This document shows, one piece after another, positions 1 to 64,000 of a stretch of DNA of 64,000 bases. Position 1 is the stretch's first letter. The number at the start of each line of letters is the position of its first letter. The stretch lies in the NCBI RefSeq assembly GCF_011250565.1, contig NZ_JAANMS010000007.1, forward strand, positions 1-64,000. The letters are read 5' to 3'. The stretch is from Nocardioides sp. IC4_145 (lineage in GTDB: Bacteria; Actinomycetota; Actinomycetes; Propionibacteriales; Nocardioidaceae). Below the pieces are notes generated by a model. That model did no database searches, had not been told where the DNA came from, and worked only from the letters and a program-made list of their open reading frames with translations. The translations under genes were made by a program, and so were the position numbers.

Positions 1-89
1 CGTCGGGGGCGCCGGACCGGAGAAGCGGCGCAGGTTGCCGTCACCGAATACCGTTGGTCGCACGTGTCAGAGGGACGGAAGGGCTCGAC

Positions 90-1067
90 GTGGTTGCTCC
101 GGCAGCGGGAGGTGCTGACCTCGAGACGCTCGCGCGCGTGGTCGGGCGGATCCGGTCCAACATCGAGCGCGTGATCGAGGGGAAGCCCGACGTCGTCTCG
201 GCCTCGCTAGTGGTGCTCATGGCCGAGGGCCACCTGCTGATCGAGGACGTGCCCGGCGTCGGCAAGACGATGCTGAGCAAGGCCCTCGCCCGCAGCATCG
301 ACTCGACGGTCCGGCGCATCCAGTTCACGCCGGACCTGCTGCCCTCGGACGTCACTGGCGTCTCGGTCTTCAACCAGGACACCCGCGAGTTCGAGTTCCG
401 GCCCGGTGGCATCTTCGCCAACATCGTCGTGGGCGACGAGATCAACCGCGCCTCCCCCAAGACCCAGTCCGCGCTGCTGGAGTGCATGGAGGAGCGGCAG
501 GTCACCGTCGACGGCACGACCTACCAGCTCGACACCCCGTTCATGGTCATCGCGACCCAGAACCCGATCGAGATGGAGGGCACCTACGCCCTCCCCGAGG
601 CGCAGCGCGACCGGTTCATGGCGCGGGTCTCGGTGGGCTACCCGGTCGAGGCGGCCGAGATCGCGATGATCGGCTCGCACGCCGGCGCCAGCCCGCTGGA
701 CGACCTCGAGCCGGTGACCGACGCCGCCGAGATCCGCAAGCTGACCAGCATCGTCGGCCAGGTCCACGTCTCCGAGGCCGTCCAGCGGTACGTCGTCGCG
801 CTGACCGGCGCCACCCGGCGCACCGACGACCTGAACCTGGGCGCCTCCCCCCGCGCGACGCTCCACCTGGTCCGCGCGGCCAAGGCGTACGCCGCGATGG
901 CCGGCCGCGACTACGTGCTCCCCGACGACGTGCTCGCGCTGGCCCGTCCGGTGCTCGCCCACCGGCTGCTGCCCAGCGTCGAGGCGTCGATGAGCGGCCG
1001 CTCGACCGCGACGATCCTCGACGGCCTGCTGGCCTCCGTGCCGGTGCCCGACGGCGCCCGCTCGTGA
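90..1067 (+). CDS. MoxR family AAA+ ATPase
   Basis: MoxR-type AAA ATPase of about 325 residues. The Walker A motif GVGKT lies near residues 56-60 and the Walker B segment VVGDEINRA near 111-120. The reading frame is open from a TTG at 54, but the GTG at 90 is preferred because a GGAAGG ribosome site precedes it by about seven bases. MoxR proteins act as chaperone-like ATPases that often work with VWA or DUF58 partners. Here the DUF58 gene and a transglutaminase follow directly, the standard MoxR-DUF58-TgpA arrangement. The client of the complex cannot be read from the sequence. Confidence 0.95.
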   Translation: MVAPAAGGADLETLARVVGRIRSNIERVIEGKPDVVSASLVVLMAEGHLLIEDVPGVGKTMLSKALARSIDSTVRRIQFTPDLLPSDVTGVSVFNQDTREFEFRPGGIFANIVVGDEINRASPKTQSALLECMEERQVTVDGTTYQLDTPFMVIATQNPIEMEGTYALPEAQRDRFMARVSVGYPVEAAEIAMIGSHAGASPLDDLEPVTDAAEIRKLTSIVGQVHVSEAVQRYVVALTGATRRTDDLNLGASPRATLHLVRAAKAYAAMAGRDYVLPDDVLALARPVLAHRLLPSVEASMSGRSTATILDGLLASVPVPDGARS

Positions 1068-1118
1068 CCACGCCCGTGGCTCCCCTGCCCCGCTGCCCCC
1101 GCGCTCCCGGGACCGGTC

Positions 1119-2381
1119 GTGCGTGACGCGCTCGCGGGCCTGACCGTCCGCGGCCGGGCGTTCGTCGCGGCCGGCGTGACCGCCGTCGTGTGCGCGATCG
1201 TGCTGGGCCAGCCGGCCCTGACCCGGGTCGGCGTGCTCGTGCTGGCCCTCCCGCTGCTGACCGCGGCCGTGCTCGCCCGCAGCCGCTACAAGCTCGCCCT
1301 GGTCCGCACGGTCAGCCCGCAGCTGGTCACCGCGGGGCAGTCGGCGCGGGTCGACCTGACCCTGACCAACGAGGGACGCACCCCCAGCGGCGTGCTGCTG
1401 CTGGAGGACCACGTCCCCTACGTCCTCGGCTCCCGGCCGCGGTTCGTCCTCGAGGGCATCGGCCACGGCTGGCGCCGCCACGCGGCGTACCAGGTGCGCT
1501 CGGACGTGCGCGGCCGGTTCGAGGTCGGACCGATGTCCGTGCGGGTCGCGGACCCGTTCGGCCTCGTCGAGCTCGGGCGGTCGTTCCAGACGACGGCGTC
1601 GCTGACCGTCACCCCGCGCACGGTGCCGCTGCCCTCCATCCCGCTCGGCGGTGGCTGGACCGGCGCGGGGGACAACCGACCGCGCGCCTTCGCGAGCGGG
1701 TCGGCCGAGGACGTGACGGTGCGGGAGTACCGCCGCGGCGACGACCTGCGCCGCGTCCACTGGCGCAGCTCCGCGCGCACCGGCGAGCTGATGGTGCGGC
1801 GCGAGGAGCAGCCCTGGCAGTCGCGCGCGACCCTGTTCCTCGACAACCGCGCGAGCGCCCACCGCGGGCAGGGCGTCGCCTCGTCGCTCGAGGCCGCGGT
1901 CTCCGCGGCGGCCTCCATCGCCGCCCACCTGGTGCAGCGCGGGTTTGCCGTCCGGCTCGTGACCGCCTCGGGCGAGGAGCCGGGCAGCGCGTGGCACCAG
2001 CGTGAGTCCGACGTCGGCACCGGTCCCCTGCTCGAGGCGCTCGCGGTCCTGCAGCCGGTCGCCTCGCCGCGGCTGGACGGCTCGTGGCTCGGCGAGCAGG
2101 GCCACGGCGGGCTCACCGTCGCCGTGCTGGGTGCGGTCGAGGCGCTCGACGTCCCGGTCCTGCGCCGGATGCGGCACCACGCCGGCTCGGGGCTCGCGGT
2201 GTCCCTGGACGTCGACGCCTGGGTCGACGCGCACGGCACCCCGGGCGGCGCCGTGCCCGTGCTGGTCCAGCAGGGCTGGCGGGCGGTTTCGCTGACGCCC
2301 GGCGACCGGCTCGACGCCGTCTGGCAGGACCTGTCCTCGACCGTGGGCCAGGGCGCCCGCCACGCGGAGGTCGTCCGATGA
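1119..2381 (+). CDS. DUF58 domain-containing membrane protein
   Basis: A 420-residue protein with two hydrophobic segments near the N-terminus (about residues 12-55), followed by a long soluble part. It carries the DUF58 signature REYRRGDDLRRVHWRSSA near residues 203-220. It starts at a GTG 51 bases after the MoxR stop, and its TGA overlaps the ATG of the next gene, so translation of the two is probably coupled. DUF58 proteins are membrane-anchored partners of MoxR ATPases. The role in cell-envelope assembly or protein maturation is inferred from context only. Confidence 0.93.
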   Translation: MRDALAGLTVRGRAFVAAGVTAVVCAIVLGQPALTRVGVLVLALPLLTAAVLARSRYKLALVRTVSPQLVTAGQSARVDLTLTNEGRTPSGVLLLEDHVPYVLGSRPRFVLEGIGHGWRRHAAYQVRSDVRGRFEVGPMSVRVADPFGLVELGRSFQTTASLTVTPRTVPLPSIPLGGGWTGAGDNRPRAFASGSAEDVTVREYRRGDDLRRVHWRSSARTGELMVRREEQPWQSRATLFLDNRASAHRGQGVASSLEAAVSAAASIAAHLVQRGFAVRLVTASGEEPGSAWHQRESDVGTGPLLEALAVLQPVASPRLDGSWLGEQGHGGLTVAVLGAVEALDVPVLRRMRHHAGSGLAVSLDVDAWVDAHGTPGGAVPVLVQQGWRAVSLTPGDRLDAVWQDLSSTVGQGARHAEVVR

Positions 2382-4747
2382 CCGCCCGCCGCACGAACCT
2401 GCGCACCACGCTCGCCGTCTCGGCGGCTGCCGCGGGCACCACCTGGCTCGCGATGCTGTCGTGGCGGCCGTTCACCGAGGCACCTGGCACCTACCTCGGC
2501 CCGCTGCTGCTCGTGGGCGCGGTCGTCGTCGCGACCGGCGCCCTCGCCCGCTGGGCCCGCGTTCCTGGCGCCCTGGTCGTCCTCGCCCAGGTCCTCAGCG
2601 GCGGGGTCGCCACCTGCCTCGCGCTCACCGGCTACCCGCTCCCGGTCGGCCCCGGCCTGCTCGAGCTCGAGCTGGTCGTGCGGTCGGCCGTCGACAACGC
2701 CAACCAGTACGCCCCGCCGGTGCCGACCTCCGCACCGGTGCACCCGTTGCTCGTCCTCGGCGGCCTCGGGTGCTTCCTGCTCGTCGACGCGCTGGTGGCG
2801 ACACTGCGGCGCGTCTCGTGGGCCGGCGTGCCGCTGTTGACCATCTACAGCGTGCCGGTCAGCGTGCTCGGCGGCGGCCTGTCGTGGTGGGTCTTCGCGC
2901 TCACCGCCATCGGGTTCCTCCTCGTGCTGTACCTCCACGAGGGCGACCGGGTCACCCGCTGGGGACGCACCGTCGAGGACGACCCGTCCGGCTTCGGCGT
3001 CCGCACCGGCCGGGTCCGCACGACCGCCGCGGCGATCGGCGGCGTCGCGACGGCCCTCGCGGTGGCGGTGCCGCTGGCCGTCCCGACCCTCGACGTGCGG
3101 CTCGTCGACTTCGGCCACGGCCCCGGCGGGGGCGACGAGATCGAGCTGACCAACCCGCTCGCCAACCTCAAGCAGGACCTCGTCCGCGGCCCGGACGATC
3201 CCGTGCTGCGCCTGACGACCGACGACCCCGACCCGTCGTACCTCCGCACCACCGCGCTCACCTGGTTCAACGGCAACACCTGGAGCGCCGGCGACCGCGA
3301 GGTGCCGGTCACCAACGTGCCCAGCGGCGAGCTGCCGCCGCTCCTCGGGGTCGACCCGGAGCTGCGTCGCACCTCCTACGAGTACCGCGTCAGCGTCTAC
3401 GACGCCTTCGAGTCCTCCTGGCTGCCGGCGTGGGCGACCAGCACCCGCGTGGTGGCGGACGGGGACTGGCGCTACGACGTCCAGACCCGTGACTTCCTCG
3501 CGGCCGACGAGGAGATGGACACCGCCGGCCTCGAGTACGAGATGACCGGCGTCAAGCTGGACTACGACGCGGTCGACATGGCCCGAGCGCGCTCGAGCCT
3601 CGGACTGGTGCCCATGACGTACACCGAGCTGCCCGACGACATCCCCGACGAGGTGCGCGACCTGGCGGTCCAGGTGACCCGCGAGGCGCCGACCCGCTAC
3701 GAGAAGGCGGTGGCGCTGCAGCGGTGGTTCCGCGAGACCGGTGGCTTCGAGTACAGCACCGCCGGCGTCGAGGGCAACGCCACCGAGGACCTCGTGTCCT
3801 TCCTGCGCCCCGACGGCCGCAGCGGCTACTGCGAGCAGTACGCCGCCTCGATGGCCGTGATGGCCCGGATGCTCGGGATCCCCGCTCGCGTCGCGGTCGG
3901 CTTCCTGCGGCCCGACCCGGTCGGCTCGAACACCTGGGAGTACAGCGCCCACGACCTCCACGCCTGGCCCGAGCTGTTCTTCCCCGGCAGCGGCTGGGTC
4001 CGGTTCGAGCCGACCCCCGCCGCCCGCGCGCGCAGCGCACCGGCGTGGACCCGCGGTGACGTCCCCGCGCCCGATCCCATCTCCCCCGACCGCACCGACG
4101 CGGCGACTCCGCAGCGGCCCGACCGCCCCGAGGACACTCAGGCCGCGCCCGTCGAGGAGGAGCAGACCGACGCCGCCGCGGACGCGTCGGACGACCGCGC
4201 CTGGCTGCTGCCCGTGCTCGGCGGACTGCTCGGCGGCGGGCTGGTCCTAGCCCTGGTGCTCCTCCCCCGCACGATCCGTGCCCGGCGCCGCTCCGGCCGT
4301 CTCTCGGCGGGCCCCGAACCGGCCTGGGCCGAGCTCCGCGACACCGCCGTCGACCTCCGCCTTCCCTGGCCCGAAGCCCGTTCGCCACGCCAGTCCGCCG
4401 CCTGGCTGGCCGACCACTTCGGCGCACCCGACGACGGCCCGGCCGAGCGCCGCCCCCGCCGCGGGGCCCACCTGGCTCCCGACGCCGTCCGCGCCCTCGA
4501 CCGCGTCGTCGCAGCCGTCGAGCTGCTGCGCTACTCCCCCCGCGCCGACGCCGCCACCACGCCCCTGCGCGCCGAGGTCGAGACGATCACCGCGGCCCTG
4601 CACGACGGCGCCCCCCGCCGCGCCCGCCGCCTCGCCGCCTGGTGGCCCCGCTCGGTGCTCGTCCGCACCACCCGCCCCCAGGCCGGTCCCCGCACCGAAC
4701 CGGCCTCGACGAGGTACGGCGGCGTCGTCGACCACGTTGGCGGCTAG
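2378..4747 (+). CDS. TgpA-like membrane transglutaminase (DUF3488/TGc/DUF4129)
   Basis: A 789-residue protein. Several membrane segments fill roughly the first 240 residues, a transglutaminase-like core follows, then one more membrane helix near residues 607-630 and a cytoplasmic DUF4129-like tail. The catalytic cysteine is C485 in SGYCEQYAAS, the histidine is H528 in HDLHAW, and the acidic residue lies in the following FEPTP motif. It overlaps the DUF58 gene by four bases (ATGA). The family is expected to place a papain-like transamidase or protease domain outside the membrane. The substrate is unknown. Confidence 0.94.
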   Translation: MTARRTNLRTTLAVSAAAAGTTWLAMLSWRPFTEAPGTYLGPLLLVGAVVVATGALARWARVPGALVVLAQVLSGGVATCLALTGYPLPVGPGLLELELVVRSAVDNANQYAPPVPTSAPVHPLLVLGGLGCFLLVDALVATLRRVSWAGVPLLTIYSVPVSVLGGGLSWWVFALTAIGFLLVLYLHEGDRVTRWGRTVEDDPSGFGVRTGRVRTTAAAIGGVATALAVAVPLAVPTLDVRLVDFGHGPGGGDEIELTNPLANLKQDLVRGPDDPVLRLTTDDPDPSYLRTTALTWFNGNTWSAGDREVPVTNVPSGELPPLLGVDPELRRTSYEYRVSVYDAFESSWLPAWATSTRVVADGDWRYDVQTRDFLAADEEMDTAGLEYEMTGVKLDYDAVDMARARSSLGLVPMTYTELPDDIPDEVRDLAVQVTREAPTRYEKAVALQRWFRETGGFEYSTAGVEGNATEDLVSFLRPDGRSGYCEQYAASMAVMARMLGIPARVAVGFLRPDPVGSNTWEYSAHDLHAWPELFFPGSGWVRFEPTPAARARSAPAWTRGDVPAPDPISPDRTDAATPQRPDRPEDTQAAPVEEEQTDAAADASDDRAWLLPVLGGLLGGGLVLALVLLPRTIRARRRSGRLSAGPEPAWAELRDTAVDLRLPWPEARSPRQSAAWLADHFGAPDDGPAERRPRRGAHLAPDAVRALDRVVAAVELLRYSPRADAATTPLRAEVETITAALHDGAPRRARRLAAWWPRSVLVRTTRPQAGPRTEPASTRYGGVVDHVGG

Positions 4748-5107
4748 GCGCTCGCGGACTCACCGCCCGCGCGGACACGTCCTCGAGTCCTCCCGGCCGC
4801 CGCCGCGCCGGAGGCCGGCCGCGGACCCAGGTACGCCGCGCTGGTCGGGGCCGGAGGTGGCCGCCGGAGGGCCGGGACGCCCCGGCGAACGTCAAGGCGA
4901 CCCCGACGGCCTGGAGGAGCGAAGCGGGGGAAGGCCCCCTCGGGAGCAAGTGAGCCGGGCGGCCCCGGACCGCAGGCGGACGCCGCAGGCCTCGACCCCA
5001 CACCCGGCGCACCCGCACCCGCGGACCCGAGCCGCAGAGCGACGCGGAGCCAACACCCTGCCCGCCGCAGGCGGACGCGCGTCCTCGAGGCCGCAGTCGG
5101 CTCCCGG
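4748..5107 (+). other. Intergenic stretch without a convincing gene
   Basis: This is the first part of a convergent gap of 477 bases between the transglutaminase and the DUF3040 gene. Frames are open on both strands only because GC is very high. Their translations are Arg/Pro/Gly-rich with no recognisable domain, and no start codon has a good ribosome site. The only structure I see is the tandem repeat annotated next to it. Confidence 0.6.
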
Positions 5108-5216
5108 GGTTTCGACACGCTCAGGCCTTGACGGCCTTCGCTGCTCAACCAGCGGGGAGCGGCCTTCGCTGCTTGACCAGCGGGAGGCGGCCTTCGCTGC
5201 TCGACCAGCGGGGGCC
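5108..5216 (+). repeat. Three tandem 28-bp units with a GTTTCGACACGCTCAGG head
   Basis: Three near-identical 28-base units lie at 5133-5160, 5161-5188 and 5189-5216. All contain GGCCTTCGCTGCT followed by a variable base pair and ACCAGCGG. They are preceded at 5108-5132 by GGTTTCGACACGCTCAGGCC. The TTCGACACGCTC and CTTCGCTGCTCGACCAGCG words resemble short intergenic repeats common in actinobacterial genomes. The array sits in a convergent gap, so it could form structured RNA at both transcript ends. Confidence 0.8.
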
Positions 5217-5224
5217 GGGGTGGG

Positions 5225-5668
5225 TCAGAAGCCGCCGTTCTGCTCGCGCCGGCGGCGCCAGCGCTCCTCCATGCGCTCCATGAAGGAGCCGGAGGAGCGG
5301 CGGGTGCGACGGGGGCGGCTCTTGCGACCGCCGTCGATGACGGTGAAGCGCGAGGGGTGTGCGGCCTGGCGCGGGTCGGGCGGAGCCGCTGCAGCCGCGG
5401 GCTGACCGCGGAGCGAGGTGAGGGCCACGGTGCCGGCGCCGAGCATGACGAGGAACCCGATGATCCCGACGACCGGCAGCTGCGTCACCACGCCGGTCAT
5501 CAGCAGCGCGACACCAGCGACGAAGCAGGCGCCGGCGGCGATGGCACGACGACGAGCGGAGCGGCGCAACGACGTGCCGCGCAACGTGGAGGCGAACTTC
5601 GGATCCTCCTCCGAGAGCGCGCGCTCCATCTGCTCGAGCAGTCGCAGCTCCTCTTCGGAGAGTGGCAC
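5225..5668 (-). CDS. DUF3040 domain-containing membrane protein
   Basis: A small actinobacterial protein of 147 residues. It opens with the family signature PLSEEELRLLEQMERAL, has a pair of hydrophobic helices near residues 45-90, and ends in a basic, low-complexity tail. The frame is open further upstream, but the GTG at 5668 is chosen because a GGAGG ribosome site precedes it and the family normally begins at this point. Function is unknown. Members often sit near the division and cell-wall gene cluster, and the MoxR operon beside it fits that picture. Confidence 0.9.
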   Translation of the reverse strand: MPLSEEELRLLEQMERALSEEDPKFASTLRGTSLRRSARRRAIAAGACFVAGVALLMTGVVTQLPVVGIIGFLVMLGAGTVALTSLRGQPAAAAAPPDPRQAAHPSRFTVIDGGRKSRPRRTRRSSGSFMERMEERWRRRREQNGGF

Positions 5669-5756
5669 CGTTCCTCCACTGGTCGTACGGCCGGTACACG
5701 CCCCACGCGGGTCGTGTCGCAAGTCTAGGCAGGCGTTTCGGAACGCGGTAGCCGCG

Positions 5757-7085
5757 TCAGTGAAATTGGTCGCTCGGCGGCTCGCCGGCCCCACCGCCGA
5801 CACCCGTGCTGGCGTCTCCGGCGGACCGGCGGCTGGGCGCCGGCGGGGTCCGCGCGCCGCCCAGGAGGGTCGCCGGGCGGACCGCCCCCGAGCCGAACCG
5901 ACCGGCGGCCCGGTCGACGGCGCGGTCGGCCTCGGACCAGCCGTGCTCGCGCTCCCCCAGGACCCGTTGCCGGTGCACGCGGGTGCGCGGCACGAGGCCC
6001 TCGACCCGCACCCCGACCAGCCGCAGCGCGGCGGACCGACCGCGCCGGCCGCCTCGGGAAGCCCGGTTGCGGGCGACCTCCGCGTCGTGCAGCGCGACCG
6101 CCGCGGCGTACACCTCCTGGGTCACGTCGGTCGGCTCCGGCAGCGTCTGGGAGCGGGTGAGGGTCGTGAAGTCGGCGTACCGCACCGTCAGGACGACCGT
6201 CCGGCCCGCCACCTCCCCGGCCCGGAGCCGGCGGGTCACCTTGGCCGCCAGCCCGAGCACCTCGCGCAGCACCTCGTCGCGGTCGGTCAGGTCGCGGGCG
6301 AAAGTGCGCTGCGCGCCCATCGAGCGGTCCGGCTCCTGTGGTCCGCGTCGCTCGTGCAGCTCTGTGCGGTCGCGCCCCCAGGCGAGCAGGTGGAGCTGGC
6401 GGGCCGCGCCGGGCCCGACCGCGGCCCGCACCTCCTCGGTCGGCGCGTGCGCGAGCTGGCGGACGGTGCGCAACCCGGCCCGCCGGAGCTTGGCAGCGGT
6501 CGCCTCCCCGACGCCGTACAGCTCCTCGACGTCGAGGGCGTGCAGGAAGTCGACCACCTCGTCGGGCGGGACGACCACCACCCCGTCGGGCTTCGCGCGC
6601 CGGCTCGCGATCTTCGCGACCGACACGGTCGGCGCGACGCCGGCCGAGCAGGTGATGCGCTGCTCCTCGTGGACGGTCGCGCGGACCATCTCCGCGATCG
6701 TGAGCGGCGACCCCAGCAGCCGGGTCGCGCCGCGCACGTCGAGGAACGCCTCGTCCAGGGAGGCCATCTCCACCACCGGCGTGAACCGCCGGAAGATCTC
6801 CCGCAGCGCGGAGGACACCGCCGAGAACGTCGCGTGGTCACCCGGCAGCGAGACCAGGTCCGGGCACAGCCGGCGCGCCCGCACGCCCGACATGCCGCCG
6901 CGGACGCCGTGCGCGCGCGCCGCGTAGTTGGCCGAGAGCACCACCCCGCGGTGCCCACCGCCCACGGCCACCGGCAGGTCGTGGAGGTCGGGCCGATCGC
7001 GCAGGGCGACCGAGGCGAAGAACGCATCCATGTCGACGTGCAGCACCGGGCAGTCCCACGACCGGTCGACCCGGCCGTCGCTCAC
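5757..7085 (-). CDS. dinB: DNA polymerase IV (Y family)
   Basis: A full-length 442-residue Y-family translesion polymerase. The palm carboxylates are present in HVDMDAFF (D18) and in SLDEAFLDV (D111, E112), so this is a catalytically competent DinB rather than an inactive ImuB-like relative. A helix-hairpin-helix motif follows in YGVGEATAAKLRRAGL, then the little-finger domain and a disordered Pro/Gly-rich tail. It is the last gene of a minus-strand group with a methyltransferase, a HEPN protein and a DUF6504 protein, downstream of a DNA-damage promoter. Whether that promoter reads through to dinB is not shown. No sliding-clamp motif was assigned. Confidence 0.95.
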   Translation of the reverse strand: MSDGRVDRSWDCPVLHVDMDAFFASVALRDRPDLHDLPVAVGGGHRGVVLSANYAARAHGVRGGMSGVRARRLCPDLVSLPGDHATFSAVSSALREIFRRFTPVVEMASLDEAFLDVRGATRLLGSPLTIAEMVRATVHEEQRITCSAGVAPTVSVAKIASRRAKPDGVVVVPPDEVVDFLHALDVEELYGVGEATAAKLRRAGLRTVRQLAHAPTEEVRAAVGPGAARQLHLLAWGRDRTELHERRGPQEPDRSMGAQRTFARDLTDRDEVLREVLGLAAKVTRRLRAGEVAGRTVVLTVRYADFTTLTRSQTLPEPTDVTQEVYAAAVALHDAEVARNRASRGGRRGRSAALRLVGVRVEGLVPRTRVHRQRVLGEREHGWSEADRAVDRAAGRFGSGAVRPATLLGGARTPPAPSRRSAGDASTGVGGGAGEPPSDQFH

Positions 7086-7142
7086 GACGCCCCGGCCCCG
7101 GCACCACGGCCAGGGCCATGGGAGCCGACCGCGGCGGCGGGG

Positions 7143-7907
7143 TCAGCGCGCGAGCAGGTGCAGCTGGGTCGCGAGCGGGAGGTACTCCGGCCGGTCGGCG
7201 ACGGCGCGCTCCAGCTCGACGAGGGCCGCGGCAGCGCCCGGCTCGGCGTCGAGGAGGGACCCGGGCACCAGGTCCGCGAAGACGCGGACCGCGTGGACGC
7301 CGTCGACGGTGAAGCCGGCGTCCTGCAGCAGGCGCTCGACCTCGTCGCGGGTGAAGCGCCGACCCGAGCGCCCCGGGCTCGGCGCAGCCGGGTCGCCGTC
7401 GAGCAGGGCGATCGCCTGCTGGAAGTGACCGGCCATCGCCCGGGCGACGACGGCCGCGTGCCGCTGGGCGACCAGGAGGCTGAGCGTGCCGTCGGCGCGC
7501 AGGGCCGAGCGGAGCGCACCGAGCGCGGCCGCAGGGTCCTCCACGACCTCGAGCACCCCGTGGCACAGCACCACGTCGGCGGCATCCTCGCCGACGACGT
7601 CGGCGAGGCCGGCGAGGTCGCCCTGGTGCGCGGCCACCTCGACGCCCCGCTCCCGTGCGCGGCGGTCGAGGGAGGCCAGGGCGTCCGGGCTCGGGTCGAC
7701 GACGGTGACCCGGTGGCCCGCCTGGGCGACCCGGACCGCGAAGCCGCCGGTGCCGCCGCCGATGTCGAGGACGTCGAGCGGACCCTGGTCGAGAACGTCG
7801 CCGAGGGCACTCCAGACGACCGCGGTCCGTGCCGCCGTACGGCGCTCGCTCGGACGGTCGCTGGTTCGGTCGCCGGGTCGGTCGCCGGGCCGCTCGGGAA
7901 CTGGCAT
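7143..7907 (-). CDS. Class I SAM-dependent methyltransferase
   Basis: A 254-residue methyltransferase. The SAM-binding motif VLDIGGGTGGFA lies near residues 46-57, an acidic strand end VTVVDPSPDAL follows, and DVVLCHGVLEVVEDP forms the motif-IV region. The N-terminal 30 residues are charged and probably disordered. The substrate cannot be read. The family includes CmoA/UbiE-like small-molecule and tRNA enzymes. An extended -10 (TAGGCT) lies eight bases before the ATG, so it can be transcribed as a leaderless message independently of the genes upstream. Confidence 0.92.
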   Translation of the reverse strand: MPVPERPGDRPGDRTSDRPSERRTAARTAVVWSALGDVLDQGPLDVLDIGGGTGGFAVRVAQAGHRVTVVDPSPDALASLDRRARERGVEVAAHQGDLAGLADVVGEDAADVVLCHGVLEVVEDPAAALGALRSALRADGTLSLLVAQRHAAVVARAMAGHFQQAIALLDGDPAAPSPGRSGRRFTRDEVERLLQDAGFTVDGVHAVRVFADLVPGSLLDAEPGAAAALVELERAVADRPEYLPLATQLHLLAR

Positions 7908-7914
7908 GCCGCCC

Positions 7915-7920
7915 AGCCTA
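7915..7920 (-). promoter_or_regulatory. Leaderless -10 box TAGGCT of the methyltransferase
   Basis: TAGGCT on the minus strand fits TANNNT and ends eight bases before the ATG at 7907, placing the transcript start at or next to the start codon. No clear -35 is seen. Confidence 0.55.
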
Positions 7921-7949
7921 GGGCTCGGGGGCCGCCGGGCACGCCCGGC

Positions 7950-8408
7950 TCACCCGACCCGGCGCACGACGTGGACCTGCACCGGCGCGTGGGGCACGAG
8001 CCCGAGCGCCTGCTCGACCACGCCGAGGAACCGGTCGGCGTCCCGCACGAGGTCGTCGGCCTCGCGCTCGGTCACCGCCCGCCGGGAGCCCGCCTCGGCC
8101 GCGGCCCGCTTGCCGGCACCCGCGGCGAAGAACCGCGCCCACTCCTCGAGCTCGGGAGCGACCTCCACGAGGAGGACCCACGCGTTCTTCTGCGGCCGCC
8201 GCCGCGCGGGGGTCGGCCGGGCCCGCGCCGCGAGCAGCGCCGCGGCCGCCCGGAGTGCCGCGACGTGCGCGTGGGCGTAGCGCTCGGTCACCTCGGTCGC
8301 GGCGATCGCCTCGCTCAGCGACTCCGCCGACCGGGCCAGGTAGGCGTGCGTCGTGGCGGGCAGGGCGTAGGGGTTCGGCTGTTCCGGGACGCTCCGCACG
8401 GCGCTCAC
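7950..8408 (-). CDS. SAV_6107-type HEPN domain protein
   Basis: A 152-residue, mostly helical protein resembling the SAV_6107 HEPN family of actinobacteria. Recognisable parts are ALPATTHAYLARSAESLSEA at the N-terminus and the stretch READDLVRDADRFLGVVEQA near the C-terminus. The start is the GTG at 8408, which overlaps the TGA of the DUF6504 gene (GTGA) and has a G-rich ribosome site just upstream. The classical HEPN RNase motif RxxxxH was not found with confidence. Relatives are often found beside mutasome or polymerase Y genes, which matches its place here. Confidence 0.85.
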   Translation of the reverse strand: MSAVRSVPEQPNPYALPATTHAYLARSAESLSEAIAATEVTERYAHAHVAALRAAAALLAARARPTPARRRPQKNAWVLLVEVAPELEEWARFFAAGAGKRAAAEAGSRRAVTEREADDLVRDADRFLGVVEQALGLVPHAPVQVHVVRRVG

Positions 8409-8677
8409 TCCCCCGCCCCCGCACCGGCCGCCAGCAGCCAGCGTCCGGCCGGCACGTCGTGGACCAGCTCGAACACCCCGCCGCCCGCCGGACCGTCCTG
8501 GTCCAGCCGGCCGCGACCCGCCGCCACGCGCCACACCTCGCGCGGCGGCAGGTCCTGGCTGCGCCGCTCGAGCACCGCCCGCACCTTCCACAACCGCCCG
8601 CGCCACAGGAACTGGGCCGGGCCCTCGAGCCCGCCCGCACCGGTCCGCACCTCGACGGGGTCGTCGTACCGCACCAC
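8405..8677 (-). CDS. DUF6504 family protein
   Basis: A small protein of about 90 residues. It has the family pattern VRYDDPVEVR, then FLWRGRLWKVRAVL, and ends with GVFELVHD and GRWLLA. The start at GTG 8677 (or the next GTG, 8674) is chosen because GAGGAGCGAGG lies just upstream and the domain begins there; a GTG at 8722 is also in frame. In other actinobacteria this family is commonly encoded with ImuB/DnaE2-type translesion genes. It is the first gene after the LexA/PafBC promoter. Its biochemical function is unknown. Confidence 0.82.
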   Translation of the reverse strand: MVRYDDPVEVRTGAGGLEGPAQFLWRGRLWKVRAVLERRSQDLPPREVWRVAAGRGRLDQDGPAGGGVFELVHDVPAGRWLLAAGAGAGE

Positions 8678-8781
8678 GTCCGCCTCGCTCCTCGGGCTCC
8701 CGCCCGGATCCGTCGACCCCACCGACCCCGGACCGTGCCGCCCGGCGGGGACGGGGGTCGAGGTCGTCCCCGCCGGGTTGA

Positions 8782-8797
8782 TCGAACACCTGTTCGA
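8782..8797 (-). promoter_or_regulatory. LexA (SOS) box
   Basis: TCGAACACCTGTTCGA is a near-perfect palindrome and matches the actinobacterial SOS-box pattern TCGAAC-N4-GTTCGA. It begins immediately downstream of the start site predicted from the -10 at 8806-8811, so bound LexA would block initiation or early elongation toward the DUF6504-HEPN-dinB side. Confidence 0.88.
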
Positions 8798-8805
8798 ACA
8801 AGACG

Positions 8806-8828
8806 AAGGTACACCTCTCCACCGACAG
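8806..8828 (-). promoter_or_regulatory. PafBC-type (RecA-NDp) DNA-damage promoter
   Basis: On the minus strand CTGTCGGTG (8828-8820) is followed by exactly eight bases and then TACCTT (8811-8806). The LexA-independent damage promoter of actinobacteria is TTGTCRGTG-N8-TANNNT. Eight of nine upstream bases, the spacer and the -10 pattern all match. The predicted start is near 8799, just before the LexA box. Confidence 0.75.
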
Positions 8829-8875
8829 GTCGTCAAGACCTGCCGGCGGTGGCTGGGGAGGAGCCGGCCCGGACC

Positions 8876-9355
8876 TCAGTCCTGGTCGCGGGGCGCGGCC
8901 CCGTGGCCGCGCACGAAGGCGCTGGTGGACCGGCTCCACAGCAGCGCCAGGATCGCTACGTCGACGACGAGGGAGACGATCGCCGCGACGACGAACTGTG
9001 CCGGGGGCTCGGTGCGCAGGCCGGCGATCGTCGCGACCGCCGCCATCAGGACGACGGCCGCGAGGGAGTGCCGCGCCCAGTTCGCGCCGACGACCAGGAA
9101 CGGGAGCAGGGTGCCGATGAGCCCGATGAAGGTGATGAGCAGGACGATCGCCACCGGGACGAACGCCGGCTGCTTGATGTCGGCGTCGACCGGGTGCCCG
9201 ACCGTCCACGAGTCGAGCAGGTCCGCGCGCAGGAGGACGGTGAGCACCGCGGTGAGCGCGGCGAGGCCGACCAGGACCCACAGCAACCGGACCGCGCGCT
9301 CGACCGACGCGGGCCGGCCCGTCGTCGTGCGGTCCGTCGTGGGCTGGGTCGTCAT
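8876..9355 (-). CDS. Hypothetical four-helix membrane protein
   Basis: A 159-residue integral membrane protein. After a polar Thr-rich N-terminus it has four hydrophobic helices near residues 22-43, 65-88, 97-112 and 120-141. The tail is short and charged. I do not recognise a family. It lies just upstream of the DNA-damage promoter on the same strand, with 45 bases between its stop and the predicted -35 region, and it has no repair-related features, so I treat it as a separate unit. Confidence 0.8.
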   Translation of the reverse strand: MTTQPTTDRTTTGRPASVERAVRLLWVLVGLAALTAVLTVLLRADLLDSWTVGHPVDADIKQPAFVPVAIVLLITFIGLIGTLLPFLVVGANWARHSLAAVVLMAAVATIAGLRTEPPAQFVVAAIVSLVVDVAILALLWSRSTSAFVRGHGAAPRDQD

Positions 9356-9409
9356 GCGGGCTCCTCGTGCGGGTGGTCGCGGGGTCGGCCGGGTGTCGGC
9401 CCGGTGCCC

Positions 9410-9415
9410 TAGGGT
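9410..9415 (+). promoter_or_regulatory. Leaderless -10 box TAGGGT
   Basis: TAGGGT ends eight bases before the ATG at 9423, so transcription should begin at about 9422. No ribosome site is visible before this start codon. Confidence 0.6.
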
Positions 9416-9422
9416 CGCGCTC

Positions 9423-9896
9423 ATGGCGACCGAGCACCCTTCGATCACGCGCTTCCGCGAGGAGCACGCACGACGCGGCGGCACCGGCGACGTCGTCATT
9501 CTGCCCGACTCCGTGCACACCGCGGCACTGGCCGCCGAGGCGCTGGGCTGCGAGGTCGGCGCGATCGCCAACAGCCTGCTCTTCGAGGCCGACGGCGACC
9601 CGGTGCTGGTGCTGACCTCCGGCTCGCACCGCGTCGACACCGGCAAGGTCGCAGCGACCGTCGGCGTGCCCCGCCTGCGCCGGGCGAGCGCCGAGCTGGT
9701 CCGGGCGGCGACCGGCCAGGTGATCGGCGGGGTCTCCCCCATCGGGCACCCGACCCCGGTGCCGACGTACCTCGACCGCTGGCTGCAGCGGCACCCGGTC
9801 GTCTGGGCCGCGGCCGGCCATCCCGCGGCCGTGTTCTCGACGACGTACGACGAGCTGAGGGCGCTGACCGGCGCCACCGAGATCGACGTGGAGTGA
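9423..9896 (+). CDS. YbaK/prolyl-tRNA deacylase-like editing protein
   Basis: A 157-residue single-domain protein of the YbaK/ProRS INS family. These enzymes hydrolyse mischarged aminoacyl-tRNAs in trans. The conserved lysine is in the HRVDTGKVAA segment, and the GGVSPIGHP motif near residues 102-110 is the usual substrate-pocket signature. It starts from a probably leaderless transcript. The next gene begins six bases after its stop, so the two are likely cotranscribed. Confidence 0.92.
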   Translation: MATEHPSITRFREEHARRGGTGDVVILPDSVHTAALAAEALGCEVGAIANSLLFEADGDPVLVLTSGSHRVDTGKVAATVGVPRLRRASAELVRAATGQVIGGVSPIGHPTPVPTYLDRWLQRHPVVWAAAGHPAAVFSTTYDELRALTGATEIDVE

Positions 9897-9901
9897 GACC
9901 C

Positions 9902-10261
9902 GTGAGCATCGAGATCTGGTTGAACCCCGCCTGCTCCAAGTGCCGCACCGCCGTCGCGGAGCTCGACGCAGCAGGTGCGGACTACACCGTCCGGCGCTAC
10001 CTCGACGATCCGCCGACGGCGGCGGAGCTCGGGGAGGTGGTGGCCCGCCTCGGGCTGGAGCCCTGGGACGTCGCTCGACCGAAGGAGGCGCGCGAGGCCG
10101 GCATCGACCTGCCCCGCGAGCCGTCCGCGCGGCAGGCGTGGCTCGAGGCGCTCGCCGCCGCGCCGCGGGCGATCCAGCGCCCCATCCTCACCGCGTCCGA
10201 CGGCACCACGGTGGTGGGGCGCGACCCCGAGTCGCTGGACCGCGTCATCCGCCAGGGCTGA
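9902..10261 (+). CDS. ArsC/Spx-family thioredoxin-fold protein
   Basis: A 119-residue member of the ArsC/Spx fold. The N-terminal motif is NPACSKCRTA, with a CxxC pair. True ArsC arsenate reductases have a single cysteine here followed by serine and arginine (CSKSR). The extra cysteine makes this more like the Spx/YffB branch, so arsenate reduction is uncertain. The GTG at 9902 is preferred over the in-frame GTG at 9893 because GGAG lies at a good distance and the fold begins at SIEIWLNP. The 13-base gap to the following DUF4126 gene suggests an operon. Confidence 0.85.
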   Translation: MSIEIWLNPACSKCRTAVAELDAAGADYTVRRYLDDPPTAAELGEVVARLGLEPWDVARPKEAREAGIDLPREPSARQAWLEALAAAPRAIQRPILTASDGTTVVGRDPESLDRVIRQG

Positions 10262-10274
10262 CGAGGAGGCTGCG

Positions 10275-10889
10275 GTGGAGTCGCTCGCGCTCGCGTTCTC
10301 CAGCGGCTGGGCCAGCGGCATCAACGCCTACCTGGTCGTGCTGGTCCTCGGCGTCGCCGACCGGGTCGGCGACCTCGACCAGGTGCCCGACGCCCTCGGC
10401 CGCTGGGACGTGCTCGCCGTGGCGTCGCTGTTCTTCGTCGTCGAGCTCGTCGCCGACAAGATCCCGTACGTCGACTCGACGTGGGACGCCGTCTCGACCG
10501 CGATCCGCCCGACGGTGGGCGCGGTGGTCGGCGTCCTGCTCGCCGGCGACGCCCAGGCGCTGGACCAGGCCGTGCTCGGCACGGTCGGCGGCGGCACCGC
10601 CCTGCTGTCGCACCTGGCGAAGGCCGGCGGGCGGCTGGCGATCAACACCTCCCCCGAGCCGGTCAGCAACGTGCTGGCGAGCGTCACCGAGGACGTCGCG
10701 GTGCTGGCGGTGGTGTGGTTCGCGATCGAGCACCCGCGCGCCGCGGCGGCCGTGGCGGCGGTGCTGCTGGTCGGGGGCCTCGTCGTGCTGTACCTCGTCG
10801 CCCGGTTGGTCCGGCGCGGCTGGCGCCGGTGGCGTCGCCGCCCGGCCCCGCCGGGCGGCGGTGTCGGCGATGTCGGCGCGGGCCCCTAG
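10275..10889 (+). CDS. DUF4126 family membrane protein
   Basis: A 204-residue membrane protein with the DUF4126 opening LAFSSGWASGINAYLVVLVL and about five hydrophobic segments. The conserved INTSPEPVSN motif lies near residues 119-128. The C-terminus is strongly basic (RRGWRRWRRR) and should be cytoplasmic. The GTG at 10275 has GAGGAGG five bases upstream. Function is unknown. Confidence 0.9.
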   Translation: MESLALAFSSGWASGINAYLVVLVLGVADRVGDLDQVPDALGRWDVLAVASLFFVVELVADKIPYVDSTWDAVSTAIRPTVGAVVGVLLAGDAQALDQAVLGTVGGGTALLSHLAKAGGRLAINTSPEPVSNVLASVTEDVAVLAVVWFAIEHPRAAAAVAAVLLVGGLVVLYLVARLVRRGWRRWRRRPAPPGGGVGDVGAGP

Positions 10890-10892
10890 GGT
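10887..10892 (+). promoter_or_regulatory. Leaderless -10 box TAGGGT
   Basis: TAGGGT overlaps the TAG stop codon of the DUF4126 gene and lies seven bases before the GTG at 10899. The oxidoreductase can therefore be started as a leaderless message as well as read through from upstream. Confidence 0.55.
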
Positions 10893-10898
10893 CGAGCC

Positions 10899-12197
10899 GT
10901 GGCGCGGGTCGTGGTCGTGGGTGGTGGGTTCGCCGGGCTCGCGTCCGCCGCGCGGTTGGCGAAGCTCGGTCACGAGGTCACCCTGCTCGAACGCTCCCGT
11001 GTGCTCGGCGGCGCGCTGAGCACGGTCGAGGCCGACGGCTTCGCCTGGGACGCCGGCCCGACGTGGACCACGCTGCCGGCCGTCGTGCGCGACCTGTTCC
11101 GCAAGAGCGGACGGCCCGTCGAGCGCGAGCTCGAGCTGGTCCCCCTGGACGTGGTGCGCGAGCACCGCTTCGCCGACGGCACGGGCGTCACCGTCCCTGC
11201 GTCGCGCGGCGCGCAGGTCGCCGCCTTCGACGCGCTCGGACCGGGTCTCGGACAGCGCTGGGTCGACCACGTCGCGTCCTACACCGAGGTGTGGGAGACG
11301 CTGCGCCGCGAGTACCTCGAGGTGCCGTGGGACCCCGCCGCACTCTCCCGTCCGCTGGCCGCGCTCCTCGACGGGCGCGAGACGCTCCACCGGCGGCTGC
11401 GCAAGACGTTCAAGGACGAGCGGCTCGCGCTCGTGGCCGGCCACCCGGCCGTCGCCGAGGGCCACGACCTGCGCAACGTGCCCGCCTGGGCCGGCGTCAC
11501 GGCGTACGTCGAGCAGCGCTTCGGCGCGTGGACGGTCGACGGCGGCATGGCGCGGCTCGCGGAGGTCCTGGCCGCGCGGATGGCGACCCGCGGCGTGACC
11601 GTCCACACGGGCACGACCGCACGCGACCTCGTGGTGCGGTCCGGTCGCGTGGCCGCGGTCGACCTCGGCGGCGAGCAGGTCGACGCCGACGTGGTCGTCG
11701 TGGCCGTCGACCCGCGCCTGCTGCCCACGCTCGCGCCGCTCGTCGCACGCGCGATGCCGGCGATCCCTCCGGTCGTCACGCACCTCGGGCTCGAGGGCGA
11801 CGTGCCCGACCTCCCCCACGAGCTGGTCCTGCACGGCGACCCGCTGCTGGTCGTCCGTCCCGGCGGCCGGGCTCCCGACGGGGCCACCGCGTGGACGGTC
11901 CACGGCCGGGGCCGGCTCGCCGAGGACGTCCTCCGAGCGCTCGCCCGCCACGGCATCGACGTGCGCCCCCACGTCGTCGCCCGCGTCGACCGCACGCCGC
12001 GCGACCTCGTCGAGACCTGGGGCGGCTCGCCGATGGGCGTCCTGTGGCAGGGCCGGTCGACCGTGCGGCAGCGGCTGAGGCCGACGACGCCCGTGGCCGG
12101 GGTGTACGCCGCCGGCGCGCACGCGACACCCGGCGCCGGCCTGCCGTACGTCGGCCTCTCGGCCGCGCTCGTCGCGCAGGCCGTAGGACCCGCCTGA
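10899..12197 (+). CDS. FAD-dependent CrtI-like oxidoreductase
   Basis: A 432-residue flavoprotein of the phytoene desaturase/amine oxidase superfamily. The dinucleotide-binding loop VVVGGGFAGLASAARLAKLG is at the N-terminus, the LLERSRVLGGALSTVE segment follows, and the C-terminus carries the FAD-contacting YAAGAHATPGAGLPYVGLS motif. A carotenoid role is suggested by a polyprenyl diphosphate synthase 1 kb away on the same strand, with metF between them on the other strand. There is no phytoene synthase in the window, so the substrate remains open. Confidence 0.88.
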   Translation: MARVVVVGGGFAGLASAARLAKLGHEVTLLERSRVLGGALSTVEADGFAWDAGPTWTTLPAVVRDLFRKSGRPVERELELVPLDVVREHRFADGTGVTVPASRGAQVAAFDALGPGLGQRWVDHVASYTEVWETLRREYLEVPWDPAALSRPLAALLDGRETLHRRLRKTFKDERLALVAGHPAVAEGHDLRNVPAWAGVTAYVEQRFGAWTVDGGMARLAEVLAARMATRGVTVHTGTTARDLVVRSGRVAAVDLGGEQVDADVVVVAVDPRLLPTLAPLVARAMPAIPPVVTHLGLEGDVPDLPHELVLHGDPLLVVRPGGRAPDGATAWTVHGRGRLAEDVLRALARHGIDVRPHVVARVDRTPRDLVETWGGSPMGVLWQGRSTVRQRLRPTTPVAGVYAAGAHATPGAGLPYVGLSAALVAQAVGPA

Positions 12198-12217
12198 GCG
12201 AGGGCGGGTCGCACCGG

Positions 12218-13108
12218 TCAGGCGGAGACGTTCAGCCGATCGAAGATCTCGAGCGTCGCCCGGGACCGGTTGAGCGTGTAGAAGTGCAGGCCGGGTGCGC
12301 CGCCCGCGAGCAGCTCCTCGCACATCTCGGCCGCCACCGCGATGCCCTCGTTGCGCACCGCGACCGGGTCGCCGTCGTGCGCGGCGATCCGGCGGACGAC
12401 CTCCTCGGGCACGTCCGCGCCGATGAGCTCGCCCTGGCGACGGATCGCCGCGAGGTTCAGGATCGGCATGATCCCCGGCAGGATCGGCATGTCGACGCCG
12501 CGGTCACGCACGCGGGCGACGAGGCCGAAGTAGTCGGAGGCACGGAAGAACATCTGGGTCACGGCGAACTCCGCGCCGGCCTGCGCCTTCGCGACCAGCA
12601 CGTCGGCGTCGTGGTCGAGCGACTCCGCCGTCGGGTGGCCCTCGGGGAAGGCCGCGACGCCGACCCGGAAGTCACCGCGCGAGCGGGCCAGCTCCACGAG
12701 CTCGGTCGCGTAGGTCAGCCCGCCCTCGGTCGGCGTCCAGGCCGCCCGGGGACCGTCGGTCGGGTCGCCGCGCAGCGCCATCACGTGGTGCACGCCGGCC
12801 TCGTGGTAGGCGTCGAGGATCGCCTCGAGCTCGGCGCGGGTGTGCCCGACGCAGGTGAGGTGGGCCATCGGGATGAGGGACGTCTCGCGCGCGATCCGAC
12901 CCGTGACGCGGACGGTCGAGTCCCGGGTCGAGCCCCCGGCGCCGTACGTCACGGAGACGAAGGTGGGCCGGTAGGGCTCGAGAGCGCGGATGGCGTCCCA
13001 GAGCTGCTGCTCGCCGGCCTCGTCCTTCGGCGGGAAGAACTCGAACGAGAACGACTTCCCGCCCTCGCGGATCATCTCCCCGAGCGAGCGTCCAGGTCCG
13101 GTCACCAT
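12218..13108 (-). CDS. metF: Methylenetetrahydrofolate reductase
   Basis: A 296-residue FAD enzyme reducing 5,10-methylene-THF to 5-methyl-THF for methionine synthesis. Family signatures are FEFFPPKDEAGE near residue 20, the YGAGGSTRDSTV segment, HLTCVGHTRAEL and MALRGDP. Length is normal for bacterial MetF. It is divergent from the prenyl synthase with 75 bases between them; the same metF/prenyl synthase pair occurs in mycobacteria (Rv2172c/Rv2173). A -10 eight bases before the ATG suggests a leaderless message. Confidence 0.96.
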   Translation of the reverse strand: MVTGPGRSLGEMIREGGKSFSFEFFPPKDEAGEQQLWDAIRALEPYRPTFVSVTYGAGGSTRDSTVRVTGRIARETSLIPMAHLTCVGHTRAELEAILDAYHEAGVHHVMALRGDPTDGPRAAWTPTEGGLTYATELVELARSRGDFRVGVAAFPEGHPTAESLDHDADVLVAKAQAGAEFAVTQMFFRASDYFGLVARVRDRGVDMPILPGIMPILNLAAIRRQGELIGADVPEEVVRRIAAHDGDPVAVRNEGIAVAAEMCEELLAGGAPGLHFYTLNRSRATLEIFDRLNVSA

Positions 13109-13115
13109 GGGCCGA

Positions 13116-13121
13116 AGCGTA
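13116..13121 (-). promoter_or_regulatory. Leaderless -10 box TACGCT of metF
   Basis: TACGCT on the minus strand lies eight bases before the ATG at 13108 and fits TANNNT. It faces away from the -10 of the prenyl synthase at 13171. Confidence 0.5.
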
Positions 13122-13170
13122 CGGTCGGCGCCGCCGCGGACCGGCATCTGTCCACGCAGCAGGCACTGGC

Positions 13171-13176
13171 TAGTCT
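13171..13176 (+). promoter_or_regulatory. Leaderless -10 box TAGTCT
   Basis: TAGTCT ends eight bases before the GTG at 13184. No ribosome site precedes the GTG, supporting a leaderless transcript. Confidence 0.55.
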
Positions 13177-13183
13177 CGACGGC

Positions 13184-14260
13184 GTGACGGCCAGCGGGTG
13201 GGACAGCGACGACTTCCGCGACCGGGTCCAGCGGGCGCTCGACGCGTTCCTCGACCAGCAGCTGGCGCGCCTGGCGCCGCTCGGTCCCGACGCGGAGCGG
13301 CTGGTCACCGAGGCCCGCACCACCGTCCGTGGCGGCAAGCGGTTCCGCGCGTCGTTCTGCTGGTGGGGCCACCTCGCGGTCGCTGCTCCGTCCTCCCCCG
13401 CCGACGAGGAGGCACTGGTCCGCGCCTGCGCCGCCCTCGAGCTGCTGCACGCGAGTGCACTGGTGCACGACGACCTCATGGACGCCTCCGACACCCGGCG
13501 CGGCCGCCCGGCCACGCACCGGCAGCTGGAGTCCGAGCACCGCGCGTCGGGCTGGACCGGGGACCCGGAGCAGTACGGCGCGGCCGCGGCCATCCTGCTC
13601 GGCGACATGCTGCTGAGCTGGGCCGACGAGCTGCTGCGGCGTTGCGGCCTGCCGCTGGCGCAGGTGGCGCCCGCGCTCGAGGTCTTCGACCTGTGCCGCT
13701 CCGAGGTCGTGGCCGGCCAGTTCCTCGACGTCTCCGTCCAGGCGCGCGGACGCGCCGACGTGGAGACCGCGATGACCGTGCTGCGCTACAAGTCCGCGAA
13801 GTACTCCATCGAGCGCCCCCTCCACATCGGCGCCGCGCTCGCCGGGGCCGACGCCGGGATGCTCGACGCGCTGACGGCCTTCGGCCTGCCGCTCGGCGAG
13901 GCGTTCCAGCTGCGCGACGACCTGCTCGGCGTCTTCGGCGACCCCGCGACGACCGGCAAGCCCGCCGGTGACGACCTGGTCGAGGGCAAGCGCACCGTGC
14001 TCGTCGCCCTCGCGCTCGACGCCGCCCCCGACGCCGACGCCGCCCTGCTCGACCGCTCGCTCGGCACCCCGCTCGACGAGGCCGCGGTCGAGCGGCTCCG
14101 CGGGATCATCGACTCCTCCGGCGCCCGCGCCCAGGTCGAGGCGGTCATCGAGCAGCTCTCCGAGCTCGCCGTCGCCGCCCTCGACCGCGCCCCCGTCGAC
14201 CCCGCCGCCCGCGACGCCCTCCGCGCCCTCGCCGACGCCGCCACCCAGCGGACCGTCTGA
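13184..14260 (+). CDS. Polyprenyl (geranylgeranyl-type) diphosphate synthase
   Basis: A 358-residue trans-isoprenyl diphosphate synthase. The first aspartate-rich motif is VHDDLMDASDTRRGRP and the second is LRDDLLGVFGD, with the conserved GKRTVL lysine region after it. It condenses isopentenyl diphosphate onto an allylic diphosphate. The residues before the first DD motif are small (SALVH), which leaves chain length undecided between C15 and C20 or longer. Its place beside metF, an Rv2175c-like gene and a kinase mirrors mycobacterial idsA2 (Rv2173). Confidence 0.93.
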   Translation: MTASGWDSDDFRDRVQRALDAFLDQQLARLAPLGPDAERLVTEARTTVRGGKRFRASFCWWGHLAVAAPSSPADEEALVRACAALELLHASALVHDDLMDASDTRRGRPATHRQLESEHRASGWTGDPEQYGAAAAILLGDMLLSWADELLRRCGLPLAQVAPALEVFDLCRSEVVAGQFLDVSVQARGRADVETAMTVLRYKSAKYSIERPLHIGAALAGADAGMLDALTAFGLPLGEAFQLRDDLLGVFGDPATTGKPAGDDLVEGKRTVLVALALDAAPDADAALLDRSLGTPLDEAAVERLRGIIDSSGARAQVEAVIEQLSELAVAALDRAPVDPAARDALRALADAATQRTV

Positions 14261-14316
14261 CCTCTCCGTTCCCCCGCCTGGCCGACCACCCGCCGGCCGT
14301 CGGGCGCCGCCGCCGG

Positions 14317-14379
14317 GGTAGTCCGTGACGTTCGGGCGGTCGTTCGGCCGGATCTCCCTGCCAAACGTCACGGACTACC
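14317..14379 (+). repeat. Palindromic element, family A, copy 1
   Basis: GGTAGTCCGTGACGTT at 14317-14332 is repeated inverted as AACGTCACGGACTACC ending at 14379, with imperfect pairing continuing inward. A second copy with the same arms lies at 32553-32611. Both copies are followed by a similar CGCCAG word and then by CTGTGGAGAA (14398-14407 here). The element sits in a convergent gap between the prenyl synthase and barstar genes. Confidence 0.85.
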
Positions 14380-14499
14380 GCGCCAGCGGGTCCGATCCTG
14401 TGGAGAACCGGCCGGCCCGGGGCCCGAGCCGCGGCGGCCGGGTCGTGTGGCCCAGGACGCTGCGGGGCGCGTCCTCAGGCACACGACCCCGGCGAGGGG

Positions 14500-14892
14500 T
14501 CAGCCGCGGAGGAGGACGGTGAGGCCCGCGCCGGTGAGCAGGCGCAGGACGACGTCGACGGCGCGGGGGTCCTGGTCGTGGAGGACGCGCCAGCCCTCCC
14601 ACAGCAGGACGGTGCGGCCGGTGTCGGGCTCGGCCGCGAGGTCGCGCAGGCAGTCGGCCAGCGCGTCGAGGTTGCGGCCCCACCAGGACGGGAGCGTGAG
14701 CGCCTCGCCGAGCGCCTCGAGGGTCTCGGCGCGGGACGGGTGGGCCCGGCCGTCGAGGTGCAGGAACCGCCAGCCGGCGCGCTCGAGGGTCGCCCGGACG
14801 TCCGCGACGGCGTACGCCGTGTCCCAGCGGTGGACGCCCGGTGGCACGCGCCCGGCGAGCAGGTCGACCAGGAGGTCGTCGGGCCCGGTCAC
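14500..14892 (-). CDS. Barstar family RNase inhibitor
   Basis: A 130-residue barstar-like protein. The family core LPSWWGRNLDALADCLRD is near residues 72-89 and is preceded by the strand-helix DGRAHPSRAETLEALGEAL. Barstars bind and block guanyl-specific RNases in the cytoplasm. The GTG at 14892 overlaps the stop of the upstream RNase gene (GTGA), so toxin and inhibitor are translationally coupled. The order on the minus strand is DNA-binding protein, RNase, barstar. Confidence 0.93.
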   Translation of the reverse strand: MTGPDDLLVDLLAGRVPPGVHRWDTAYAVADVRATLERAGWRFLHLDGRAHPSRAETLEALGEALTLPSWWGRNLDALADCLRDLAAEPDTGRTVLLWEGWRVLHDQDPRAVDVVLRLLTGAGLTVLLRG

Positions 14893-15290
14893 GGCAGCAC
14901 CTCGGCGAAGGAGGCGTAGTGGTCGTTGGTCCAGTACCACTCGCGCGACTCGCCAGCGACGATCCGCCGCGGCCCGCGGTGGTCGAGGCCGGGCGTGGGG
15001 ACGGTGTACTCCCGGTAGTAGCCGTCCGCCTGCTCCGGCAGCAGGCCCTCGTAGTTGTGGAAGACGGTGCCGTCGTGCTCCGGCTCCGGGAACGGACCGC
15101 CGTCCTGGATCCGCTCGATCGTCTCCTGCGCCTCACGCGGCAGGTCGGTGAGCTCGACCGTCGGCAGGCCCGAGGAGCCGGACGGGCCGGCCGGGGTGTC
15201 CTCGCCGCCGGCGAGCAGCGCGCCGAGGACGACGAGCAGGACGACGACGGCCAGCGGGCCGACCGCCCGGAGCCGCGGGCTCAGTCGCAC
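14889..15290 (-). CDS. Secreted guanyl-specific ribonuclease (barnase/RNase Sa type)
   Basis: A 133-residue protein. A signal peptide or membrane anchor spans about residues 8-28 (LAVVVLLVVLGALLAG). The mature domain has the N1/barnase catalytic pattern: E94 in YYREYTV, R109 in GPRRIV, and H124 in WTNDHYASF. These correspond to E54, R69 and H85 of RNase Sa. It should cleave RNA after guanosine outside the cell. The barstar gene overlapping its 3' end would protect the producer before export. No strong ribosome site precedes the GTG. Confidence 0.93.
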   Translation of the reverse strand: MRLSPRLRAVGPLAVVVLLVVLGALLAGGEDTPAGPSGSSGLPTVELTDLPREAQETIERIQDGGPFPEPEHDGTVFHNYEGLLPEQADGYYREYTVPTPGLDHRGPRRIVAGESREWYWTNDHYASFAEVLP

Positions 15291-15297
15291 GGGAGGG

Positions 15298-15672
15298 TCA
15301 GAACGCCATCGCCTGGGCGCGGCGCTTGACCTCGGAGCCGCGGTTCTCCCGCAGCGCGTCGATCGGGCGACCGGGCAGGTCCTGGTCGAGGTAGAGCCAG
15401 GCGATGCACTCGCGGTCGTCGTACCCGCCGTCGTGCAGCACCGTCAGCAGGCCGGGCAGGCCCTTGACCGGGAACCCGTCCTGGATGAAGTCGGCGGGCA
15501 CCTGCTGTCCCGCGCCCGGCGACGGCACCGCGGCGGCCAGCTCGTGGTCGCGGATCATCGTGCGGACCTTGGCGACGGTGACGCCGAGCCTGCGGGCGGC
15601 CTCGGCCCAGTCGATCCACTCGGGCACCAGGGCGGCGAGGTCGTGGTCGGCGAGCGGGATGTCGTCGGTCAT
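15298..15672 (-). CDS. Rv2175c-like DNA-binding protein
   Basis: A 124-residue protein matching the actinobacterial Rv2175c family. It has a winged-helix-like N-terminal part with WAEAARRLGVTVAKVRTMIR and a C-terminal region ending WLYLDQDLPGRPIDALRENR. In M. tuberculosis, Rv2175c is a substrate of the neighbouring kinase PknL, and phosphorylation weakens DNA binding. Here it is divergent from a Ser/Thr kinase, so the same regulatory pairing is likely. Phosphoacceptors cannot be assigned. It may be cotranscribed with the RNase gene seven bases downstream. Confidence 0.9.
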   Translation of the reverse strand: MTDDIPLADHDLAALVPEWIDWAEAARRLGVTVAKVRTMIRDHELAAAVPSPGAGQQVPADFIQDGFPVKGLPGLLTVLHDGGYDDRECIAWLYLDQDLPGRPIDALRENRGSEVKRRAQAMAF

Positions 15673-15802
15673 GGGCCCATCCTCCCACCCGCGCCGGTGG
15701 GTCCGCGCCACGCCGGGCGCCGGGCTCACCCGCCGGGAGGGGCGTGCTTTCGTACGATGTCCCCGCCGGAGACTTCCCCCTTCGGCACGCAGGAGGGTCG
15801 TC

Positions 15803-17926
15803 GTGACGCCAGATCGTCATGCCCGGTCGGGCGCGGACGCGTCCTCGACCGACCCCTCCTCCGGTTCTTCCTCCTCCCCCCGCTGGGACGGCCAGCGGCT
15901 CGAGGGGCGCCTCCTCGACGGCCGCTACCGCGTCGGTCCGCGGATCGCCCGCGGCGGCATGGCCAGCGTGCACGAGGCCACCGACATCCGGCTGGACCGG
16001 ACGGTCGCGATCAAGGTCATGCACCCCGGCCTGGGCGACGACGAGGAGTTCGCGGCCCGGTTCGTCCGCGAGGCCCGCGCGGCCGCCCGCCTCTCGCACC
16101 CGAACGTCGTCGCGGTCCACGACCAGGGCGACGACGACGGCGTGGTGTTCCTCGCGATGGAGCTGGTCGCCGGGCACACGATGCGCGACGTCATCGCCAA
16201 GGAGAGCCCGATGCCGCCGGCCCGCGCGCTGGCGCTGCTCGAGCCGGTGCTCTCCGCGCTGGCGGCCGCCCATCGCGCCGGCCTCATCCACCGCGACGTC
16301 AAGCCGGAGAACGTCCTGATCTCCGACGAGGGGCAGGTCAAGGTCGCCGACTTCGGCCTCGCCAAGGCCGTCAGCGCCGACACCCAGCACACCGCGACCG
16401 GCGGCGTGCTCATCGGCACGGTCTCCTACCTCGCGCCGGAGCTGGTGGTCGACGGCCGCGCCGACGCACGCGCGGACGTGTACGCCGCGGGGGTGCTGCT
16501 GTTCGAGCTGCTCACCGGTCGCAAGCCGCACGAGGGCGAGTCGCCGATCCAGGTGGCCTACAAGCACGTGCACGAGGACGTCCCGCTCCCCTCGACCCTC
16601 GTCCCCGGCCTGCCTGCGTACGTCGACGCGCTGGTCGCCCGCGCGACGGCACGCGACCGGGGCCAGCGGCCCGCCGACGCCGGCGTGCTCCTGCACCAGC
16701 TGCGCCGGGTGAGCACCGCGGTGGTGACCGGCGTCCGCGAGGACCCCGACCTGGTGGCCGACCTGATGCCGCGCCCGCCCGCTCCCGAGGCGGTCGGCGG
16801 CGACACCGGCGAGCTGACCCAGCCGCTGCTGCGCCCGACGGAGGTCCCGCCCGCCGTCGAGCGGGACGAGCGGAGCCGCCGCACCGACACCGCCGCCGAC
16901 CCGTGGGACGAGGAGGAGATGGCCGCGCTGCTCGCCCCGTCGAGCACCGGCACACCGGTCTCCCCGACCGCCCCGCCACCGACCGAGCACACGCGGACCG
17001 TGCAGGTCCCGGTCGCACCGGCGCCGCGACGTACCCGCCGCTCCCGCAAGGGCCTGCTCGCCCTCGTCCTCGCCGTGCTCCTGGCGGCGGGGCTGGGGAC
17101 GGGCGCGTGGTGGTTCGGGTTCGCGCGCTGGACGACCACCCCCGGCGTCATCGGGCTGGACCGCCAAGCGGCGGTCCAGCGGCTCGAGGCCGCCGGGCTC
17201 GAGGCGGAGATCGGGCCCCGCGCCTTCTCCCGCACCGTGCCGGCCGGCGAGGTGATGGCGACCGACCCGAGGGCCGGCGACCGCGTGCTCGACGGCGGCA
17301 CCGTGACGGTGACGATCAGCAAGGGCGAGGAGCTCTACGACGTCCCGAGGCTGCGCGGGCTGACCGAGGACGAGGCGCAGGACGCGCTCGCCGAGCTGAA
17401 GCTGGAGTTCGGCGGGTCGACCCGGCGCTGGTCCGAGGACGTGCCCGAGGGCGTCGTGATGGCCAGCGACCCCAAGCCCGGCACGACCCTGCGGCCCGGC
17501 TCGGTGGTCGACCTCGTGGTCTCGAAGGGCCGCAAGCCGATCAAGGTCAAGGACTGGACCGGCGAGGACGCCGACACCGCCCGTCAGCGGATGGAGGCCC
17601 AGGGGCTGGTCGTCGAGGTCACCGACGAGCAGCACTCCGACGACGTCGCCGAGGGCGACGTCATCAGCCAGGACCCCGTGGGCGCGACGCTCTTCAGGGG
17701 CGACACCGTCGCGCTGGTGGTCTCCCTCGGGCCCGAGCTCGTCGAGGTCCCCAACGTGAAGGCGTCCGGCGTCCAGGCGGCCCGCGAGGAGCTCGAGGCA
17801 CTGGGCTTCGTGGTGGAGACGAGGGAGGCCATCGGCTACCTCGGCCTGGGCTACGTCTTCTCCCAGAGCCCCGGCTCCGGCGACCTCGTGCCCAGGGGCT
17901 CCACGATCACGCTGACCCTCATCTGA
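15803..17926 (+). CDS. PASTA domain Ser/Thr protein kinase
   Basis: A 707-residue membrane kinase. The kinase domain spans about residues 42-310: glycine loop IARGGMASV, K71 in VAIKVM, E90, HRD at 163-165 and DFG at 183-185. After a Thr/Pro-rich linker comes a membrane helix near 415-437, then four extracellular PASTA repeats to the C-terminus. PASTA domains sense muropeptides or lipid II. AGGAGG precedes the GTG by six bases. Its position beside the Rv2175c-like gene equals that of PknL, but PknL lacks PASTA repeats, so the architecture is closer to PknB. Confidence 0.95.
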   Translation: MTPDRHARSGADASSTDPSSGSSSSPRWDGQRLEGRLLDGRYRVGPRIARGGMASVHEATDIRLDRTVAIKVMHPGLGDDEEFAARFVREARAAARLSHPNVVAVHDQGDDDGVVFLAMELVAGHTMRDVIAKESPMPPARALALLEPVLSALAAAHRAGLIHRDVKPENVLISDEGQVKVADFGLAKAVSADTQHTATGGVLIGTVSYLAPELVVDGRADARADVYAAGVLLFELLTGRKPHEGESPIQVAYKHVHEDVPLPSTLVPGLPAYVDALVARATARDRGQRPADAGVLLHQLRRVSTAVVTGVREDPDLVADLMPRPPAPEAVGGDTGELTQPLLRPTEVPPAVERDERSRRTDTAADPWDEEEMAALLAPSSTGTPVSPTAPPPTEHTRTVQVPVAPAPRRTRRSRKGLLALVLAVLLAAGLGTGAWWFGFARWTTTPGVIGLDRQAAVQRLEAAGLEAEIGPRAFSRTVPAGEVMATDPRAGDRVLDGGTVTVTISKGEELYDVPRLRGLTEDEAQDALAELKLEFGGSTRRWSEDVPEGVVMASDPKPGTTLRPGSVVDLVVSKGRKPIKVKDWTGEDADTARQRMEAQGLVVEVTDEQHSDDVAEGDVISQDPVGATLFRGDTVALVVSLGPELVEVPNVKASGVQAAREELEALGFVVETREAIGYLGLGYVFSQSPGSGDLVPRGSTITLTLI

Positions 17927-17931
17927 GCGGG

Positions 17932-17937
17932 TAACCT
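17932..17937 (+). promoter_or_regulatory. Leaderless -10 box TAACCT
   Basis: TAACCT lies between the kinase stop and the GTG at 17944, seven bases before it. Endonuclease IV can thus be expressed from its own leaderless transcript. Confidence 0.5.
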
Positions 17938-17943
17938 CCGCGG

Positions 17944-18846
17944 GTGCTCGACCCCGCCCAGCTCGCCGCCCGCAACCCCGTCGGCACCCACGTCACGGTC
18001 GGCAAGGGCCTCGTGTCCGGGGCGCTCGCCTCGGCCGAGGAGCTCGGCTGCGAGGCGTTCCAGGTCTTCTGCGGCAACCCGCGCGGGTGGGCGCTCAGCG
18101 CCGGGAAGCCGGCCGAGGACGCGGCGTTCCGGGCCGCCACCGCCGAGCGCGGCACGCGGGTGTTCGTCCACGCGCCGTACCTCGTCAACCTCGGCTCCCC
18201 CACCCCGCTGACCTACGAGCGCTCGGTCGCCAGCGTCGCGCACAACCTGGGTCGCGCGGCCCAGATCGGCGCGGAGGGCGTCGTCGTGCACACCGGGTCG
18301 TACGTCGCCGCGGACGACACCAGCGAGCGGCACGCCGCCGCGATGCGCCAGGTCCGCGAGGGTCTGCTGCCGCTGCTGGAGACCCTCGACGCGGCCGGCG
18401 AGGACGCGCCGTGGCTGCTGCTCGAGCCGACGGCCGGCCAGGGCCGGTCGCTCTGCGCGGGCGTGGACGACCTGGCGGCGTACCTCGACGCGCTCGACCA
18501 CCACCCGCGGGTCGGCATCTGCCTCGACACCTGCCACGTCTTCGCCGCCGGCGCGCCCCTGGACGAGCCGGGCGGCGCGGCTGCCACCCTCGACCACCTC
18601 GTCGACGTCGCCGGTCCCGGGCGGCTGCGGCTGGTGCACGCCAACGACTCGATGGACGTCCGCGGTGCGTTCAAGGACCGCCACCAGAGCATCGGGAACG
18701 GCCACATCGGCATCGAGCCGTTCCTCGAGCTGTTCGCCCACCCCGCGACCGACGGCGTGCCGTTCGTCGCCGAGACGCCGGGCTCCCGGGAGGTCGGCGG
18801 GGACGTGCAGGTGCTGCAGGAGCTCCGCGCCAAGGCGCTGGCTTGA
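17944..18846 (+). CDS. nfo: Deoxyribonuclease IV (AP endonuclease)
   Basis: A 300-residue AP endonuclease of the TIM-barrel type with a trinuclear zinc site. Zinc-ligand motifs are visible: VVVHTGSYVA, LLLEPTAGQG, GICLDTCHVFAAG, LVHANDSMD, and VAETPGS near the C-terminus. It cleaves 5' of abasic sites in base excision repair. It begins 18 bases after the kinase stop. Unlike the 63.2 kb exonuclease, no PafBC-type -35 accompanies its -10, so damage control is not indicated. Confidence 0.95.
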   Translation: MLDPAQLAARNPVGTHVTVGKGLVSGALASAEELGCEAFQVFCGNPRGWALSAGKPAEDAAFRAATAERGTRVFVHAPYLVNLGSPTPLTYERSVASVAHNLGRAAQIGAEGVVVHTGSYVAADDTSERHAAAMRQVREGLLPLLETLDAAGEDAPWLLLEPTAGQGRSLCAGVDDLAAYLDALDHHPRVGICLDTCHVFAAGAPLDEPGGAAATLDHLVDVAGPGRLRLVHANDSMDVRGAFKDRHQSIGNGHIGIEPFLELFAHPATDGVPFVAETPGSREVGGDVQVLQELRAKALA

Positions 18847-18866
18847 ACGCTGGCTCGACCGCTCGG

Positions 18867-19757
18867 GTGACCGACCGGCGTACCTCCCTCCTCGCCGCCG
18901 GGGTCCTCCTGGCGATGACGGCGACGTGGGGCAGCACGTTCTTCCTCATCAAGGACCTGCTCGACCGGGTGCCGACGCTGGACTTCCTGGCGGTCCGCTT
19001 CGCGATCGCCGGGGTGGTGATGCTGCTCGTCGCGCCTCGGGCGGTGCTGCGGCTGTCGGCGGCGTCGCGACGGCGGGCGGTCGTGCTGGGCGGGGTGTAC
19101 GGCGTCGCGCAGATCCTCCAGACCGCCGGCCTGGCCCACACCGCCGCCTCGGTCTCGGGGTTCATCACCGGCATGTACGTCGTGCTCACCCCCGTCCTCG
19201 CCGCGCTGCTGCTGCGCACGCGGACGACGCCGCTCACCTGGGCCGCGGTCGCGCTGGCGACGGGCGGGCTGGCCGTGCTGACGCTGGACGGGGTAGCCAT
19301 CGGCTACGGCGAGGCGATCACGCTGGTCAGCGCCGTGCTCTACGCGCTGCACATCGTCGGGCTCGGCGCCTGGTCGAACGCCCGCGAGGCGCTCGGCATC
19401 TCGATCGTGCAGCTGCTGGTCATCGCGGTCATCTGCCTGGTGGCGACCGCGCCGGACGGGATCGTGCTGCCGCCGACGCCCGCCGACTGGCTGTCGGTGG
19501 TCTACATGGCGCTCGTCGCAGGTGCGCTCGCGCTCATCGGGCAGACCTGGGCGCAGGCCCACCTGCCTCCGACCCGCACCGCGATCATCATGAGCATGGA
19601 GCCGGTGTTCGCGGCGTTCTTCGCGGTGCTCCTCGGCGGGGAGTCGGTGACCCTGCGGATGGTCTCGGGCGGGCTGATGGTGCTCGCCGCGATGCTGGTC
19701 GTCGAGGCGCTCCCCCGCCGGAAGGTCGAGGGCGAGGTCCAGCACCTCGTCGTTTGA
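18867..19757 (+). CDS. EamA/DMT family transporter
   Basis: A 296-residue transporter with about ten hydrophobic helices in two EamA repeats. The first repeat begins MTATWGSTFFLIKDLLDRVP and the second follows the helix of GEAITLVSAVLYALHIVGL. The GTG at 18867 is chosen as the start of the first helix; a TTG at 18843 overlapping the previous stop is also in frame. EamA proteins export metabolites such as amino acids. The substrate is unknown. The next gene downstream encodes an aromatic biosynthesis enzyme, but a separate promoter lies between. Confidence 0.92.
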   Translation: MTDRRTSLLAAGVLLAMTATWGSTFFLIKDLLDRVPTLDFLAVRFAIAGVVMLLVAPRAVLRLSAASRRRAVVLGGVYGVAQILQTAGLAHTAASVSGFITGMYVVLTPVLAALLLRTRTTPLTWAAVALATGGLAVLTLDGVAIGYGEAITLVSAVLYALHIVGLGAWSNAREALGISIVQLLVIAVICLVATAPDGIVLPPTPADWLSVVYMALVAGALALIGQTWAQAHLPPTRTAIIMSMEPVFAAFFAVLLGGESVTLRMVSGGLMVLAAMLVVEALPRRKVEGEVQHLVV

Positions 19758-19814
19758 GCCAGGTCGTCGAGGTCCACCTGGCGGGACCGGACGGTCCGGT
19801 CGCGACCGGCGCGC

Positions 19815-19820
19815 TAGATT
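19815..19820 (+). promoter_or_regulatory. -10 box TAGATT before the DAHP synthase leader
   Basis: TAGATT ends eight bases before the GTG at 19828, predicting a transcript that begins at a short open reading frame rather than at the DAHP synthase itself. Confidence 0.6.
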
Positions 19821-19827
19821 CTGACCT

Positions 19828-19890
19828 GTGACGCGCACCTATGTCTTTGGACGCCAGCCGGGAGCACCCGGGCCGGCCGTCCTCTCGTAG
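19828..19890 (+). CDS. Putative leader peptide of the type I DAHP synthase gene
   Basis: A 20-codon open frame (GTG ... TAG) reading MTRTYVFGRQPGAPGPAVLS. It would start at the first nucleotide of the message. Tyr5 and Phe7 are two of the end products of the pathway. The stop is followed after 18 bases by a stable hairpin and then by the DAHP synthase gene. This is the layout of a ribosome-mediated attenuator, but only one Tyr and one Phe codon are present, so tight amino-acid sensing is uncertain. Confidence 0.5.
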   Translation: MTRTYVFGRQPGAPGPAVLS

Positions 19891-19908
19891 GCACGCCGCA
19901 CCCCATCC

Positions 19909-19937
19909 AACGCCCCCGGCTCCGGCCGTGGGGCGTT
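19909..19937 (+). terminator. Hairpin in the DAHP synthase leader (possible attenuator)
   Basis: AACGCCCC (19909-19916) pairs perfectly with GGGGCGTT (19930-19937), and the 13-base loop can extend pairing inside. The following TCGTCGTTCCT is only moderately T-rich. A competing pairing is possible between CCGGGAGC inside the leader frame (19858-19865) and GCTCCGG in the loop (19919-19925), which would couple leader translation to the fold. Confidence 0.5.
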
Positions 19938-19985
19938 CGTCGTTCCTGGGCCGGGGGCGGGAGCCGCTCGAGAAAGAGGAACCCC

Positions 19986-21035
19986 ATGGTCGTCGTCATG
20001 TCCCCGGAAGCCACCGACGAGGACGTCGCCGCCGTCGTCGCCCGCGTGGAGGGCGTCGGAGGAGAGGCCTTCGTCAGCAAGGGCGTCGTGCGCACCATCA
20101 TCGGCCTGGTCGGTGACATCGAGTCCTTCCACCACCTCAACCTCCGCACGCTGCGCGGCGTCGCGGACGTGCACCGGATCTCCGACCCCTACAAGCTGGT
20201 GAGCCGCCAGCACCACCCCGACCGGAGCACGGTCTGGGTCGGGGCGGCCGGTCGCCAGGTGCCGATCGGGCCGGACTCGTTCACCTTCATGGCCGGCCCC
20301 TGCGCCGTCGAGACGCCGGAGCAGACGCTCGCCGCCGCGCAGATGGCCAAGGGCGCCGGCGCCACGATCCTGCGGGGAGGGGCCTACAAGCCGCGCACCT
20401 CGCCGTACGCCTTCCAGGGCCTCGGCGTCCGCGGCCTGGAGATCCTCGCCGACGTCGGGCGGGCGACCGGGCTGCCGGTCGTCACCGAGGTCGTCGACGC
20501 CCGGGACGTCACGGTCGTCGCCGAGCACGCCGACATGCTCCAGGTGGGCACCCGCAACATGGCCAACTTCGGGCTCCTCCAGGCCGTCGGCGAGGCCGGC
20601 AAGCCGGTGCTGCTCAAGCGCGGGATGACCGCGACGATCGAGGAGTGGCTGATGGCGGCGGAGTACATCGCCCAGCGCGGCAACCTCGACGTCGTTCTGT
20701 GCGAGCGCGGCATCCGGACCTTCGAGCCGGCCACCCGCAACACCCTCGACATCTCCGCCGTTCCCGTCGTGCAGGCCACCAGCCACCTGCCGGTGATCGT
20801 CGACCCCTCGCACGCCGCGGGCCGCAAGGACCTGGTCGTGCCGCTGTCACGGGCCGCGATCGCGGTCGGCGCCGACGGGATCATCGTCGACGTCCACCCC
20901 GAGCCGGAGACCGCGCTGTGCGACGGCCCCCAGGCGCTGCTCGGTGCCGAGCTGCGCGAGCTCGCCTCGGCGGTGCGCCGGCTGCCGTCCGCGGTGGGCC
21001 GGGTCGACGCCGGGGAGCTCTCCCGGACGGTCTGA
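19986..21035 (+). CDS. aroF: 3-deoxy-7-phosphoheptulonate synthase, type I (ferredoxin-like domain form)
   Basis: A 349-residue DAHP synthase condensing phosphoenolpyruvate and erythrose 4-phosphate at the entry of the shikimate pathway. About 75 N-terminal residues form a ferredoxin-like regulatory domain. The barrel follows, with FMAGPCAVETPEQ, RGGAYKPRTSPYAFQG, LKRGMTATIEEWL and IVDPSHAAGRKDLV. This is the Thermotoga-type enzyme, whose N-terminal domain mediates Phe/Tyr inhibition. GAAAGAGGA precedes the ATG. A second, class II synthase is encoded at 23467-24801. Confidence 0.95.
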   Translation: MVVVMSPEATDEDVAAVVARVEGVGGEAFVSKGVVRTIIGLVGDIESFHHLNLRTLRGVADVHRISDPYKLVSRQHHPDRSTVWVGAAGRQVPIGPDSFTFMAGPCAVETPEQTLAAAQMAKGAGATILRGGAYKPRTSPYAFQGLGVRGLEILADVGRATGLPVVTEVVDARDVTVVAEHADMLQVGTRNMANFGLLQAVGEAGKPVLLKRGMTATIEEWLMAAEYIAQRGNLDVVLCERGIRTFEPATRNTLDISAVPVVQATSHLPVIVDPSHAAGRKDLVVPLSRAAIAVGADGIIVDVHPEPETALCDGPQALLGAELRELASAVRRLPSAVGRVDAGELSRTV

Positions 21036-21051
21036 GCCGGGGGCCGCTCGC

Positions 21052-21057
21052 TACCCT
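21052..21057 (+). promoter_or_regulatory. Leaderless -10 box TACCCT
   Basis: TACCCT lies nine bases before the GTG at 21066 with no ribosome site between them. Confidence 0.45.
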
Positions 21058-21065
21058 CGACCTCC

Positions 21066-21983
21066 GTGGAGAACTGCACCGCCTGCGGAGCGCGCCTCGG
21101 CCCCGGCCGGTCGTGCCCCGCGTGCGGCCACCCGGTCGAGGCGCCAGACCTCTCGGACTGGCGCACCGACACCGCCGAGCGGCCTGCGCTCAGAGACGTC
21201 CCGCTCGCGCCGCGCTACCCGCTGTACGCCGACGAGGCGCCGGCCCCTGCCCCTCCCGGGTCGGGCGGCCGGCGCCGCGGGTGGCTGCCCTGGGCTGCCG
21301 GGTCCGCGGCGCTGCTGCTCGTGGCGGGCCTCGGCACCGCCCTGCTCGTCGGCGGGGCGGACGAGCAGGACCCGGCCCCGGTCGCGGAGTCCGCGTCCCC
21401 TCCTCCGGCTGCCTCGTCCTCCTCGGCTCCCCCGCCGGCCCAGCCGACCCGCAGCGCGCAGGACGACATCAGCCGCAAGCCGGAGCCGCGGGAGCCGGAG
21501 GACGTCACCGCGTCGGCCGGCGTGCGGGTCCCGGCCACCGCCCCACCGAGCCGGGACCTCGACGGCACCCGCACGTCGTACGACGCCGGCAACCTCGTCG
21601 ACGGCGACCGCTCCACCACCTGGCGGATGCGCGGCGACGCCACCGGCCGGCAGCTGGTCCTCCGCCTGGACCGGCCGACGACGATCACCCGGGTCGGCCT
21701 GGTCAACGGCTACGCCAAGCGCGCCCGCGGGCCGCGGGGCGGCGTGCTCGACTGGTACACCGGCAACCGCCGCGTGCTCGCCGTGGAGTGGGTCCTCGAC
21801 GACGGCACGGTCGTGCGCCAGCGGCTCGACGACGTACGCCGCGTGCAGACCGTCGAGGTCGGCGCCATCACCACCCGTCGCGTGCGGCTGCGGCTCGTCG
21901 AGGTCAGCGCACCCGGCTCCGGACGCGCCGGTCGCGACTACACCGCCATCAGCGAGGTCTCGGTCGTCGGCCTGCCCGGCTGA
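21066..21983 (+). CDS. Zinc-ribbon membrane protein with discoidin-like glycan-binding domain
   Basis: A 305-residue single-pass protein. The cytoplasmic N-terminus has a zinc ribbon with paired CxxC motifs (C4/C7 and C17/C20). A basic stretch GGRRRGW precedes the membrane helix near residues 76-98. A Ser/Pro-rich linker follows, then a beta-rich domain from about residue 150 with NLVDGDRSTTWRMRG, typical of F5/8-type or NADase-type glycan-binding modules. It could sense or hold cell-surface glycans. No enzymatic domain is present. Confidence 0.88.
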   Translation: MENCTACGARLGPGRSCPACGHPVEAPDLSDWRTDTAERPALRDVPLAPRYPLYADEAPAPAPPGSGGRRRGWLPWAAGSAALLLVAGLGTALLVGGADEQDPAPVAESASPPPAASSSSAPPPAQPTRSAQDDISRKPEPREPEDVTASAGVRVPATAPPSRDLDGTRTSYDAGNLVDGDRSTTWRMRGDATGRQLVLRLDRPTTITRVGLVNGYAKRARGPRGGVLDWYTGNRRVLAVEWVLDDGTVVRQRLDDVRRVQTVEVGAITTRRVRLRLVEVSAPGSGRAGRDYTAISEVSVVGLPG

Positions 21984-22023
21984 GCGCTCGGCGGCTGGAC
22001 CCTCGGGCCGGGTGTTGTGTCGT

Positions 22024-22107
22024 TTCATCAAGGTATGCAGGCCAACCGGCACTCCCCCGGGTGAACTGACCGTGGGGAGTGTCGGTCGGGCTGCATACCT
22101 GGATGAA
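22024..22107 (+). repeat. Large inverted repeat, family B
   Basis: Two 34-base arms (22024-22057 and 22074-22107) are inverted copies with 30 of 34 positions matching, separated by 16 bases. The arms share TTCATC, AGGTATGCAG and CACTCCCC. It lies 40 bases after the stop of the glycan-binding protein and in the convergent gap before the threonine aldolase gene. No transposase or direct-repeat target duplication was recognised. Confidence 0.85.
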
Positions 22108-22477
22108 GCCGCAGCCGGCGCGTGGACTCAGCTGACCCGCACGACGACCGTCGCGGAGGCGCCCCGCTCGACCGTGCTCGTCCACCACGAGAGCCGCTTC
22201 TGCCCCGACTCAGCGCGTGTCGACCGCGCCGCCCCGCTCGCAGGCGGTGTCGGCCGGCTGGCAGCGCGACACGGACGGCCGCCCCCTCGGGGCCACCCTC
22301 ACCACCGGCCCCGCGGGCACCCAAGCCGGGCGCCACGGACCTCGAGCTGCACCGGGACACCTCGCCACGTCGTCGCGAGCCGCTCGTGCAGCGCGACCCG
22401 CAGCTCGGCCGGCGTTCCGCGCGCGCCCTGGCCAGCGCGTCGAGGAGAAGTCGCCAGTGGGCGGTGATCTCCAGTCG
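22108..22477 (+). other. Intergenic stretch, possible decayed sequence
   Basis: Between the inverted repeat and the threonine aldolase stop there are about 370 bases without a convincing gene. One plus frame has an unremarkable stretch (QAVSAGWQRDTDGRPLG, near 22244-22294) that looks more protein-like than its neighbours but lacks a supported start, domain or continuation. It may be a gene remnant or chance. Confidence 0.4.
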
Positions 22478-23470
22478 TTACAAAGCGCTCAGCGCAGCGG
22501 CGGCCTTCTCGGCGTCCTCGCGGGTGACGTCGAGGTGGGTGACCAGCCGGACGGTGGTCGGGCCGACCATCGAGACGCGGACGCCGGCCTCGGCGGCCCG
22601 GACGACGAAGTCCGCCGCGTCGGTGCGCGGGACGACCACGATGTTGGTGTCGACACCCTCGGGGTCGACGCCGCAGGCCTCGGCGAGCAGCCGAGCGTGG
22701 GCGTGGTCGTCGGCGAGCCGCTCGAGGTGGTGATCGAGGGCGTGCAGCCCGGCCGCGGCAAGGATGCCGACCTGGCGCATGCCGCCGCCCATCCGCTTGC
22801 GCCAGACCCGCGCCTCGGCGATGACGTCGGCTGAGCCGAGGGTCAGCGAGCCGACCGGCGCGCCGAGCCCCTTGGAGAGGCAGACGGCCATGACGTCGGC
22901 GACCGCGCCGTACTCAGCCAGGGGCGTGCCGGTCGCGACGTGGGCGTTCCAGATCCGCGCACCGTCCATGTGGACCGACGAGCCGGCGGCGGTGGCCAGC
23001 TCCCGCAGGTCGCGCAGGTCCTCGATCGGCAGCACCGCGCCGCCGGCGAAGTTGTGGGTGCACTCCACCGAGATCGCGGCGGTGCGCACGAAGAACGGCC
23101 CCAGGTCGGGCGCGTGCATCTGCCGCAGCATCGCCAGGTCGACCTGCCCGCGCGGGTGGAACCAGGTCCGCATGGTGATCCCGCTGTACGCCGCGTGGGC
23201 GCCCAGCTCGGCGCGCGCGATGTGCGCGGAGGCCTCGCAGATGACCTCCTGGCCCGGCTGCACGAGCGCACGGACCGCCAGCACGTTGGCCATCGAGCCG
23301 GTCGGCATGAACAGCGCGGCCTCGTGGCCGAACAGCTGCGCGACCCGCTCCTCGAGCGCGAGGACGGTCGGGTCCTCGCCGTACACGTCGTCGCCCACCT
23401 CGGCGCGCGCCATCGCCTGGCGCATCGCCTCGGTCGGACGGGTCAGCGTGTCCGAGCGGAGATCGATCAC
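22478..23470 (-). CDS. Low-specificity L-threonine aldolase
   Basis: A 330-residue PLP enzyme of fold type I that cleaves L-threonine or allo-threonine to glycine and acetaldehyde. It starts [16 protein letters not shown], has the [12 protein letters not shown] motif near residues 25-36, D169 in VHMDGARI, and the PLP lysine K200 in CLSKGLGAP. The GTG at 23470 overlaps the stop of the class II DAHP synthase (GTGA), showing an operon. No pathway link between the two enzymes is obvious. Confidence 0.95.
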
Positions 23471-24801
23471 GCCTTGCGGAGCATCTCTGCGACGAGGAAG
23501 GCCAGCTCGAGGGACTGGACCCGGTTCAGGCGCGGGTCGCAGACGGACTCGTAGCGGTTGCCGAGGTCGACCTCGAGCAGGTCCTCGCCGCCGCCGACGC
23601 ACTCGGTGACGTCGTCACCGGTGAGCTCGACGTGCAAGCCCCCGGGCCAGGTGCCGAGCGAGCGGTGGACGTCGAAGAAGCCCTGGACCTCGTCGATGAC
23701 GTCGTCGAAGCGGCGGGTCTTGTATCCCGAGCTCGCCTCGAAGGTGTTGCCGTGCATCGGGTCGCAGACCCACGCGACCTGGAGGCCCTCGGCGGTGACC
23801 TTCTCGACCAGGTCCGGCAGGCCGTCGCGGATGCGGCCGGCGCCGAAGCGGGTGATGAACGTCAGCCGGCCGGCCTCGTTGAGCGGGTTGAGCCGGGAGG
23901 CGAGCGCGAGCGCGTCGTCGGGGGTGGTGGTCGGGCCGAGCTTGACGCCGATCGGGTTGCGGATGTGGCTGAGCAGCTCCACGTGGGCCTGGTCGAGCTG
24001 GCGGGTGCGCTCACCGATCCAGACCATGTGGCCGGAGACGTCGTACGGCATCTGGGTGCGCGAGTCGATGCGGGTCATCGCGTGCTCGTACTCCAGCACC
24101 AGCGCCTCGTGGCTAGAGTGGAAGTCGACGCGGTGGAACTCCACCGGGTCCGCGCCGATGGCCTGCATGAACGTCAGCGCGCGCTCGATCTCGCTGGCGA
24201 CCGCCTCGTAGCGCTGGCCGACCGGCGACTCCTTGACGAAGTCGGTGTTCCAGGTGTGGACCTGGCGCAGGTCGGCGTAGCCGCCGGTGACGAACGCGCG
24301 GATGAGGTTCAGCGTCGCGGCCGAGGAGTTGTAGACGTCGACCAGCCGCTGCGGGTCGGGGATGCGAGCCTCGGGGGTGAAGTCGAAGCCGTTGACGGCG
24401 TCGCCGCGGTACGCCGGCAGCGTGACGCCGTCGCGCGTCTCCATGTCCGAGGAGCGCGGCTTGGCGTACTGCCCCGCGAGCCGACCGACCTTCACGACCG
24501 GGACGGAGGCGGCGTACGTCAGCACGACCGCCATCTGGAGCAGCACGCGCAGCTTGTTGCGCACGTTGTCGGCGGTGACGCCGGCGAACGTCTCGGCGCA
24601 GTCGCCGCCCTGGAGCAGGAACGCCTCGCCGCGCGATACGGCCGCGATCTTGTCCTTGAGCTCGTCGCACTCGCCGGCGAAGACCAACGGCGGGAGCGTG
24701 CGCAGCTTGGAGACCGCGGCGTCGACCGCCTCGGAGTCCGGGTACGTCGGCTGCTGGGACGCGCCCAGGGCGTGCAGGGTCGCGAGGTCGGGGATGCTCA
24801 C
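23467..24801 (-). CDS. aroG: 3-deoxy-7-phosphoheptulonate synthase, class II
   Basis: A 444-residue class II (plant/mycobacterial-type) DAHP synthase. Signatures are [54 protein letters not shown], and [10 protein letters not shown], which hold the PEP- and metal-binding residues. It catalyses the same reaction as the type I enzyme at 19986. Gene order matches the mycobacterial kinase-to-aroG block. It probably starts from a leaderless transcript and is followed by an overlapping threonine aldolase gene. Confidence 0.96.
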
Positions 24802-24807
24802 CGCTCC

Positions 24808-24813
24808 AGGGTA
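24808..24813 (-). promoter_or_regulatory. Leaderless -10 box TACCCT of the class II DAHP synthase
   Basis: TACCCT on the minus strand ends seven bases before the GTG at 24801. Confidence 0.5.
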
Positions 24814-24885
24814 CGTCCGGGGGCAGGCCCCACCTGAATCAGCGAACCGGGCCGAGACGCACGCCCGCCGCCGTCCAGGCCCCGC

Positions 24886-26346
24886 TCACTCGTCCAGGTG
24901 CTCGATCTCACGGAAGCCGGTCTTCTTCGCGCGGACGCCGCGGTTGGTCATCCAGGTCACGGCCCACAGGACGACGCCGATGGCGAGGAGCACGGCGGCG
25001 ATGGAGTACTGCACGTAGTCGTCCTCGTTGCGCGCCCACGGCCCGATGAGGAACGCCGAGGTCAGCGTCCCGGCCCACGGGACCCAGCCCGGCGCGCGGA
25101 AGACCGGCTCGGTGGAGCGGTCGCGACGCAGGACGAGGCAGCAGATGTTGACGACGGTGAACACGCACAGCAGCAGGAGCGCGGTGGTGCCGGCGAGGGC
25201 GACCACCACGTCGCTCTCCGAGCGGAGCCGGACGTAGGTGATGAGGCCCAGCGCCATCACGGTGGTGAAGAGGATCGCCGCCCAGGGCGAGCGGCGCCCC
25301 GGCAGGACGGCGGCCAGCGAGCGCGGCAGCACGTCCTGCTTGGCCATGCCGTAGACCAGCCGGCTCGCCATCAGCATGTTGATCAGGGCGGTGTTGGCGA
25401 CCGCGAAGACCGTGAGGAACGGGTAGATCGTGTCGATCGGGATGCCGGGCGCGCCGACGCGCACGACGTCGAGCAGGATGCCGGCGTCCGGGTTGACCGG
25501 GTCGGCGATGTCGCCGGGCGGGATCACCACGACCACCGAGATCGCCACCAGCATGTAGACCAGCGCGCAGATGCCGAGCCCGGTGAGCATGATCCGCGGG
25601 AACGTCCTGCCGGGGTCCTTGGTCTCCTCGACCATGTTGACCGAGTCCTCGAAGCCGACCATGGCGAAGAAGGCGACGGTGGTCGCGATCGTGATCGACA
25701 CGAAGACGTTCTTGTCGCCGGCGGTCTCGAAGACGACGATCCGGCCGAGGTCGCCGTCGGTCGCCATCGCCCAGAACCCGATCGCGATGATGATCCCGAG
25801 CGCGACGACGACCACCATCGTGAGCACGACGTTGAACTTCACGCTCTCGCCGACGCCCCGCAGGTTGATGCCCGCCAGGACCAGCATGAACGCCAGGGCG
25901 GCGAGCAGGGTCGCGGTCGTCCCGGTGGGCACTCCCCCGAACACGTCGTCCAGGCCCGTGAGCAGGTTGGACGCCACGAGGCTCGAGGACGTCGACGCGC
26001 TGGTGATGCCCGAGCAGACCACCGCGAAGGCGACGAGGAACGTCACGAAGTGCAGGCCGAACGCCTTGTGCACGAACAGCGCGGCCCCGGCGGCCTGCGG
26101 GTGCTTGGTGACCAGCTCCAGGTAGGACAGCGCGGTCAGCGCCGCCACCGCGAACGCCACCAGGAACGGCAGCCAGGCGACGCCCCCGACCTCGGACGCG
26201 ACGTCACCGGTGATCGCGAAGATCCCCGCACCGATGATGTCGCCGATGATGAAGAACAGCAGCAGCTTGGGCCCGATGACCCGTTTGAGCTCCGACTCGG
26301 AGCCGGTGCCGGAGGAGGGCGCCTCGGAGGCGCCGGTGGCGGTCAT
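24886..26346 (-). CDS. APC family amino acid permease
   Basis: A 486-residue transporter with about twelve membrane helices. The first helix holds the APC signature FFIIGDIIGAGIFAITG. GFEDSVNMVEETKDPGRTFP lies after helix 6, a characteristic loop of the amino acid-polyamine-organocation family. The C-terminus is short and charged. The ATG at 26346 leaves about 28 polar residues before helix 1. Substrate specificity cannot be assigned, and neither neighbour helps. Confidence 0.93.
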   Translation of the reverse strand: MTATGASEAPSSGTGSESELKRVIGPKLLLFFIIGDIIGAGIFAITGDVASEVGGVAWLPFLVAFAVAALTALSYLELVTKHPQAAGAALFVHKAFGLHFVTFLVAFAVVCSGITSASTSSSLVASNLLTGLDDVFGGVPTGTTATLLAALAFMLVLAGINLRGVGESVKFNVVLTMVVVVALGIIIAIGFWAMATDGDLGRIVVFETAGDKNVFVSITIATTVAFFAMVGFEDSVNMVEETKDPGRTFPRIMLTGLGICALVYMLVAISVVVVIPPGDIADPVNPDAGILLDVVRVGAPGIPIDTIYPFLTVFAVANTALINMLMASRLVYGMAKQDVLPRSLAAVLPGRRSPWAAILFTTVMALGLITYVRLRSESDVVVALAGTTALLLLCVFTVVNICCLVLRRDRSTEPVFRAPGWVPWAGTLTSAFLIGPWARNEDDYVQYSIAAVLLAIGVVLWAVTWMTNRGVRAKKTGFREIEHLDE

Positions 26347-26420
26347 GAGGACACGGTTGCCCCCACCCGATCGGAGGAAACCTCGCGGCCCCCACCGGAC
26401 CGGACCGTCGGGCAGCCGGG

Positions 26421-26999
26421 TCAGGCGGCGGCGGTGTCGGCGGGGTCGATGACGCCGAGGCGCTCGAGGAGGACGAGGAAGGCGACGGCGAAGTCGTTCT
26501 CGGCGGTCTCGGCGCGGACCGCGTCCCAGTCGACCTGCTCCCGGACGGCCCGGGCGACGGGCAGGGACTTGCCGAAGTCGCAGGCGTGCTCCTCCATCGC
26601 GTTGAGCTTCTGCCCCATGAGCACCGTCGCGGAGAGCACCGGCATCTGCACGGACTCGACCTCGATCTGGTCGATCTCGGCGAGCACGGACCGCTCCACG
26701 GGGATGCCGTTGGTGCGGAAGAGGATGTCGACCATCGCGCCGTCGACGAAGACCTTGAACAGCCAGTCCTCCGGCGGCTGCACGACGTCGAGCCCCTCCT
26801 CGGCGAGCAGCTCGGACGCGCGGCCGGCGTCCTCCTCGGCGACGACGAAGTCGACGTCGTGCTCCGGCTCGGGGCCGCCGCGGGCCCACAGCGCGTAGCC
26901 GCCGGCCAGTGCGAACGGCACGTCACCCTGCTTGAGGGTCACCGCCACCCGCTTCAGCGCCTCACGCAGGGGGTGCAGGTCGGGGATGCCGTGGCTCAC
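26421..26999 (-). CDS. Nucleotidyltransferase-fold protein (AbiEii/DUF6036-like)
   Basis: A 192-residue protein with a minimal nucleotidyltransferase fold. The GG motif is in FALAGGYALWARGG, followed by the acidic triad candidates in PEHDVDFVV (D-x-D) and later in GAMVDILF. Single-gene members of this group are common chromosomal proteins; toxins such as AbiEii use the same fold but come with an antitoxin. No antitoxin is present here, so a toxin role is not supported. It is divergent from the EEP hydrolase gene. Confidence 0.85.
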   Translation of the reverse strand: MSHGIPDLHPLREALKRVAVTLKQGDVPFALAGGYALWARGGPEPEHDVDFVVAEEDAGRASELLAEEGLDVVQPPEDWLFKVFVDGAMVDILFRTNGIPVERSVLAEIDQIEVESVQMPVLSATVLMGQKLNAMEEHACDFGKSLPVARAVREQVDWDAVRAETAENDFAVAFLVLLERLGVIDPADTAAA

Positions 27000-27044
27000 G
27001 CGGTGCGGTGTACCCGCCGCGCGGCACGGGTACACGGCCGACCG

Positions 27045-27806
27045 ATGCGCCTGGTCACCTTCAACATCCTTAACGGCCGCCACCCCGCCGACGACCACGT
27101 CGACGTGGACGCCTTCGCCGCAGCGGTCCGCTCGCTCGACGCCGACGTGCTGGCGCTCCAGGAGGTCGACCGCAACCAGGCCCGCTCGGGGCACGCGGAC
27201 CTCACGGCCGTCGCGGCCGAGGCGATGGGGGCCGCGGACAGCCGGTTCGTCGCCGCGCTGAGCGGCAGCCCCGGGGCGACCTGGGTGGCGGCGACCGGCG
27301 AGGAGCAGCCCGACGCCGCGGCGTACGGGATCGCCCTGCTCAGCCGGCGACCCGTGCGGGCCTGGCAGATCATCCGGCTGCCCGCGCTGCGCACCCGCGT
27401 CCCGATGAAGTTCAAGGACAGCCGGCTCCCGACGCTGGTGCAGGACGAGCCGCGGGTCGCCGTGGCCGCCGACGTCGAGTGCGGCGACGCGACGCTGACC
27501 GTCGCCAACACCCACCTGTCGTTCGTGCCGTGGTGGAACGGCCGCCAGCTGCGCTCCCTGGTCGCCTCGCTGGACGTCTCGCAGCGACCGCTGGTCGTCA
27601 CCGGCGACCTCAACATGGACGCCGAGCGGGCAGCGCGTACGACGCGCATGCGCGGCCTCGCGCGGCACGCGACGTTCCCGTCGCACGCGCCGGTCGAGCA
27701 GCTCGACCACGTGCTGGCCGACGGGCCGGTCACCGCGACGGCGACCGAGGCGCGGGAGATGCCGCTCTCGGACCACCGGGCCCTGGTCGTCGACCTGCAG
27801 GTGTGA
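27045..27806 (+). CDS. Endonuclease/exonuclease/phosphatase family hydrolase
   Basis: A 253-residue EEP-fold hydrolase. Metal and catalytic motifs are FNILNGR (N), LALQEVDRNQ (E), VANTHLSF (H), VTGDLNMD (D, N) and the terminal LSDHRALVVDL (D-H). This fold includes DNases, phosphodiesterases and sphingomyelinases. There is no signal peptide, so a cytoplasmic substrate is likely. It is separated by only ten bases from the convergent phosphofructokinase gene. Confidence 0.9.
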   Translation: MRLVTFNILNGRHPADDHVDVDAFAAAVRSLDADVLALQEVDRNQARSGHADLTAVAAEAMGAADSRFVAALSGSPGATWVAATGEEQPDAAAYGIALLSRRPVRAWQIIRLPALRTRVPMKFKDSRLPTLVQDEPRVAVAADVECGDATLTVANTHLSFVPWWNGRQLRSLVASLDVSQRPLVVTGDLNMDAERAARTTRMRGLARHATFPSHAPVEQLDHVLADGPVTATATEAREMPLSDHRALVVDLQV

Positions 27807-27816
27807 CGGCGCCGAG

Positions 27817-28845
27817 TCAGCCGAAGAAGACCTGCGCCTCGGCGTACTCCTCCGGGCTGACGACCTTCAGCTCGCCGGTGCCCTCGGCCAGCGGCACGCG
27901 GACGATCCTGGTGCCGCGCAGCGCCATCATCGTGCCGAAGTCGCCGTCGGCGACCGCGTCGATCGCCTGGAGGCCGAACCTGGTGGCCAGCCAGCGGTCG
28001 AACGCGGTCGGCGTGCCGCCGCGCTGGACGTGGCCGAGGACGACCGCGCGGGCCTCCTTGCCGGTGCGCGCCTCGATCTCGGAGGCGAGCCGGTCGCCGA
28101 TGCCACCGAGGCGGACGTGGCCGAAGGCGTCCTTCTCCCCCGACACCAGCGTCATGTCGCCTCCCTCGACGGGGACGGCGCCCTCGGAGACGACGACGAT
28201 CGGGGCGTACTCGCTCTGGAAGCGGGTCTCGACGTGGGCGCAGACCTTCTCGATGTCGAAGGGCTGCTCAGGGATGAGCACGGCGCTGGCGCCGCCGGCG
28301 ATGCCGGCGTGGAGGGCGATCCAGCCGGCGTGGCGGCCCATCACCTCGACGACGAGCACGCGGTGGTGCGACTCGGCGGTGGTGTGGAGCCGGTCGATGG
28401 CCTCGGTGGCGATGTTGACGGCCGTGTCGAAGCCGAAGGTGAAGTCGGTGCCGGAGAGGTCGTTGTCGATGGTCTTCGGCACGCCGACGACCTGCACGTC
28501 GAGCTCGGCGAGCTTGGTCGCCACGCCCAAGGTGTCCTCGCCGCCGATCGCGACGAGCGCGTCGACGCCGTGCGCGGCGAGGTTGTCCTTGATCCGCTCC
28601 ACGCCGCCCTCGATGGCGAACGGGTTGGTGCGCGAGGAGCCGAGGATCGTGCCGCCGCGCGGGAGGATGCCGCGGCACTGCTCGATGCCGAGCTCCATCG
28701 TCAGGCCCTCGAGCGGGCCCTTCCAGCCGTCGCGGAAGCCGACCAGCTCGAAGCCGTGGTCGCGCACTCCCTTGCGGACGACGGCGCGGATGACCGCGTT
28801 CAGACCGGGGCAGTCGCCCCCACCGGTGAGCACTCCGACGCGCAC
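27817..28845 (-). CDS. pfkA: Phosphofructokinase, probably pyrophosphate-dependent
   Basis: A 342-residue PfkA-family enzyme. The substrate loop is PKTIDNDLSGTD with catalytic D127 and D129. The phosphoryl-donor positions are D104 (GGEDT) and K124 (VPKTID). In the family, Gly at both positions marks ATP use, while Asp104 plus Lys124 marks pyrophosphate use, as in the Amycolatopsis methanolica enzyme. I therefore predict PPi:fructose-6-phosphate 1-phosphotransferase, a reversible glycolytic step. GGAGGT precedes the GTG by a few bases. A palindrome follows its predicted transcript start. Confidence 0.92.
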   Translation of the reverse strand: MRVGVLTGGGDCPGLNAVIRAVVRKGVRDHGFELVGFRDGWKGPLEGLTMELGIEQCRGILPRGGTILGSSRTNPFAIEGGVERIKDNLAAHGVDALVAIGGEDTLGVATKLAELDVQVVGVPKTIDNDLSGTDFTFGFDTAVNIATEAIDRLHTTAESHHRVLVVEVMGRHAGWIALHAGIAGGASAVLIPEQPFDIEKVCAHVETRFQSEYAPIVVVSEGAVPVEGGDMTLVSGEKDAFGHVRLGGIGDRLASEIEARTGKEARAVVLGHVQRGGTPTAFDRWLATRFGLQAIDAVADGDFGTMMALRGTRIVRVPLAEGTGELKVVSPEEYAEAQVFFG

Positions 28846-28872
28846 GGGACCTCCAGGGATCGGGACCTTCGT

Positions 28873-28900
28873 TGGAACGTTCCAGACGCTGCCGACCCTA
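28873..28900 (-). promoter_or_regulatory. Promoter and candidate operator of the phosphofructokinase gene
   Basis: On the minus strand TAGGGT (28900-28895) fits a -10 box, predicting a start near 28888. The perfect 12-base palindrome TGGAACGTTCCA (28873-28884) begins about four bases downstream. A repressor bound there would stop initiation. The cognate regulator is unknown. Confidence 0.5.
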
Positions 28901-28912
28901 GTGGTCCGCCGG

Positions 28913-30151
28913 TCAGGCCGGTAGCGGGTCGGCGGACCGGTTCGTGACCCGGTCGGCCGCGGCCGGCAGGACCCGGCCGAGCCGGGCGGCGAGCGCGGCG
29001 GCCACGAGCGAGACCGCGGCCAGCACCAGCCACAGCGGCGAGGAGCCCCGGTCGAGCAGCCAGGCGAAGGTGACCGGCGCGACGGTGCTGGCGAGGTTCC
29101 AGGCGAGCTGGATGAGCGAGAGGTACCGCCCGCGCAGGTGCTCCGGCGCCGCTTCCGCGCTCAGCGCGCCGAGCACCGGACCGCCGAGCAGCTCGCCGGC
29201 GGTGTAGACCACCGTGCCGACCAGCACCACGACCACGCCGAGCACCACGCCCGTCCGGCCGGCCCCGAGCAGCACCACGAACGAGCCGGCGAAGACGACG
29301 TTGGCCAGCACCAGCACCCGCCAGCGGCGGGCCCCGGTCATCGCGCGGACCACCAGGCCCTGGCCGAGCCCGACCATCACCGTGTTGAGCGTGAACACCG
29401 CGCCGGTCACCCAGCCCGGGAGGTCCAGGACGGTCGTGGCGTAGACGGGGATGGCGACGTTGAGCACCATCATCGCGACGCAGTAGCCGAGCTGGACGGT
29501 CCACAGCAGCCAGTACGGCCGGTCGCGCAGCACGGTCGACCACGAGCCGGCCAGCGCGCGGTGACGGGTCCGCGCCGGGGCCGGGACCGCCAGCAGGAGC
29601 ACCAGCGCGACGACGTACGACGCGGCGTTGGCGACCACGACCGCGGCGTACGCCTCCTGCGTGCCGACGGTGATCGCCGCGCCCGAGACCAGCCCGCCGA
29701 CCGCGAAGCCGACGTTGCGCAGCGCGCCCAGGAAGCCGAACCACGTCTCCCGCTCCCCCGGCCTCGAGATCGCCGCCACGATGTTGCCGTAGGAGCCCCA
29801 GAAGGCGGTCCGGCCGATCGTGACCACCACCGTCCAGAAGGTGAGGCCGGCGAAGGAGTCGGTGACGAGGTACGCCGCGAACCCGAGCGCCTGGAGCGCG
29901 TTGCCGGCGAGCAGCACGTGCTTGGCGCCGATCCGGTCGACCACCCCGCCGAGCAGCGGGCCGGCCGGCAGCGCCAGCAGCGACGCGAGCGAGAGGACCC
30001 CGCCCACCTGCACGAGCGAGAGGTCGGTCGTCATCAGGAAGTAGAGGATCGAGACCGGCATGAACACGCCGCTGCCGACCGCGTCGATGCCGATCGCGGT
30101 GACGAACCTGCGGTGCGGTCCGATCGAGGGGAATCCGAGACGCTCGAGCAC
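28913..30151 (-). CDS. MFS transporter
   Basis: A 412-residue major facilitator with twelve hydrophobic helices. The loop after helix 2 reads LGGVVDRIGAKHVLLAG, the usual MFS signature, and EHLRGRYLSLIQLAW lies in the second half. It resembles drug or metabolite efflux carriers. The GTG at 30151 is the first start in the frame that makes sense for the N-terminal helix; no good ribosome site is visible. It is divergent from the DUF1028 gene with 66 bases between. Confidence 0.88.
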   Translation of the reverse strand: MLERLGFPSIGPHRRFVTAIGIDAVGSGVFMPVSILYFLMTTDLSLVQVGGVLSLASLLALPAGPLLGGVVDRIGAKHVLLAGNALQALGFAAYLVTDSFAGLTFWTVVVTIGRTAFWGSYGNIVAAISRPGERETWFGFLGALRNVGFAVGGLVSGAAITVGTQEAYAAVVVANAASYVVALVLLLAVPAPARTRHRALAGSWSTVLRDRPYWLLWTVQLGYCVAMMVLNVAIPVYATTVLDLPGWVTGAVFTLNTVMVGLGQGLVVRAMTGARRWRVLVLANVVFAGSFVVLLGAGRTGVVLGVVVVLVGTVVYTAGELLGGPVLGALSAEAAPEHLRGRYLSLIQLAWNLASTVAPVTFAWLLDRGSSPLWLVLAAVSLVAAALAARLGRVLPAAADRVTNRSADPLPA

Positions 30152-30205
30152 CGGAGGATCCTGCCCCGGCGCCCGGCCTCGGCCTCGTCCGGGGGTGCTG
30201 CTCGC

Positions 30206-30211
30206 TAGGGT
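30206..30211 (+). promoter_or_regulatory. Leaderless -10 box TAGGGT
   Basis: TAGGGT ends seven bases before the ATG at 30218. Confidence 0.6.
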
Positions 30212-30217
30212 CCGCCC

Positions 30218-31036
30218 ATGACCTTCTCGATCGTGGCCCGCTCCGCCGACGGAGAGTCCTGGGGCGTCGCCGTCGCCTCGAAGTTCCTCGCTGTCGGGGC
30301 GGTCGTCCCAGCTGCTGTCGCCGAGGTCGGCGCGATCGCGACCCAGGCCGACGCCAACGTGGCGTACAAGGGCATCGCGCTCTCCCACCTCGACGAGGGC
30401 GCCACCGCGCAGGTCGCGCTGGACCGGATGCTCGAGGAGGACGACGGCCGTGCGGACCGCCAGGTCGGCATCGTCGACGTCGACGGCAACGCCGCGACCC
30501 ACACCGGCGAGGACTGCCTGGACTGGGCCGGAGGGGCGACCGGGGACGGGTACGCCGTGCAGGGCAACGTCCTGACCGGGCCCGAGGTGGTCGAGGCGAT
30601 GCAGCGCGCCTTCGAGTCCTCCGACCCGGCCGCTCCCCTGGCGCGGCGGCTGCTCGCGGCGCTGGCGGCCGGCGACGAGGCGGGCGGCGACAAGCGCGGC
30701 CGGCAGTCGGCGGCGCTCCTGGTGGTCAGCGAGGGGGCGGGGTACGCCGGCGGCGACGACATCGCCGTGGACCTCCGCGTCGACGACCACGCCGCGCCGG
30801 TGGTCGAGCTCGAGCGGCTGCTCGACCTCAACGACCTCTACCTCACCGCCTCGACCGAGGAGGAGAAGGTGCCGGTCGACGACGAGCTGCGCCGCGAGCT
30901 CGAGACCTGGGCGACCGAGCGCGGGCACCGCGACTTCGCCGCCTGGGTCGGCACCGAGAACTACGAGATGCGCGTCGACCCCGAGCTGGGGTGGATCGAC
31001 CGGAAGGTGCTGGCAATCGTGCGAGGCACGTCGTGA
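30218..31036 (+). CDS. DUF1028 family protein (Ntn-hydrolase-like)
   Basis: A 272-residue protein of the DUF1028 family. It begins MTFSIVARSADGESWGVAVA and has ATQADANVAYKG and GDGYAVQGNVLTGPEVVEAM, the conserved core. The family has an Ntn-hydrolase-like fold and unknown substrate. The last 60 residues form an added domain that could bind peptidoglycan in some relatives. Its stop overlaps the GTG of glycerol kinase (GTGA), so the two form an operon. Confidence 0.9.
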   Translation: MTFSIVARSADGESWGVAVASKFLAVGAVVPAAVAEVGAIATQADANVAYKGIALSHLDEGATAQVALDRMLEEDDGRADRQVGIVDVDGNAATHTGEDCLDWAGGATGDGYAVQGNVLTGPEVVEAMQRAFESSDPAAPLARRLLAALAAGDEAGGDKRGRQSAALLVVSEGAGYAGGDDIAVDLRVDDHAAPVVELERLLDLNDLYLTASTEEEKVPVDDELRRELETWATERGHRDFAAWVGTENYEMRVDPELGWIDRKVLAIVRGTS

Positions 31037-32508
31037 GCATCCTCGCGATCGACGCCGGCACCACCGGGGTCACCGCGGTCGTCGTCACGCCGGACGGGCG
31101 GATCGCGGCGAAGGGCTACCAGGAGTTCGCCCAGCACTTCCCCCAGCCGGGGTGGGTGGAGCACTCGCCGGAGGAGATCTGGCAGGCGACCATCGAGGCG
31201 TGCCGCGAGGTGCTCGGCCAGGTCGACCGCTCCGCGCTGAAGGGCGTCGGGATCACCAACCAGCGCGAGACCGTGCTGCTGTGGGACCGCGAGACCCTCG
31301 GCTCGCCGCGCCGCGCGATCGTCTGGCAGGACCGCCGCACCGCCGACATCTGCACCCGGCTGCGCGACGAGGGCCACGAGGAGCGGGTCGCGGAGCTGAC
31401 CGGCCTGCGGCTCGACCCGTACTTCTCCGGCACCAAGCTCGCCTGGATCGCCGAGCACGAGCCGCACACCTGGGCGCTGGTCGAGGAGGGGCGGTACGCC
31501 GTCGGGACGGTCGACTCCTACCTCGTCGCCCGGATGACGCGCGGCCTCCACCACGTCACCGACGTCTCCAACGCCTGCCGCACGCTGCTGATGGACCTCT
31601 CCACCGGCGACTGGAGCGACGAGCTGTGCTCGCTCTTCGGGGTCCCCCGCGACGCGCTCCCCGAGCTCGTGCCGAACTGGGGCGAGCTCGCCGTCACCGA
31701 CCCGCGCGTCTTCCTCGACCTCTCGCTGCCCATCGCCGGCATCGCCGGCGACCAGCAATCGGCGCTCTTCGGCCAGACCTGCTTCGACGTCGGCGACTCC
31801 AAGTGCACCTACGGCACCGGCTCGTTCGTCCTCACCAACTGCGGCACCGAGCTGCCGCGCTCCGAGGCGGGCCTGCTGTCGACGGCCGCCTGGCGCTCCC
31901 CCGACGGCGAGCTCACCTACGCGCTGGAGGGCTCGATCTTCGTCACCGGCGCCGCCGTGCAGTGGCTGCGCGACGGGCTGCAGGTCGTCGGGTCGGCCGC
32001 CGAGACCGCCGCGATCGCCTCGACCGTCCCGTCGGCCGACGGCGTGGTGTTCGTCCCCGCGCTCACCGGCCTCGGCGCCCCGCACTGGGACCCCCACGCC
32101 CGCGGGCTGATCATCGGCGTCACCCGCGGCACGACCCGCGCCCACCTGGTGCGGGCCACCCTGGAGGCGATCGCCTTCGAGGTCCGCGACGTGCTCGAGA
32201 CCATGCCGGCCTCGCTCTCCTCGCTGCGGGTCGACGGCGGCGCTTCCGCCAACGACCTGCTCTGCCAGGTCCAGGCCGACCAGGTCGGCGTCCCCGTCGA
32301 ACGCCCGGAGCTGGTCGAGACGACCGCCCTCGGCGCGGCCTTCCTCGCCGGGCTCGGCACCGGCGTGTGGTCCTCCACCGACGAGCTGCGCGAGACCTGG
32401 GCCCTCGACCGCTCCTTCACCCCCGGCCGCGACCGCACGGCGTACGACGCCTCCCACGCGCGGTGGCGCGAGGCCGTCGAGCGGTCGAAGGGCTGGGCGC
32501 TGGTCTGA
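31033..32508 (+). CDS. glpK: Glycerol kinase (FGGY family)
   Basis: A 491-residue FGGY kinase. The phosphate-binding start is LAIDAGTTGVTAVVV; glycerol-site motifs are GITNQRETVLLWDR and VGTVDSYLVARM, the catalytic-aspartate segment is IAGIAGDQQSALFGQ, and the ATP site includes YGTGSFVL and RVDGGASANDLL. Length is typical of GlpK. Some positions differ from the most common GlpK pattern, for example DVSNACRTLL instead of DVTNASRTML, so another polyol is possible though less likely. No glpF or glpD is adjacent. Confidence 0.9.
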   Translation: MSILAIDAGTTGVTAVVVTPDGRIAAKGYQEFAQHFPQPGWVEHSPEEIWQATIEACREVLGQVDRSALKGVGITNQRETVLLWDRETLGSPRRAIVWQDRRTADICTRLRDEGHEERVAELTGLRLDPYFSGTKLAWIAEHEPHTWALVEEGRYAVGTVDSYLVARMTRGLHHVTDVSNACRTLLMDLSTGDWSDELCSLFGVPRDALPELVPNWGELAVTDPRVFLDLSLPIAGIAGDQQSALFGQTCFDVGDSKCTYGTGSFVLTNCGTELPRSEAGLLSTAAWRSPDGELTYALEGSIFVTGAAVQWLRDGLQVVGSAAETAAIASTVPSADGVVFVPALTGLGAPHWDPHARGLIIGVTRGTTRAHLVRATLEAIAFEVRDVLETMPASLSSLRVDGGASANDLLCQVQADQVGVPVERPELVETTALGAAFLAGLGTGVWSSTDELRETWALDRSFTPGRDRTAYDASHARWREAVERSKGWALV

Positions 32509-32523
32509 GTCCTCGACTCGGCT

Positions 32524-32640
32524 TGTCCACAGGTCGGCGCCCGTCGTCGGCCTAGTCCGTGACGTTCGGCAGGCCACCCGGGCCGATCCACCTGCCGAAC
32601 GTCACGGACTACCCCGCCAGGGACGTCGGGCTGTGGAGAA
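32524..32640 (+). repeat. Palindromic element, family A, copy 2
   Basis: TAGTCCGTGACGTTCGGCAGG (21 bases, 32553-32573) is followed after 17 bases by its exact inverted copy at 32591-32611. Flanking words TTGTCCACAG (32524-32533) and CTGTGGAGAA (32631-32640) form an outer inverted pair with one mismatch, so the full unit may be about 117 bases. The inner arms and the CTGTGGAGAA word recur at copy 1 (14317-14407). It lies in the convergent gap after glycerol kinase. Confidence 0.88.
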
Positions 32641-32661
32641 CGGCCACCTCCGCCGGGCGGC

Positions 32662-33573
32662 CTACCCCGACAGCTTGTCGAGGGCGGCCCGGGCGGCGTC
32701 GCGGGCGCGGGTGAGGTCGGCGACGGAGGACTGCGCCTCCTCGCGGGCGTCCTCGGCCTCGGCGAGCTCCTCGTCGAGGGCGTCGTGCTCCTCCTCGAGC
32801 GCGGCGATCCGGGCGCGGAGCTCCTCGATCTCCGCCTGGAGCTGCAGGCCGCGGGCCTCGAGCCGGGCGACCTCCTCGCCGGCCGCGTCGAGCTCGCCCT
32901 GGGCGTCCTCGAGCTCGGACTCGGCCGCGGAGAGCTTCTCCTCGGCGGCGCGGCGCACCTTCGCGTCGGCCTCCGGGTCCGGGACGACCTCGAGCTTCGG
33001 CCGCTTCGGAGGCGGGGCCACGGACTCCCGCGGAGCGGCGGAGAAGCCGAGCGCCTCGGGCAGGGCCACCGCCGCGCCTGCGTCGACGTCGTCCACCCCG
33101 GTCGCCTCGATCGACGCGACGAGCAGCCCGCTGCGGACCGCCTTCGCGCAGCCCTCGTCGACCATCGCCGCGGTGAGCGTCGCCTCGACCTGGTCGGCGA
33201 CCGCGTCGGTGACCCGCAGTCCGCGCTCCTTCGCGACCGCGCGGGCCTGGCTGGTGACCGCCGCGGTGAGCTGGCGGCGCTGCTTGGTGAGCGCCCGCAG
33301 CTCCTCGCCCGACATCGAGGCCTGCGCCTCGCGGAGCGCCGCGCCCACGGCGAGCACCTGCTCGACCTGCTCGGTCTCGTGGCGCACCAGCAGGTTGACC
33401 ACCCAGGCGGCCGTCGACGGCTTCCGCAGCCCCTTGACCGGCTTGACCAGCTCGGCGAGGTCCGTGCCCTTGAGCTCCTTCGCCCGGGCGTCGCGGGCAG
33501 GGGTGAAGTCAGCGAGGTCCAGCGCGTAGAGCTCGTCGGCGATCGAGAGCAGCTCCCCCGTCGCGTCGGCCAT
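32662..33573 (-). CDS. Conserved hypothetical coiled-coil protein
   Basis: A 303-residue protein I cannot place in a named family. The N-terminal 180 residues are helical and include LYALDLADFTPARDARAKEL and GLRKPSTAAWVVNLLVRH. After a Pro-rich linker a heptad-patterned, Glu/Ala-rich coiled coil runs from about residue 205 to the end (KVRRAAEEKLSAAESELEDA and similar). There is no signal peptide or membrane helix. The N-terminal region resembles proteins seen in other actinobacteria. Cytoplasmic scaffolding or nucleoid association are guesses only. Confidence 0.85.
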   Translation of the reverse strand: MADATGELLSIADELYALDLADFTPARDARAKELKGTDLAELVKPVKGLRKPSTAAWVVNLLVRHETEQVEQVLAVGAALREAQASMSGEELRALTKQRRQLTAAVTSQARAVAKERGLRVTDAVADQVEATLTAAMVDEGCAKAVRSGLLVASIEATGVDDVDAGAAVALPEALGFSAAPRESVAPPPKRPKLEVVPDPEADAKVRRAAEEKLSAAESELEDAQGELDAAGEEVARLEARGLQLQAEIEELRARIAALEEEHDALDEELAEAEDAREEAQSSVADLTRARDAARAALDKLSG

Positions 33574-33594
33574 GACCGGAACCTACCCACCCGG

Positions 33595-33645
33595 CCGCGC
33601 CGACCGCCGCGCCGACCGCCGCGCCGACCGCCGCGCCGACCGCCG
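33595..33645 (+). repeat. 12-bp tandem repeat, four copies
   Basis: CCGCGCCGACCG repeats four times without change from 33595 to 33642, with a partial fifth copy. It fills most of the gap between the coiled-coil gene and the TetR stop codon. It encodes nothing supported, and its perfect identity suggests recent expansion or length variation. Confidence 0.9.
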
Positions 33646-33646
33646 G

Positions 33647-34252
33647 TCAGGAGCGCAGCCCGGCCACCAGCATGGAGGTCGCGACGTCCACCAGCGCCGC
33701 GCGGTCCGTGCCCGGCGGCCGGAACAACGCGATGCGCAGCGCGGTCGCGACGACGACGCCCATGGTCATGAAGACCAGCGCCTCGAGCCGTTCGGAAGGT
33801 ACGTCGGGCAGGTGACGCCGCGGGATCACCGCGGCGAGCTGGAAGAGGTCGCGCTCGATCTCGGGCAGGACGTTGGCGTTGATGCCGCCGGGCTGAGCGT
33901 CCACCATCGCGAGCACCACGGGCCCGTGCCGCTCGAAGCCGTCGACCAGCGTGGTGACGATCTCGCGCACGGCGTCCTCGAGGTCGAGGTCCAGCGCGCG
34001 GACCACCGCCTCGCGCAGGTCGCGGTCGACGGCGGCCACGGCCTCGTCGCGCAGCGCGGTGATGATCTCGGCCTTGTCGTTGAAGTACCGGTAGAACGTG
34101 CCGGTCGAGACGTGCGCCCGCTCGACGATCGCCGTGGTGGTCAGCCGCCCCGCGCCACGCTCCTCGAGAAGGTGAAGCGCGGCGTCGAGCAGGGTCCGCC
34201 GCATCGCGACGGCCCGCTGCTGAGTGGGCCGGATCCGCTGCTTCTGCGCCAT
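33647..34252 (-). CDS. TetR family transcriptional regulator
   Basis: A 201-residue TetR repressor. The helix-turn-helix is in LTTTAIVERAHVSTGTFYRY near residues 37-56, after a basic N-terminus (MAQKQRIRPTQQR). The C-terminal helical ligand domain is variable, as usual. The ATG at 34252 is chosen because the protein begins there in homologous layouts; the frame extends further but through the promoter region. It is divergent from an MpaB/Lcp-like oxygenase and probably regulates it and itself through the operator between them. Confidence 0.93.
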   Translation of the reverse strand: MAQKQRIRPTQQRAVAMRRTLLDAALHLLEERGAGRLTTTAIVERAHVSTGTFYRYFNDKAEIITALRDEAVAAVDRDLREAVVRALDLDLEDAVREIVTTLVDGFERHGPVVLAMVDAQPGGINANVLPEIERDLFQLAAVIPRRHLPDVPSERLEALVFMTMGVVVATALRIALFRPPGTDRAALVDVATSMLVAGLRS

Positions 34253-34280
34253 GCGGCGTACCCCTGACCGGTCGTCCCGA

Positions 34281-34318
34281 GAAGTGAATGGAAGGTGAGA
34301 CATCCTCACTTCTAGGCT
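34281..34318 (+). promoter_or_regulatory. Operator-promoter region between TetR and oxygenase genes
   Basis: Two nested inverted repeats lie here: GAAGTGA (34281-34287) with TCACTTC (34306-34312), and GTGAG (34295-34299) with CTCAC (34305-34309). They end directly at a -10 box TAGGCT (34313-34318), eight bases before the ATG at 34326. Repressor binding would cover the region between -35 and -10 of a leaderless oxygenase transcript. Confidence 0.65.
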
Positions 34319-34325
34319 CGGTCGC

Positions 34326-35540
34326 ATGCAAACGAAGGACACCGAGCGGCCGCTCCCGACCACCCTGCGTCATGCCGAGCTCGCGGAGCAGCGCTACCCC
34401 GGGCTGGCGCCGACGTACTTCGCCGCGATGTGGGACGGCGACCCGCTCGCCGATGCGTTCGTGAACGACCTCGACCGGGTCGGCCACGGCCGGGGGATGC
34501 GGATGCTGCGGACCGCGTGCCGGCAGGGCATCGACGCGGTGCCGGACGCACCGGCGTCGCTGCGAGCGCTCTTCGCCCAGCTCGACGCGACGCCCGGGTG
34601 GGTGGACCTCGACGCGCTCGACCGCGACACCGTCCACCTCGGTCGCTATACGCGGCAGGCGGGGATCGTCCTCGGCGCGGCGTCCCTGGTGAGCGGGTAC
34701 GCCAACTCAGCCGCCTCCCGGCCCCTGGAGATGACCGGCCGCTACATCGAGAACGCCGGCATGCGCACCATCGAGGTCGCCTCCTGGCTGGTCGCGGCCA
34801 ACAAGCAGGGTGGCCTGGGGCGGTTCGAGGAGGGCTTCGAGCTGACCGTGCGCGTGCGGATCATCCACGCGCTGGTGCGGCAGGCGCTGCTGCGCGACGA
34901 CCGCTGGGACCTCGCCGCATGGGGCGTGCCGATCTGCCAGTCCTACCTCGCTTACACACTCATCGAGTTCTGCCTCATCCCGCTGCGGGGCATGCGCGCG
35001 ATCGGGGCGCCGTACCGTCCGCACGAGCAGGCGGCGTACTACGCCCGCTGGCGCTACATCGGCTACCTGCTCGGCATCGACGAGCGCCTGCTGCCGACCG
35101 ACGAGGCCGAGCAGGAGGCGCTCGAGGGGATCTACCTGCTGACCCGGCCGCCGGTCGACGAGTACTGCCGGGAGCTGGTCGGCGCGATCAACAGCGAGTT
35201 CCTCGTGCCCGAGATCGAGCAGCTGGTGCCGGCCCGGCTTCACCCGGTCGCGCCGAAGGTCGTAGCCGCGCTCGAGCGGGTCTTCATCGGCGACGGGGTC
35301 GCCGACGAGCTCGGGGTGGCGCGGACGCGGCTCAAGCACGTCGTCCGCGCCGCCGGCCCGGTCATCGGCGCCGTCAACGCCACCCTCGACCGGGTGCCGC
35401 TCACGCTCGGGCCGCGGACGCGGATGGGCGAGCGCTACCGGGAGGCGCAGGACGCTCGGCTCCGTGCGCGGTACGGCGTGCAGCACGACCTCGTCGACGC
35501 CTCCCCCGGCGGCGGCAGGCCGCACCCGGCGCGGGGCTGA
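34326..35540 (+). CDS. Oxygenase MpaB/latex-clearing-protein-like (DUF2236)
   Basis: A 404-residue protein resembling the MpaB/Lcp oxygenase family, whose characterised members are b-type haem dioxygenases (Lcp cleaves polyisoprene). The best-conserved region is IEVASWLVAANKQGGLGRFE followed by RIIHALVRQALLRDD, where the family's haem-ligand lysine and pocket residues lie. There is no twin-arginine signal, unlike secreted Lcp enzymes, so the enzyme is probably intracellular and its substrate may be a lipid or terpenoid. A divergent TetR gene is typical for this family. Confidence 0.82.
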   Translation: MQTKDTERPLPTTLRHAELAEQRYPGLAPTYFAAMWDGDPLADAFVNDLDRVGHGRGMRMLRTACRQGIDAVPDAPASLRALFAQLDATPGWVDLDALDRDTVHLGRYTRQAGIVLGAASLVSGYANSAASRPLEMTGRYIENAGMRTIEVASWLVAANKQGGLGRFEEGFELTVRVRIIHALVRQALLRDDRWDLAAWGVPICQSYLAYTLIEFCLIPLRGMRAIGAPYRPHEQAAYYARWRYIGYLLGIDERLLPTDEAEQEALEGIYLLTRPPVDEYCRELVGAINSEFLVPEIEQLVPARLHPVAPKVVAALERVFIGDGVADELGVARTRLKHVVRAAGPVIGAVNATLDRVPLTLGPRTRMGERYREAQDARLRARYGVQHDLVDASPGGGRPHPARG

Positions 35541-35626
35541 CCGCACCCCGCTCGGGGCTGACCGCGCCGGTCCGTGCCGCCGGCCGATCGCCACACTGGC
35601 CCCACGCCTCTCAGATACCGGGGCAG

Positions 35627-35668
35627 CCCCTCGCTTCCCACGGAAGATCTGCCGTGGGAAGCGAGGGG
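35627..35668 (+). terminator. Strong 17-bp hairpin in a convergent gap
   Basis: CCCCTCGCTTCCCACGG (35627-35643) and CCGTGGGAAGCGAGGGG (35652-35668) pair perfectly around an eight-base loop. No T-tract follows on either strand. Its place between two converging genes fits a bidirectional terminator or 3'-end barrier, but it could also be a family of palindromic repeat with one copy here. Confidence 0.65.
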
Positions 35669-35710
35669 GTCACCGGTTCACCGGGGACCCCTGCGCTCGG
35701 CGCCCGCCGG

Positions 35711-36382
35711 TCAGTCCTCGTCGAGCCCCTGCTCGATCGCCCAGCGGGTCAGCTCGACGCGGTTGTGCATCTGCAGCTTGCGCAGGGTGTTCTGCACGTG
35801 GTTCTGCACGGTGCGGTGGGAGAGCACGAGCCGCTCGGCGATCTGCTTGTACGACATCCCCTTCGCGACCATCTTGAGCACCTCGGTCTCGCGCTCGGTC
35901 AGCTGCGGCTGCATCGGGTCGGTCGCGGCCGCAGGGTCCGCGAGGCGCCGGAACTCGCCGAGCACCAGGCCGGCCAGTCCGGGGGTGAAGACCGTGTCGC
36001 CGCGCGCCACGCGGCGTACGGCGTCGAGCAGCTCCTCGCGGGACGCGGACTTCACCAGGTAGCCGGTCGCCCCGGCCTTGACCGCCTCGAGCACGTCGGC
36101 CTGCTCGCCGGACGCGCTGAGCACGAGCACCCGGGCCGACGGGTCGTGGGCGAGCGCCTCGCGGGTGACGCCGACCCCATCGGGCTCGGGGATCTGCAGG
36201 TCGAGCACGACCACCTGCGGCCGCGCGGCCTTGAAGCGCGCCAGCGCCTCCGTGCCGGTCGCGGCGACCGCGACCACGTCGAAGCCGGCCTGCTGCAGGT
36301 CGCGCTCGACGGCGTCGCGCCACATCGGGTGGTCGTCGACGACCATCACCCGGATCGCCTGCTCGGCGCTGTCCGCGCTCAT
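35711..36382 (-). CDS. NarL/LuxR-type response regulator (MacR-like)
   Basis: A 223-residue response regulator. The receiver domain has D16/D17 in VMVVDDHPMW, the phosphoacceptor D61 in VVVLDLQIPEPDG, and a conserved lysine in GYLVKSAS. The C-terminal GerE helix-turn-helix reads LTERETEVLKMVAKGMSYKQ and then HRTVQNHVQNTLRKL. The cognate sensor is probably the histidine kinase at 37978, as in the streptomycete MacRS system with similar neighbours. A flavin reductase-like gene overlaps its start (ATGA), and a DUF2804 gene lies between sensor and regulator. Confidence 0.93.
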   Translation of the reverse strand: MSADSAEQAIRVMVVDDHPMWRDAVERDLQQAGFDVVAVAATGTEALARFKAARPQVVVLDLQIPEPDGVGVTREALAHDPSARVLVLSASGEQADVLEAVKAGATGYLVKSASREELLDAVRRVARGDTVFTPGLAGLVLGEFRRLADPAAATDPMQPQLTERETEVLKMVAKGMSYKQIAERLVLSHRTVQNHVQNTLRKLQMHNRVELTRWAIEQGLDED

Positions 36383-36909
36383 GCGGTCCCCCTCCCCTGG
36401 GCCAGCCGCAGCCAGCGACCGCGTCGGTGGCCGAGCGGGTCGACGTCCTCGCCGGCCTCGGCCGTCACGAGGCGGCAGGTCACCAGCGCGGACCACCCGA
36501 CCTCGCGCTCCTCCTCGAGCTCGACGCCGGCCCAGGTGGTGGCCGAGGCGAGCCGCGGGCCGTACGCCGTGTCGACGAACGCCGCCTGCCGGAACGTGCC
36601 GCCCGGCGCCGGAGCGGTGCCGGCGAACACCTCCGCCAGCCCGCGGTCCGCCCACGCGAGCACCTGCACGACGGCGCGGCCGGTCCGGCGCAGCTCCTCG
36701 ACCAGGTCGGAGTCGGGGTCGAGCAGCGCGAGCACCCGCGGCGTCTCGCCGTTGGCGACCATCAGCGAGGTGACCGTCAGCCCGGCCCGGCTGCCGTCAT
36801 CGCCGGCGTCGCCGGAGGTCCACAGCGTGACGGTGCCGCCGAGGCGGCCGCGGAAGCGGCGTACCGGGTCGTCCTCGCCGGCGAACGGGTGGGTGTCGTG
36901 GATGGTCAT
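36379..36909 (-). CDS. Flavin reductase-like FMN-binding protein
   Basis: A 176-residue protein of the flavin reductase-like split-barrel fold. Visible parts are GTVTLWTSGD, SRAGLTVTSLMVANGETP (the flavin-binding strand-loop), and GWSALVTCRLVTAE. Members reduce FMN for partner monooxygenases or bind flavin as sensors. It overlaps the response regulator gene by four bases and is read in the same direction as the sensor kinase, so it may belong to the same regulatory unit. No monooxygenase partner is nearby. Confidence 0.87.
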   Translation of the reverse strand: MTIHDTHPFAGEDDPVRRFRGRLGGTVTLWTSGDAGDDGSRAGLTVTSLMVANGETPRVLALLDPDSDLVEELRRTGRAVVQVLAWADRGLAEVFAGTAPAPGGTFRQAAFVDTAYGPRLASATTWAGVELEEEREVGWSALVTCRLVTAEAGEDVDPLGHRRGRWLRLAQGRGTA

Positions 36910-36946
36910 CGCGCCCGAGGCTAGCGAGCCCGGGCGACCACCCCTG

Positions 36947-37968
36947 TCACCAGCGGTTGTGGACGTCCTCGGCCCAGCCGACGACGTCCTCGACGCGCAC
37001 CCAGGTGCCGGTGTCGTCACGTACCCGGCCCGACCAGTGGCCGAAGCACTGGTGGGTGCGGGAGGCAAAGACCTTGAGGTCGGTGACCGACCGCTTGAGG
37101 TGGAACGGCACGAACGTGAGGTCGACCGAGGAGCCGGTGATGCGCCAGGGCGCCAGCCAGTCCTCGCGGTCGTAGTCCCAGACCAGCTCCTCGCTGATCT
37201 TGGTCAGGTGGCCGTCGACGTACAGCGAGTTCTCCACCGAGCCGGTGCCGTCGGTCCACTGCCCGCCGACCTGGATGCCGACGACGCGGCCGTCGGTGCG
37301 ACCGGAACCCGCGCCCCAGTTCCACCGCACGTTGTAGGGCCAGCGACCCCGGCCGTGGTCGAGGGCGCCCACGACTCCCCCGCCGGTACGCCGGCGGCGA
37401 CGCCGTCCAGCCTGATCGTGCCGGTCGCGGGTCGGGCGACGTCCTTGACCGTGTACTGGAAGAGCCGGTCGGTCCAGGGCACCACGACGCCGAGGCACTC
37501 GTGCCCCTCGGGCCGGTGCGCGACGACGTCGACCTCGACGCGCGCGCCCCGCGCCCGCAGCCGCGTGCCGCCCTCGACCTCGTCGACGTCGATGCGCACC
37601 GCCCGCGTGCGGGAGCGCACCGGCCCCGCGCCGAGCGTGCCGGGCAGCGTGGCGCTGCGGCCGGTCACGCCGATCGCGTCGTGGGAGACCGCCTCGCCGG
37701 TGCGCCGGTCGAGCAGCCAGATCCCGTGGACGGCGGCGTAGTCGAGGTCGGAGGTGACCAGCGCGACGACGTGCGTCGGCGTGGTGACCGCCCAGTACTC
37801 CCAGCGCTTGTTCCGGCCCCGGCCGCGCCGGCCACGGCCGATGCCGTCGGTGGTGAGCAGCGGGGTGCGCGTCCAGCCGACGGCGTCCGGGCCGAGCCGG
37901 CCGTCGGGCAGCGTGAGGGACACCGGCGCGGTGATCTCCCGCTCGGTCACGGGCTTCGGTGCTGGCAC
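36947..37968 (-). pseudogene. DUF2804 family gene with an apparent frameshift
   Basis: The DUF2804 protein is split between two frames. The N-terminal part reads from GTG 37968 to GVPAGESW. The C-terminal part continues in another frame as GALDHGRGRWPYNVRWNWGA and runs to WAEDVHNRW at 36947. The frames join if one G is added in the GGG at 37371-37369, giving TGG GGC GCC. Upstream and downstream parts together have the expected family length of about 340 residues. Either a sequencing error or a recent one-base deletion explains it. DUF2804 function is unknown. Confidence 0.85.
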
Positions 37969-37977
37969 GGGCGGAGA

Positions 37978-39054
37978 CTAGTGCCGGCCGTACACCACCG
38001 GGACGACGATCTCCCACTCGGTTCCCGACGAGCCGGTGGACAGCGTGGCCGTGCCCCCGAGGTCGGCGACCCGCCCACGGATCGACTCGCTGACCCCCAG
38101 CCGGCCCTCCGCCGCGGCCTGCTCCAGCCGTCCGGCCGGGATGCCGGGGCCCTCGTCGCGCACCGACAGCTCGACCCGGTCTGCGAACGCCTCCAGCAGC
38201 ACCCAGGCGGGCGCCTGCGGCCCGACGTGGACCGCGACGTTGTCCAGGCACGCGCCGACGACCGCGCACAGCTCGCGCACGACGTCGGCCGGCAGCTCGA
38301 CCGGGGTGGCCGGCGCGGCGACGGTCACGGCCGCCCGCGACTCCAGCCGGCCCAGCTCGGCGGCCAGGTCGAGCACCGCGTCGCCGCCGACCTCGCCGGG
38401 GCGCTCGGCCGTCCGCTCCTGGGTGCGGATCAACGTCCGCAGCCGCGACTCCTGCTCGCCGGCCAGCCGACCCAGCTCGGCCGCCTCCCCGCCGAGCTCC
38501 GCCCCGCGCCGCTGCACCAGCGACAGCACCTGGAGCACGCCGTCGTGGACCGCCCGCGCGAGCCGCGCCCGTTCCGCGGCCGCCGCGGCCGTGCGCTCGG
38601 CTCGGTCGCGCTCGGCGGCCATCTCCTGCAGCGACCCGCACATGAAGCCGACGATCGGCCCGCCGATCACGATGAGGAAGACGTTGCCGTAGTTGGCCTG
38701 GCTGACCTCCTCGCGGACCAGCAGGTCGGTCGCGGCGAGCACGACCGCGGCCAGCAGGCCGCCGACCCAGCGGTAGCGGACCGCCCACGCCAGGAGGGCG
38801 CCGGCGACCCAGAAGCCGGGCACCGTCGCGTTGAACCCGTCGCCCTTGACCAGCGGCGTCACGCCGAGCAGCGCGACCGCGACGGCGAGGTCCGCCACCA
38901 GCAGGCCGACCGTGCGGCGCCGGGGCGCGGCGTACGCCCACACGGCCACGGCGGTCCACACCACCATCACCAGCACGCAGACAACGCCGCCGACCGGGCG
39001 CTGGAAGTTGTCGGCGCGGTAGAGGTTGAGCACCACCGCGTTCGCGAGGGTCAC
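37978..39054 (-). CDS. Sensor histidine kinase (MacS-like)
   Basis: A histidine kinase of at least 358 residues with five or six membrane helices before residue 145. HisKA_3 holds the phosphoacceptor H170 in RAVHDGVLQVLSLVQ. The ATPase domain follows, with the divergent N-box CLDNVAVHV and the G-box RDEGPGIPAG. The frame remains open upstream and reads VEDRLFRALAVLRG before the GTG at 39054, which looks like real protein, but no ATG, GTG or TTG is available there; a CTG at 39102 may be the true start. It likely signals to the regulator at 35711. Confidence 0.88.
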   Translation of the reverse strand: MTLANAVVLNLYRADNFQRPVGGVVCVLVMVVWTAVAVWAYAAPRRRTVGLLVADLAVAVALLGVTPLVKGDGFNATVPGFWVAGALLAWAVRYRWVGGLLAAVVLAATDLLVREEVSQANYGNVFLIVIGGPIVGFMCGSLQEMAAERDRAERTAAAAAERARLARAVHDGVLQVLSLVQRRGAELGGEAAELGRLAGEQESRLRTLIRTQERTAERPGEVGGDAVLDLAAELGRLESRAAVTVAAPATPVELPADVVRELCAVVGACLDNVAVHVGPQAPAWVLLEAFADRVELSVRDEGPGIPAGRLEQAAAEGRLGVSESIRGRVADLGGTATLSTGSSGTEWEIVVPVVYGRH

Positions 39055-39143
39055 CCCGCGCAGGACGGCCAGCGCGCGGAAGAGCCGGTCCTCGACGGCC
39101 AGGCCGGGGGCGGAAGCGCCGCCGGCCGGGTCGGACCGTCGGC

Positions 39144-39890
39144 TCAGGACGCCTTCTTCTGCTCGCCGGCCTCGCCGCGCTCGGCCCGCTCGGCGCGCTT
39201 CGCCTCGGCGTCGGCCTTCTTCGCCTGGGCGGCGTAGGTGTCGACGTACTCCTGGCCGGAGAGCCGCATGATCTCGTACATGATCTCGTCGGTCACCGAG
39301 CGCAGGATGTAGCGGTCGTTGCTCATGCCCTCGTAGCGGGAGAAGTCCAGCGGCGTGCCGAAGCGGACGACCGGCCGGGTGAACGTGCCGAAGGTCTTGC
39401 CCGGGGGCGCCACCACGTCGGTGCCGACGACGGCGACCGGGATGACCGGGACGCCGGTCTCCAGGGCCAGGCGCGCGACGCCGGTCTTTCCGCGGTAGAG
39501 GCGGCCGTCATGGCTGCGCGTGCCCTCCGGGTAGATGCCGAACAGCCCGCCCTCGGCGAGGATCCGCGTGGCCGCGGTGAGCGCGCCCTCGGCCGCGCTC
39601 GCGCCGCCGCGGTCGATCGGCACCTGGCCGGCGCCGGAGAAGAACTGCTTCTGGAACCAGCCCTTGATGCCGGGCGTCGTGAAGTACTCCGCCTTCGCCA
39701 CGAACGTCACCCGCCGCGGCAGCGTGAGCGGCATGAACAGCCAGTCGGCGTACGACAGGTGGTTGCTCGCGAGGATCGCCGGGCCCTCGTCGGGGACGTT
39801 CTCGGCGCCGGTGACCTGCGGGCGGAAGATGACCCGCAGGAACGGGCCCAGGGCCACCCACTTGAGGAACCAATAGAACACGCGGCGCAC
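39144..39890 (-). CDS. plsC: 1-acyl-sn-glycerol-3-phosphate acyltransferase
   Basis: A 248-residue PlsC-family acyltransferase. Block I is NHLSYADW with H44 and D49 (HX4D), and block III is IYPEGTRSHDG with EGTRS at 122-126. It converts lysophosphatidate to phosphatidate at the membrane, or acylates another lysolipid. An N-terminal hydrophobic stretch precedes the catalytic site. The last 30 residues are highly charged (KKADAEAKRAERAERG), an unusual tail. The same gene lies in this block in mycobacteria (Rv2182c). Confidence 0.93.
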   Translation of the reverse strand: MRRVFYWFLKWVALGPFLRVIFRPQVTGAENVPDEGPAILASNHLSYADWLFMPLTLPRRVTFVAKAEYFTTPGIKGWFQKQFFSGAGQVPIDRGGASAAEGALTAATRILAEGGLFGIYPEGTRSHDGRLYRGKTGVARLALETGVPVIPVAVVGTDVVAPPGKTFGTFTRPVVRFGTPLDFSRYEGMSNDRYILRSVTDEIMYEIMRLSGQEYVDTYAAQAKKADAEAKRAERAERGEAGEQKKAS

Positions 39891-39927
39891 CTTCCACGAC
39901 CCGGCCCGGACGGGGCAACCCTAGACC

Positions 39928-39933
39928 TACAGT
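39928..39933 (+). promoter_or_regulatory. Leaderless -10 box TACAGT
   Basis: TACAGT ends seven bases before the ATG at 39940. Confidence 0.5.
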
Positions 39934-39939
39934 GCCGCC

Positions 39940-40710
39940 ATGACGATCCACCCGCTGGCCGGCCCGCTCTCCGTCCCCGCCCGCCCCGAGCTGACCGGCG
40001 GGCGCCGGATCGCCGTGCTGCTCAGCCACGGCTTCACCGGCCAGCCGGCGTCGATCAAGCCGTGGGCGGAAGCGGTCGCCGAGCAGGGGTACGCCGTGGA
40101 GGTGCCGCGGCTGCCCGGGCACGGCACGAGCTGGCAGGACTGCAACACCACCACGTGGGACGACTGGTACGCCGAGCTGTCGCGCGTCTTCGGCGACCTA
40201 CGGCGCGACCACGACGCTGTGGTCGTCGGCGGGCTGTCGATGGGCGGGGCGCTGACCCTCCGGCTCGCGGCCGACCACGGGGACGCCGTGGCCGGGGTCG
40301 TCGTGGTCAACCCGGCGCTCGCCACCGCCCGCAAGGACGTCAAGCTGCTGCCGGTGCTCAAGCACCTCCTCGGGTCCTTCCCCGGCATCGCCAACGACAT
40401 CAAGAAGCCAGGCGTCGAGGAGCACGGCTACACGCGCACCCCGCTCAAGGCCGCCCACTCGATGTTCCGCGCCTGGCCCCGCCTGGCCGCGGACCTGCCG
40501 CGCGTCACCGCGCCGCTGCTCTACCTGCGCTCGACCGTCGACCACGTCGTCGACGAGCTCACCCAGCCTCTCGTCGTCTCCCGTGTCGGCTCGCGGGACG
40601 TCACCGAGGTCTCGCTGCCCGAGAGCTACCACGTCGCCACGCTCGACAACGACCTCCCGACCATCGTCGAGGAGACCGTGGCGTTCGTGAAGCGGGTGAC
40701 CGCCGCGTAG
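39940..40710 (+). CDS. Alpha/beta hydrolase (carboxylesterase Est30-like)
   Basis: A 256-residue hydrolase. The nucleophile is S100 in VGGLSMGGAL, with D201 in STVDHVVD and H231 in ESYHVATLDND completing the triad; the oxyanion loop is SHGFTGQPAS. The closest recognisable group is the Est30/monoglyceride lipase type, cleaving short acyl esters. It is divergent from plsC with about 50 bases between them, and both act on acyl esters, so a shared lipid role is possible but not shown. Confidence 0.9.
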   Translation: MTIHPLAGPLSVPARPELTGGRRIAVLLSHGFTGQPASIKPWAEAVAEQGYAVEVPRLPGHGTSWQDCNTTTWDDWYAELSRVFGDLRRDHDAVVVGGLSMGGALTLRLAADHGDAVAGVVVVNPALATARKDVKLLPVLKHLLGSFPGIANDIKKPGVEEHGYTRTPLKAAHSMFRAWPRLAADLPRVTAPLLYLRSTVDHVVDELTQPLVVSRVGSRDVTEVSLPESYHVATLDNDLPTIVEETVAFVKRVTAA

Positions 40711-40713
40711 CCT
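40708..40713 (+). promoter_or_regulatory. Leaderless -10 box TAGCCT
   Basis: TAGCCT overlaps the stop codon of the esterase gene and ends eight bases before the GTG at 40721. Confidence 0.45.
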
Positions 40714-40720
40714 CGTCCTC

Positions 40721-41131
40721 GTGCAGCGCGACGACGAGGACGACGTCTGGCGCGCGATCGTCGAGAACTACGGCGAGCGGCCGACGCTCGACGACGAGCC
40801 GCCCGCCGAGCCCGTCGCCGAGCCCTCGCCGCCGGCGTACGCCGTGCCGCTGCCGGAGGAACCCGACGGCGACCTCGCCCGCTCCGACGAGGAGCGGTTC
40901 GTGCCGCCGTCCCCGCCCCCGGTGCCCCGCCCGCGGGGGCTCCGCGGCGCTGCCTGGGTCGGCGTCTTCGGCGGCCCGGCCGCCCTGCTGGTGGCCCTGG
41001 TGCTCGGCATCGGCCTGCCGCGCTTCGTCAGCCTCGTGCTCGTCGCGGCGTTCGTCGTCGGCTTCCTGTACCTCGTCCTCCAGATGCCCCGCGGCCCGCG
41101 CGACCCCTGGGACGACGGCGCCCAGGTCTGA
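40721..41131 (+). CDS. Hypothetical two-helix membrane protein
   Basis: A 136-residue protein. An acidic, Pro-rich cytoplasmic N-terminus opens with QRDDEDDVWRAIVENYGERP. Two adjacent membrane helices lie near residues 77-98 and 101-121. The ending PRGPRDPWDDGAQV is typical of a small actinobacterial family of unknown function. It starts ten bases after the esterase stop, with its own possible -10. Confidence 0.82.
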   Translation: MQRDDEDDVWRAIVENYGERPTLDDEPPAEPVAEPSPPAYAVPLPEEPDGDLARSDEERFVPPSPPPVPRPRGLRGAAWVGVFGGPAALLVALVLGIGLPRFVSLVLVAAFVVGFLYLVLQMPRGPRDPWDDGAQV

Positions 41132-41140
41132 CCCCGCGGG

Positions 41141-42088
41141 TCAGGCGGTGGCGCCGCGAGCCAGGAGCGCTCCGCCGACGACGCCGGCGTGCGGGCCGAA
41201 GCGGGCGGGGACGACGGCCGGGACCTCGCGGTGGGCGGCGCCGACGAGCGAGCGCCTCAGGGCGCGGCGGGCGGGCTCGAGGAGCAGGTCGCCGGCGGCA
41301 GAGACGCCGCCGCCGATGACGACGAGGTCGGGATCGAGGGCGGCGACGAGGTTCGCGACGCCGACGCCGAGCCAGTCCCCGATCGACGCGAACGCCTCTA
41401 GCGCGACGAGGTCGCCCTGCTCGGCGGCCGTGGTGACCATCGGCCCGGTCAGCGCCGAGGAGTCCCCGCCGCAGAGCCGCTCGAGCAACGTCGGCTCGTG
41501 GCCGATCCGGGCGCGGGCGTGGCGGACGAGGGCGTTCCCGCTGGCGTACTGCTCCCAGCACCCGGCGCCCCCGCACTCGCACGAGCGGCCGTCGGGGACG
41601 ACCTGGGCGTGGCCGAACTCGCCGGTCATCCCGTTCCGGCCGCGGCGCACCCGTCCGTCCAGCACGACCGCGCCGCCGATGCCCGTGCCCATCGTGACGA
41701 GCAGGAAGTCCGGGACACCCTGGCCGGCGCCGAGCGTGGCCTCCGCGAGCGCGGCGCAGTTGGCGTCGTTGTCGAGCGCGACCCGCGCGCCCCACCGGTC
41801 CTCGAGGCGGGCGCGCACGTCCTCGCCCTGCCAGGGCAGGTGCGGGGCGAACATCACCCGCTCCCCCGCAGCGTCCACGAAGCCCGCCGCTGCCAGCCCC
41901 ACGCCGTCGACCCGACGACCGTCGGCGACCTCGGCCACGGCCTCGGTCAGCGCCTGCTCGACCAGCGCGGCGTCGACGCGCCGGCCCGGCGTGGAGCGCC
42001 GGGCGGTGCGCCGCACGGTGCCGTCGGCGTCGACCTCACCGGCCAGCACCTTGGTGCCGCCGACGTCCACGCCGATGTGCAGGGTCAC
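41141..42088 (-). CDS. ROK family sugar kinase (glucokinase-like)
   Basis: A 315-residue ROK protein without an N-terminal DNA-binding domain, so a kinase rather than a repressor. Motifs are IGVDVGGTKVLAGE (phosphate loop), LDNDANCAALAEA (catalytic Asp), TMGTGIGGAVV and the zinc motif CECGGAGCWEQYAS. A second ROK gene of the same type lies just upstream, 17 bases away. Which of the two matches streptomycete glkA cannot be decided by eye. Confidence 0.92.
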   Translation of the reverse strand: MTLHIGVDVGGTKVLAGEVDADGTVRRTARRSTPGRRVDAALVEQALTEAVAEVADGRRVDGVGLAAAGFVDAAGERVMFAPHLPWQGEDVRARLEDRWGARVALDNDANCAALAEATLGAGQGVPDFLLVTMGTGIGGAVVLDGRVRRGRNGMTGEFGHAQVVPDGRSCECGGAGCWEQYASGNALVRHARARIGHEPTLLERLCGGDSSALTGPMVTTAAEQGDLVALEAFASIGDWLGVGVANLVAALDPDLVVIGGGVSAAGDLLLEPARRALRRSLVGAAHREVPAVVPARFGPHAGVVGGALLARGATA

Positions 42089-42104
42089 CGCAGGAGGCGC
42101 CGGT

Positions 42105-43046
42105 TCAGCGGCGGGCGAGGTCGGCCGCGCCGATGAGGCCCGCGCGGTTGCCCAGCGTGGCGCGGCGGATCTCGAGCGTCGGCCGGTGGCCCCGAGCGGG
42201 CAGCTCGGCGACGAAGGCGGTCCGGATCGGACCCAGGAGCAGCTCCCCGGCCTCGCTGACGCCGCCGCCGATGACGACGACGGCCGGGTCGAGCACGGCG
42301 GCCAGCGAGGCGATGCCCTCGCCGAGCCAGCGCCCGAGCTCCGCGAGCTGGCCGACCGCGAACGGGTCACCCGCCCGTGCGGACTCGGTGATGATCGGCC
42401 CGGTGATGTCCAGCGGGTCACCCCCGGCACGGGCGAGCAGGGCGCGGGCCTCCGGGGTGCCTCCGACCGCCTCGGCGCGCGCGTCGCGGACGAGCGCCGA
42501 CCCGCTGGCGTACTGCTCGAAGCACCCCCGGTTGCCGCACCCGCAGCGGATGCCGTCGGGCACGACCCGCATGTGGCCGATCTCGGCGCCGGCACCAAAC
42601 GCGCCGCGGTGCAGCAGCCCGTCGAGGACGATGCCGCCACCGATGCCGGTGCCGACGGTGACCAGGAGCAGGTCGTCGACGTCGTGACCGGCACCGAAGG
42701 CGAACTCGCCCCACGCCGCGGCGTTCGCGTCGTTCTCCACCACGACCGGGAGCTGGACGCGCTGCTCCAGCTCGGCCTTGAGCGGTACGTCGCGCCAGGC
42801 GATGTTCGGCGCGAACATGACGACCGCGCGGGCTTTGTCGACGTACCCCGCCGCCCCGACGCCGACGGCCGTGATCTCGTGGCGGGTGCGCAGCTCGGTG
42901 ACCAGCCCGGCGATCGCGTCCTCGATCGCCTCGGCGTCGGTCGCGGGCGACTCGACCTTCAGCTCCTCCAGGACCTTGCCGTGCTCGTCCACCACGCCGC
43001 CGGCGATCTTCGTCCCGCCGACGTCCACCCCACACGTGAGCGTCAT
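42105..43046 (-). CDS. glkA: ROK family glucokinase
   Basis: A 313-residue ROK kinase. It has CGVDVGGTKIAGGVV, VENDANAAAWGEF with the catalytic Asp, TVGTGIGGGIV, and the zinc motif CGCGNRGCFEQYASG. The sequence EHG...ENDANAA pattern is close to actinobacterial glucokinase GlkA, which lies in this gene neighbourhood in Streptomyces. It would phosphorylate glucose with ATP. The ATG overlaps the stop of the next gene (ATGA), tying it to the ArsA-like operon. The adjacent paralogue shows a tandem duplication. Confidence 0.9.
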   Translation of the reverse strand: MTLTCGVDVGGTKIAGGVVDEHGKVLEELKVESPATDAEAIEDAIAGLVTELRTRHEITAVGVGAAGYVDKARAVVMFAPNIAWRDVPLKAELEQRVQLPVVVENDANAAAWGEFAFGAGHDVDDLLLVTVGTGIGGGIVLDGLLHRGAFGAGAEIGHMRVVPDGIRCGCGNRGCFEQYASGSALVRDARAEAVGGTPEARALLARAGGDPLDITGPIITESARAGDPFAVGQLAELGRWLGEGIASLAAVLDPAVVVIGGGVSEAGELLLGPIRTAFVAELPARGHRPTLEIRRATLGNRAGLIGAADLARR

Positions 43047-43501
43047 CCCTCGTCCTCCGGCCAGTCGTCGACCCCGTCCTCGGGGTCCAGGTCGATCCGT
43101 TCGACACCGGGGGTGCCGTCCGGGCGCTGCCGGTCCTCCGGCACCGCCGTCGCCATCGCCTCCGCAGCCGCCTGCAGCAGAGAGGACGCCGCCGCGGTCA
43201 GGTGCGCGCGCACCTCCGGGCTGGTGCGGCGCACGGTGTGCACCGCGCGGCAGACCGGGCACCAGGTGCACTCGGGCGCACCGGTCGCGAGGTGCTCCTC
43301 CGCGCCCCGGGCGGCCGCGGCGGCCTGCGCCGCGAAGCCCCCCAGGCCGGCGCCGAGCCCACCGAGGCCGTTGCCCTGGTCCTGGGCCCAGTCGCCCAGG
43401 GCGCCGAAGAGCTTCGCGGCCTCCTCGGCGACGCTGCCGACCTCGTCGTGGTGCTCGTGCGGATCCTGGCGATCCTGCGGGTGCTCGTGCTCGTCGCTCA
43501 T
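43043..43501 (-). CDS. Hypothetical protein with CxxCxxC-type motif (Rv2183c-like position)
   Basis: A 152-residue protein. It opens with a His/Asp/Glu-rich segment, followed by a Gly/Ala-rich low-complexity region. ECTWCPVCRAVHTV near residues 79-92 holds two close cysteine pairs that could bind metal. The acidic C-terminus ends DPEDGVDDWPEDEG. It overlaps both neighbours by four bases (ATGA) and stands between an ArsA-like ATPase and a glucokinase. The gene order resembles mycobacterial Rv2183c-Rv2185c. No function can be given. Confidence 0.85.
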   Translation of the reverse strand: MSDEHEHPQDRQDPHEHHDEVGSVAEEAAKLFGALGDWAQDQGNGLGGLGAGLGGFAAQAAAAARGAEEHLATGAPECTWCPVCRAVHTVRRTSPEVRAHLTAAASSLLQAAAEAMATAVPEDRQRPDGTPGVERIDLDPEDGVDDWPEDEG

Positions 43502-44691
43502 GCGCTCTCCCCCTGGGCCTGGCTCGACCGGGTCTCGCGGAAGCGGACCTGGAGCTCCCCGTCCTCGACCCGGGCGCCGGCGACCTCGAGCCGCACCAGG
43601 CCGGCGGGCAGGGTGACCACCCGGCGGTAGGCGCCGACGGTGACGACCAGCTCGTCGTGCTTGCGGGCCAGGTCGACGTCGGACCGACCCACGAGCGGGA
43701 GCCGCAGCCGCAGCACCGTGGCGTCGCCGGAGCGCGTCACGCGGAAGGGGCCGTCGCCGGCCGGCAAGGCGAGCGGGTCGTCCGCGGCGTACACGTCGGC
43801 GGCGAGGTCGCGCAGGGCGGCGACCCCGACCGGCTCGGCCGGGCGGTACTCCGAGCGCCACACCGGCAGCCCGACGAACGACTCCTCGACCTCGGCCAGC
43901 ACCTGCTGCTGCGCGTCGACCCAGCCGGCGCGCCAGTCGTCGGCGTCGGCGTGCGGGAAGACCCGGTTCGCGACGACGCCGTCGACGCGGTAGCCGTAGA
44001 GCGAGAGGGTGGTCCAGCTGCGGCGGGCCTCGGCGACGACGACGTTCTCCGGCGTGAGCACCAGGCGGACGCTCGCGTCGGGCCCCTGGAGCAGGGCGCG
44101 GACCTCGTCGAGCTCGGCGTGCAGCCGCTCGACCGCCTCGAAGACCGAGCCGCCGGGCATCGGCACCCCGGCCGCGCGGGTCAGCACCGGCTTGAACGCC
44201 TTGACGACGCGGGCCTGGACGGGGAAGACGCGCTGCATGTACCACCCGAGCGCCTCGGGCAGCGCGAGCAGCCGGAGGGTCTCGGCGGTCGGCGCGCAGT
44301 CGACCACGACGACGTCCCACGCGCCGGAGAGGACCTGGAGCCGCAGCTCGAGCAGGGCCAGCACCTCCTCGGCGCCGGGCAGGACGGTCAGCTCCTCGGC
44401 GGCGAGCCGGTCGACACCGGCGCTGTCGAGGACGGAGAGCAGGTAGCCCTGGACCTCGGCCCAGGACTGCTGGAAGCGCAGCTGCGCATCGACCTGCTGC
44501 ACGAACAGGCGGTCGGCCACCTCGGTCGGCTCCGGGCCGACCTCGACCCCGAAGGCGTCGCCCAGCGAGTGGGCCGCGTCGGTCGAGAGCAGCAGCGTGC
44601 GGTGGCCCGCGGCGGCGGCGAGCGCCGCCGTACCGGATGCGACCGTCGACTTGCCGACGCCGCCCTTGCCGGTGAGGAGGAGGATGCGCAT
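43498..44691 (-). CDS. ArsA-like anion-transporting ATPase
   Basis: A 397-residue ArsA/GET3-like ATPase with a deviant Walker A in LLTGKGGVGKSTVASGTA and DTAAHS-like STDAAHSLGDAFG as switch. VVVDCAPTAETLRLLALP follows as Walker B. The C-terminal 90 residues form an added beta-rich domain, resembling the Hsp20-like fold seen at the end of actinobacterial ArsA proteins. No arsenite-binding cysteines or arsB gene are present, so arsenic export is unlikely. It corresponds in position to Rv2184c. Confidence 0.92.
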   Translation of the reverse strand: MRILLLTGKGGVGKSTVASGTAALAAAAGHRTLLLSTDAAHSLGDAFGVEVGPEPTEVADRLFVQQVDAQLRFQQSWAEVQGYLLSVLDSAGVDRLAAEELTVLPGAEEVLALLELRLQVLSGAWDVVVVDCAPTAETLRLLALPEALGWYMQRVFPVQARVVKAFKPVLTRAAGVPMPGGSVFEAVERLHAELDEVRALLQGPDASVRLVLTPENVVVAEARRSWTTLSLYGYRVDGVVANRVFPHADADDWRAGWVDAQQQVLAEVEESFVGLPVWRSEYRPAEPVGVAALRDLAADVYAADDPLALPAGDGPFRVTRSGDATVLRLRLPLVGRSDVDLARKHDELVVTVGAYRRVVTLPAGLVRLEVAGARVEDGELQVRFRETRSSQAQGESA

Positions 44692-44699
44692 CCGTCGCG

Positions 44700-45134
44700 T
44701 CAGAGCGACTCGACGCGCTTCTTCAAGCCCTTCAGCGCCGTGTCGATGAGGATCTTCTCGCCCTTGCGCTTGAGCATGCCGATGAGCGGGATCGAGACGT
44801 CGAGGGCGAGCCGATAGGTCACCTCGGTCGAGCCGCCGAGGTCACGCAGCACGTAGGCGCCGTCGAGCGCGCGCAGCATCTTGCCCTCCACCAGGGTCCA
44901 GGTGACCTGGCGGTCGCCGTCCCAGGTGTACTCCAGGGTGTACTCGTCCTTGATCGGTGCGACGTCGAGCACGAAGAAGACCCGCTCGGCGCGACCGTCG
45001 TCGTAGGTCGAGAGGACGTCGGCGGTCTGCATGCCCTTCGCCCAGGCGGGGTACGCCGGGAAGTCCGCGATCACCGCCATCACCTCGGCCGGGGCGGCGT
45101 CGACGGTGATCGACGACGTGGTCTGTTCGGCCAT
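44700..45134 (-). CDS. SRPBCC (START-like) family protein
   Basis: A 144-residue SRPBCC-fold protein with SSITVDAAPAEVMAVIADFP at the N-terminus and the terminal helix GEKILIDTALKGLKKRVESL. The fold encloses a hydrophobic ligand pocket. In mycobacteria its positional counterpart (Rv2185c) lies beside the ArsA-like ATPase and a fatty acyl-CoA ligase, as here. Lipid or polyketide binding is plausible. It is eight bases upstream of the ATPase gene. Confidence 0.9.
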   Translation of the reverse strand: MAEQTTSSITVDAAPAEVMAVIADFPAYPAWAKGMQTADVLSTYDDGRAERVFFVLDVAPIKDEYTLEYTWDGDRQVTWTLVEGKMLRALDGAYVLRDLGGSTEVTYRLALDVSIPLIGMLKRKGEKILIDTALKGLKKRVESL

Positions 45135-45297
45135 GGCGGGAGCTCCTGGGAGACAGCGGGAGACACGGACGGGAGGCGGGTCGTGCGGGTGGACCGATGC
45201 GGGAGCCTACCGGATGGGAACGGCCCGAGAAGGCGGCGGTAACCTGCGACGCGGCGTCCGACCGGGCGTCCGTGCCGACGTGTCCGGAGGAGCAAGC

Positions 45298-47088
45298 GTG
45301 CGGGAGTTCTCCACGCCCCTGACGATCGAGGTCCCGGCAACGGGCAACCTGACCGACGACGTGGTGAGGAACGCCGAGGAGGCGCCCGAGGCCGTCGTGT
45401 TCAGCCGGCCCACCCGCGACGGCGGGTGGGGCGACGTCACCGCGGCGGAGTTCCTCGCGGAGGTCACCGCGGTCGCCAAGGGGCTGGTCGCGGCGGGCAT
45501 CGAGACCGGCGACCGCGTCGCGCTGATCTCCAAGACGCGTTACGAGTGGACGCTGCTCGACTACGCCATCTGGTTCGCCGGCGCCGTCACGGTGCCGATC
45601 TACGAGACCTCCTCGGCCGAGCAGATCGAGTGGATCCTGCGCGACAGCGGCGCCCGCGCGGTCGTCGCCGAGACCCCCGACCACGTCGCCCGGGTCACCG
45701 AGGTCCGCGCCGGCCTCGAGGCGCTCAACCACGTGTGGTCGCTGACCGACAACGCGGTCGACGTGCTCAGCCGGCTCGGCGCCGACATCGCCGACGCCGA
45801 CCTCGAGGCACGGCGTACGACGGCGACGCCGCTCGACCTCGCCACCTTGATCTACACCTCCGGCACGACCGGGCGGCCCAAGGGCTGCATGCTCACGCAC
45901 GGCAACTTCATGTTCGAGCTCGGCGTGGCCGTCGACGAGCTGGAGCGGCTGTTCGAGGCCGAGGGCGCCTCGACCCTGCTGTTCCTGCCGCTGGCGCACG
46001 TGTTCGCGCGGATCATCCAGGTCGGCTGCGTGAAGTCGCGCACGCGCCTGGGCCACTCCCCCGACATCAAGAACCTCCTCCCCGACCTGCAGACCTTCCG
46101 CCCGACGTTCGTCCTCGCGGTGCCGCGGGTCTTCGAGAAGGTCTTCAACACCGCCTCGCAGAAGGCGACCGCCGACGGCCGCGGCAAAATCTTCGACCGC
46201 GCCGCCGACGTCGCCATCGCGTGGTCGCGCGGGCTCGACAAGGGCCGGCCCTCGCTGGCCGTGCGCGCCAAGCACGCGCTGTTCTCGAAGCTCGTCTACG
46301 GCAAGCTGCTCGACGCGCTCGGCGGGAACTGCCAGTTCGCGGTCTCCGGCGGCGCGCCGCTCGGCGAGCGCCTCGGCCACTTCTACCGCGGCATCGGCCT
46401 GACCGTGCTCGAGGGCTACGGCCTCACCGAGACGACCGCCGCCCTGACCGTCAACCTCCCGGACGCCCAGAAGGTCGGCTCGGTCGGCCGGCCGCTGCCG
46501 GGCACCGCGGTCCGCGTCGCCGACGACGGCGAGTTGCTCTTCCGCGGCGGCCAGGTCTTCGCCGGCTACTGGGAGAACGAGGACGCCAGCCGCGAGGCGC
46601 TCGAGGCGGACGGGTGGTTCCACACCGGCGACGTCGGCGAGGTCGACGACGAGGGCTTCGTCAAGATCACCGGCCGCAAGAAGGAGATCATCGTGACCGC
46701 CGGCGGCAAGAACGTCGCCCCGGCCGTCCTCGAGGACCGGCTGCGCGCGCACGCCCTCGTCGACCAGTGCATCGTCGTCGGCGACGGGCAGCCGTTCATC
46801 GCCGCCCTCGTCACCCTCGACCGCGAGTCGCTGCCGACCTGGGCCGAGGCGCACGGCAAGCCCACCGACCTCTACCGGCTCGTCGACGACCCCGACCTGC
46901 GCGCCGAGATCGAGGCCGCTGTCGAGGACGCCAACAAGGCGGTCTCCAAGGCCGAGTCGATCCGCAAGTTCCGCGTCCTCGCCGACGAGTGGACCGAGGA
47001 GGGCGGCCAGCTCACCCCGAGCCTCAAGCTCAAGCGGAACGTCGTCATGCGCGAGCTGCGCGCCGAGGTGGACGCGCTCTACTCCTGA
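45298..47088 (+). CDS. Long-chain fatty acid-CoA ligase (FadD15-like)
   Basis: A 596-residue ANL-superfamily enzyme. The phosphate loop is LIYTSGTTGRPKGCML, A5 is GYGLTETTA, A7 is GWFHTGDVGEVDDEGFVKI and A10 is TPSLKLKRN. It activates fatty acids to acyl-adenylates and then acyl-CoA. CGGAGGAGC precedes the GTG, and a TAACCT about 55 bases upstream may be the -10. It is divergent from the SRPBCC gene and in the same place as mycobacterial fadD15. Confidence 0.94.
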   Translation: MREFSTPLTIEVPATGNLTDDVVRNAEEAPEAVVFSRPTRDGGWGDVTAAEFLAEVTAVAKGLVAAGIETGDRVALISKTRYEWTLLDYAIWFAGAVTVPIYETSSAEQIEWILRDSGARAVVAETPDHVARVTEVRAGLEALNHVWSLTDNAVDVLSRLGADIADADLEARRTTATPLDLATLIYTSGTTGRPKGCMLTHGNFMFELGVAVDELERLFEAEGASTLLFLPLAHVFARIIQVGCVKSRTRLGHSPDIKNLLPDLQTFRPTFVLAVPRVFEKVFNTASQKATADGRGKIFDRAADVAIAWSRGLDKGRPSLAVRAKHALFSKLVYGKLLDALGGNCQFAVSGGAPLGERLGHFYRGIGLTVLEGYGLTETTAALTVNLPDAQKVGSVGRPLPGTAVRVADDGELLFRGGQVFAGYWENEDASREALEADGWFHTGDVGEVDDEGFVKITGRKKEIIVTAGGKNVAPAVLEDRLRAHALVDQCIVVGDGQPFIAALVTLDRESLPTWAEAHGKPTDLYRLVDDPDLRAEIEAAVEDANKAVSKAESIRKFRVLADEWTEEGGQLTPSLKLKRNVVMRELRAEVDALYS

Positions 47089-47102
47089 CGCGTCCCCGGC
47101 TG

Positions 47103-47139
47103 CCGGACGGTGGTCCGGGATGGCCCGTCCGGACTATCC
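47103..47139 (+). promoter_or_regulatory. Inverted repeat upstream of the Tad pilus operon
   Basis: CCGGACGG (47103-47110) pairs with CCGTCCGG (47125-47132), which could terminate the ligase transcript. The right half continues as CCGTCCGGACTATCC (47125-47139), which matches 13 of 15 bases of CCGTTCGGACTACCC upstream of the flp gene (55913-55927). A shared regulatory site is therefore an alternative reading. Confidence 0.45.
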
Positions 47140-47357
47140 GCGACCAGCCCCCAGGACAGACCTGGCGCGGTGCGCCACACCCCGACGGGCGAAGAAACCG
47201 CCGATCGACCGGTTCTGCCGCGCGAGGTGGTCGGGACGCCTACGATCGGGACCCGGTGCAGCCGACTCTGGAGGGGGCCGGCCGCATCCGCATGGGACAA
47301 CGCTGGACCGTCGGAGGGGGCTCCCGACGTTCCTCACAGGACGGAAAGGTTCTGTCG

Positions 47358-48098
47358 ATGGATCGACGAAGGATCCTCCTCATCGCCGCGGCGCTCGTGG
47401 CTGCGCTGGGTGCGGTGCTGGTGTTCCTCTACGTACGGGGAGCCGACGACCGGGCCGAGGACCGGTTCGCCACCGTCGAGGTGCTGCGTGCGACCGCGCC
47501 GATCGCCAAGGGCGAGAAGATCGAGGACGCGCTGGCCGCGGGCAAGGTCGCGCTCGAGCCGGTCGTCCAGGACCAGCTGCTGGAAGGTGCCCAGAGCGAC
47601 ACCGCCGCCTTCGACGGGCTGCTCGCGCTGGTGCCGATCTACCCCGGCGAGCAGCTGATCCCCGCCAAGTTCGGGGGTGCCGCGCAGGTCTCCGCCGACA
47701 CCGGCCTGCAGCTGCAGAAGGGCCAGGTCACCGCCACGGTGAACCTCACCGACACCGCCCGCGTCGCCGGCTTCGTGAACCCCGGATCGCAGGTCGCCGT
47801 CTTCTTCAACGGCTCCGACCCGGGCACGGGCCAGCCGTTCACGCGGCTGCTGCTGCCGAAGGCGACCGTGCTCGCGGTCGGCTCGACCACCCCGGTCTCG
47901 ACCACGGTCACGGACCAGACCGGCCAGCAGGTCGTCGAGCAGCTGCCCCGCACGCTGATCACCCTGGCCCTCAGCCAGGAGGAGGCCGAGCGGGTCATGT
48001 TCGCGCAGGGCAACGGCGAGCTCGCCTTCGCGCTCGTCGGTGACGGCACCGCCGTACGCCCCGGCCCGGGCATCAACAACCAGAACCTGTTCGGGTAG
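47358..48098 (+). CDS. cpaB: Flp pilus assembly protein CpaB/RcpC
   Basis: A 246-residue CpaB-like protein. One N-terminal membrane helix (RRRILLIAAALVAALGAVLV) precedes a periplasm-side SAF domain (VLRATAPIAKGEKIEDALA) and an RcpC domain with VTATVNLTDTARVAGFVNPG. The ATG at 47358 has GGAAAGG eight bases upstream; an in-frame ATG at 47292 would add 22 polar residues. CpaB stabilises the assembly complex at the cell surface. It is the first gene of the Tad operon. Confidence 0.9.
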   Translation: MDRRRILLIAAALVAALGAVLVFLYVRGADDRAEDRFATVEVLRATAPIAKGEKIEDALAAGKVALEPVVQDQLLEGAQSDTAAFDGLLALVPIYPGEQLIPAKFGGAAQVSADTGLQLQKGQVTATVNLTDTARVAGFVNPGSQVAVFFNGSDPGTGQPFTRLLLPKATVLAVGSTTPVSTTVTDQTGQQVVEQLPRTLITLALSQEEAERVMFAQGNGELAFALVGDGTAVRPGPGINNQNLFG

Positions 48099-48102
48099 TC
48101 CG

Positions 48103-49299
48103 GTGCCTGTCGCCGTCGACCCCGAGAACGCCGCCCTCACCTCGCTGCTGGGCGGTCTGCCGACCGGTGCCCAGGGGGTGCTGACCGTCGACCGGATGCA
48201 GGCGTGGCTGACCCAGCACGACGACGAGTACGTCGTCGTGCTCGGCCCGCACCTGGCGCTGGCCGAGACCGTCGCGGTCTGCGAGACGCTCCGGACGAGC
48301 CGCCCCACCCTCAGCGTCGTGCTCGTGCGCGACGAGCTCGACGCGACCACCCTGGCGAGCGCGATGAAGGCCGGCGCCCGCGACGTCGTGGAGACCGGCG
48401 ACCTGGTCGCGCTCGAGGCCGCGGTCGACCGGGCGTACCAGCTCCACGTCGCCCTGCGCGGACCCTCGGGCGCCGCGCACGTCGGTCGCGTGGTCACCGT
48501 CTTCTCCCCCAAGGGCGGCGTCGGCAAGACCACGATGGCAGTCAACCTGGCCCTCGCGCTGACCGACCAGGGCGCGCGGAAGGTCTGCCTGGTCGACCTC
48601 GACCTGGGCTTCGGCGACGTGGCGATCACCATGCAGCTGTTCCCGACGCACTCCATCGAGCAGGCCGTCGGCGCCGAGGACAGCCTCGACGTCGCGATGC
48701 TCGACGGCCTGCTGACCCGGCACCAGGAGTCGCTCATGGTGCTGGCGGCGCCCGCGCACCCCGACGTGCGCGAACGGGTCACGGCGGCGCTCGTCTCCCG
48801 GATCCTGCGGACGCTGCGCGAGACCTTCGACTACGTCGTCATCGACACCGCGCCGGCCTTCGACGAGCAGACGCTGACCGCGCTCGACGAGACCGACGAG
48901 TGCGTCATCGTCGCCACGCTGGATGTGCCAACGCTCAAGAACGTCAAGGTCGCCCTCGAGACGCTCGAGATGCTCGACATCGCCCGCGGCCACCGGCACC
49001 TGCTGCTCAACCGCGCGGACGACGCCGTCGGGATCGGCCCCGACAAGGTCGAGGCCATCCTCGGCATGGGGGTCGCCGCCCAGGTCGAGAGCTCGATCGA
49101 CATCGCCGCGGCCACCAACGCCGGCACGCCGATCCTGCTGGAGAACCCCGCGCACCAGTCGAGCACCGCCATCCGCGACCTCGCGACCCGCCTCGCGGGC
49201 GAGACGGTCGCCGCCCCCCGGTCCACCGCCGGCCCCGACGGGGGCGCCGAGGCGGGCACGACCGAGAAGTCCGCCCGCCGGTTCCGCATCCGGAGATGA
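48103..49299 (+). CDS. CpaE/TadZ-like pilus-localising ATPase
   Basis: A 398-residue MinD/ParA-type ATPase with a degenerate receiver-like N-terminal domain (about residues 20-125, LRTSRPTLSVVLVRDELD and AGARDVVETGD), which is diagnostic of CpaE/TadZ. The Walker A is VFSPKGGVGKTTMAVN near residue 132, and VCLVDLDLGFGD follows. It positions the Tad machinery in the cell. It starts four bases after the cpaB stop. Confidence 0.92.
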   Translation: MPVAVDPENAALTSLLGGLPTGAQGVLTVDRMQAWLTQHDDEYVVVLGPHLALAETVAVCETLRTSRPTLSVVLVRDELDATTLASAMKAGARDVVETGDLVALEAAVDRAYQLHVALRGPSGAAHVGRVVTVFSPKGGVGKTTMAVNLALALTDQGARKVCLVDLDLGFGDVAITMQLFPTHSIEQAVGAEDSLDVAMLDGLLTRHQESLMVLAAPAHPDVRERVTAALVSRILRTLRETFDYVVIDTAPAFDEQTLTALDETDECVIVATLDVPTLKNVKVALETLEMLDIARGHRHLLLNRADDAVGIGPDKVEAILGMGVAAQVESSIDIAAATNAGTPILLENPAHQSSTAIRDLATRLAGETVAAPRSTAGPDGGAEAGTTEKSARRFRIRR

Positions 49300-49303
49300 C
49301 CAG

Positions 49304-50818
49304 ATGAGCTCCCTGTCCGAACGCCTCGCCGCCGCCCGGCGGACCGAGACCCCCGGCACCGGCGCCGGCTCAGGCGCTGCCGACGCCGGCGACCCGGCCG
49401 GCGCGGCTGTCGCCACCGGCACCCTCGACGCGCCCGCCGACCAGCCGGCCGGGGCCGCTGCTGCCGCAGCCGCCGCGAACGCCGCCGCGGCCGCGAGGCG
49501 CAAGGCCGACGCCGCGCCCCGGCGTACCCTCGGCGCGTCGCAGGTCGACCGCATCGAGGAGATCAAGGGCAACGTGCACGCCGAGCTGCTCCAGCAGCTC
49601 GGGCCGCACCTGTACGACGCCGACATGGACCAGGACGAGCTGGACCAGCGCGTCCGCACCGTCCTCGCCGACGTGCTGTCCTCCCAGGACCGGCCGCTCA
49701 GCAGCGGCGACCGGGCGCGGGTGACGCAGGAGATCAGCGACGACATCCTCGGCTACGGGCCGATCGAGCCGTTCCTGCGCGACCCCGACGTCTCCGAGGT
49801 CATGGTCAACGGCCACAGCTCGATCTGGCTGGAGAAGAACGGCAGGCTCCAGCCCGCCGACGCCCACTTCGTCGACGAGTCGCACCTGCGGCGCACGATC
49901 GACAAGATCGTCTCCCGCATCGGCCGCCGCGTCGACGAGTCCAGCCCGATGGTCGACGCGCGCCTGCCCGACGGCAGCCGCGTGAACGCGGTCGTGCCCC
50001 CGCTGGCGGTGGACGGCTCGGCGCTGACGATCCGCAAGTTCGCCACCGACCCGCTGACCGCGACCGACCTGGTGTCGTTCGGGTCGCTGACGCCGCAGAC
50101 GACCGACTTCCTCGAGGCGTGCGTGCGAGGGCGGCTCAACATCATCGTCTCCGGCAGCACCGGCGCCGGCAAGACGACCACGCTCAACGTGCTGTCGTCG
50201 TTCATCCCCTCCGACGAGCGGATCGTCACCATCGAGGACGCCGCGGAGCTGCAGCTCAAGCAGGACCACGTCGTCCGGCTGGAGTCGCGGCCGGCGAACA
50301 TCGAGGGCAAGGGCGCGGTCCACATCCGGGACCTGGTGCGCAACAGCCTGCGGATGCGGCCGGACCGGATCATCGTCGGCGAGGTCCGCGACGCCTCCGC
50401 GCTCGACATGCTGCAGGCGATGAACACCGGTCACGACGGCTCCATCTGCACCCTGCACTCCAACGGCCCCCGCGACACGCTCTCCCGCATGGAGACGATG
50501 GTGCTCATGGCCGGCATGGACCTGCCGGTGCGCGCGATCCGCGAGCAGGTCGCCTCGGCGGTCGACCTGATCGTCCACCAGACCCGCTTCAAGGACGGCA
50601 CCCGCCGGATCACGCATCTCACCGAGGTGGAGCGGATGGAGGGCGACGTCATCACGCTGCAGGACATCTTCGTCTTCGACACCTCCGCCGGGTTCGACGC
50701 GCAGGGCCGCACGCTCGGCCGCCTGCGCCCGACCGGGCTGCGGCCGAAGTTCCTCGACAAGATGGCCTACGCCAACGTCACCGTCGACCCGATGCTGTTC
50801 GCGACGGACCGGATCTGA
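49304..50818 (+). CDS. cpaF: Tad pilus assembly ATPase CpaF/TadA
   Basis: A 504-residue secretion ATPase powering pilus assembly. An Ala-rich unstructured N-terminus of about 80 residues precedes the helical N-domain (DDILGYGPIEPFLRDP). Walker A is VSGSTGAGKTTTLNVL, the Asp box is VTIEDAAELQL, Walker B is RPDRIIVGEVRDASALDML, and the His box is GHDGSICTLHSN. Its TGA shares one base with the next ATG, so the VWA-TadB fusion is translationally coupled. Confidence 0.96.
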   Translation: MSSLSERLAAARRTETPGTGAGSGAADAGDPAGAAVATGTLDAPADQPAGAAAAAAAANAAAAARRKADAAPRRTLGASQVDRIEEIKGNVHAELLQQLGPHLYDADMDQDELDQRVRTVLADVLSSQDRPLSSGDRARVTQEISDDILGYGPIEPFLRDPDVSEVMVNGHSSIWLEKNGRLQPADAHFVDESHLRRTIDKIVSRIGRRVDESSPMVDARLPDGSRVNAVVPPLAVDGSALTIRKFATDPLTATDLVSFGSLTPQTTDFLEACVRGRLNIIVSGSTGAGKTTTLNVLSSFIPSDERIVTIEDAAELQLKQDHVVRLESRPANIEGKGAVHIRDLVRNSLRMRPDRIIVGEVRDASALDMLQAMNTGHDGSICTLHSNGPRDTLSRMETMVLMAGMDLPVRAIREQVASAVDLIVHQTRFKDGTRRITHLTEVERMEGDVITLQDIFVFDTSAGFDAQGRTLGRLRPTGLRPKFLDKMAYANVTVDPMLFATDRI

Positions 50819-52719
50819 TGCCCGCCCTCGTCCGCCGCGTGCTCCTCCCGCTCGTCGCGTCGCTCGCGGTCCTGGTCCCCTCGGCCGCCCTCGGCGCCGA
50901 CGGGTCGATCACGCACGTCGAGCCGACGGCTGACGGTCTGCAGGTGCTCGTCGCGGTGCCGGAGGGTGTCGAGGTCGACCTCGACGCGGTCACGGTCACC
51001 GTGGACGGCGTCGAGACCACCGCGACCGCCGCACCCGCCGAGGCGGCCGCAGCCGTACGGCGTACTGCTGTGCTGGCGATCGACACCAGCAACTCGATGC
51101 GGGGCGACCGCTTCGGGTCGGCCAAGGCGGCCGCGCTGACCTTCATCCGCACCGCGCCGACGGACGTCGAGATCGGCATCGTCAGCTTCGCCGGCACCGT
51201 CGACGAGGCGCTGGCCCCCACCACCGACCGGGACGCGGCCCGCGAGGTCGTCCGGTCGCTGACCCTGAGCCAGCAGACGATGCTGCACGACGGCGTGCTC
51301 GCTGCGGTCGAGCTGGCCGGCAGCGAGGGTCAGCGCTCGCTGCTGGTGCTCTCGGACGGCGCGGACACCTCCGACACCCCGTTCGAGGACGTCACCGCCG
51401 CCGTGGAGGACTCCGGCGTCATCCTCAACGCCGTCGCGCTCGACCAGGGCGAGACGGCGCTCGCGGCGCTCCAGGACCTCGCCAACGCCGGCAACGGCCG
51501 ACTCGTCGAGTCCAGCCGGACCGCGCTCGAGGAGGCCTTCTCGCAGGAGGCCGATGCCCTCGCGCGTCAGGTGCTCGTCACGGCTCCCGTCCCGTCCGGC
51601 GTCACCGCCTCCCAGGCGACCGTGGAGATCACCCTCGCCGGCGACGTCGAGCCGGTGGTGGCGCAGGCGTTCGCCACCGTGCAAGCCGCGACCGCCGTGC
51701 CGGCGACCGCGCCCCCGGTCGTGGAGCAGGACGGCTGGGTGCCCCCGTCGTGGGTGATGTACGCCGGCGTCGGCACGCTCGGCCTCGGCCTGGTCGCGCT
51801 CGTCGTGCTGCTCGTGCCGCGCGGCCCCGCACCGCTGACCGCTGAGGAGCGGCTGTCGCGCTACACCGAGGCGACCACGCCCGGCTCGTCCGGCGGCCCT
51901 CGCGTCGACGCCGACCAGGCGCTCGCCTCCGCGAAGGACGCGGCTGCGGGCGTGCTGCGGCGCAACAAGTCCCTCGACGCCCGGATCACCCACCGGCTCG
52001 AGGGGGCCGGAAGCGAGCTGAAGTCGTCGGAGTGGCTGCTCGTCCACACCGCGGTCTTCGTCGTCGCCGGGCTCGTCGGGCTGCTGCTCGGCCGCGGGAA
52101 CATCGTCCTCGGCCTGCTGTTCCTCGTGCTCGGCGGGCTCGGCCCGTGGCTCTACCTCGGCATCCGGACCTCGCGGCGCCGCAAGGCGTTCAACTCGTTG
52201 CTGCCCGACACCCTGCAGCTGATGTCCGGGTCGCTCGCGGCCGGTCTCTCGCTCGCGCAGTCGGTCGACACGATCGTGCGGGAGGGGGCCGACCCGGTCG
52301 CCACGGAGTTCAAGCGGGTCCTGGTCGAGACCCGCCTCGGCGTACCGCTCGAGGACGCGCTGGAGGGGGTCGCCGAGCGGTTCGAGTCCAAGGACTTCGA
52401 GTGGGTCGTCATGGCGATCAAGATCCAGCGCCAGGTCGGCGGCAACCTCGCCGAGCTGCTGGACACCGTCGCCGCCACCATGCGGGAGCGGGAGTACCTC
52501 CGCCGTCAGGTCGCCGCGCTCGCCGCCGAGGGCAAGCTGTCCGCGTGGGTGCTGGGCGGCCTGCCGCCGGTGTTCATGCTCTACCTGTTCGTCTCGCAGC
52601 GCGACTACGTCATCGTGATGTTCACCGAACCGCTCGGCATCCTGATGATGGTGGGCGCTGCGGTGATCCTCTCGGTCGGCGTGTTCTGGATGAGCAAGCT
52701 CGTGAAGGTGGAGGTGTGA
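50818..52719 (+). CDS. tadB: VWA domain-TadB fusion (pilus platform protein)
   Basis: A 633-residue fusion. A signal peptide (residues 1-26) is followed by an extracytoplasmic VWA domain at about 84-250 with an intact MIDAS motif DTSNSM (D89, S91, S93) and the LVLSDGADTSDTP loop. A membrane helix near 315-337 leads to a type II secretion F domain (LPDTLQLMSGSLAAGLSLAQ and MAIKIQRQVGGNLAELL). TadB normally lacks the VWA part. The fusion implies that the platform also binds a ligand or subunit outside the membrane. Confidence 0.93.
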   Translation: MPALVRRVLLPLVASLAVLVPSAALGADGSITHVEPTADGLQVLVAVPEGVEVDLDAVTVTVDGVETTATAAPAEAAAAVRRTAVLAIDTSNSMRGDRFGSAKAAALTFIRTAPTDVEIGIVSFAGTVDEALAPTTDRDAAREVVRSLTLSQQTMLHDGVLAAVELAGSEGQRSLLVLSDGADTSDTPFEDVTAAVEDSGVILNAVALDQGETALAALQDLANAGNGRLVESSRTALEEAFSQEADALARQVLVTAPVPSGVTASQATVEITLAGDVEPVVAQAFATVQAATAVPATAPPVVEQDGWVPPSWVMYAGVGTLGLGLVALVVLLVPRGPAPLTAEERLSRYTEATTPGSSGGPRVDADQALASAKDAAAGVLRRNKSLDARITHRLEGAGSELKSSEWLLVHTAVFVVAGLVGLLLGRGNIVLGLLFLVLGGLGPWLYLGIRTSRRRKAFNSLLPDTLQLMSGSLAAGLSLAQSVDTIVREGADPVATEFKRVLVETRLGVPLEDALEGVAERFESKDFEWVVMAIKIQRQVGGNLAELLDTVAATMREREYLRRQVAALAAEGKLSAWVLGGLPPVFMLYLFVSQRDYVIVMFTEPLGILMMVGAAVILSVGVFWMSKLVKVEV

Positions 52720-52720
52720 G

Positions 52721-53647
52721 GTGACGCTCCTCTTCGTCCTCGGAGTCGTGCTCGTGCTCGTCGCGCTGCTGCTCGTCGGCATGGCGCTCACCCCCGACGC
52801 CGGCCAGACCTCCGGCGTCACCCGCTCCCTCGCCGCGATCCAGGCGATCACCTCCGCACCGAAGGCGCTGCGCGACGAGCTGGACCGGCCCTTCGGCGAG
52901 CGGGTGCTCGAGCCGCTCCAGGCCCGGGCGCTGCGGATCGGCCGGCGCCTGTCCGGTGCGGACTCAGCCGAGCGGATCCGCAAGAAGCTCGACTTCGCGG
53001 GCAACCCCCGCGACTGGTCGGTCGACCGGGTCGTCTCTGGCAAGGTCATCGGCGCGATCTCGCTGACCCTGGTCGCCGGCGCCCTCGCGCTCGTGATGGG
53101 CGTCTCCGTGCCCGTCGCCGTCGTCATGCTGCTCGGTGGCCTGGTGATCGGGTTCTTCGTGCCGGACCTGTACCTCTACCAGAAGACCTACGAGCGCACC
53201 GAGCGCATGCAGCGCGAGCTCGCCGACGCGATCGACCTGATGACGATCAGCGTCGAGTCCGGGCTCGGCTTCGACGCCGCCGTCCAGCAGGTGGCCCGCA
53301 ACACCGAGGGCCCGCTGGCCGACGAGTTCTCCCGCGTGCTGCGCGAGATGCAGATCGGTCAGGGCCGGGCGGGTGCCCTGCGCGCCCTGGGGGACCGGAC
53401 GAACGTGCCGGACCTCAAGGCGTTCGTCGGCGCGATGGTGCAGGCCGACTCCTTCGGCATCCCCATCTCGCAGGTCCTGCGCGTGCAGTCCGCGGAGATG
53501 CGGGTGAAGCGCCGTCAGCGCGCCGAGCACAAGGCGCAACAGGTACCTGTCAAGATCACCGTGCCCCTCATCTTCTGCATCCTGCCTTGCTTGTTCATCG
53601 CGGTCATGGGGCCCGCGGTGATCAGCATCATGGAGAACATGGGATGA
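52721..53647 (+). CDS. tadC: Tad pilus platform protein TadC
   Basis: A 308-residue type II secretion F family protein. Membrane helices lie near residues 3-22, 105-148 and 275-300. The F-domain core is ELADAIDLMTISVESGLGFD and FVGAMVQADSFGIPISQVLR. It pairs with TadB to form the inner-membrane platform. The GTG at 52721 follows the tadB stop by one base. Its TGA overlaps the ATG of the histidine kinase (ATGA). Confidence 0.94.
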   Translation: MTLLFVLGVVLVLVALLLVGMALTPDAGQTSGVTRSLAAIQAITSAPKALRDELDRPFGERVLEPLQARALRIGRRLSGADSAERIRKKLDFAGNPRDWSVDRVVSGKVIGAISLTLVAGALALVMGVSVPVAVVMLLGGLVIGFFVPDLYLYQKTYERTERMQRELADAIDLMTISVESGLGFDAAVQQVARNTEGPLADEFSRVLREMQIGQGRAGALRALGDRTNVPDLKAFVGAMVQADSFGIPISQVLRVQSAEMRVKRRQRAEHKAQQVPVKITVPLIFCILPCLFIAVMGPAVISIMENMG

Positions 53648-55215
53648 CCCTTCCGGACCTGCCGTTCGCGCGACTCACGCTCGCCGCACGCGGGTTCGTG
53701 CTGCTCTTCCTCTCGATCGCGGCGATCGTCGACCGCAAGGACATGGTCTTGGCGTTGATCGCCATCGGTGCGGTCTGGGCCGTCGTGCAGCTCGCGGAGT
53801 TCCGACCTGGCGTGTCCACCGGCTTCGCCACGACGTTCGACGCCGTGGTGGTCGGGCTGGTCTGCGGGGTCACGGTCGGCGACGCGCTGCCCGTCCTGGC
53901 TGCGCTGGTGGTCCCACCGTTCACCGCCGGTCTCCATCGCGGTGCGGTCGGCGTCGCCCTGGCCATGTCGGCCCAGCTGGTCGCCCTGCTCGGCGCGATC
54001 ACTCTGGGGTCGGACGGTCTCGATCGGGAGGTCTGGATCGGCGTCTTCACCTGGTCCGTCACCGGGCTGGGCCTCGGCCTGATCGCGACCTTCCTGCACT
54101 CGGCCATCCAGCGGTCCGCCGACCCGCTTGCCCCATACCACTACGCCCAGACACTGCTGCGCCAGCTGATCGACCTCTCCGGCGGCCTGAAGTCCGGGCT
54201 CGACCCCACCGCGCTCGGCGGCGCGATTGTCAGCTCGGTCCGCGACGAGCTCCCCGTGGCAGCTCTCGTCCTCTACGTCCCTCGAGGTGACTCGCTGACC
54301 CCGCTCGTCGAGGAGAGCCTGGACGGCGCTCCGTGCAACCAGGACGACGTCGCCTTCGAGGCCTGGGCGCGCGGCGAGGTCGTCGTCCACGAACGGTGCT
54401 TCGCGATCCCGCTGGACGACGCCGCGGTCGTCGCCGGCGTGCTGTCGGACCGGCTGGATCCCGGCCGGCTCGACCTGGCCGGCCGGATCCGCCAGCTGCA
54501 GCGCCGGTTGGCGCCCAGCGCCGTGCACCTGGACACGGCCCTGCTGTTCTCGTCGTTCCGCGACGCGGCCACCGCCGAGGAGCGCCGCCGGCTCGCCCGC
54601 GAGATGCACGACGGCGTCGCCCAGGAGATCGCCTCGCTCGGCTACCTGGTCGACGCCCTCGCGGCACAGCCTGGCTCGCCCGCGCAGGCCGACCGCATCG
54701 CCCTGCTCCGCGACCGCGTGAGCCACGTGGTGGGCGAGGTCCGGCAGTCGGTGCTGACCCTGCGCACCAGCGTGGGCGAGAACGAGAGCCTGGGGGCAGC
54801 GATCAGCTCGATCGCGCGCAACCTCAGCGAGGTGTCCGGCGTACCCATCCAGGTCACGCTCGAGGAGCACACCACGCGCCTGCGCCCGGAAGTCGAGGCG
54901 GAGCTGTTCCGCATCACCCAGGAGGCGATGAACAACGCGATCAAGCACGCGCACGCCTCCGTCATCGACGTGCACTGTCGGGTCCACGCGCCGCGGGCCA
55001 TCATCACCGTCTCCGACGACGGCCGCGGCATGCAACAGGCCCGGTCCGACTCCCACGGCCTGGAGATCATGCGGGAGCGCGCGACGCTCATCGGCGGCCG
55101 CCTCAGCATCGACCCCGCGCCCGGTGGTGGGCTGATGGTCACCGTGGCGGTGGGTACCGACCTCGAGCCTCCGGCCGGCGGCGACCGGACCCCTGATGAG
55201 AAGGTGAAGGCATGA
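53644..55215 (+). CDS. Sensor histidine kinase in the Tad operon
   Basis: A 523-residue kinase. Six or so N-terminal membrane helices fill residues 12-160. A GAF-like region (about 190-290) comes next. HisKA_3 carries H322 in LAREMHDGVAQEIASLGYL, and the ATPase domain has the N-box EAMNNAIKHAHAS and the G-box SDDGRGMQQ. It overlaps tadC by four bases and the response regulator by four bases. The membrane domain could sense the state of the pilus apparatus or the envelope. Confidence 0.93.
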   Translation: MTLPDLPFARLTLAARGFVLLFLSIAAIVDRKDMVLALIAIGAVWAVVQLAEFRPGVSTGFATTFDAVVVGLVCGVTVGDALPVLAALVVPPFTAGLHRGAVGVALAMSAQLVALLGAITLGSDGLDREVWIGVFTWSVTGLGLGLIATFLHSAIQRSADPLAPYHYAQTLLRQLIDLSGGLKSGLDPTALGGAIVSSVRDELPVAALVLYVPRGDSLTPLVEESLDGAPCNQDDVAFEAWARGEVVVHERCFAIPLDDAAVVAGVLSDRLDPGRLDLAGRIRQLQRRLAPSAVHLDTALLFSSFRDAATAEERRRLAREMHDGVAQEIASLGYLVDALAAQPGSPAQADRIALLRDRVSHVVGEVRQSVLTLRTSVGENESLGAAISSIARNLSEVSGVPIQVTLEEHTTRLRPEVEAELFRITQEAMNNAIKHAHASVIDVHCRVHAPRAIITVSDDGRGMQQARSDSHGLEIMRERATLIGGRLSIDPAPGGGLMVTVAVGTDLEPPAGGDRTPDEKVKA

Positions 55216-55865
55216 GCGACCGACACATCCGCGTGCTCCTCGTCGACGACCACCAGCTGATCCGGGACGGGCTGTCGGGCGTCCTCGACCTCGAGGCCGA
55301 CATGAGCATCGTCGGAGTCGCGGCCACCGTCGCGGAGGCGCTGACCAAGTACGACGAGCTCTCCCCCAACGTCATCGTCACCGACCTCCAGCTGCAGGAC
55401 GGCACCGGTCTCGACGTCGTCCGCGCGGTGCGGAAGAAGAGCAACGACACCGGTCTGATCATCCTCACCATGCACTCCGGCGACGAGCAGATCTTTGCGG
55501 CCATGCAGGCCGGCGCGTCGGGCTTCGTCGGCAAGGACGCCCCGTCCAGCGAGGTCGTCAAGGCCGCTCGCCATGCGGCGGTCTCCCCCCGCTCGTTCAT
55601 CGCCACCGGCCTCGTCGGCGCGATGATGCGCCGCCAGTCCGGCGAGTCGACCAAGCTGTCCGACCGCGAGCACGAGGTGCTGCTGCTGCTCGCCGACGGC
55701 CTGGGCGCTTCGCAGATCGGCGACAAGCTCTACCTGAGCGAGTCGACCGCCAAGTCGCACATCGCGAAGATCTACCAGAAGCTCGGCGCTGCCAACCGCG
55801 CCCAGGCCCTGGTCACCGCGATGCGGATCGGTCTGCTCTCCAGCATCAAGCCGGCCGACTCCTGA
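55212..55865 (+). CDS. NarL-type response regulator in the Tad operon
   Basis: A 217-residue regulator. Receiver residues are D12/D13 in VLLVDDHQL and phosphoacceptor D58 in VIVTDLQLQDGTG; the conserved lysine is in GFVGKDAPS. The GerE helix-turn-helix reads LSDREHEVLLLLADGLGASQ and ESTAKSHIAKIYQKL. It is coupled to the kinase gene by an ATGA overlap. The flp pilin gene follows, preceded by a perfect palindrome that is a natural candidate for its binding site. Confidence 0.94.
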   Translation: MSDRHIRVLLVDDHQLIRDGLSGVLDLEADMSIVGVAATVAEALTKYDELSPNVIVTDLQLQDGTGLDVVRAVRKKSNDTGLIILTMHSGDEQIFAAMQAGASGFVGKDAPSSEVVKAARHAAVSPRSFIATGLVGAMMRRQSGESTKLSDREHEVLLLLADGLGASQIGDKLYLSESTAKSHIAKIYQKLGAANRAQALVTAMRIGLLSSIKPADS

Positions 55866-55907
55866 GGGCGTCCTGACCCACCTGGTCACGACGGCCGCCG
55901 AGCGGTC

Positions 55908-55925
55908 GTAGTCCGTTCGGACTAC
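55908..55925 (+). promoter_or_regulatory. Palindrome upstream of the flp pilin gene
   Basis: GTAGTCCG-TT-CGGACTAC is a perfect 18-base palindrome, 122 bases before the pilin start. The right half with flanking bases recurs upstream of cpaB. It could be a dimer-binding operator for the adjacent NarL-type regulator, or a short terminator for the operon before it. Confidence 0.5.
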
Positions 55926-55982
55926 CCAGCTCGACACGGGGACGGGATTCGCTGACCTGCGGTTTCGGCGACGATTTCTGTC

Positions 55983-56009
55983 GTGAGGTTCTTCGGCCTC
56001 ACGCCGAAG
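55983..56009 (+). promoter_or_regulatory. Two mutually exclusive hairpins in the flp leader
   Basis: GTGAGG (55983-55988) can pair with CCTCAC (55997-56002), and CTTCGGC (55991-55997) with GCCGAAG (56003-56009). The second overlaps the first, so only one can form at a time. They lie about 40 bases before the pilin start codon and 25 before its AGGAGA ribosome site. Confidence 0.45.
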
Positions 56010-56047
56010 ATCCACTCCCCGTCACAGCACATTAGGAGAACCCCGTC

Positions 56048-56269
56048 ATGGTCGACTACTTCCGCATCCTGCTCAACGCCCGCCTCGCCAAGATGGAGGA
56101 GCGCGGCGCCTCGGCCGTCGAGTACGGCCTGCTCATCGCCGGCATCGCTGCCGTCATCGTTGTGGCGATCTTCGCGCTCGGCCCCATGATCCAGAAGGCC
56201 TTCACTGACACCTGTGAGTCTGTTGCTACGAACGGCAGCCTCGGCACTTCGGCTGACTGCAGCAACTGA
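56048..56269 (+). CDS. flp: Flp family type IVb pilin
   Basis: A 73-residue pilin precursor. Prepilin peptidase should cut after G20 in EERG-ASAVEYGLLI, leaving E25 at the required +5 position and a 53-residue mature subunit. The hydrophobic assembly helix spans about residues 26-45. Two cysteines (C56 and C71) near the C-terminus may form a disulfide. AGGAGA lies ten bases before the ATG. It is apparently transcribed apart from the Tad operon, allowing high pilin output, and is followed by a strong terminator. Confidence 0.96.
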   Translation: MVDYFRILLNARLAKMEERGASAVEYGLLIAGIAAVIVVAIFALGPMIQKAFTDTCESVATNGSLGTSADCSN

Positions 56270-56285
56270 CCTCAACTTCGAGCAC

Positions 56286-56322
56286 CGACGAGGCCGTCCC
56301 CGAGTTGGGGGCGGCCTCGTCG
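56286..56322 (+). terminator. Bidirectional terminator after flp
   Basis: CGACGAGGCCGTCCCC (56286-56301) and GGGGGCGGCCTCGTCG (56307-56322) form a 16-bp stem, with one G-U pair in RNA, around the five-base loop GAGTT. TGTCAATGCTT follows. It lies 16 bases after the pilin stop and just beyond the convergent M48 peptidase stop. Confidence 0.85.
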
Positions 56323-56332
56323 TGTCAATGCT

Positions 56333-57580
56333 TCAGCGGGCGGAGCCTGATTGACCCACGCCGGAGGTTACGGCAAGGGCGTATCGAATCCGCGTCAGCG
56401 GCCCGGGATGACTTCCGAACCACCATTCGGTCAGGACTGGAGGCGTCATATCGCCAAGTGACCGTTCTGCCAACCGGGTTTGCATCCTGACGAACCCACG
56501 CAGATCGTTGGTCGCGTCGAGCGCATCGACGTCGGCGCGCGTCTCAATCTGCCGACTGATGCCGTTCTGCACCGGACTGGCCAGCAAGCCCCCGACGGCA
56601 AACAGCGCCAGCGCAACCGGCACGGCCGCCGCGGTGCCGACCCTTTGCGACGACAGACCGAGACACAGGGCGAGCAACCCGACGCCGGCCGCCGACCCGA
56701 CGGCACCAAGCGTCGTACCCACCAGCACGTCGTCGTTCTTCGCGTGCGCGAGCTCGTGCGCGACGACCGACAACGCCTGGTCGACCGGCAGGTCCTCGAC
56801 CAGGGTGTCGTAGAGCACGACCCGGCGGCTCGCCCCGAAACCGGACACGTACGCGTTCAACGTCGACGTACGCCGGGACGCATCCGCGACGAGCACGTCG
56901 CCGATCTGGACGTCCTCCTTCTCGGCCAGCTCGACGACCCCCTGGCGGAGCGGGCCGTCCTCGAGCGGCTCGAAGGAGTTGAACGCCGGCTCCACGACGA
57001 CCGGGTAGACGAACGACCCGAGCACCACCATCGCCGCGACGAGCAGCCCGGCCACCGCCGGCCAGGCCCGCGGCAGCCGTCGGGCCAGGCCGATGACGAC
57101 GATTAGGGCCAGAGACGCGACGACGATGCCGAGCACCTCGTTGCGGACGACGTCGGCGGCGTACCCGCCCCACGAGCGCGTGGACAACCCGTAGTTCCGC
57201 CGGTGCTCCTCGAAGGCGATCCCGAACGGCAGCGTCACGACCCGACGGGTGAGCTCGACGAACGCCACCAGGACCACGACCTGCACCCACCACAGGCCGG
57301 GCGCCCGCTGGGCCCAGGCCCGGCCGCGCCTGCTGAAGCCGAGGTAGCACGCCACCAGGATCGAGACAGCGAGCGACGAGTAGCTCCAGGTGCGCGCCCA
57401 CTGCGAGTACTGCTCGGCGCGGGCGATGTGCTCGGCACTGAAGTAGTCCTCGGCCCGCACCGGCTCGACCGGACCGCCCGGGACCGGGTCCCAGGGCACG
57501 AGCCACCACGCCAGCAGGACGAACGACGTGCCCCCAACGGCAACGAGCGCCCAGGAGAGGCGGCGGGCGGTGGGCGTCAC
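56333..57580 (-). CDS. M48 family membrane zinc metallopeptidase
   Basis: A 415-residue Ste24/M48 endopeptidase. The zinc site is HELAH at residues 275-279 (HExxH), and the third ligand is expected in ETRADVDALD. About seven membrane helices surround it. NAYVSGFGASRRVVLYDTLV upstream of the zinc site is a typical M48 motif. The family cleaves membrane or secreted proteins. The GTG at 57580 lies five bases after the stop of another metallopeptidase gene, so the two are probably cotranscribed. Confidence 0.94.
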   Translation of the reverse strand: MTPTARRLSWALVAVGGTSFVLLAWWLVPWDPVPGGPVEPVRAEDYFSAEHIARAEQYSQWARTWSYSSLAVSILVACYLGFSRRGRAWAQRAPGLWWVQVVVLVAFVELTRRVVTLPFGIAFEEHRRNYGLSTRSWGGYAADVVRNEVLGIVVASLALIVVIGLARRLPRAWPAVAGLLVAAMVVLGSFVYPVVVEPAFNSFEPLEDGPLRQGVVELAEKEDVQIGDVLVADASRRTSTLNAYVSGFGASRRVVLYDTLVEDLPVDQALSVVAHELAHAKNDDVLVGTTLGAVGSAAGVGLLALCLGLSSQRVGTAAAVPVALALFAVGGLLASPVQNGISRQIETRADVDALDATNDLRGFVRMQTRLAERSLGDMTPPVLTEWWFGSHPGPLTRIRYALAVTSGVGQSGSAR

Positions 57581-57585
57581 ACGGG

Positions 57586-58761
57586 TCAGTCTGGCAGGCC
57601 GGCAAGCTCGGTCAGCCGGGCCCGCCATGCCTGCGTCAGCTCCGTCTCGGTCCAGCCGGCGATGTCCCGCAGCGCGGCCTCGACACCGTCCGAGCCGGCA
57701 GCGCGGTACAGGTCCACGAGGCCCTGCTCCCCCACCCGGTCCGCCAGCACGACGCAGGCCAGCCAGGCAGCCTCGTACGCCGCGCCCAGGTGGCTGGTGC
57801 CCGTGTCGAACTCGACCGGTCCCGGCAGGGCGGGCGGTGGCCCGTCCTCGCGCACCTGCTCGATCACCTGGCTGGCGGTCGTGCTGAGCGGCAGGTCGAC
57901 GTCGCGCAGTGCGACGTAGTCGGCGAAGCCCTCGAGCAGCCAGAGTGGCTGGGCGCTCACCGGCGCCCGGGTCGCGACGTGGGTCGCTTCGTGGCTGAGC
58001 ACGACCTGCGCACCCCGCGACCGCAGGGTCCCGAGCACGTCGGGGTTCACGAAGACGTGCAGCGGTGCGTCGGGGGCCGTGGAGCCGTCCGGCGAGGCGG
58101 TGACCGCCGCGACACCGTCGTACTGCCCGTCCTCCGCTCCGAGGACGTCGCCGAGCCCGGCGGCCGAGGCGGGCACCTCGACGACGAGACGCGGACGCCA
58201 CGCGTCGAGCACCCGTCGAACCACCGGCACGGCGGCCTCGGCGCGCGCGGTCACGCTCGGCAGGTCGGCGCCCTCGGCGCCGAGCACCAGCACGCGGTCG
58301 GTGCGCCGCACCTCGACCGGACCGGTCAGCCACAGCGGGCTCCGTCCCTCACCTCCGCCGACAGCAGCCAGCACCGCTCCGTCCTCGTCGAGCCGGAAGG
58401 TCATCGCGACCTCCGTCCGCGCCGGCTCGCCGTCGAAGCCCGCGAACCGCCAGGTCACGTCGACGGTGGCGCGCACCCCATCGACGGTGCGGCCGGTCTG
58501 CTCGACGTACCGGAGGTCGAGGTCGCGCACCCGGAGCCGATCGGCATTGGTCACCAGGTAGCCCACGCCGGTGTCCTCGAGCGCCGCACTGTCGCCGGTG
58601 CGGACGGCCTCCTCGACCCGGTCGAGCGCCTCGTCGAGGGCAGCCGGACCGATCGCGGAGCTGGTCGTGCGGTCCGGCGTCGCGACGTACGCCTCGTCAC
58701 GCAGGACGAGCCACACGACCGCCACGCCGATCACGAGCACCGAGACGACGAGGCCGGCCAC
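57586..58761 (-). CDS. Membrane-anchored gluzincin-type metallopeptidase
   Basis: A 391-residue protein with one N-terminal membrane helix (GLVVSVLVIGVAVVWLVL), a beta-rich middle domain and a peptidase-MA-like catalytic domain. The zinc motif is H257-EATH-V (HExxH) and the third ligand is E277 in LLEGFADYV. The catalytic domain should face outside. GTG 58761 is the only normal start near the helix, leaving almost no cytoplasmic tail. It lies between the NlpC/P60 and M48 genes in an apparent envelope operon. Substrate unknown. Confidence 0.88.
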   Translation of the reverse strand: MAGLVVSVLVIGVAVVWLVLRDEAYVATPDRTTSSAIGPAALDEALDRVEEAVRTGDSAALEDTGVGYLVTNADRLRVRDLDLRYVEQTGRTVDGVRATVDVTWRFAGFDGEPARTEVAMTFRLDEDGAVLAAVGGGEGRSPLWLTGPVEVRRTDRVLVLGAEGADLPSVTARAEAAVPVVRRVLDAWRPRLVVEVPASAAGLGDVLGAEDGQYDGVAAVTASPDGSTAPDAPLHVFVNPDVLGTLRSRGAQVVLSHEATHVATRAPVSAQPLWLLEGFADYVALRDVDLPLSTTASQVIEQVREDGPPPALPGPVEFDTGTSHLGAAYEAAWLACVVLADRVGEQGLVDLYRAAGSDGVEAALRDIAGWTETELTQAWRARLTELAGLPD

Positions 58762-58801
58762 CCACCGTCGTGGGCGACCGGCCTCGGTCGGGGGACTCGG
58801 C

Positions 58802-59785
58802 TCAGCCAGGGCGCACCGCGCCGACGTACGGCATGGAGTGCAGCGCCGCGGTGGTGACGCCGGAGCCGGGGTTGGCGGCGTGGACGATCATGCCGTTGCC
58901 GATGTACATGCCGACGTGGCTGATCGGGCTGTAGTAGAAGACGAGGTCGCCGGGCTGGAGGTCGCCCTCGGCAACGCGCGGACCGGAGGAGTACTGCGCG
59001 CTCGAGGAGTGCGGCAGGGCCACGCCCGCGGCGCCCCAGGCCCTCATCGTGAGGCCGGAGCAGTCGAACGCGCTCGGCCCGGCAGCGCCGTAGACGTAGG
59101 CGTCGCCGACCTGGGCCATGGCGTAGGAGATGGCGGCCGCGGCACGACCGGAAGCCGGGACGGACGCCGGCGCGCGGGTGCTGTCACGGGAGAGCAGCGA
59201 CTCGCGCTCCTTCTCCTCGAGCCGGTTGAGGAGGCTCTCGGCCTCGGCCAGCTTCTCGTCGATCTCGGCCTTCTCGTCCGCGAGCTGGTCCTTGACCTCG
59301 GCGACCTGCTCGGCGCGGTCCTCGGTCGCCTCGCGGCGGATGTCGAGCGCCTTGAGCTCGGCGGTGTAGTCGCCGTACATCTGGTCCTGCAGGTCGTCGA
59401 AGGCCGACATCGTCGACAGCTCCGACAGGAAGCCCTGCGGGTCGTCGGAGACGATCACCTGGCCGACGGCGGAGAGGCCCTGGCCTTGGTACTGCCGCAC
59501 GACGGACCGCTCGACCTGCTCGCGGACGCCCTCGAGCCGGTCACCCTGGCGGTCCTCGTCGGCCTTCAGCGAGCGCAGGTCGCGGTTGAGCTCGCGCAGC
59601 TCGATCCGGGCGTCGTTGAACCGCTCGGAGGCCTGCTCGGCCTCGTGGAAGAGTCGGTCGACGCGGGTCTGGACGTCCTCGATGTCCGGCTCGGCCTGGG
59701 CCGGGACCGAGGGTCCGATGCCGATGGCGCCGATCACGGCGAGCCCGGTGAGGGCGGGGATGATGCGCTTCCGGCCGTTGAGCAC
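58802..59785 (-). CDS. Secreted NlpC/P60 peptidoglycan endopeptidase
   Basis: A 327-residue RipA/CwlO-like hydrolase. A signal peptide ends near AQA at residue 31, a long coiled coil covers about 35-205, and the C40 catalytic domain follows with C242 in FDCSGLTMR and H290 in SHVGMYIGNG. It cuts stem peptides of peptidoglycan. The coiled coil usually mediates autoinhibition or FtsEX control. A c-di-AMP riboswitch precedes it, linking wall hydrolysis to that second messenger. Confidence 0.95.
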   Translation of the reverse strand: MLNGRKRIIPALTGLAVIGAIGIGPSVPAQAEPDIEDVQTRVDRLFHEAEQASERFNDARIELRELNRDLRSLKADEDRQGDRLEGVREQVERSVVRQYQGQGLSAVGQVIVSDDPQGFLSELSTMSAFDDLQDQMYGDYTAELKALDIRREATEDRAEQVAEVKDQLADEKAEIDEKLAEAESLLNRLEEKERESLLSRDSTRAPASVPASGRAAAAISYAMAQVGDAYVYGAAGPSAFDCSGLTMRAWGAAGVALPHSSSAQYSSGPRVAEGDLQPGDLVFYYSPISHVGMYIGNGMIVHAANPGSGVTTAALHSMPYVGAVRPG

Positions 59786-59811
59786 GAGCGGACGGTCTCC
59801 TCGGTGTCGTA

Positions 59812-59960
59812 CGTCTACCGGGTGAGCTGACGGGTTCGGGCACGACAGGCCCTACGCCCGCTCCTCACCGCTGTGCGGTGCCTTGCGGGCGATTCACCCC
59901 AGTGACGCTGCGCGCAGCGCCGGTGGTTCCCCGGTTCCCGGTCCGCCGGAGCGGGCCGAG
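59812..59960 (-). ncRNA. ydaO/yuaA-type c-di-AMP riboswitch
   Basis: The minus-strand leader of the NlpC/P60 gene holds conserved words of this class in order: GGGGAACC near 59929-59936, GGGGTGAATC near 59891-59900, GCGGGCGTAGGGCC in the middle, and GCCCGAACCCGTCAGCTC followed by ACCCGGTAG at the 3' end (about 59815-59844). The boundaries are approximate. This class usually turns expression off at high c-di-AMP and is common before actinobacterial cell-wall hydrolases. Confidence 0.88.
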
Positions 59961-60152
59961 ACTCGACGCGGTGCCCGCGCAGACCGGTTGGTCCACTGCC
60001 ACGGGCACCTGAGCACGACAGGTTAGTCGCGCGTCCGCGCTCCCGCGAATCTTCCGCGGTATGTCGTCGGTGTTTCTGGGGACGACTCCACAGTCTTTAC
60101 CGAAGTCCGCCCCAGCAGTCACACCAGTCACAGCACAGCGCTCCCCGGACGG

Positions 60153-60359
60153 TCAGGCCGACTCGACGTCGTACCCGTCCATCGGGCGCACCAGCCGCAG
60201 GGGTGGCACCAGCCCTCCCTCGGCGAGCAGCTCGAGGGCGCGCCGCTCGTCGTCGTCGAACGTCAGCTCCGGCGGCGGCCCGAGCAGCACCGTCACCACG
60301 CAGTCGTGGCAGGCCAGACCTCGCACCACGCAGGTGTCGCAGTCGATCCGTGTCGTCAT
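60153..60359 (-). CDS. Small conserved cysteine-rich protein
   Basis: A 68-residue protein. The N-terminus holds two CxxC pairs in IDCDTCVVRG and ACHDCVV, a likely zinc site. A short helix with FDDDERRALELLAEGGLVPP follows. The ATG at 60359 is used; a longer upstream frame reads Arg/Gly-rich and is not believed. It lies upstream of the riboswitch on the same strand, as such small proteins often do in actinobacteria. Function unknown. Confidence 0.8.
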   Translation of the reverse strand: MTTRIDCDTCVVRGLACHDCVVTVLLGPPPELTFDDDERRALELLAEGGLVPPLRLVRPMDGYDVESA

Positions 60360-60467
60360 GGGCACACCGTGGCAGCGACCACCGACAACGGGTGTCCACC
60401 CGGGTGGTCGAGGTCGCCCGATCGGGCAGTCGGGGGCCGTTCGCCTGCCGTCGCCCGCGCTGCGAAC

Positions 60468-60473
60468 TACGGT
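60468..60473 (+). promoter_or_regulatory. Leaderless -10 box TACGGT
   Basis: TACGGT ends eight bases before the GTG at 60481. No ribosome site is seen. Confidence 0.45.
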
Positions 60474-60480
60474 GCCGCGC

Positions 60481-61857
60481 GTGCCCCCCACCGCTCTCAC
60501 CCGTTTCGCGCCGCCGGCCCTGGCCGGCCTCGCGGCCGCCGTCTACGCCGCGACGGCGGACCGGTCGATCGGGATGAACGACGTCACGTCGGCGGCGGTC
60601 GGCGCCTGGCGCATCGCGTCGAGCGGGACGCCGTGGCTCGACGGCGTCGACCTGTCGGCGCTGGACTTCAGGGACGAGTACCTCTGGGTCGGCGAGGCCG
60701 AGAACGGCCACACCGCCGTGTTCCGCTCGCCCGGCGCGATCGCGATGGGTGTCCCGGCGTACCTCCTGGCCCGCACCGGTGCGCAACCCGAGGACTTCGT
60801 CCGCTGGCCCGGCGCCGTCTGGGCGGCCCTGCTGACAGCGTTCATGCTCACTCTCTTCTGGCGCGCGCTGCGGGCGCACCTGCCCGCGGCGTGGGCGACT
60901 GCTGCCGTCGGCGTGCTCGGCTTCGCGACACCCGTGTGGACCATCAACGCCAACGGCCTCTGGACCCACACGCTCACCGTGCTCGGCATCGCCGGCATGG
61001 CCTGGGGCGCCGCGACGGGACGGTGGTGGCTCGTCGGTCTCGTCGGCGGCATCGGTCTGTGGGGCCGCCTCCATGTCGCCTTGATCGTCGCCCTCCTGGG
61101 GCTCGGCCTGGCGATCTGGCGCCGCAAGCCGGCCATCGCGCTGGTGGTCGGCGCCGTCAGCGGGACGTTCCTGGTGCTCGCCGGGATGTGGAGCAGCTGG
61201 ATGTACGGCGGCGGCTGGGAGCCGCAAGGTCCCTACGCCTCGCCGACCGAGTACGCCGCCCGGACGGCCGACACCGTCGAGTCGAGTCCCTGGGACGGGC
61301 TTGTGAACCAGCTCGGCCTCTGGGTCTCGGCAGACCGCGGGCTGCTGGTCTGGAGCCCGGTGCTCCTGCTCCTGCTCCCCGCGCTCGTGCGCTCGTGGCG
61401 CGACCTCCCGGGCTGGACCCGCGTCCTCGCCGTCGGCGGGCTCGCCTACTGCCTGGTCCAAGGCCAGCTCAACGAGTTCGACGGCGGCTCTGGCTACTAC
61501 GGCTACCGGCTGACCCTCGAGACCGTCGCGTGCCTGTTCCCGGCATATGCCCTCGCCGCGCGCCGCGCCGGCCGGGTGGCTGCTGCGCTCATCGGACCCG
61601 TGCTCGGCGTGTCCGTCGCTGCCATGGCCATCGGGGCGACGTCTGAGGGCTTCCTGGTGCTGGAGGAGCACGCCTGGACCGACAACTCCCTGGCACTCGC
61701 CCTGCGCACCTTCCCGCTGCTCTGGCTCTGGCTCGCCCTCATGGCGCTCGTCGGCCACCTCGCGGTCCGCGTCTGGCACGAGCGCGGCCTGGACCGTGCG
61801 GCCGCCCCGGCCGGTGCGCCTGCGACCGGGCCCGCGACCCCGGAGCCCGTCAGCTGA
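60481..61857 (+). CDS. Multi-pass membrane protein, possible GT-C-type glycosyltransferase
   Basis: A 458-residue protein with about ten membrane helices. Luminal loops rich in aromatic residues include DFRDEYLWVGEAENGHTAVF near residue 62 and a tryptophan-rich WMYGGGWEPQGPY near 240. This pattern resembles lipid-linked-sugar glycosyltransferases of the GT-C fold, but no diagnostic catalytic motif was assigned. Its stop overlaps the convergent NYN gene by eight bases. Confidence 0.75.
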   Translation: MPPTALTRFAPPALAGLAAAVYAATADRSIGMNDVTSAAVGAWRIASSGTPWLDGVDLSALDFRDEYLWVGEAENGHTAVFRSPGAIAMGVPAYLLARTGAQPEDFVRWPGAVWAALLTAFMLTLFWRALRAHLPAAWATAAVGVLGFATPVWTINANGLWTHTLTVLGIAGMAWGAATGRWWLVGLVGGIGLWGRLHVALIVALLGLGLAIWRRKPAIALVVGAVSGTFLVLAGMWSSWMYGGGWEPQGPYASPTEYAARTADTVESSPWDGLVNQLGLWVSADRGLLVWSPVLLLLLPALVRSWRDLPGWTRVLAVGGLAYCLVQGQLNEFDGGSGYYGYRLTLETVACLFPAYALAARRAGRVAAALIGPVLGVSVAAMAIGATSEGFLVLEEHAWTDNSLALALRTFPLLWLWLALMALVGHLAVRVWHERGLDRAAAPAGAPATGPATPEPVS

Positions 61858-63109
61858 TCAGGGCCGCCAACGCGTCGACGGAAGCGCCGCGGGCGCCGGC
61901 ACGGGTGACGTCGGCGAGGACGGCCTGGTCGGCGGTGACGACGACGACGACGCGACCAGGAGGCTCCGCAGCGACGAGGTCGCGGATGACGTCGTCGGCG
62001 ATCGTCCCCTCGGGGCTGAAGTAGACCCGTACGCCGCGGGGCGCAGCGACGACCGGCCGGGCGCCGAGGCCGGCCTGGGCCGCGTCGAAGACCACCGTGG
62101 TGTCGACCCCGGTCCGGGCAACAAGCGGGGCGAGGCCGTTGACGAGCCGGATCCGCTGCGCCTCGAGCGGTGACGAAGGCCAGACGTTCTTGCTCACGTT
62201 GTAGCCGTCGACGATGAGCCGGGCCCGCGGCATCGCGAGGTACTGCTCGAGAAGTCCGGCCGACGCGCCGGTCAGCAGTCGTGCGCCGTCGGCGACGCCG
62301 GCGGACAGGCCGGCCTCGACGCGGTCAGCGGGCGCGCCCGAGGCGGAGGGCAGGCCGAGCTCACGGCGGAGCCCGGCGGCGGACTCCATGAGGGTCTCCA
62401 GCAGCACGCGGGCGCGCACGGTCGCCTCGTCGCGCTCCGCACGTACGGCGCGCCGCCCGGTCGCCGCGTCCGCCTCGAGCTCGGCGACGCGGGCGCGGAG
62501 GCGACGTACCTCCCGGTCCTGGGTCGATGCCAGCGCCTCCACCTCGCGGCGCAGGCGGTCGACCTCGGCAGCGGCCTGCTCCCCCGCGGCGCGGGCGGCC
62601 TTCTCGGCCGTGCGTGACTCGCCGAGCCGGCGTCGCAGCGTGGCGTTCTCGGCCTTCAGCTCGTCGAGCTGCGCCCGGTGCAGGGCACGCAGCTCGCGGG
62701 TGGCCCGGTCGGCGGCGTCGAGCTTGCCGCGCAGCCGGGCGGCCTCGGTCTCCTCCCGGGTGGGGCCGGCGGGAGCGACCTCGGCGAGCGCCGCGGCCAG
62801 CTCCTCCTCCCACGCGCCCGTCCGCAGCAGCCACGCGACGGCGGCCCGGTCGGCCGGCGAGGAGACGGTCGGCGGCTCGACGGCCAGGTGAGCGGCGATC
62901 CGGCCGCGCAGGTCGTCGTCCCGCAGCGCCGTGGTGATGGCGGTGGTGCCCAGCTTCGCCCGCCGGGCCGGCGCGAACGTCGCCACCCGGCGCAGCGCCG
63001 GCGGCAGCTGCCCGAGCGCCGGCAGCACGTCGGCCGTCATCGCCACGACCCGGGCGCGCACCGGCTCGGGCAGCTGCGCCAGCGACGGCGGCGAGGACGA
63101 GGTGGACAA
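61850..63109 (-). CDS. YacP-like NYN domain RNase-type protein with coiled coil
   Basis: A 419-residue protein. The N-terminal 140 residues are helical, a coiled coil follows to about residue 265, and the C-terminus is a YacP-like NYN (PIN-fold) domain starting RARLIVDGYNVSKNVWP. Acidic residues in TTVVFDAAQAG, TIADDVIRD and VVVVTADQAVLADV fit the metal site. The TTG at 63109 is chosen since GGGAG lies about six bases upstream. The B. subtilis YacP homologue Rae1 cleaves mRNA on the ribosome. Confidence 0.88.
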   Translation of the reverse strand: MSTSSSPPSLAQLPEPVRARVVAMTADVLPALGQLPPALRRVATFAPARRAKLGTTAITTALRDDDLRGRIAAHLAVEPPTVSSPADRAAVAWLLRTGAWEEELAAALAEVAPAGPTREETEAARLRGKLDAADRATRELRALHRAQLDELKAENATLRRRLGESRTAEKAARAAGEQAAAEVDRLRREVEALASTQDREVRRLRARVAELEADAATGRRAVRAERDEATVRARVLLETLMESAAGLRRELGLPSASGAPADRVEAGLSAGVADGARLLTGASAGLLEQYLAMPRARLIVDGYNVSKNVWPSSPLEAQRIRLVNGLAPLVARTGVDTTVVFDAAQAGLGARPVVAAPRGVRVYFSPEGTIADDVIRDLVAAEPPGRVVVVVTADQAVLADVTRAGARGASVDALAALIS

Positions 63110-63170
63110 CGCGGCTCCCAGAGGAGGTGTGAGGGACGTCGAGGAGCCTATTCCGCGAGCCGTCACGGGA

Positions 63171-63193
63171 TTGTCGGCGCCCGCGCCTACCGT
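63171..63193 (+). promoter_or_regulatory. PafBC-type (RecA-NDp) promoter of the DEDD exonuclease gene
   Basis: TTGTCGGCG (63171-63179), an exact eight-base spacer and TACCGT (63188-63193) match TTGTCRGTG-N8-TANNNT with one mismatch. The -10 ends eight bases before the ATG at 63201, so the message would be leaderless. No LexA box accompanies it. Confidence 0.65.
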
Positions 63194-63200
63194 CCCCCGC

Positions 63201-64000
63201 ATGAGCAGCACCCTCCACGCCGAGCACGCCGGGAGCTCCCCGCAGCGTCCGGGCCGGTGGGAGTCCCAGCGGAGCTTCGACGAGCTCGGCCGGCCGCTGC
63301 GCGACATCACCTTCACCGTCGTCGACCTCGAGACGACCGGCGGCTCGGCCGAGGGCGGCTCGATGATCACCGAGATCGGGGCGGTCAAGGTGCGCGGTGG
63401 CGAGGTGCTCGGCGAGTTCCAGACGCTGGTCAACCCGCACCAGCCGATCCCGCCGTTCATCGCCGTCCTGACCGGCATCAGCAACGCGATGGTGGCGACG
63501 GCGCCGCCCGTCGAGGCCGCCCTGCCGGCGTTCCTGGAGTTCGCCGCTGGCACCGTGCTCGTCGCGCACAACGCGCCCTTCGACATCGGCTTCCTCAAGT
63601 ACTTCTGCGAGCAGCAGGGCCGACCCTGGCCTGCTTTCGAGGTGCTCGACACCGCTCGCCTGGCGCGCCGCGTCATCACCAAGGACGACGCGCCCAACTG
63701 CAAGCTCTCCTCGCTCGCCCGCGCGTTCGGCTCGACCACCACGCCCAACCACCGCGCCCTCTCCGACGCCCGGGCGACCGTCGACGTGCTGCACGGGCTG
63801 ATGGAGCGGCTCGGCGGTCTCGGCGTGCACACCCTCGAGGAGCTGCAGACCTTCTCGGGGCGGGTGAGCACGGCCCAGCGCCGCAAGCGCCACCTCGCCG
63901 AGGGCCTCCCCCACGCGCCGGGCGTCTACCTCTTCCGCGACCACGAGCGGCGGGTGCTGTACGTCGGCACCTCGAAGGACCTGCGCACCCGGGTCCGCAC
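63201..64000 (+). CDS. DEDD exonuclease with GIY-YIG (UvrC N-terminal-like) domain, partial
   Basis: The gene runs past the window end; 266 codons are present. The DnaQ-like exonuclease has TVVDLETTGGSAEGGS (D, E), VAHNAPFDIGFLK (D) and NHRALSDARATVDVLHGL (H, D). A GIY-YIG nuclease domain then begins at APGVYLFRDHERRVLYVGTS, as in the N-terminal half of UvrC. Actinobacterial proteins of this type resemble Cho-like incision nucleases fused to a proofreading-type exonuclease. A PafBC-type promoter supports a role in DNA repair. Confidence 0.93.
   Translation, partial: MSSTLHAEHAGSSPQRPGRWESQRSFDELGRPLRDITFTVVDLETTGGSAEGGSMITEIGAVKVRGGEVLGEFQTLVNPHQPIPPFIAVLTGISNAMVATAPPVEAALPAFLEFAAGTVLVAHNAPFDIGFLKYFCEQQGRPWPAFEVLDTARLARRVITKDDAPNCKLSSLARAFGSTTTPNHRALSDARATVDVLHGLMERLGGLGVHTLEELQTFSGRVSTAQRRKRHLAEGLPHAPGVYLFRDHERRVLYVGTSKDLRTRVR

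Follow-up and report, generated by a model that had tools for sequence, protein, structure and literature searches.

The window analysed here, a stretch of 64,000 nucleotides from Nocardioides sp. IC4_145, carries on its minus strand a gene of the DUF6504 family, followed by genes for a HEPN_SAV_6107 protein, a methyltransferase and the polymerase DinB (Table 1). The preliminary description had placed two DNA-damage motifs back to back on this strand, ahead of a DUF6504-HEPN unit linked to dinB. Both parts of that claim are borne out: Pfam matches identify the genes, and CTGTCGGTG-N8-TACCTT (8828-8806) directly precedes an exact LexA palindrome. Read from the sequence, the minus-strand order is TTGACG-ACC-TGTCGGTG-GAGAGGTG-TACCTT-CGTCTTGT-TCGAACAGGTGTTCGA. 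The upstream element agrees with the published tTGTCRgtg-8-TannnT (PMC5656591, in extract) at 8 of 9 bases and with exact spacing, and lies upstream of the gene on the correct strand, as a PafBC-dependent (RecA-NDp/P1) promoter would have it. The palindrome is an actinobacterial SOS box at the promoter, the mark of the LexA/SOS regulon, and its position agrees with the earlier statement that it begins two bases past the predicted transcript start. The -35 hexamer TTGACG, the class-wide spread and the covarying leader hairpin described below were not part of that first account.

Table 1. Features of the HEPN-linked locus, in window coordinates
Feature	Position	Strand	Basis and remarks
-35-like TTGACG	8831..8836	-	Sequence; 19 bp from the -10
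PafBC (RecA-NDp) -26 element CTGTCGGTG	8820..8828	-	Genome and window motif scans; consensus from PMC5656591 (in extract)
TGTCGGTG, part of the PafBC element	8827-8820	-	Sequence
-10 TACCTT	8806..8811	-	Sequence, window scan; exactly 8 nt after TGTCGGTG
Predicted transcript start	8799	-	Inferred from -10 spacing
LexA/SOS box TCGAACAGGTGTTCGA	8782..8797	-	Motif scans; about +3 to +18 of the predicted transcript
Leader hairpin	8741..8777	-	13-bp stem, loop ACCTCGACCCC (8764-8754); model match 8740-8778
GGGGTCGA, perfect 8-nt complement of the hairpin loop	8713..8720	-	Pseudoknot candidate
DUF6504 gene	8405..8677	-	GTG start, alternative GTG 8674; PF20114, 33.2 bits (cut-off 24.2)
HEPN_SAV_6107 gene	7950..8408	-	PF18726, 122.1 bits; 4-nt overlap with the DUF6504 stop
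Methyltransferase gene	7143..7907	-	Pfam; probably same operon; same order in L066, L070, L113
dinB (DNA polymerase IV)	5757..7085	-	Pfam; probably same operon

The operon may extend further, because a gene of the SCO2097 family (DUF3040; 5225-5803, same strand) overlaps the end of dinB. The HEPN_SAV_6107 protein passes the Pfam cut-off and is modelled with the helical HEPN fold (pLDDT 91), which together place it in PF18726; its structural neighbours in the PDB are HEPN proteins, the nearest solved structure being 2hsb (TM 0.76 by target, E 0.08). RYxxAH-type matches, candidates for the catalytic RX4-6H of active HEPN RNases, are present in 89 of 90 HEPN proteins, and the match in the window's protein lies in the second helix. 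In the table of Anantharaman et al. SAV_6107 is listed without an RNase motif (PMC3710099).

The DUF6504 protein of the window is diverged and lacks the HWVETGPWW-type segment kept by its relatives. The family precedes HEPN in 37 of the 88 loci counted below, and phylum-wide a LexA box (at most 1 mismatch) accompanies 28/30 DUF6504 loci, close to the start of the gene wherever its position was listed. SOS operons with stand-alone ImuB-C proteins have been described (PMC3765255, PMC6511836, both in extract), and DUF6504 resembles these as a small beta protein whose gene lies with that of DinB or DnaE2 in operons of this kind. In other classes the family precedes a PHP/Pol III alpha gene: 11/15 downstream reading frames carried PHP or Pol III alpha, and 4/15 matched no family. 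The published cases differ in that the word HEPN is absent from the main text of PMC3765255 and PMC6511836. A one-sequence comparison of DUF6504 with ImuB gave 0.2%, and a six-sequence ImuB profile gave 67% (E 5e-5) for DUF6504 of the other classes and 16% for the main set, while a Foldseek search with DUF6504 returned no match below E 3. An identity of DUF6504 with ImuB-C is thus at most weakly to moderately supported. We think that the operon may serve translesion synthesis with DinB. The one open library searched held no paper naming DUF6504 and one naming SAV_6107, and a plasmid search for annotated DUF6504 gave one match, which was unannotated. In the other actinobacterial classes (L273-L299) the gene after DUF6504 is DnaE2-like; a LexA box usually lies directly ahead of DUF6504, and a TGTCGGAG-type element is seen in L274, L289, L291 and L299.

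The two motifs in their own genome

Both motifs have a single exact match in the window. When up to 2 mismatches are allowed, the LexA box has 8 matches (2.53 in shuffles) and the PafBC core 15 (6.77 in shuffles). Across the 4.27-Mb genome the LexA box has 4 exact matches, compared with 1 for the backward pattern, and the PafBC core has 9. Allowing up to 1 mismatch raises the PafBC count to 84, against 3 for its backward pattern, which puts this motif far beyond chance expectation here. The two exact sets coincide solely at 8782-8827. The genes that follow the other eight exact PafBC sites (identities read by eye) are recA, dnaX, dnaB, clpP, a dGTPase, endonuclease IV, an enoyl-CoA hydratase and one unnamed gene. 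One further exact LexA box precedes an imuA-like gene (read by eye) that is followed by imuB-like and dnaE2-like genes (Pfam IMS; PHP/Pol III alpha), and another an alkB-like gene (read by eye). The exact box at G000:C44:114957-114972 precedes a small unnamed reading frame about 17 kb from recA.

The genome also encodes the regulators. LexA itself is present (235.9 bits; cut-off 110.95), and downstream of pafA come an FKBP-like gene (read by eye) and genes for two WYL proteins, of which one has the PafC HTH, so that both pafB and pafC, which a PafBC-dependent promoter presupposes, are found. Their presence weighs against attributing the upstream element to a different regulator of P1 motifs, such as ClgR. 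ClgR has been mentioned as recognising the P1 region in M. smegmatis (PMC5656591, in extract); however, a contact of PafB with the -26 motif and PafBC dependence of P1 transcription have been reported (PMC5656591, PMC11804915, both in extract), and we consider a ClgR-type reading quite improbable.

Conservation in the genus and the class

The preliminary description had named the loss of either motif in close relatives as one result that would refute it; the comparison was run and the motifs are kept. PF20114 (DUF6504) was found in 20 of 39 genomes, namely 15 of 25 from the window's genus (window included) and 5 from another family; no DUF6504 match was obtained in 10/25 same-genus genomes. 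All 15 same-genus loci carry a LexA box and a PafBC core, each with at most 1 mismatch, separated by 8-10 nt, and in the aligned promoters TGTC, the TA of the -10 and GAACA are invariant. The five loci of the other family have an exact LexA box and 1, 1, 2, 4 and 1 mismatches in the PafBC core.

For the class as a whole we turned to PF18726 (HEPN_SAV_6107), which is present in 197 of 296 genomes. We examined 90 loci: the 30 best-scoring, 15 of them from one genus (f22), and 60 chosen by hand among the matches listed, about one per genus, with 13 of the 15 genomes of the window's genus that had a match. Together they cover 63 of 87 positive genera, the low-scoring genera lying outside the sample. 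Counts are given for 88, the window excluded and two loci omitted (L185, with 235 nt upstream, and L175, which carries a composite with 2+0 mismatches). At no more than 1 mismatch, the LexA box occurs in 72/88 loci (reversed 0, shuffle mean 0.2) and the PafBC core in 53/88 (reversed 1, shuffle mean 0.4), and within 1.5 kb upstream none of the 88 loci lacks both motifs. Composites of both number 29 at up to 1+1 mismatches and 36 at up to 2+2, the latter in 14 of 30 families, with gaps of 8, 9 and 10 nt in 16, 13 and 5 of the 39 pairs found. Neither the reversed nor the shuffled sequences of these loci yielded a composite. This conservation refutes a chance co-occurrence of the two motifs, to which we attach a practically negligible probability, and supports their function.

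The pairing is not uniform. The 16 loci without a LexA box (at most 1 mismatch) comprise all 15 f22 loci and one of f7, and all have a PafBC core. In the f22 loci (L171-L174 among them) a TGTCAGTG element with one mismatch stands 179-252 nt before the domain match in 15/15, and in 7/15 the PafBC core is preceded, at about 40 nt, by a LexA-like sequence with 2 mismatches. We take f22 to be Streptomyces. The M. smegmatis PafBC motif has been stated not to be conserved in S. venezuelae (PMC9380542). In f20 and f17 the PafBC match can stand apart from the LexA box, and one f1 locus, L245, is without a composite. Because 43 of the 72 LexA-positive loci lacked the PafBC core (at the setting of the spacer analysis below), PafBC control appears to be lineage-dependent. 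One might go further and take LexA for the working regulator and the PafBC-like element for a leftover, or for a minor enhancement confined to some lineages, given that LexA boxes (72/88) outnumber composites (36/88) and that some f1 copies (L202, L212, L233) have 2 mismatches in the PafBC core. Nonetheless, TGTC is invariant across the 15 aligned same-genus promoters and the -35/-10 spacing shifts with the PafBC element, and this reading therefore seems improbable to us.

Scanning genome contigs with a free gap of 0-30 gave at least 118 composites. Of the 118 listed, 32 have HEPN downstream, each with a pattern gap of 8-10; some 14 loci end too soon for the downstream gene to be judged. Rhodococcus, Solihabitans, Gandjariella and Enemella are among the HEPN-linked matches, as is Nocardioides abyssi, whose HEPN shares 95% identity with that of the window. 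Other composites among the matches listed (L031-L148) precede genes whose names are our reading of sequence clusters: 13E12/HNH-like (28), recA (12), LysM-type (5), dnaB-like (5), dnaE2-like (4) and uvrA-like (1). The 13E12/HNH composites (family name again by our reading) resemble that of the window in having a PafBC core and then a LexA-like palindrome; they differ in their pattern gap, 0-2 nt in 24 of 28 listed loci and 11-13 in 4, and often, as we read them, in an ATG inside the palindrome. The LysM-gene composites (L048, L057, L072, L096, L133) have the same 8-10 nt gap, which is thus not confined to HEPN genes. We link these LysM-type genes to the M. tuberculosis operon divergent from lexA. 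That operon has three SOS boxes and a PafBC motif, and both systems are reported to act together in vivo (PMC8151990, in extract); the pairing of motifs is therefore not new, but the window's promoter has another target. In C. glutamicum the LexA target cg2381 is induced by ciprofloxacin (PMC5055667, in extract), and the window's operon would be like it in placing an uncharacterised gene under LexA and DNA damage. C. glutamicum does have PF18726. Going by gene order, we guess that cg2381 may be the HEPN gene.

Promoter geometry and regulatory logic

According to the preliminary description the arrangement was of the recA type, and here the comparison goes against it. At recA of the same genome the LexA box (1 mismatch) is separate and ends 69 nt before the PafBC motif. 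Mycobacterial recA likewise has two separate promoters, a LexA-dependent P2 and a gene-proximal, LexA-independent P1 (PMC5656591, in extract). What the window shares with P1/P2 is the use of the same two damage systems, TGTCRGTG-8-TANNNT and a LexA box, for one gene (PMC5656591, PMC11804915, both in extract). Unlike mycobacterial recA, with its two promoters and the PafBC one proximal to the gene, the DUF6504-HEPN unit has a single promoter, in which the LexA box overlies the predicted start and 19 bp separate the -35 from the -10. The motif elements and their pairing are known, and we suggest that the target operon and the -35/-26/-10/operator layout are new; the HEPN operon with this layout was not found in the literature searched (one open library).

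This geometry is constrained. Of 93 HEPN-linked contexts, among which up to 4 mismatches are allowed, 68 have TTGAC at 8-10 nt ahead of TGTC; the figure for other composites, which are exact, is 7 of 85. The -35/-10 spacer was measured wherever a locus had a LexA box and a scorable pair: it is 18, 19 and 20 bp in 4, 12 and 4 PafBC-positive loci, and 16, 17, 18, 19 and 20 bp in 1, 18, 6, 6 and 2 PafBC-negative ones. The commonest spacer is thus 19 bp in PafBC-positive and 17 bp in PafBC-negative loci, and a spacer of at least 19 bp goes with the PafBC motif (Fisher p 1.4e-4, the relatives not being independent). Several of the PafBC-negative 19-bp loci carry degenerate TGTC elements. In our reading, an ordinary LexA promoter may have become activator-dependent through a spacer 2 bp longer.

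How such a promoter might work can be sketched as follows. A single hybrid sigma-A promoter would drive DUF6504, HEPN_SAV_6107, the methyltransferase and dinB. Its -35 is good, but the 19-bp distance to the -10 should leave the unaided promoter weak. PafBC is activated by ssDNA and PafB reads the -26 motif (PMC11804915, in extract); bound at TGTCGGTG, PafBC would let the housekeeping polymerase use the promoter. LexA on the start site would block initiation or escape until its RecA-driven cleavage. With LexA over the start of a PafBC promoter, LexA should be dominant and both inputs needed, and the net logic would be activator present and repressor gone. Because both regulators read ssDNA, LexA via RecA, the operon may be held tightly off and respond late, or to strong damage only. 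The basis in the sequence consists of the motifs, their conservation, the constrained geometry, lexA and the pafA-pafB-pafC cluster; from it we infer binding, the start site, the AND logic, the extent of the operon and the function of its proteins.

An alternative is that control is additive, with two overlapping starts, one for polymerase bound by PafBC and one for a plain LexA-repressed sigma-A promoter made of TTGACG and a -10, so that either signal suffices. The retention of TTGAC in HEPN-linked contexts fits this, as do some f20 loci in which a LexA promoter lies upstream and a PafBC-like motif closer to the gene (L218, L223, L227, L250 and L251, the latter element being TGTCGGTG and the gene HEPN). 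In the window, however, one -10 fits both, the LexA box just downstream should block either mode, and a 19-bp spacer is poor for an unaided promoter. We consider OR control unlikely, though worth keeping in mind. TTGACG could also give some PafBC-independent basal activity, in which case the logic would be LexA-gated and not strictly AND. Of these readings we favour, with moderate confidence, the hybrid sigma-A promoter that fires when PafBC is active and LexA is gone, and that would drive a translesion-repair operon.

The leader hairpin and the meaning of the locus

Just after the LexA box of the window stands a hairpin, and hairpins of this kind recur in the leaders of other loci. Strong ones (score of at least 33) were found in 64 of 124 leaders and 7 of 578 control windows, and at a score of at least 24 the counts are 82/124 and 90/578; no strong hairpin was seen in 42/124 leaders. 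Two fixed loop classes, CCTCGACCC and GGGGAAG, run across the leaders, and among the hairpins scoring at least 24 one of the two loops is present in 65 of 82 from leaders and 1 of 90 from controls. In L223, L227 and L250 a GGGGAAG hairpin lies between the LexA promoter and the TGTCGGTG element.

The stems covary. In the first class, 14/14 pairs have changed on both sides among 31 distinct aligned hairpins, which were preselected for loop and stem (L224, distant in position, was omitted), and 96.3% of pairing cells are paired, compared with 73.3% when shuffled and at most 55.7% when slid. As a control, this class of hairpin occurs in 42 of 70 cases in leaders and in 3 of 1415 elsewhere. The GGGGAAG class, for which 22 of 25 distinct hairpins were aligned after the same preselection, covaries at 13 of 14 pairs, a measure reached by 83 of 500 shuffles, whereas the other four measures were reached by none; a stem was also present at 25/313 sites outside leaders, some perhaps from the same loci. 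A covariance model finds the window site in its own genome at E 8e-10, the next of the 14 listed matches having E 0.094. Over 72 sources the model has 20 matches at E of at most 0.01, and its matches include hairpins outside its training (L248, L219, L242, L243). It also matches the opposite strand of the window, at 28.5 bits, as a palindrome would.

Additionally, the loop often has a partner. A perfect loop complement of at least 7 nt within 60 nt downstream is present in 27 of 48 class A leaders (2.9 expected), most class A members being close relatives, and in 6 of 17 class B leaders (0.3 expected); the cross-class loop control gave 6/816 and 12/816. When tested singly, 29 of 82 loops reach p 0.05. 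Rfam gave 4 weak matches for the leader hairpin, the best at 16.7 bits against a gathering score of 49, and 0 matches in nine loci. An intrinsic terminator was considered and dropped, there being no T run after the hairpin and the loop being conserved. A fixed loop on a covarying stem argues for an RNA and not a DNA operator. The leader is therefore, in our judgement, probably an undescribed cis-regulatory RNA across Actinomycetia, a long covarying hairpin with loop CCUCGACCC or GGGGAAG, often complementary to a later GGGGUCGA or CUUCCCC (a pseudoknot or kissing pair), which would act as a third, post-initiation gate on a mutagenic repair operon. We guess that this gate is translational or works by anti-termination. 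Of the promoter and the leader hairpin, the latter may be the greater novelty.

The motif scans and the comparison with relatives confirm a real, conserved and doubly marked promoter. PafBC has been studied in mycobacteria, and two listed genomes of the genus g13, which we tentatively take to be Mycobacterium, are without HEPN; the HEPN target may have escaped study for this reason. By bringing a damage activator and the SOS repressor together on one promoter, the locus would be a natural system for testing how the two combine. Moreover, it would connect translesion polymerases, a source of damage-induced mutation, with two uncharacterised proteins and with a leader RNA that has no Rfam match.
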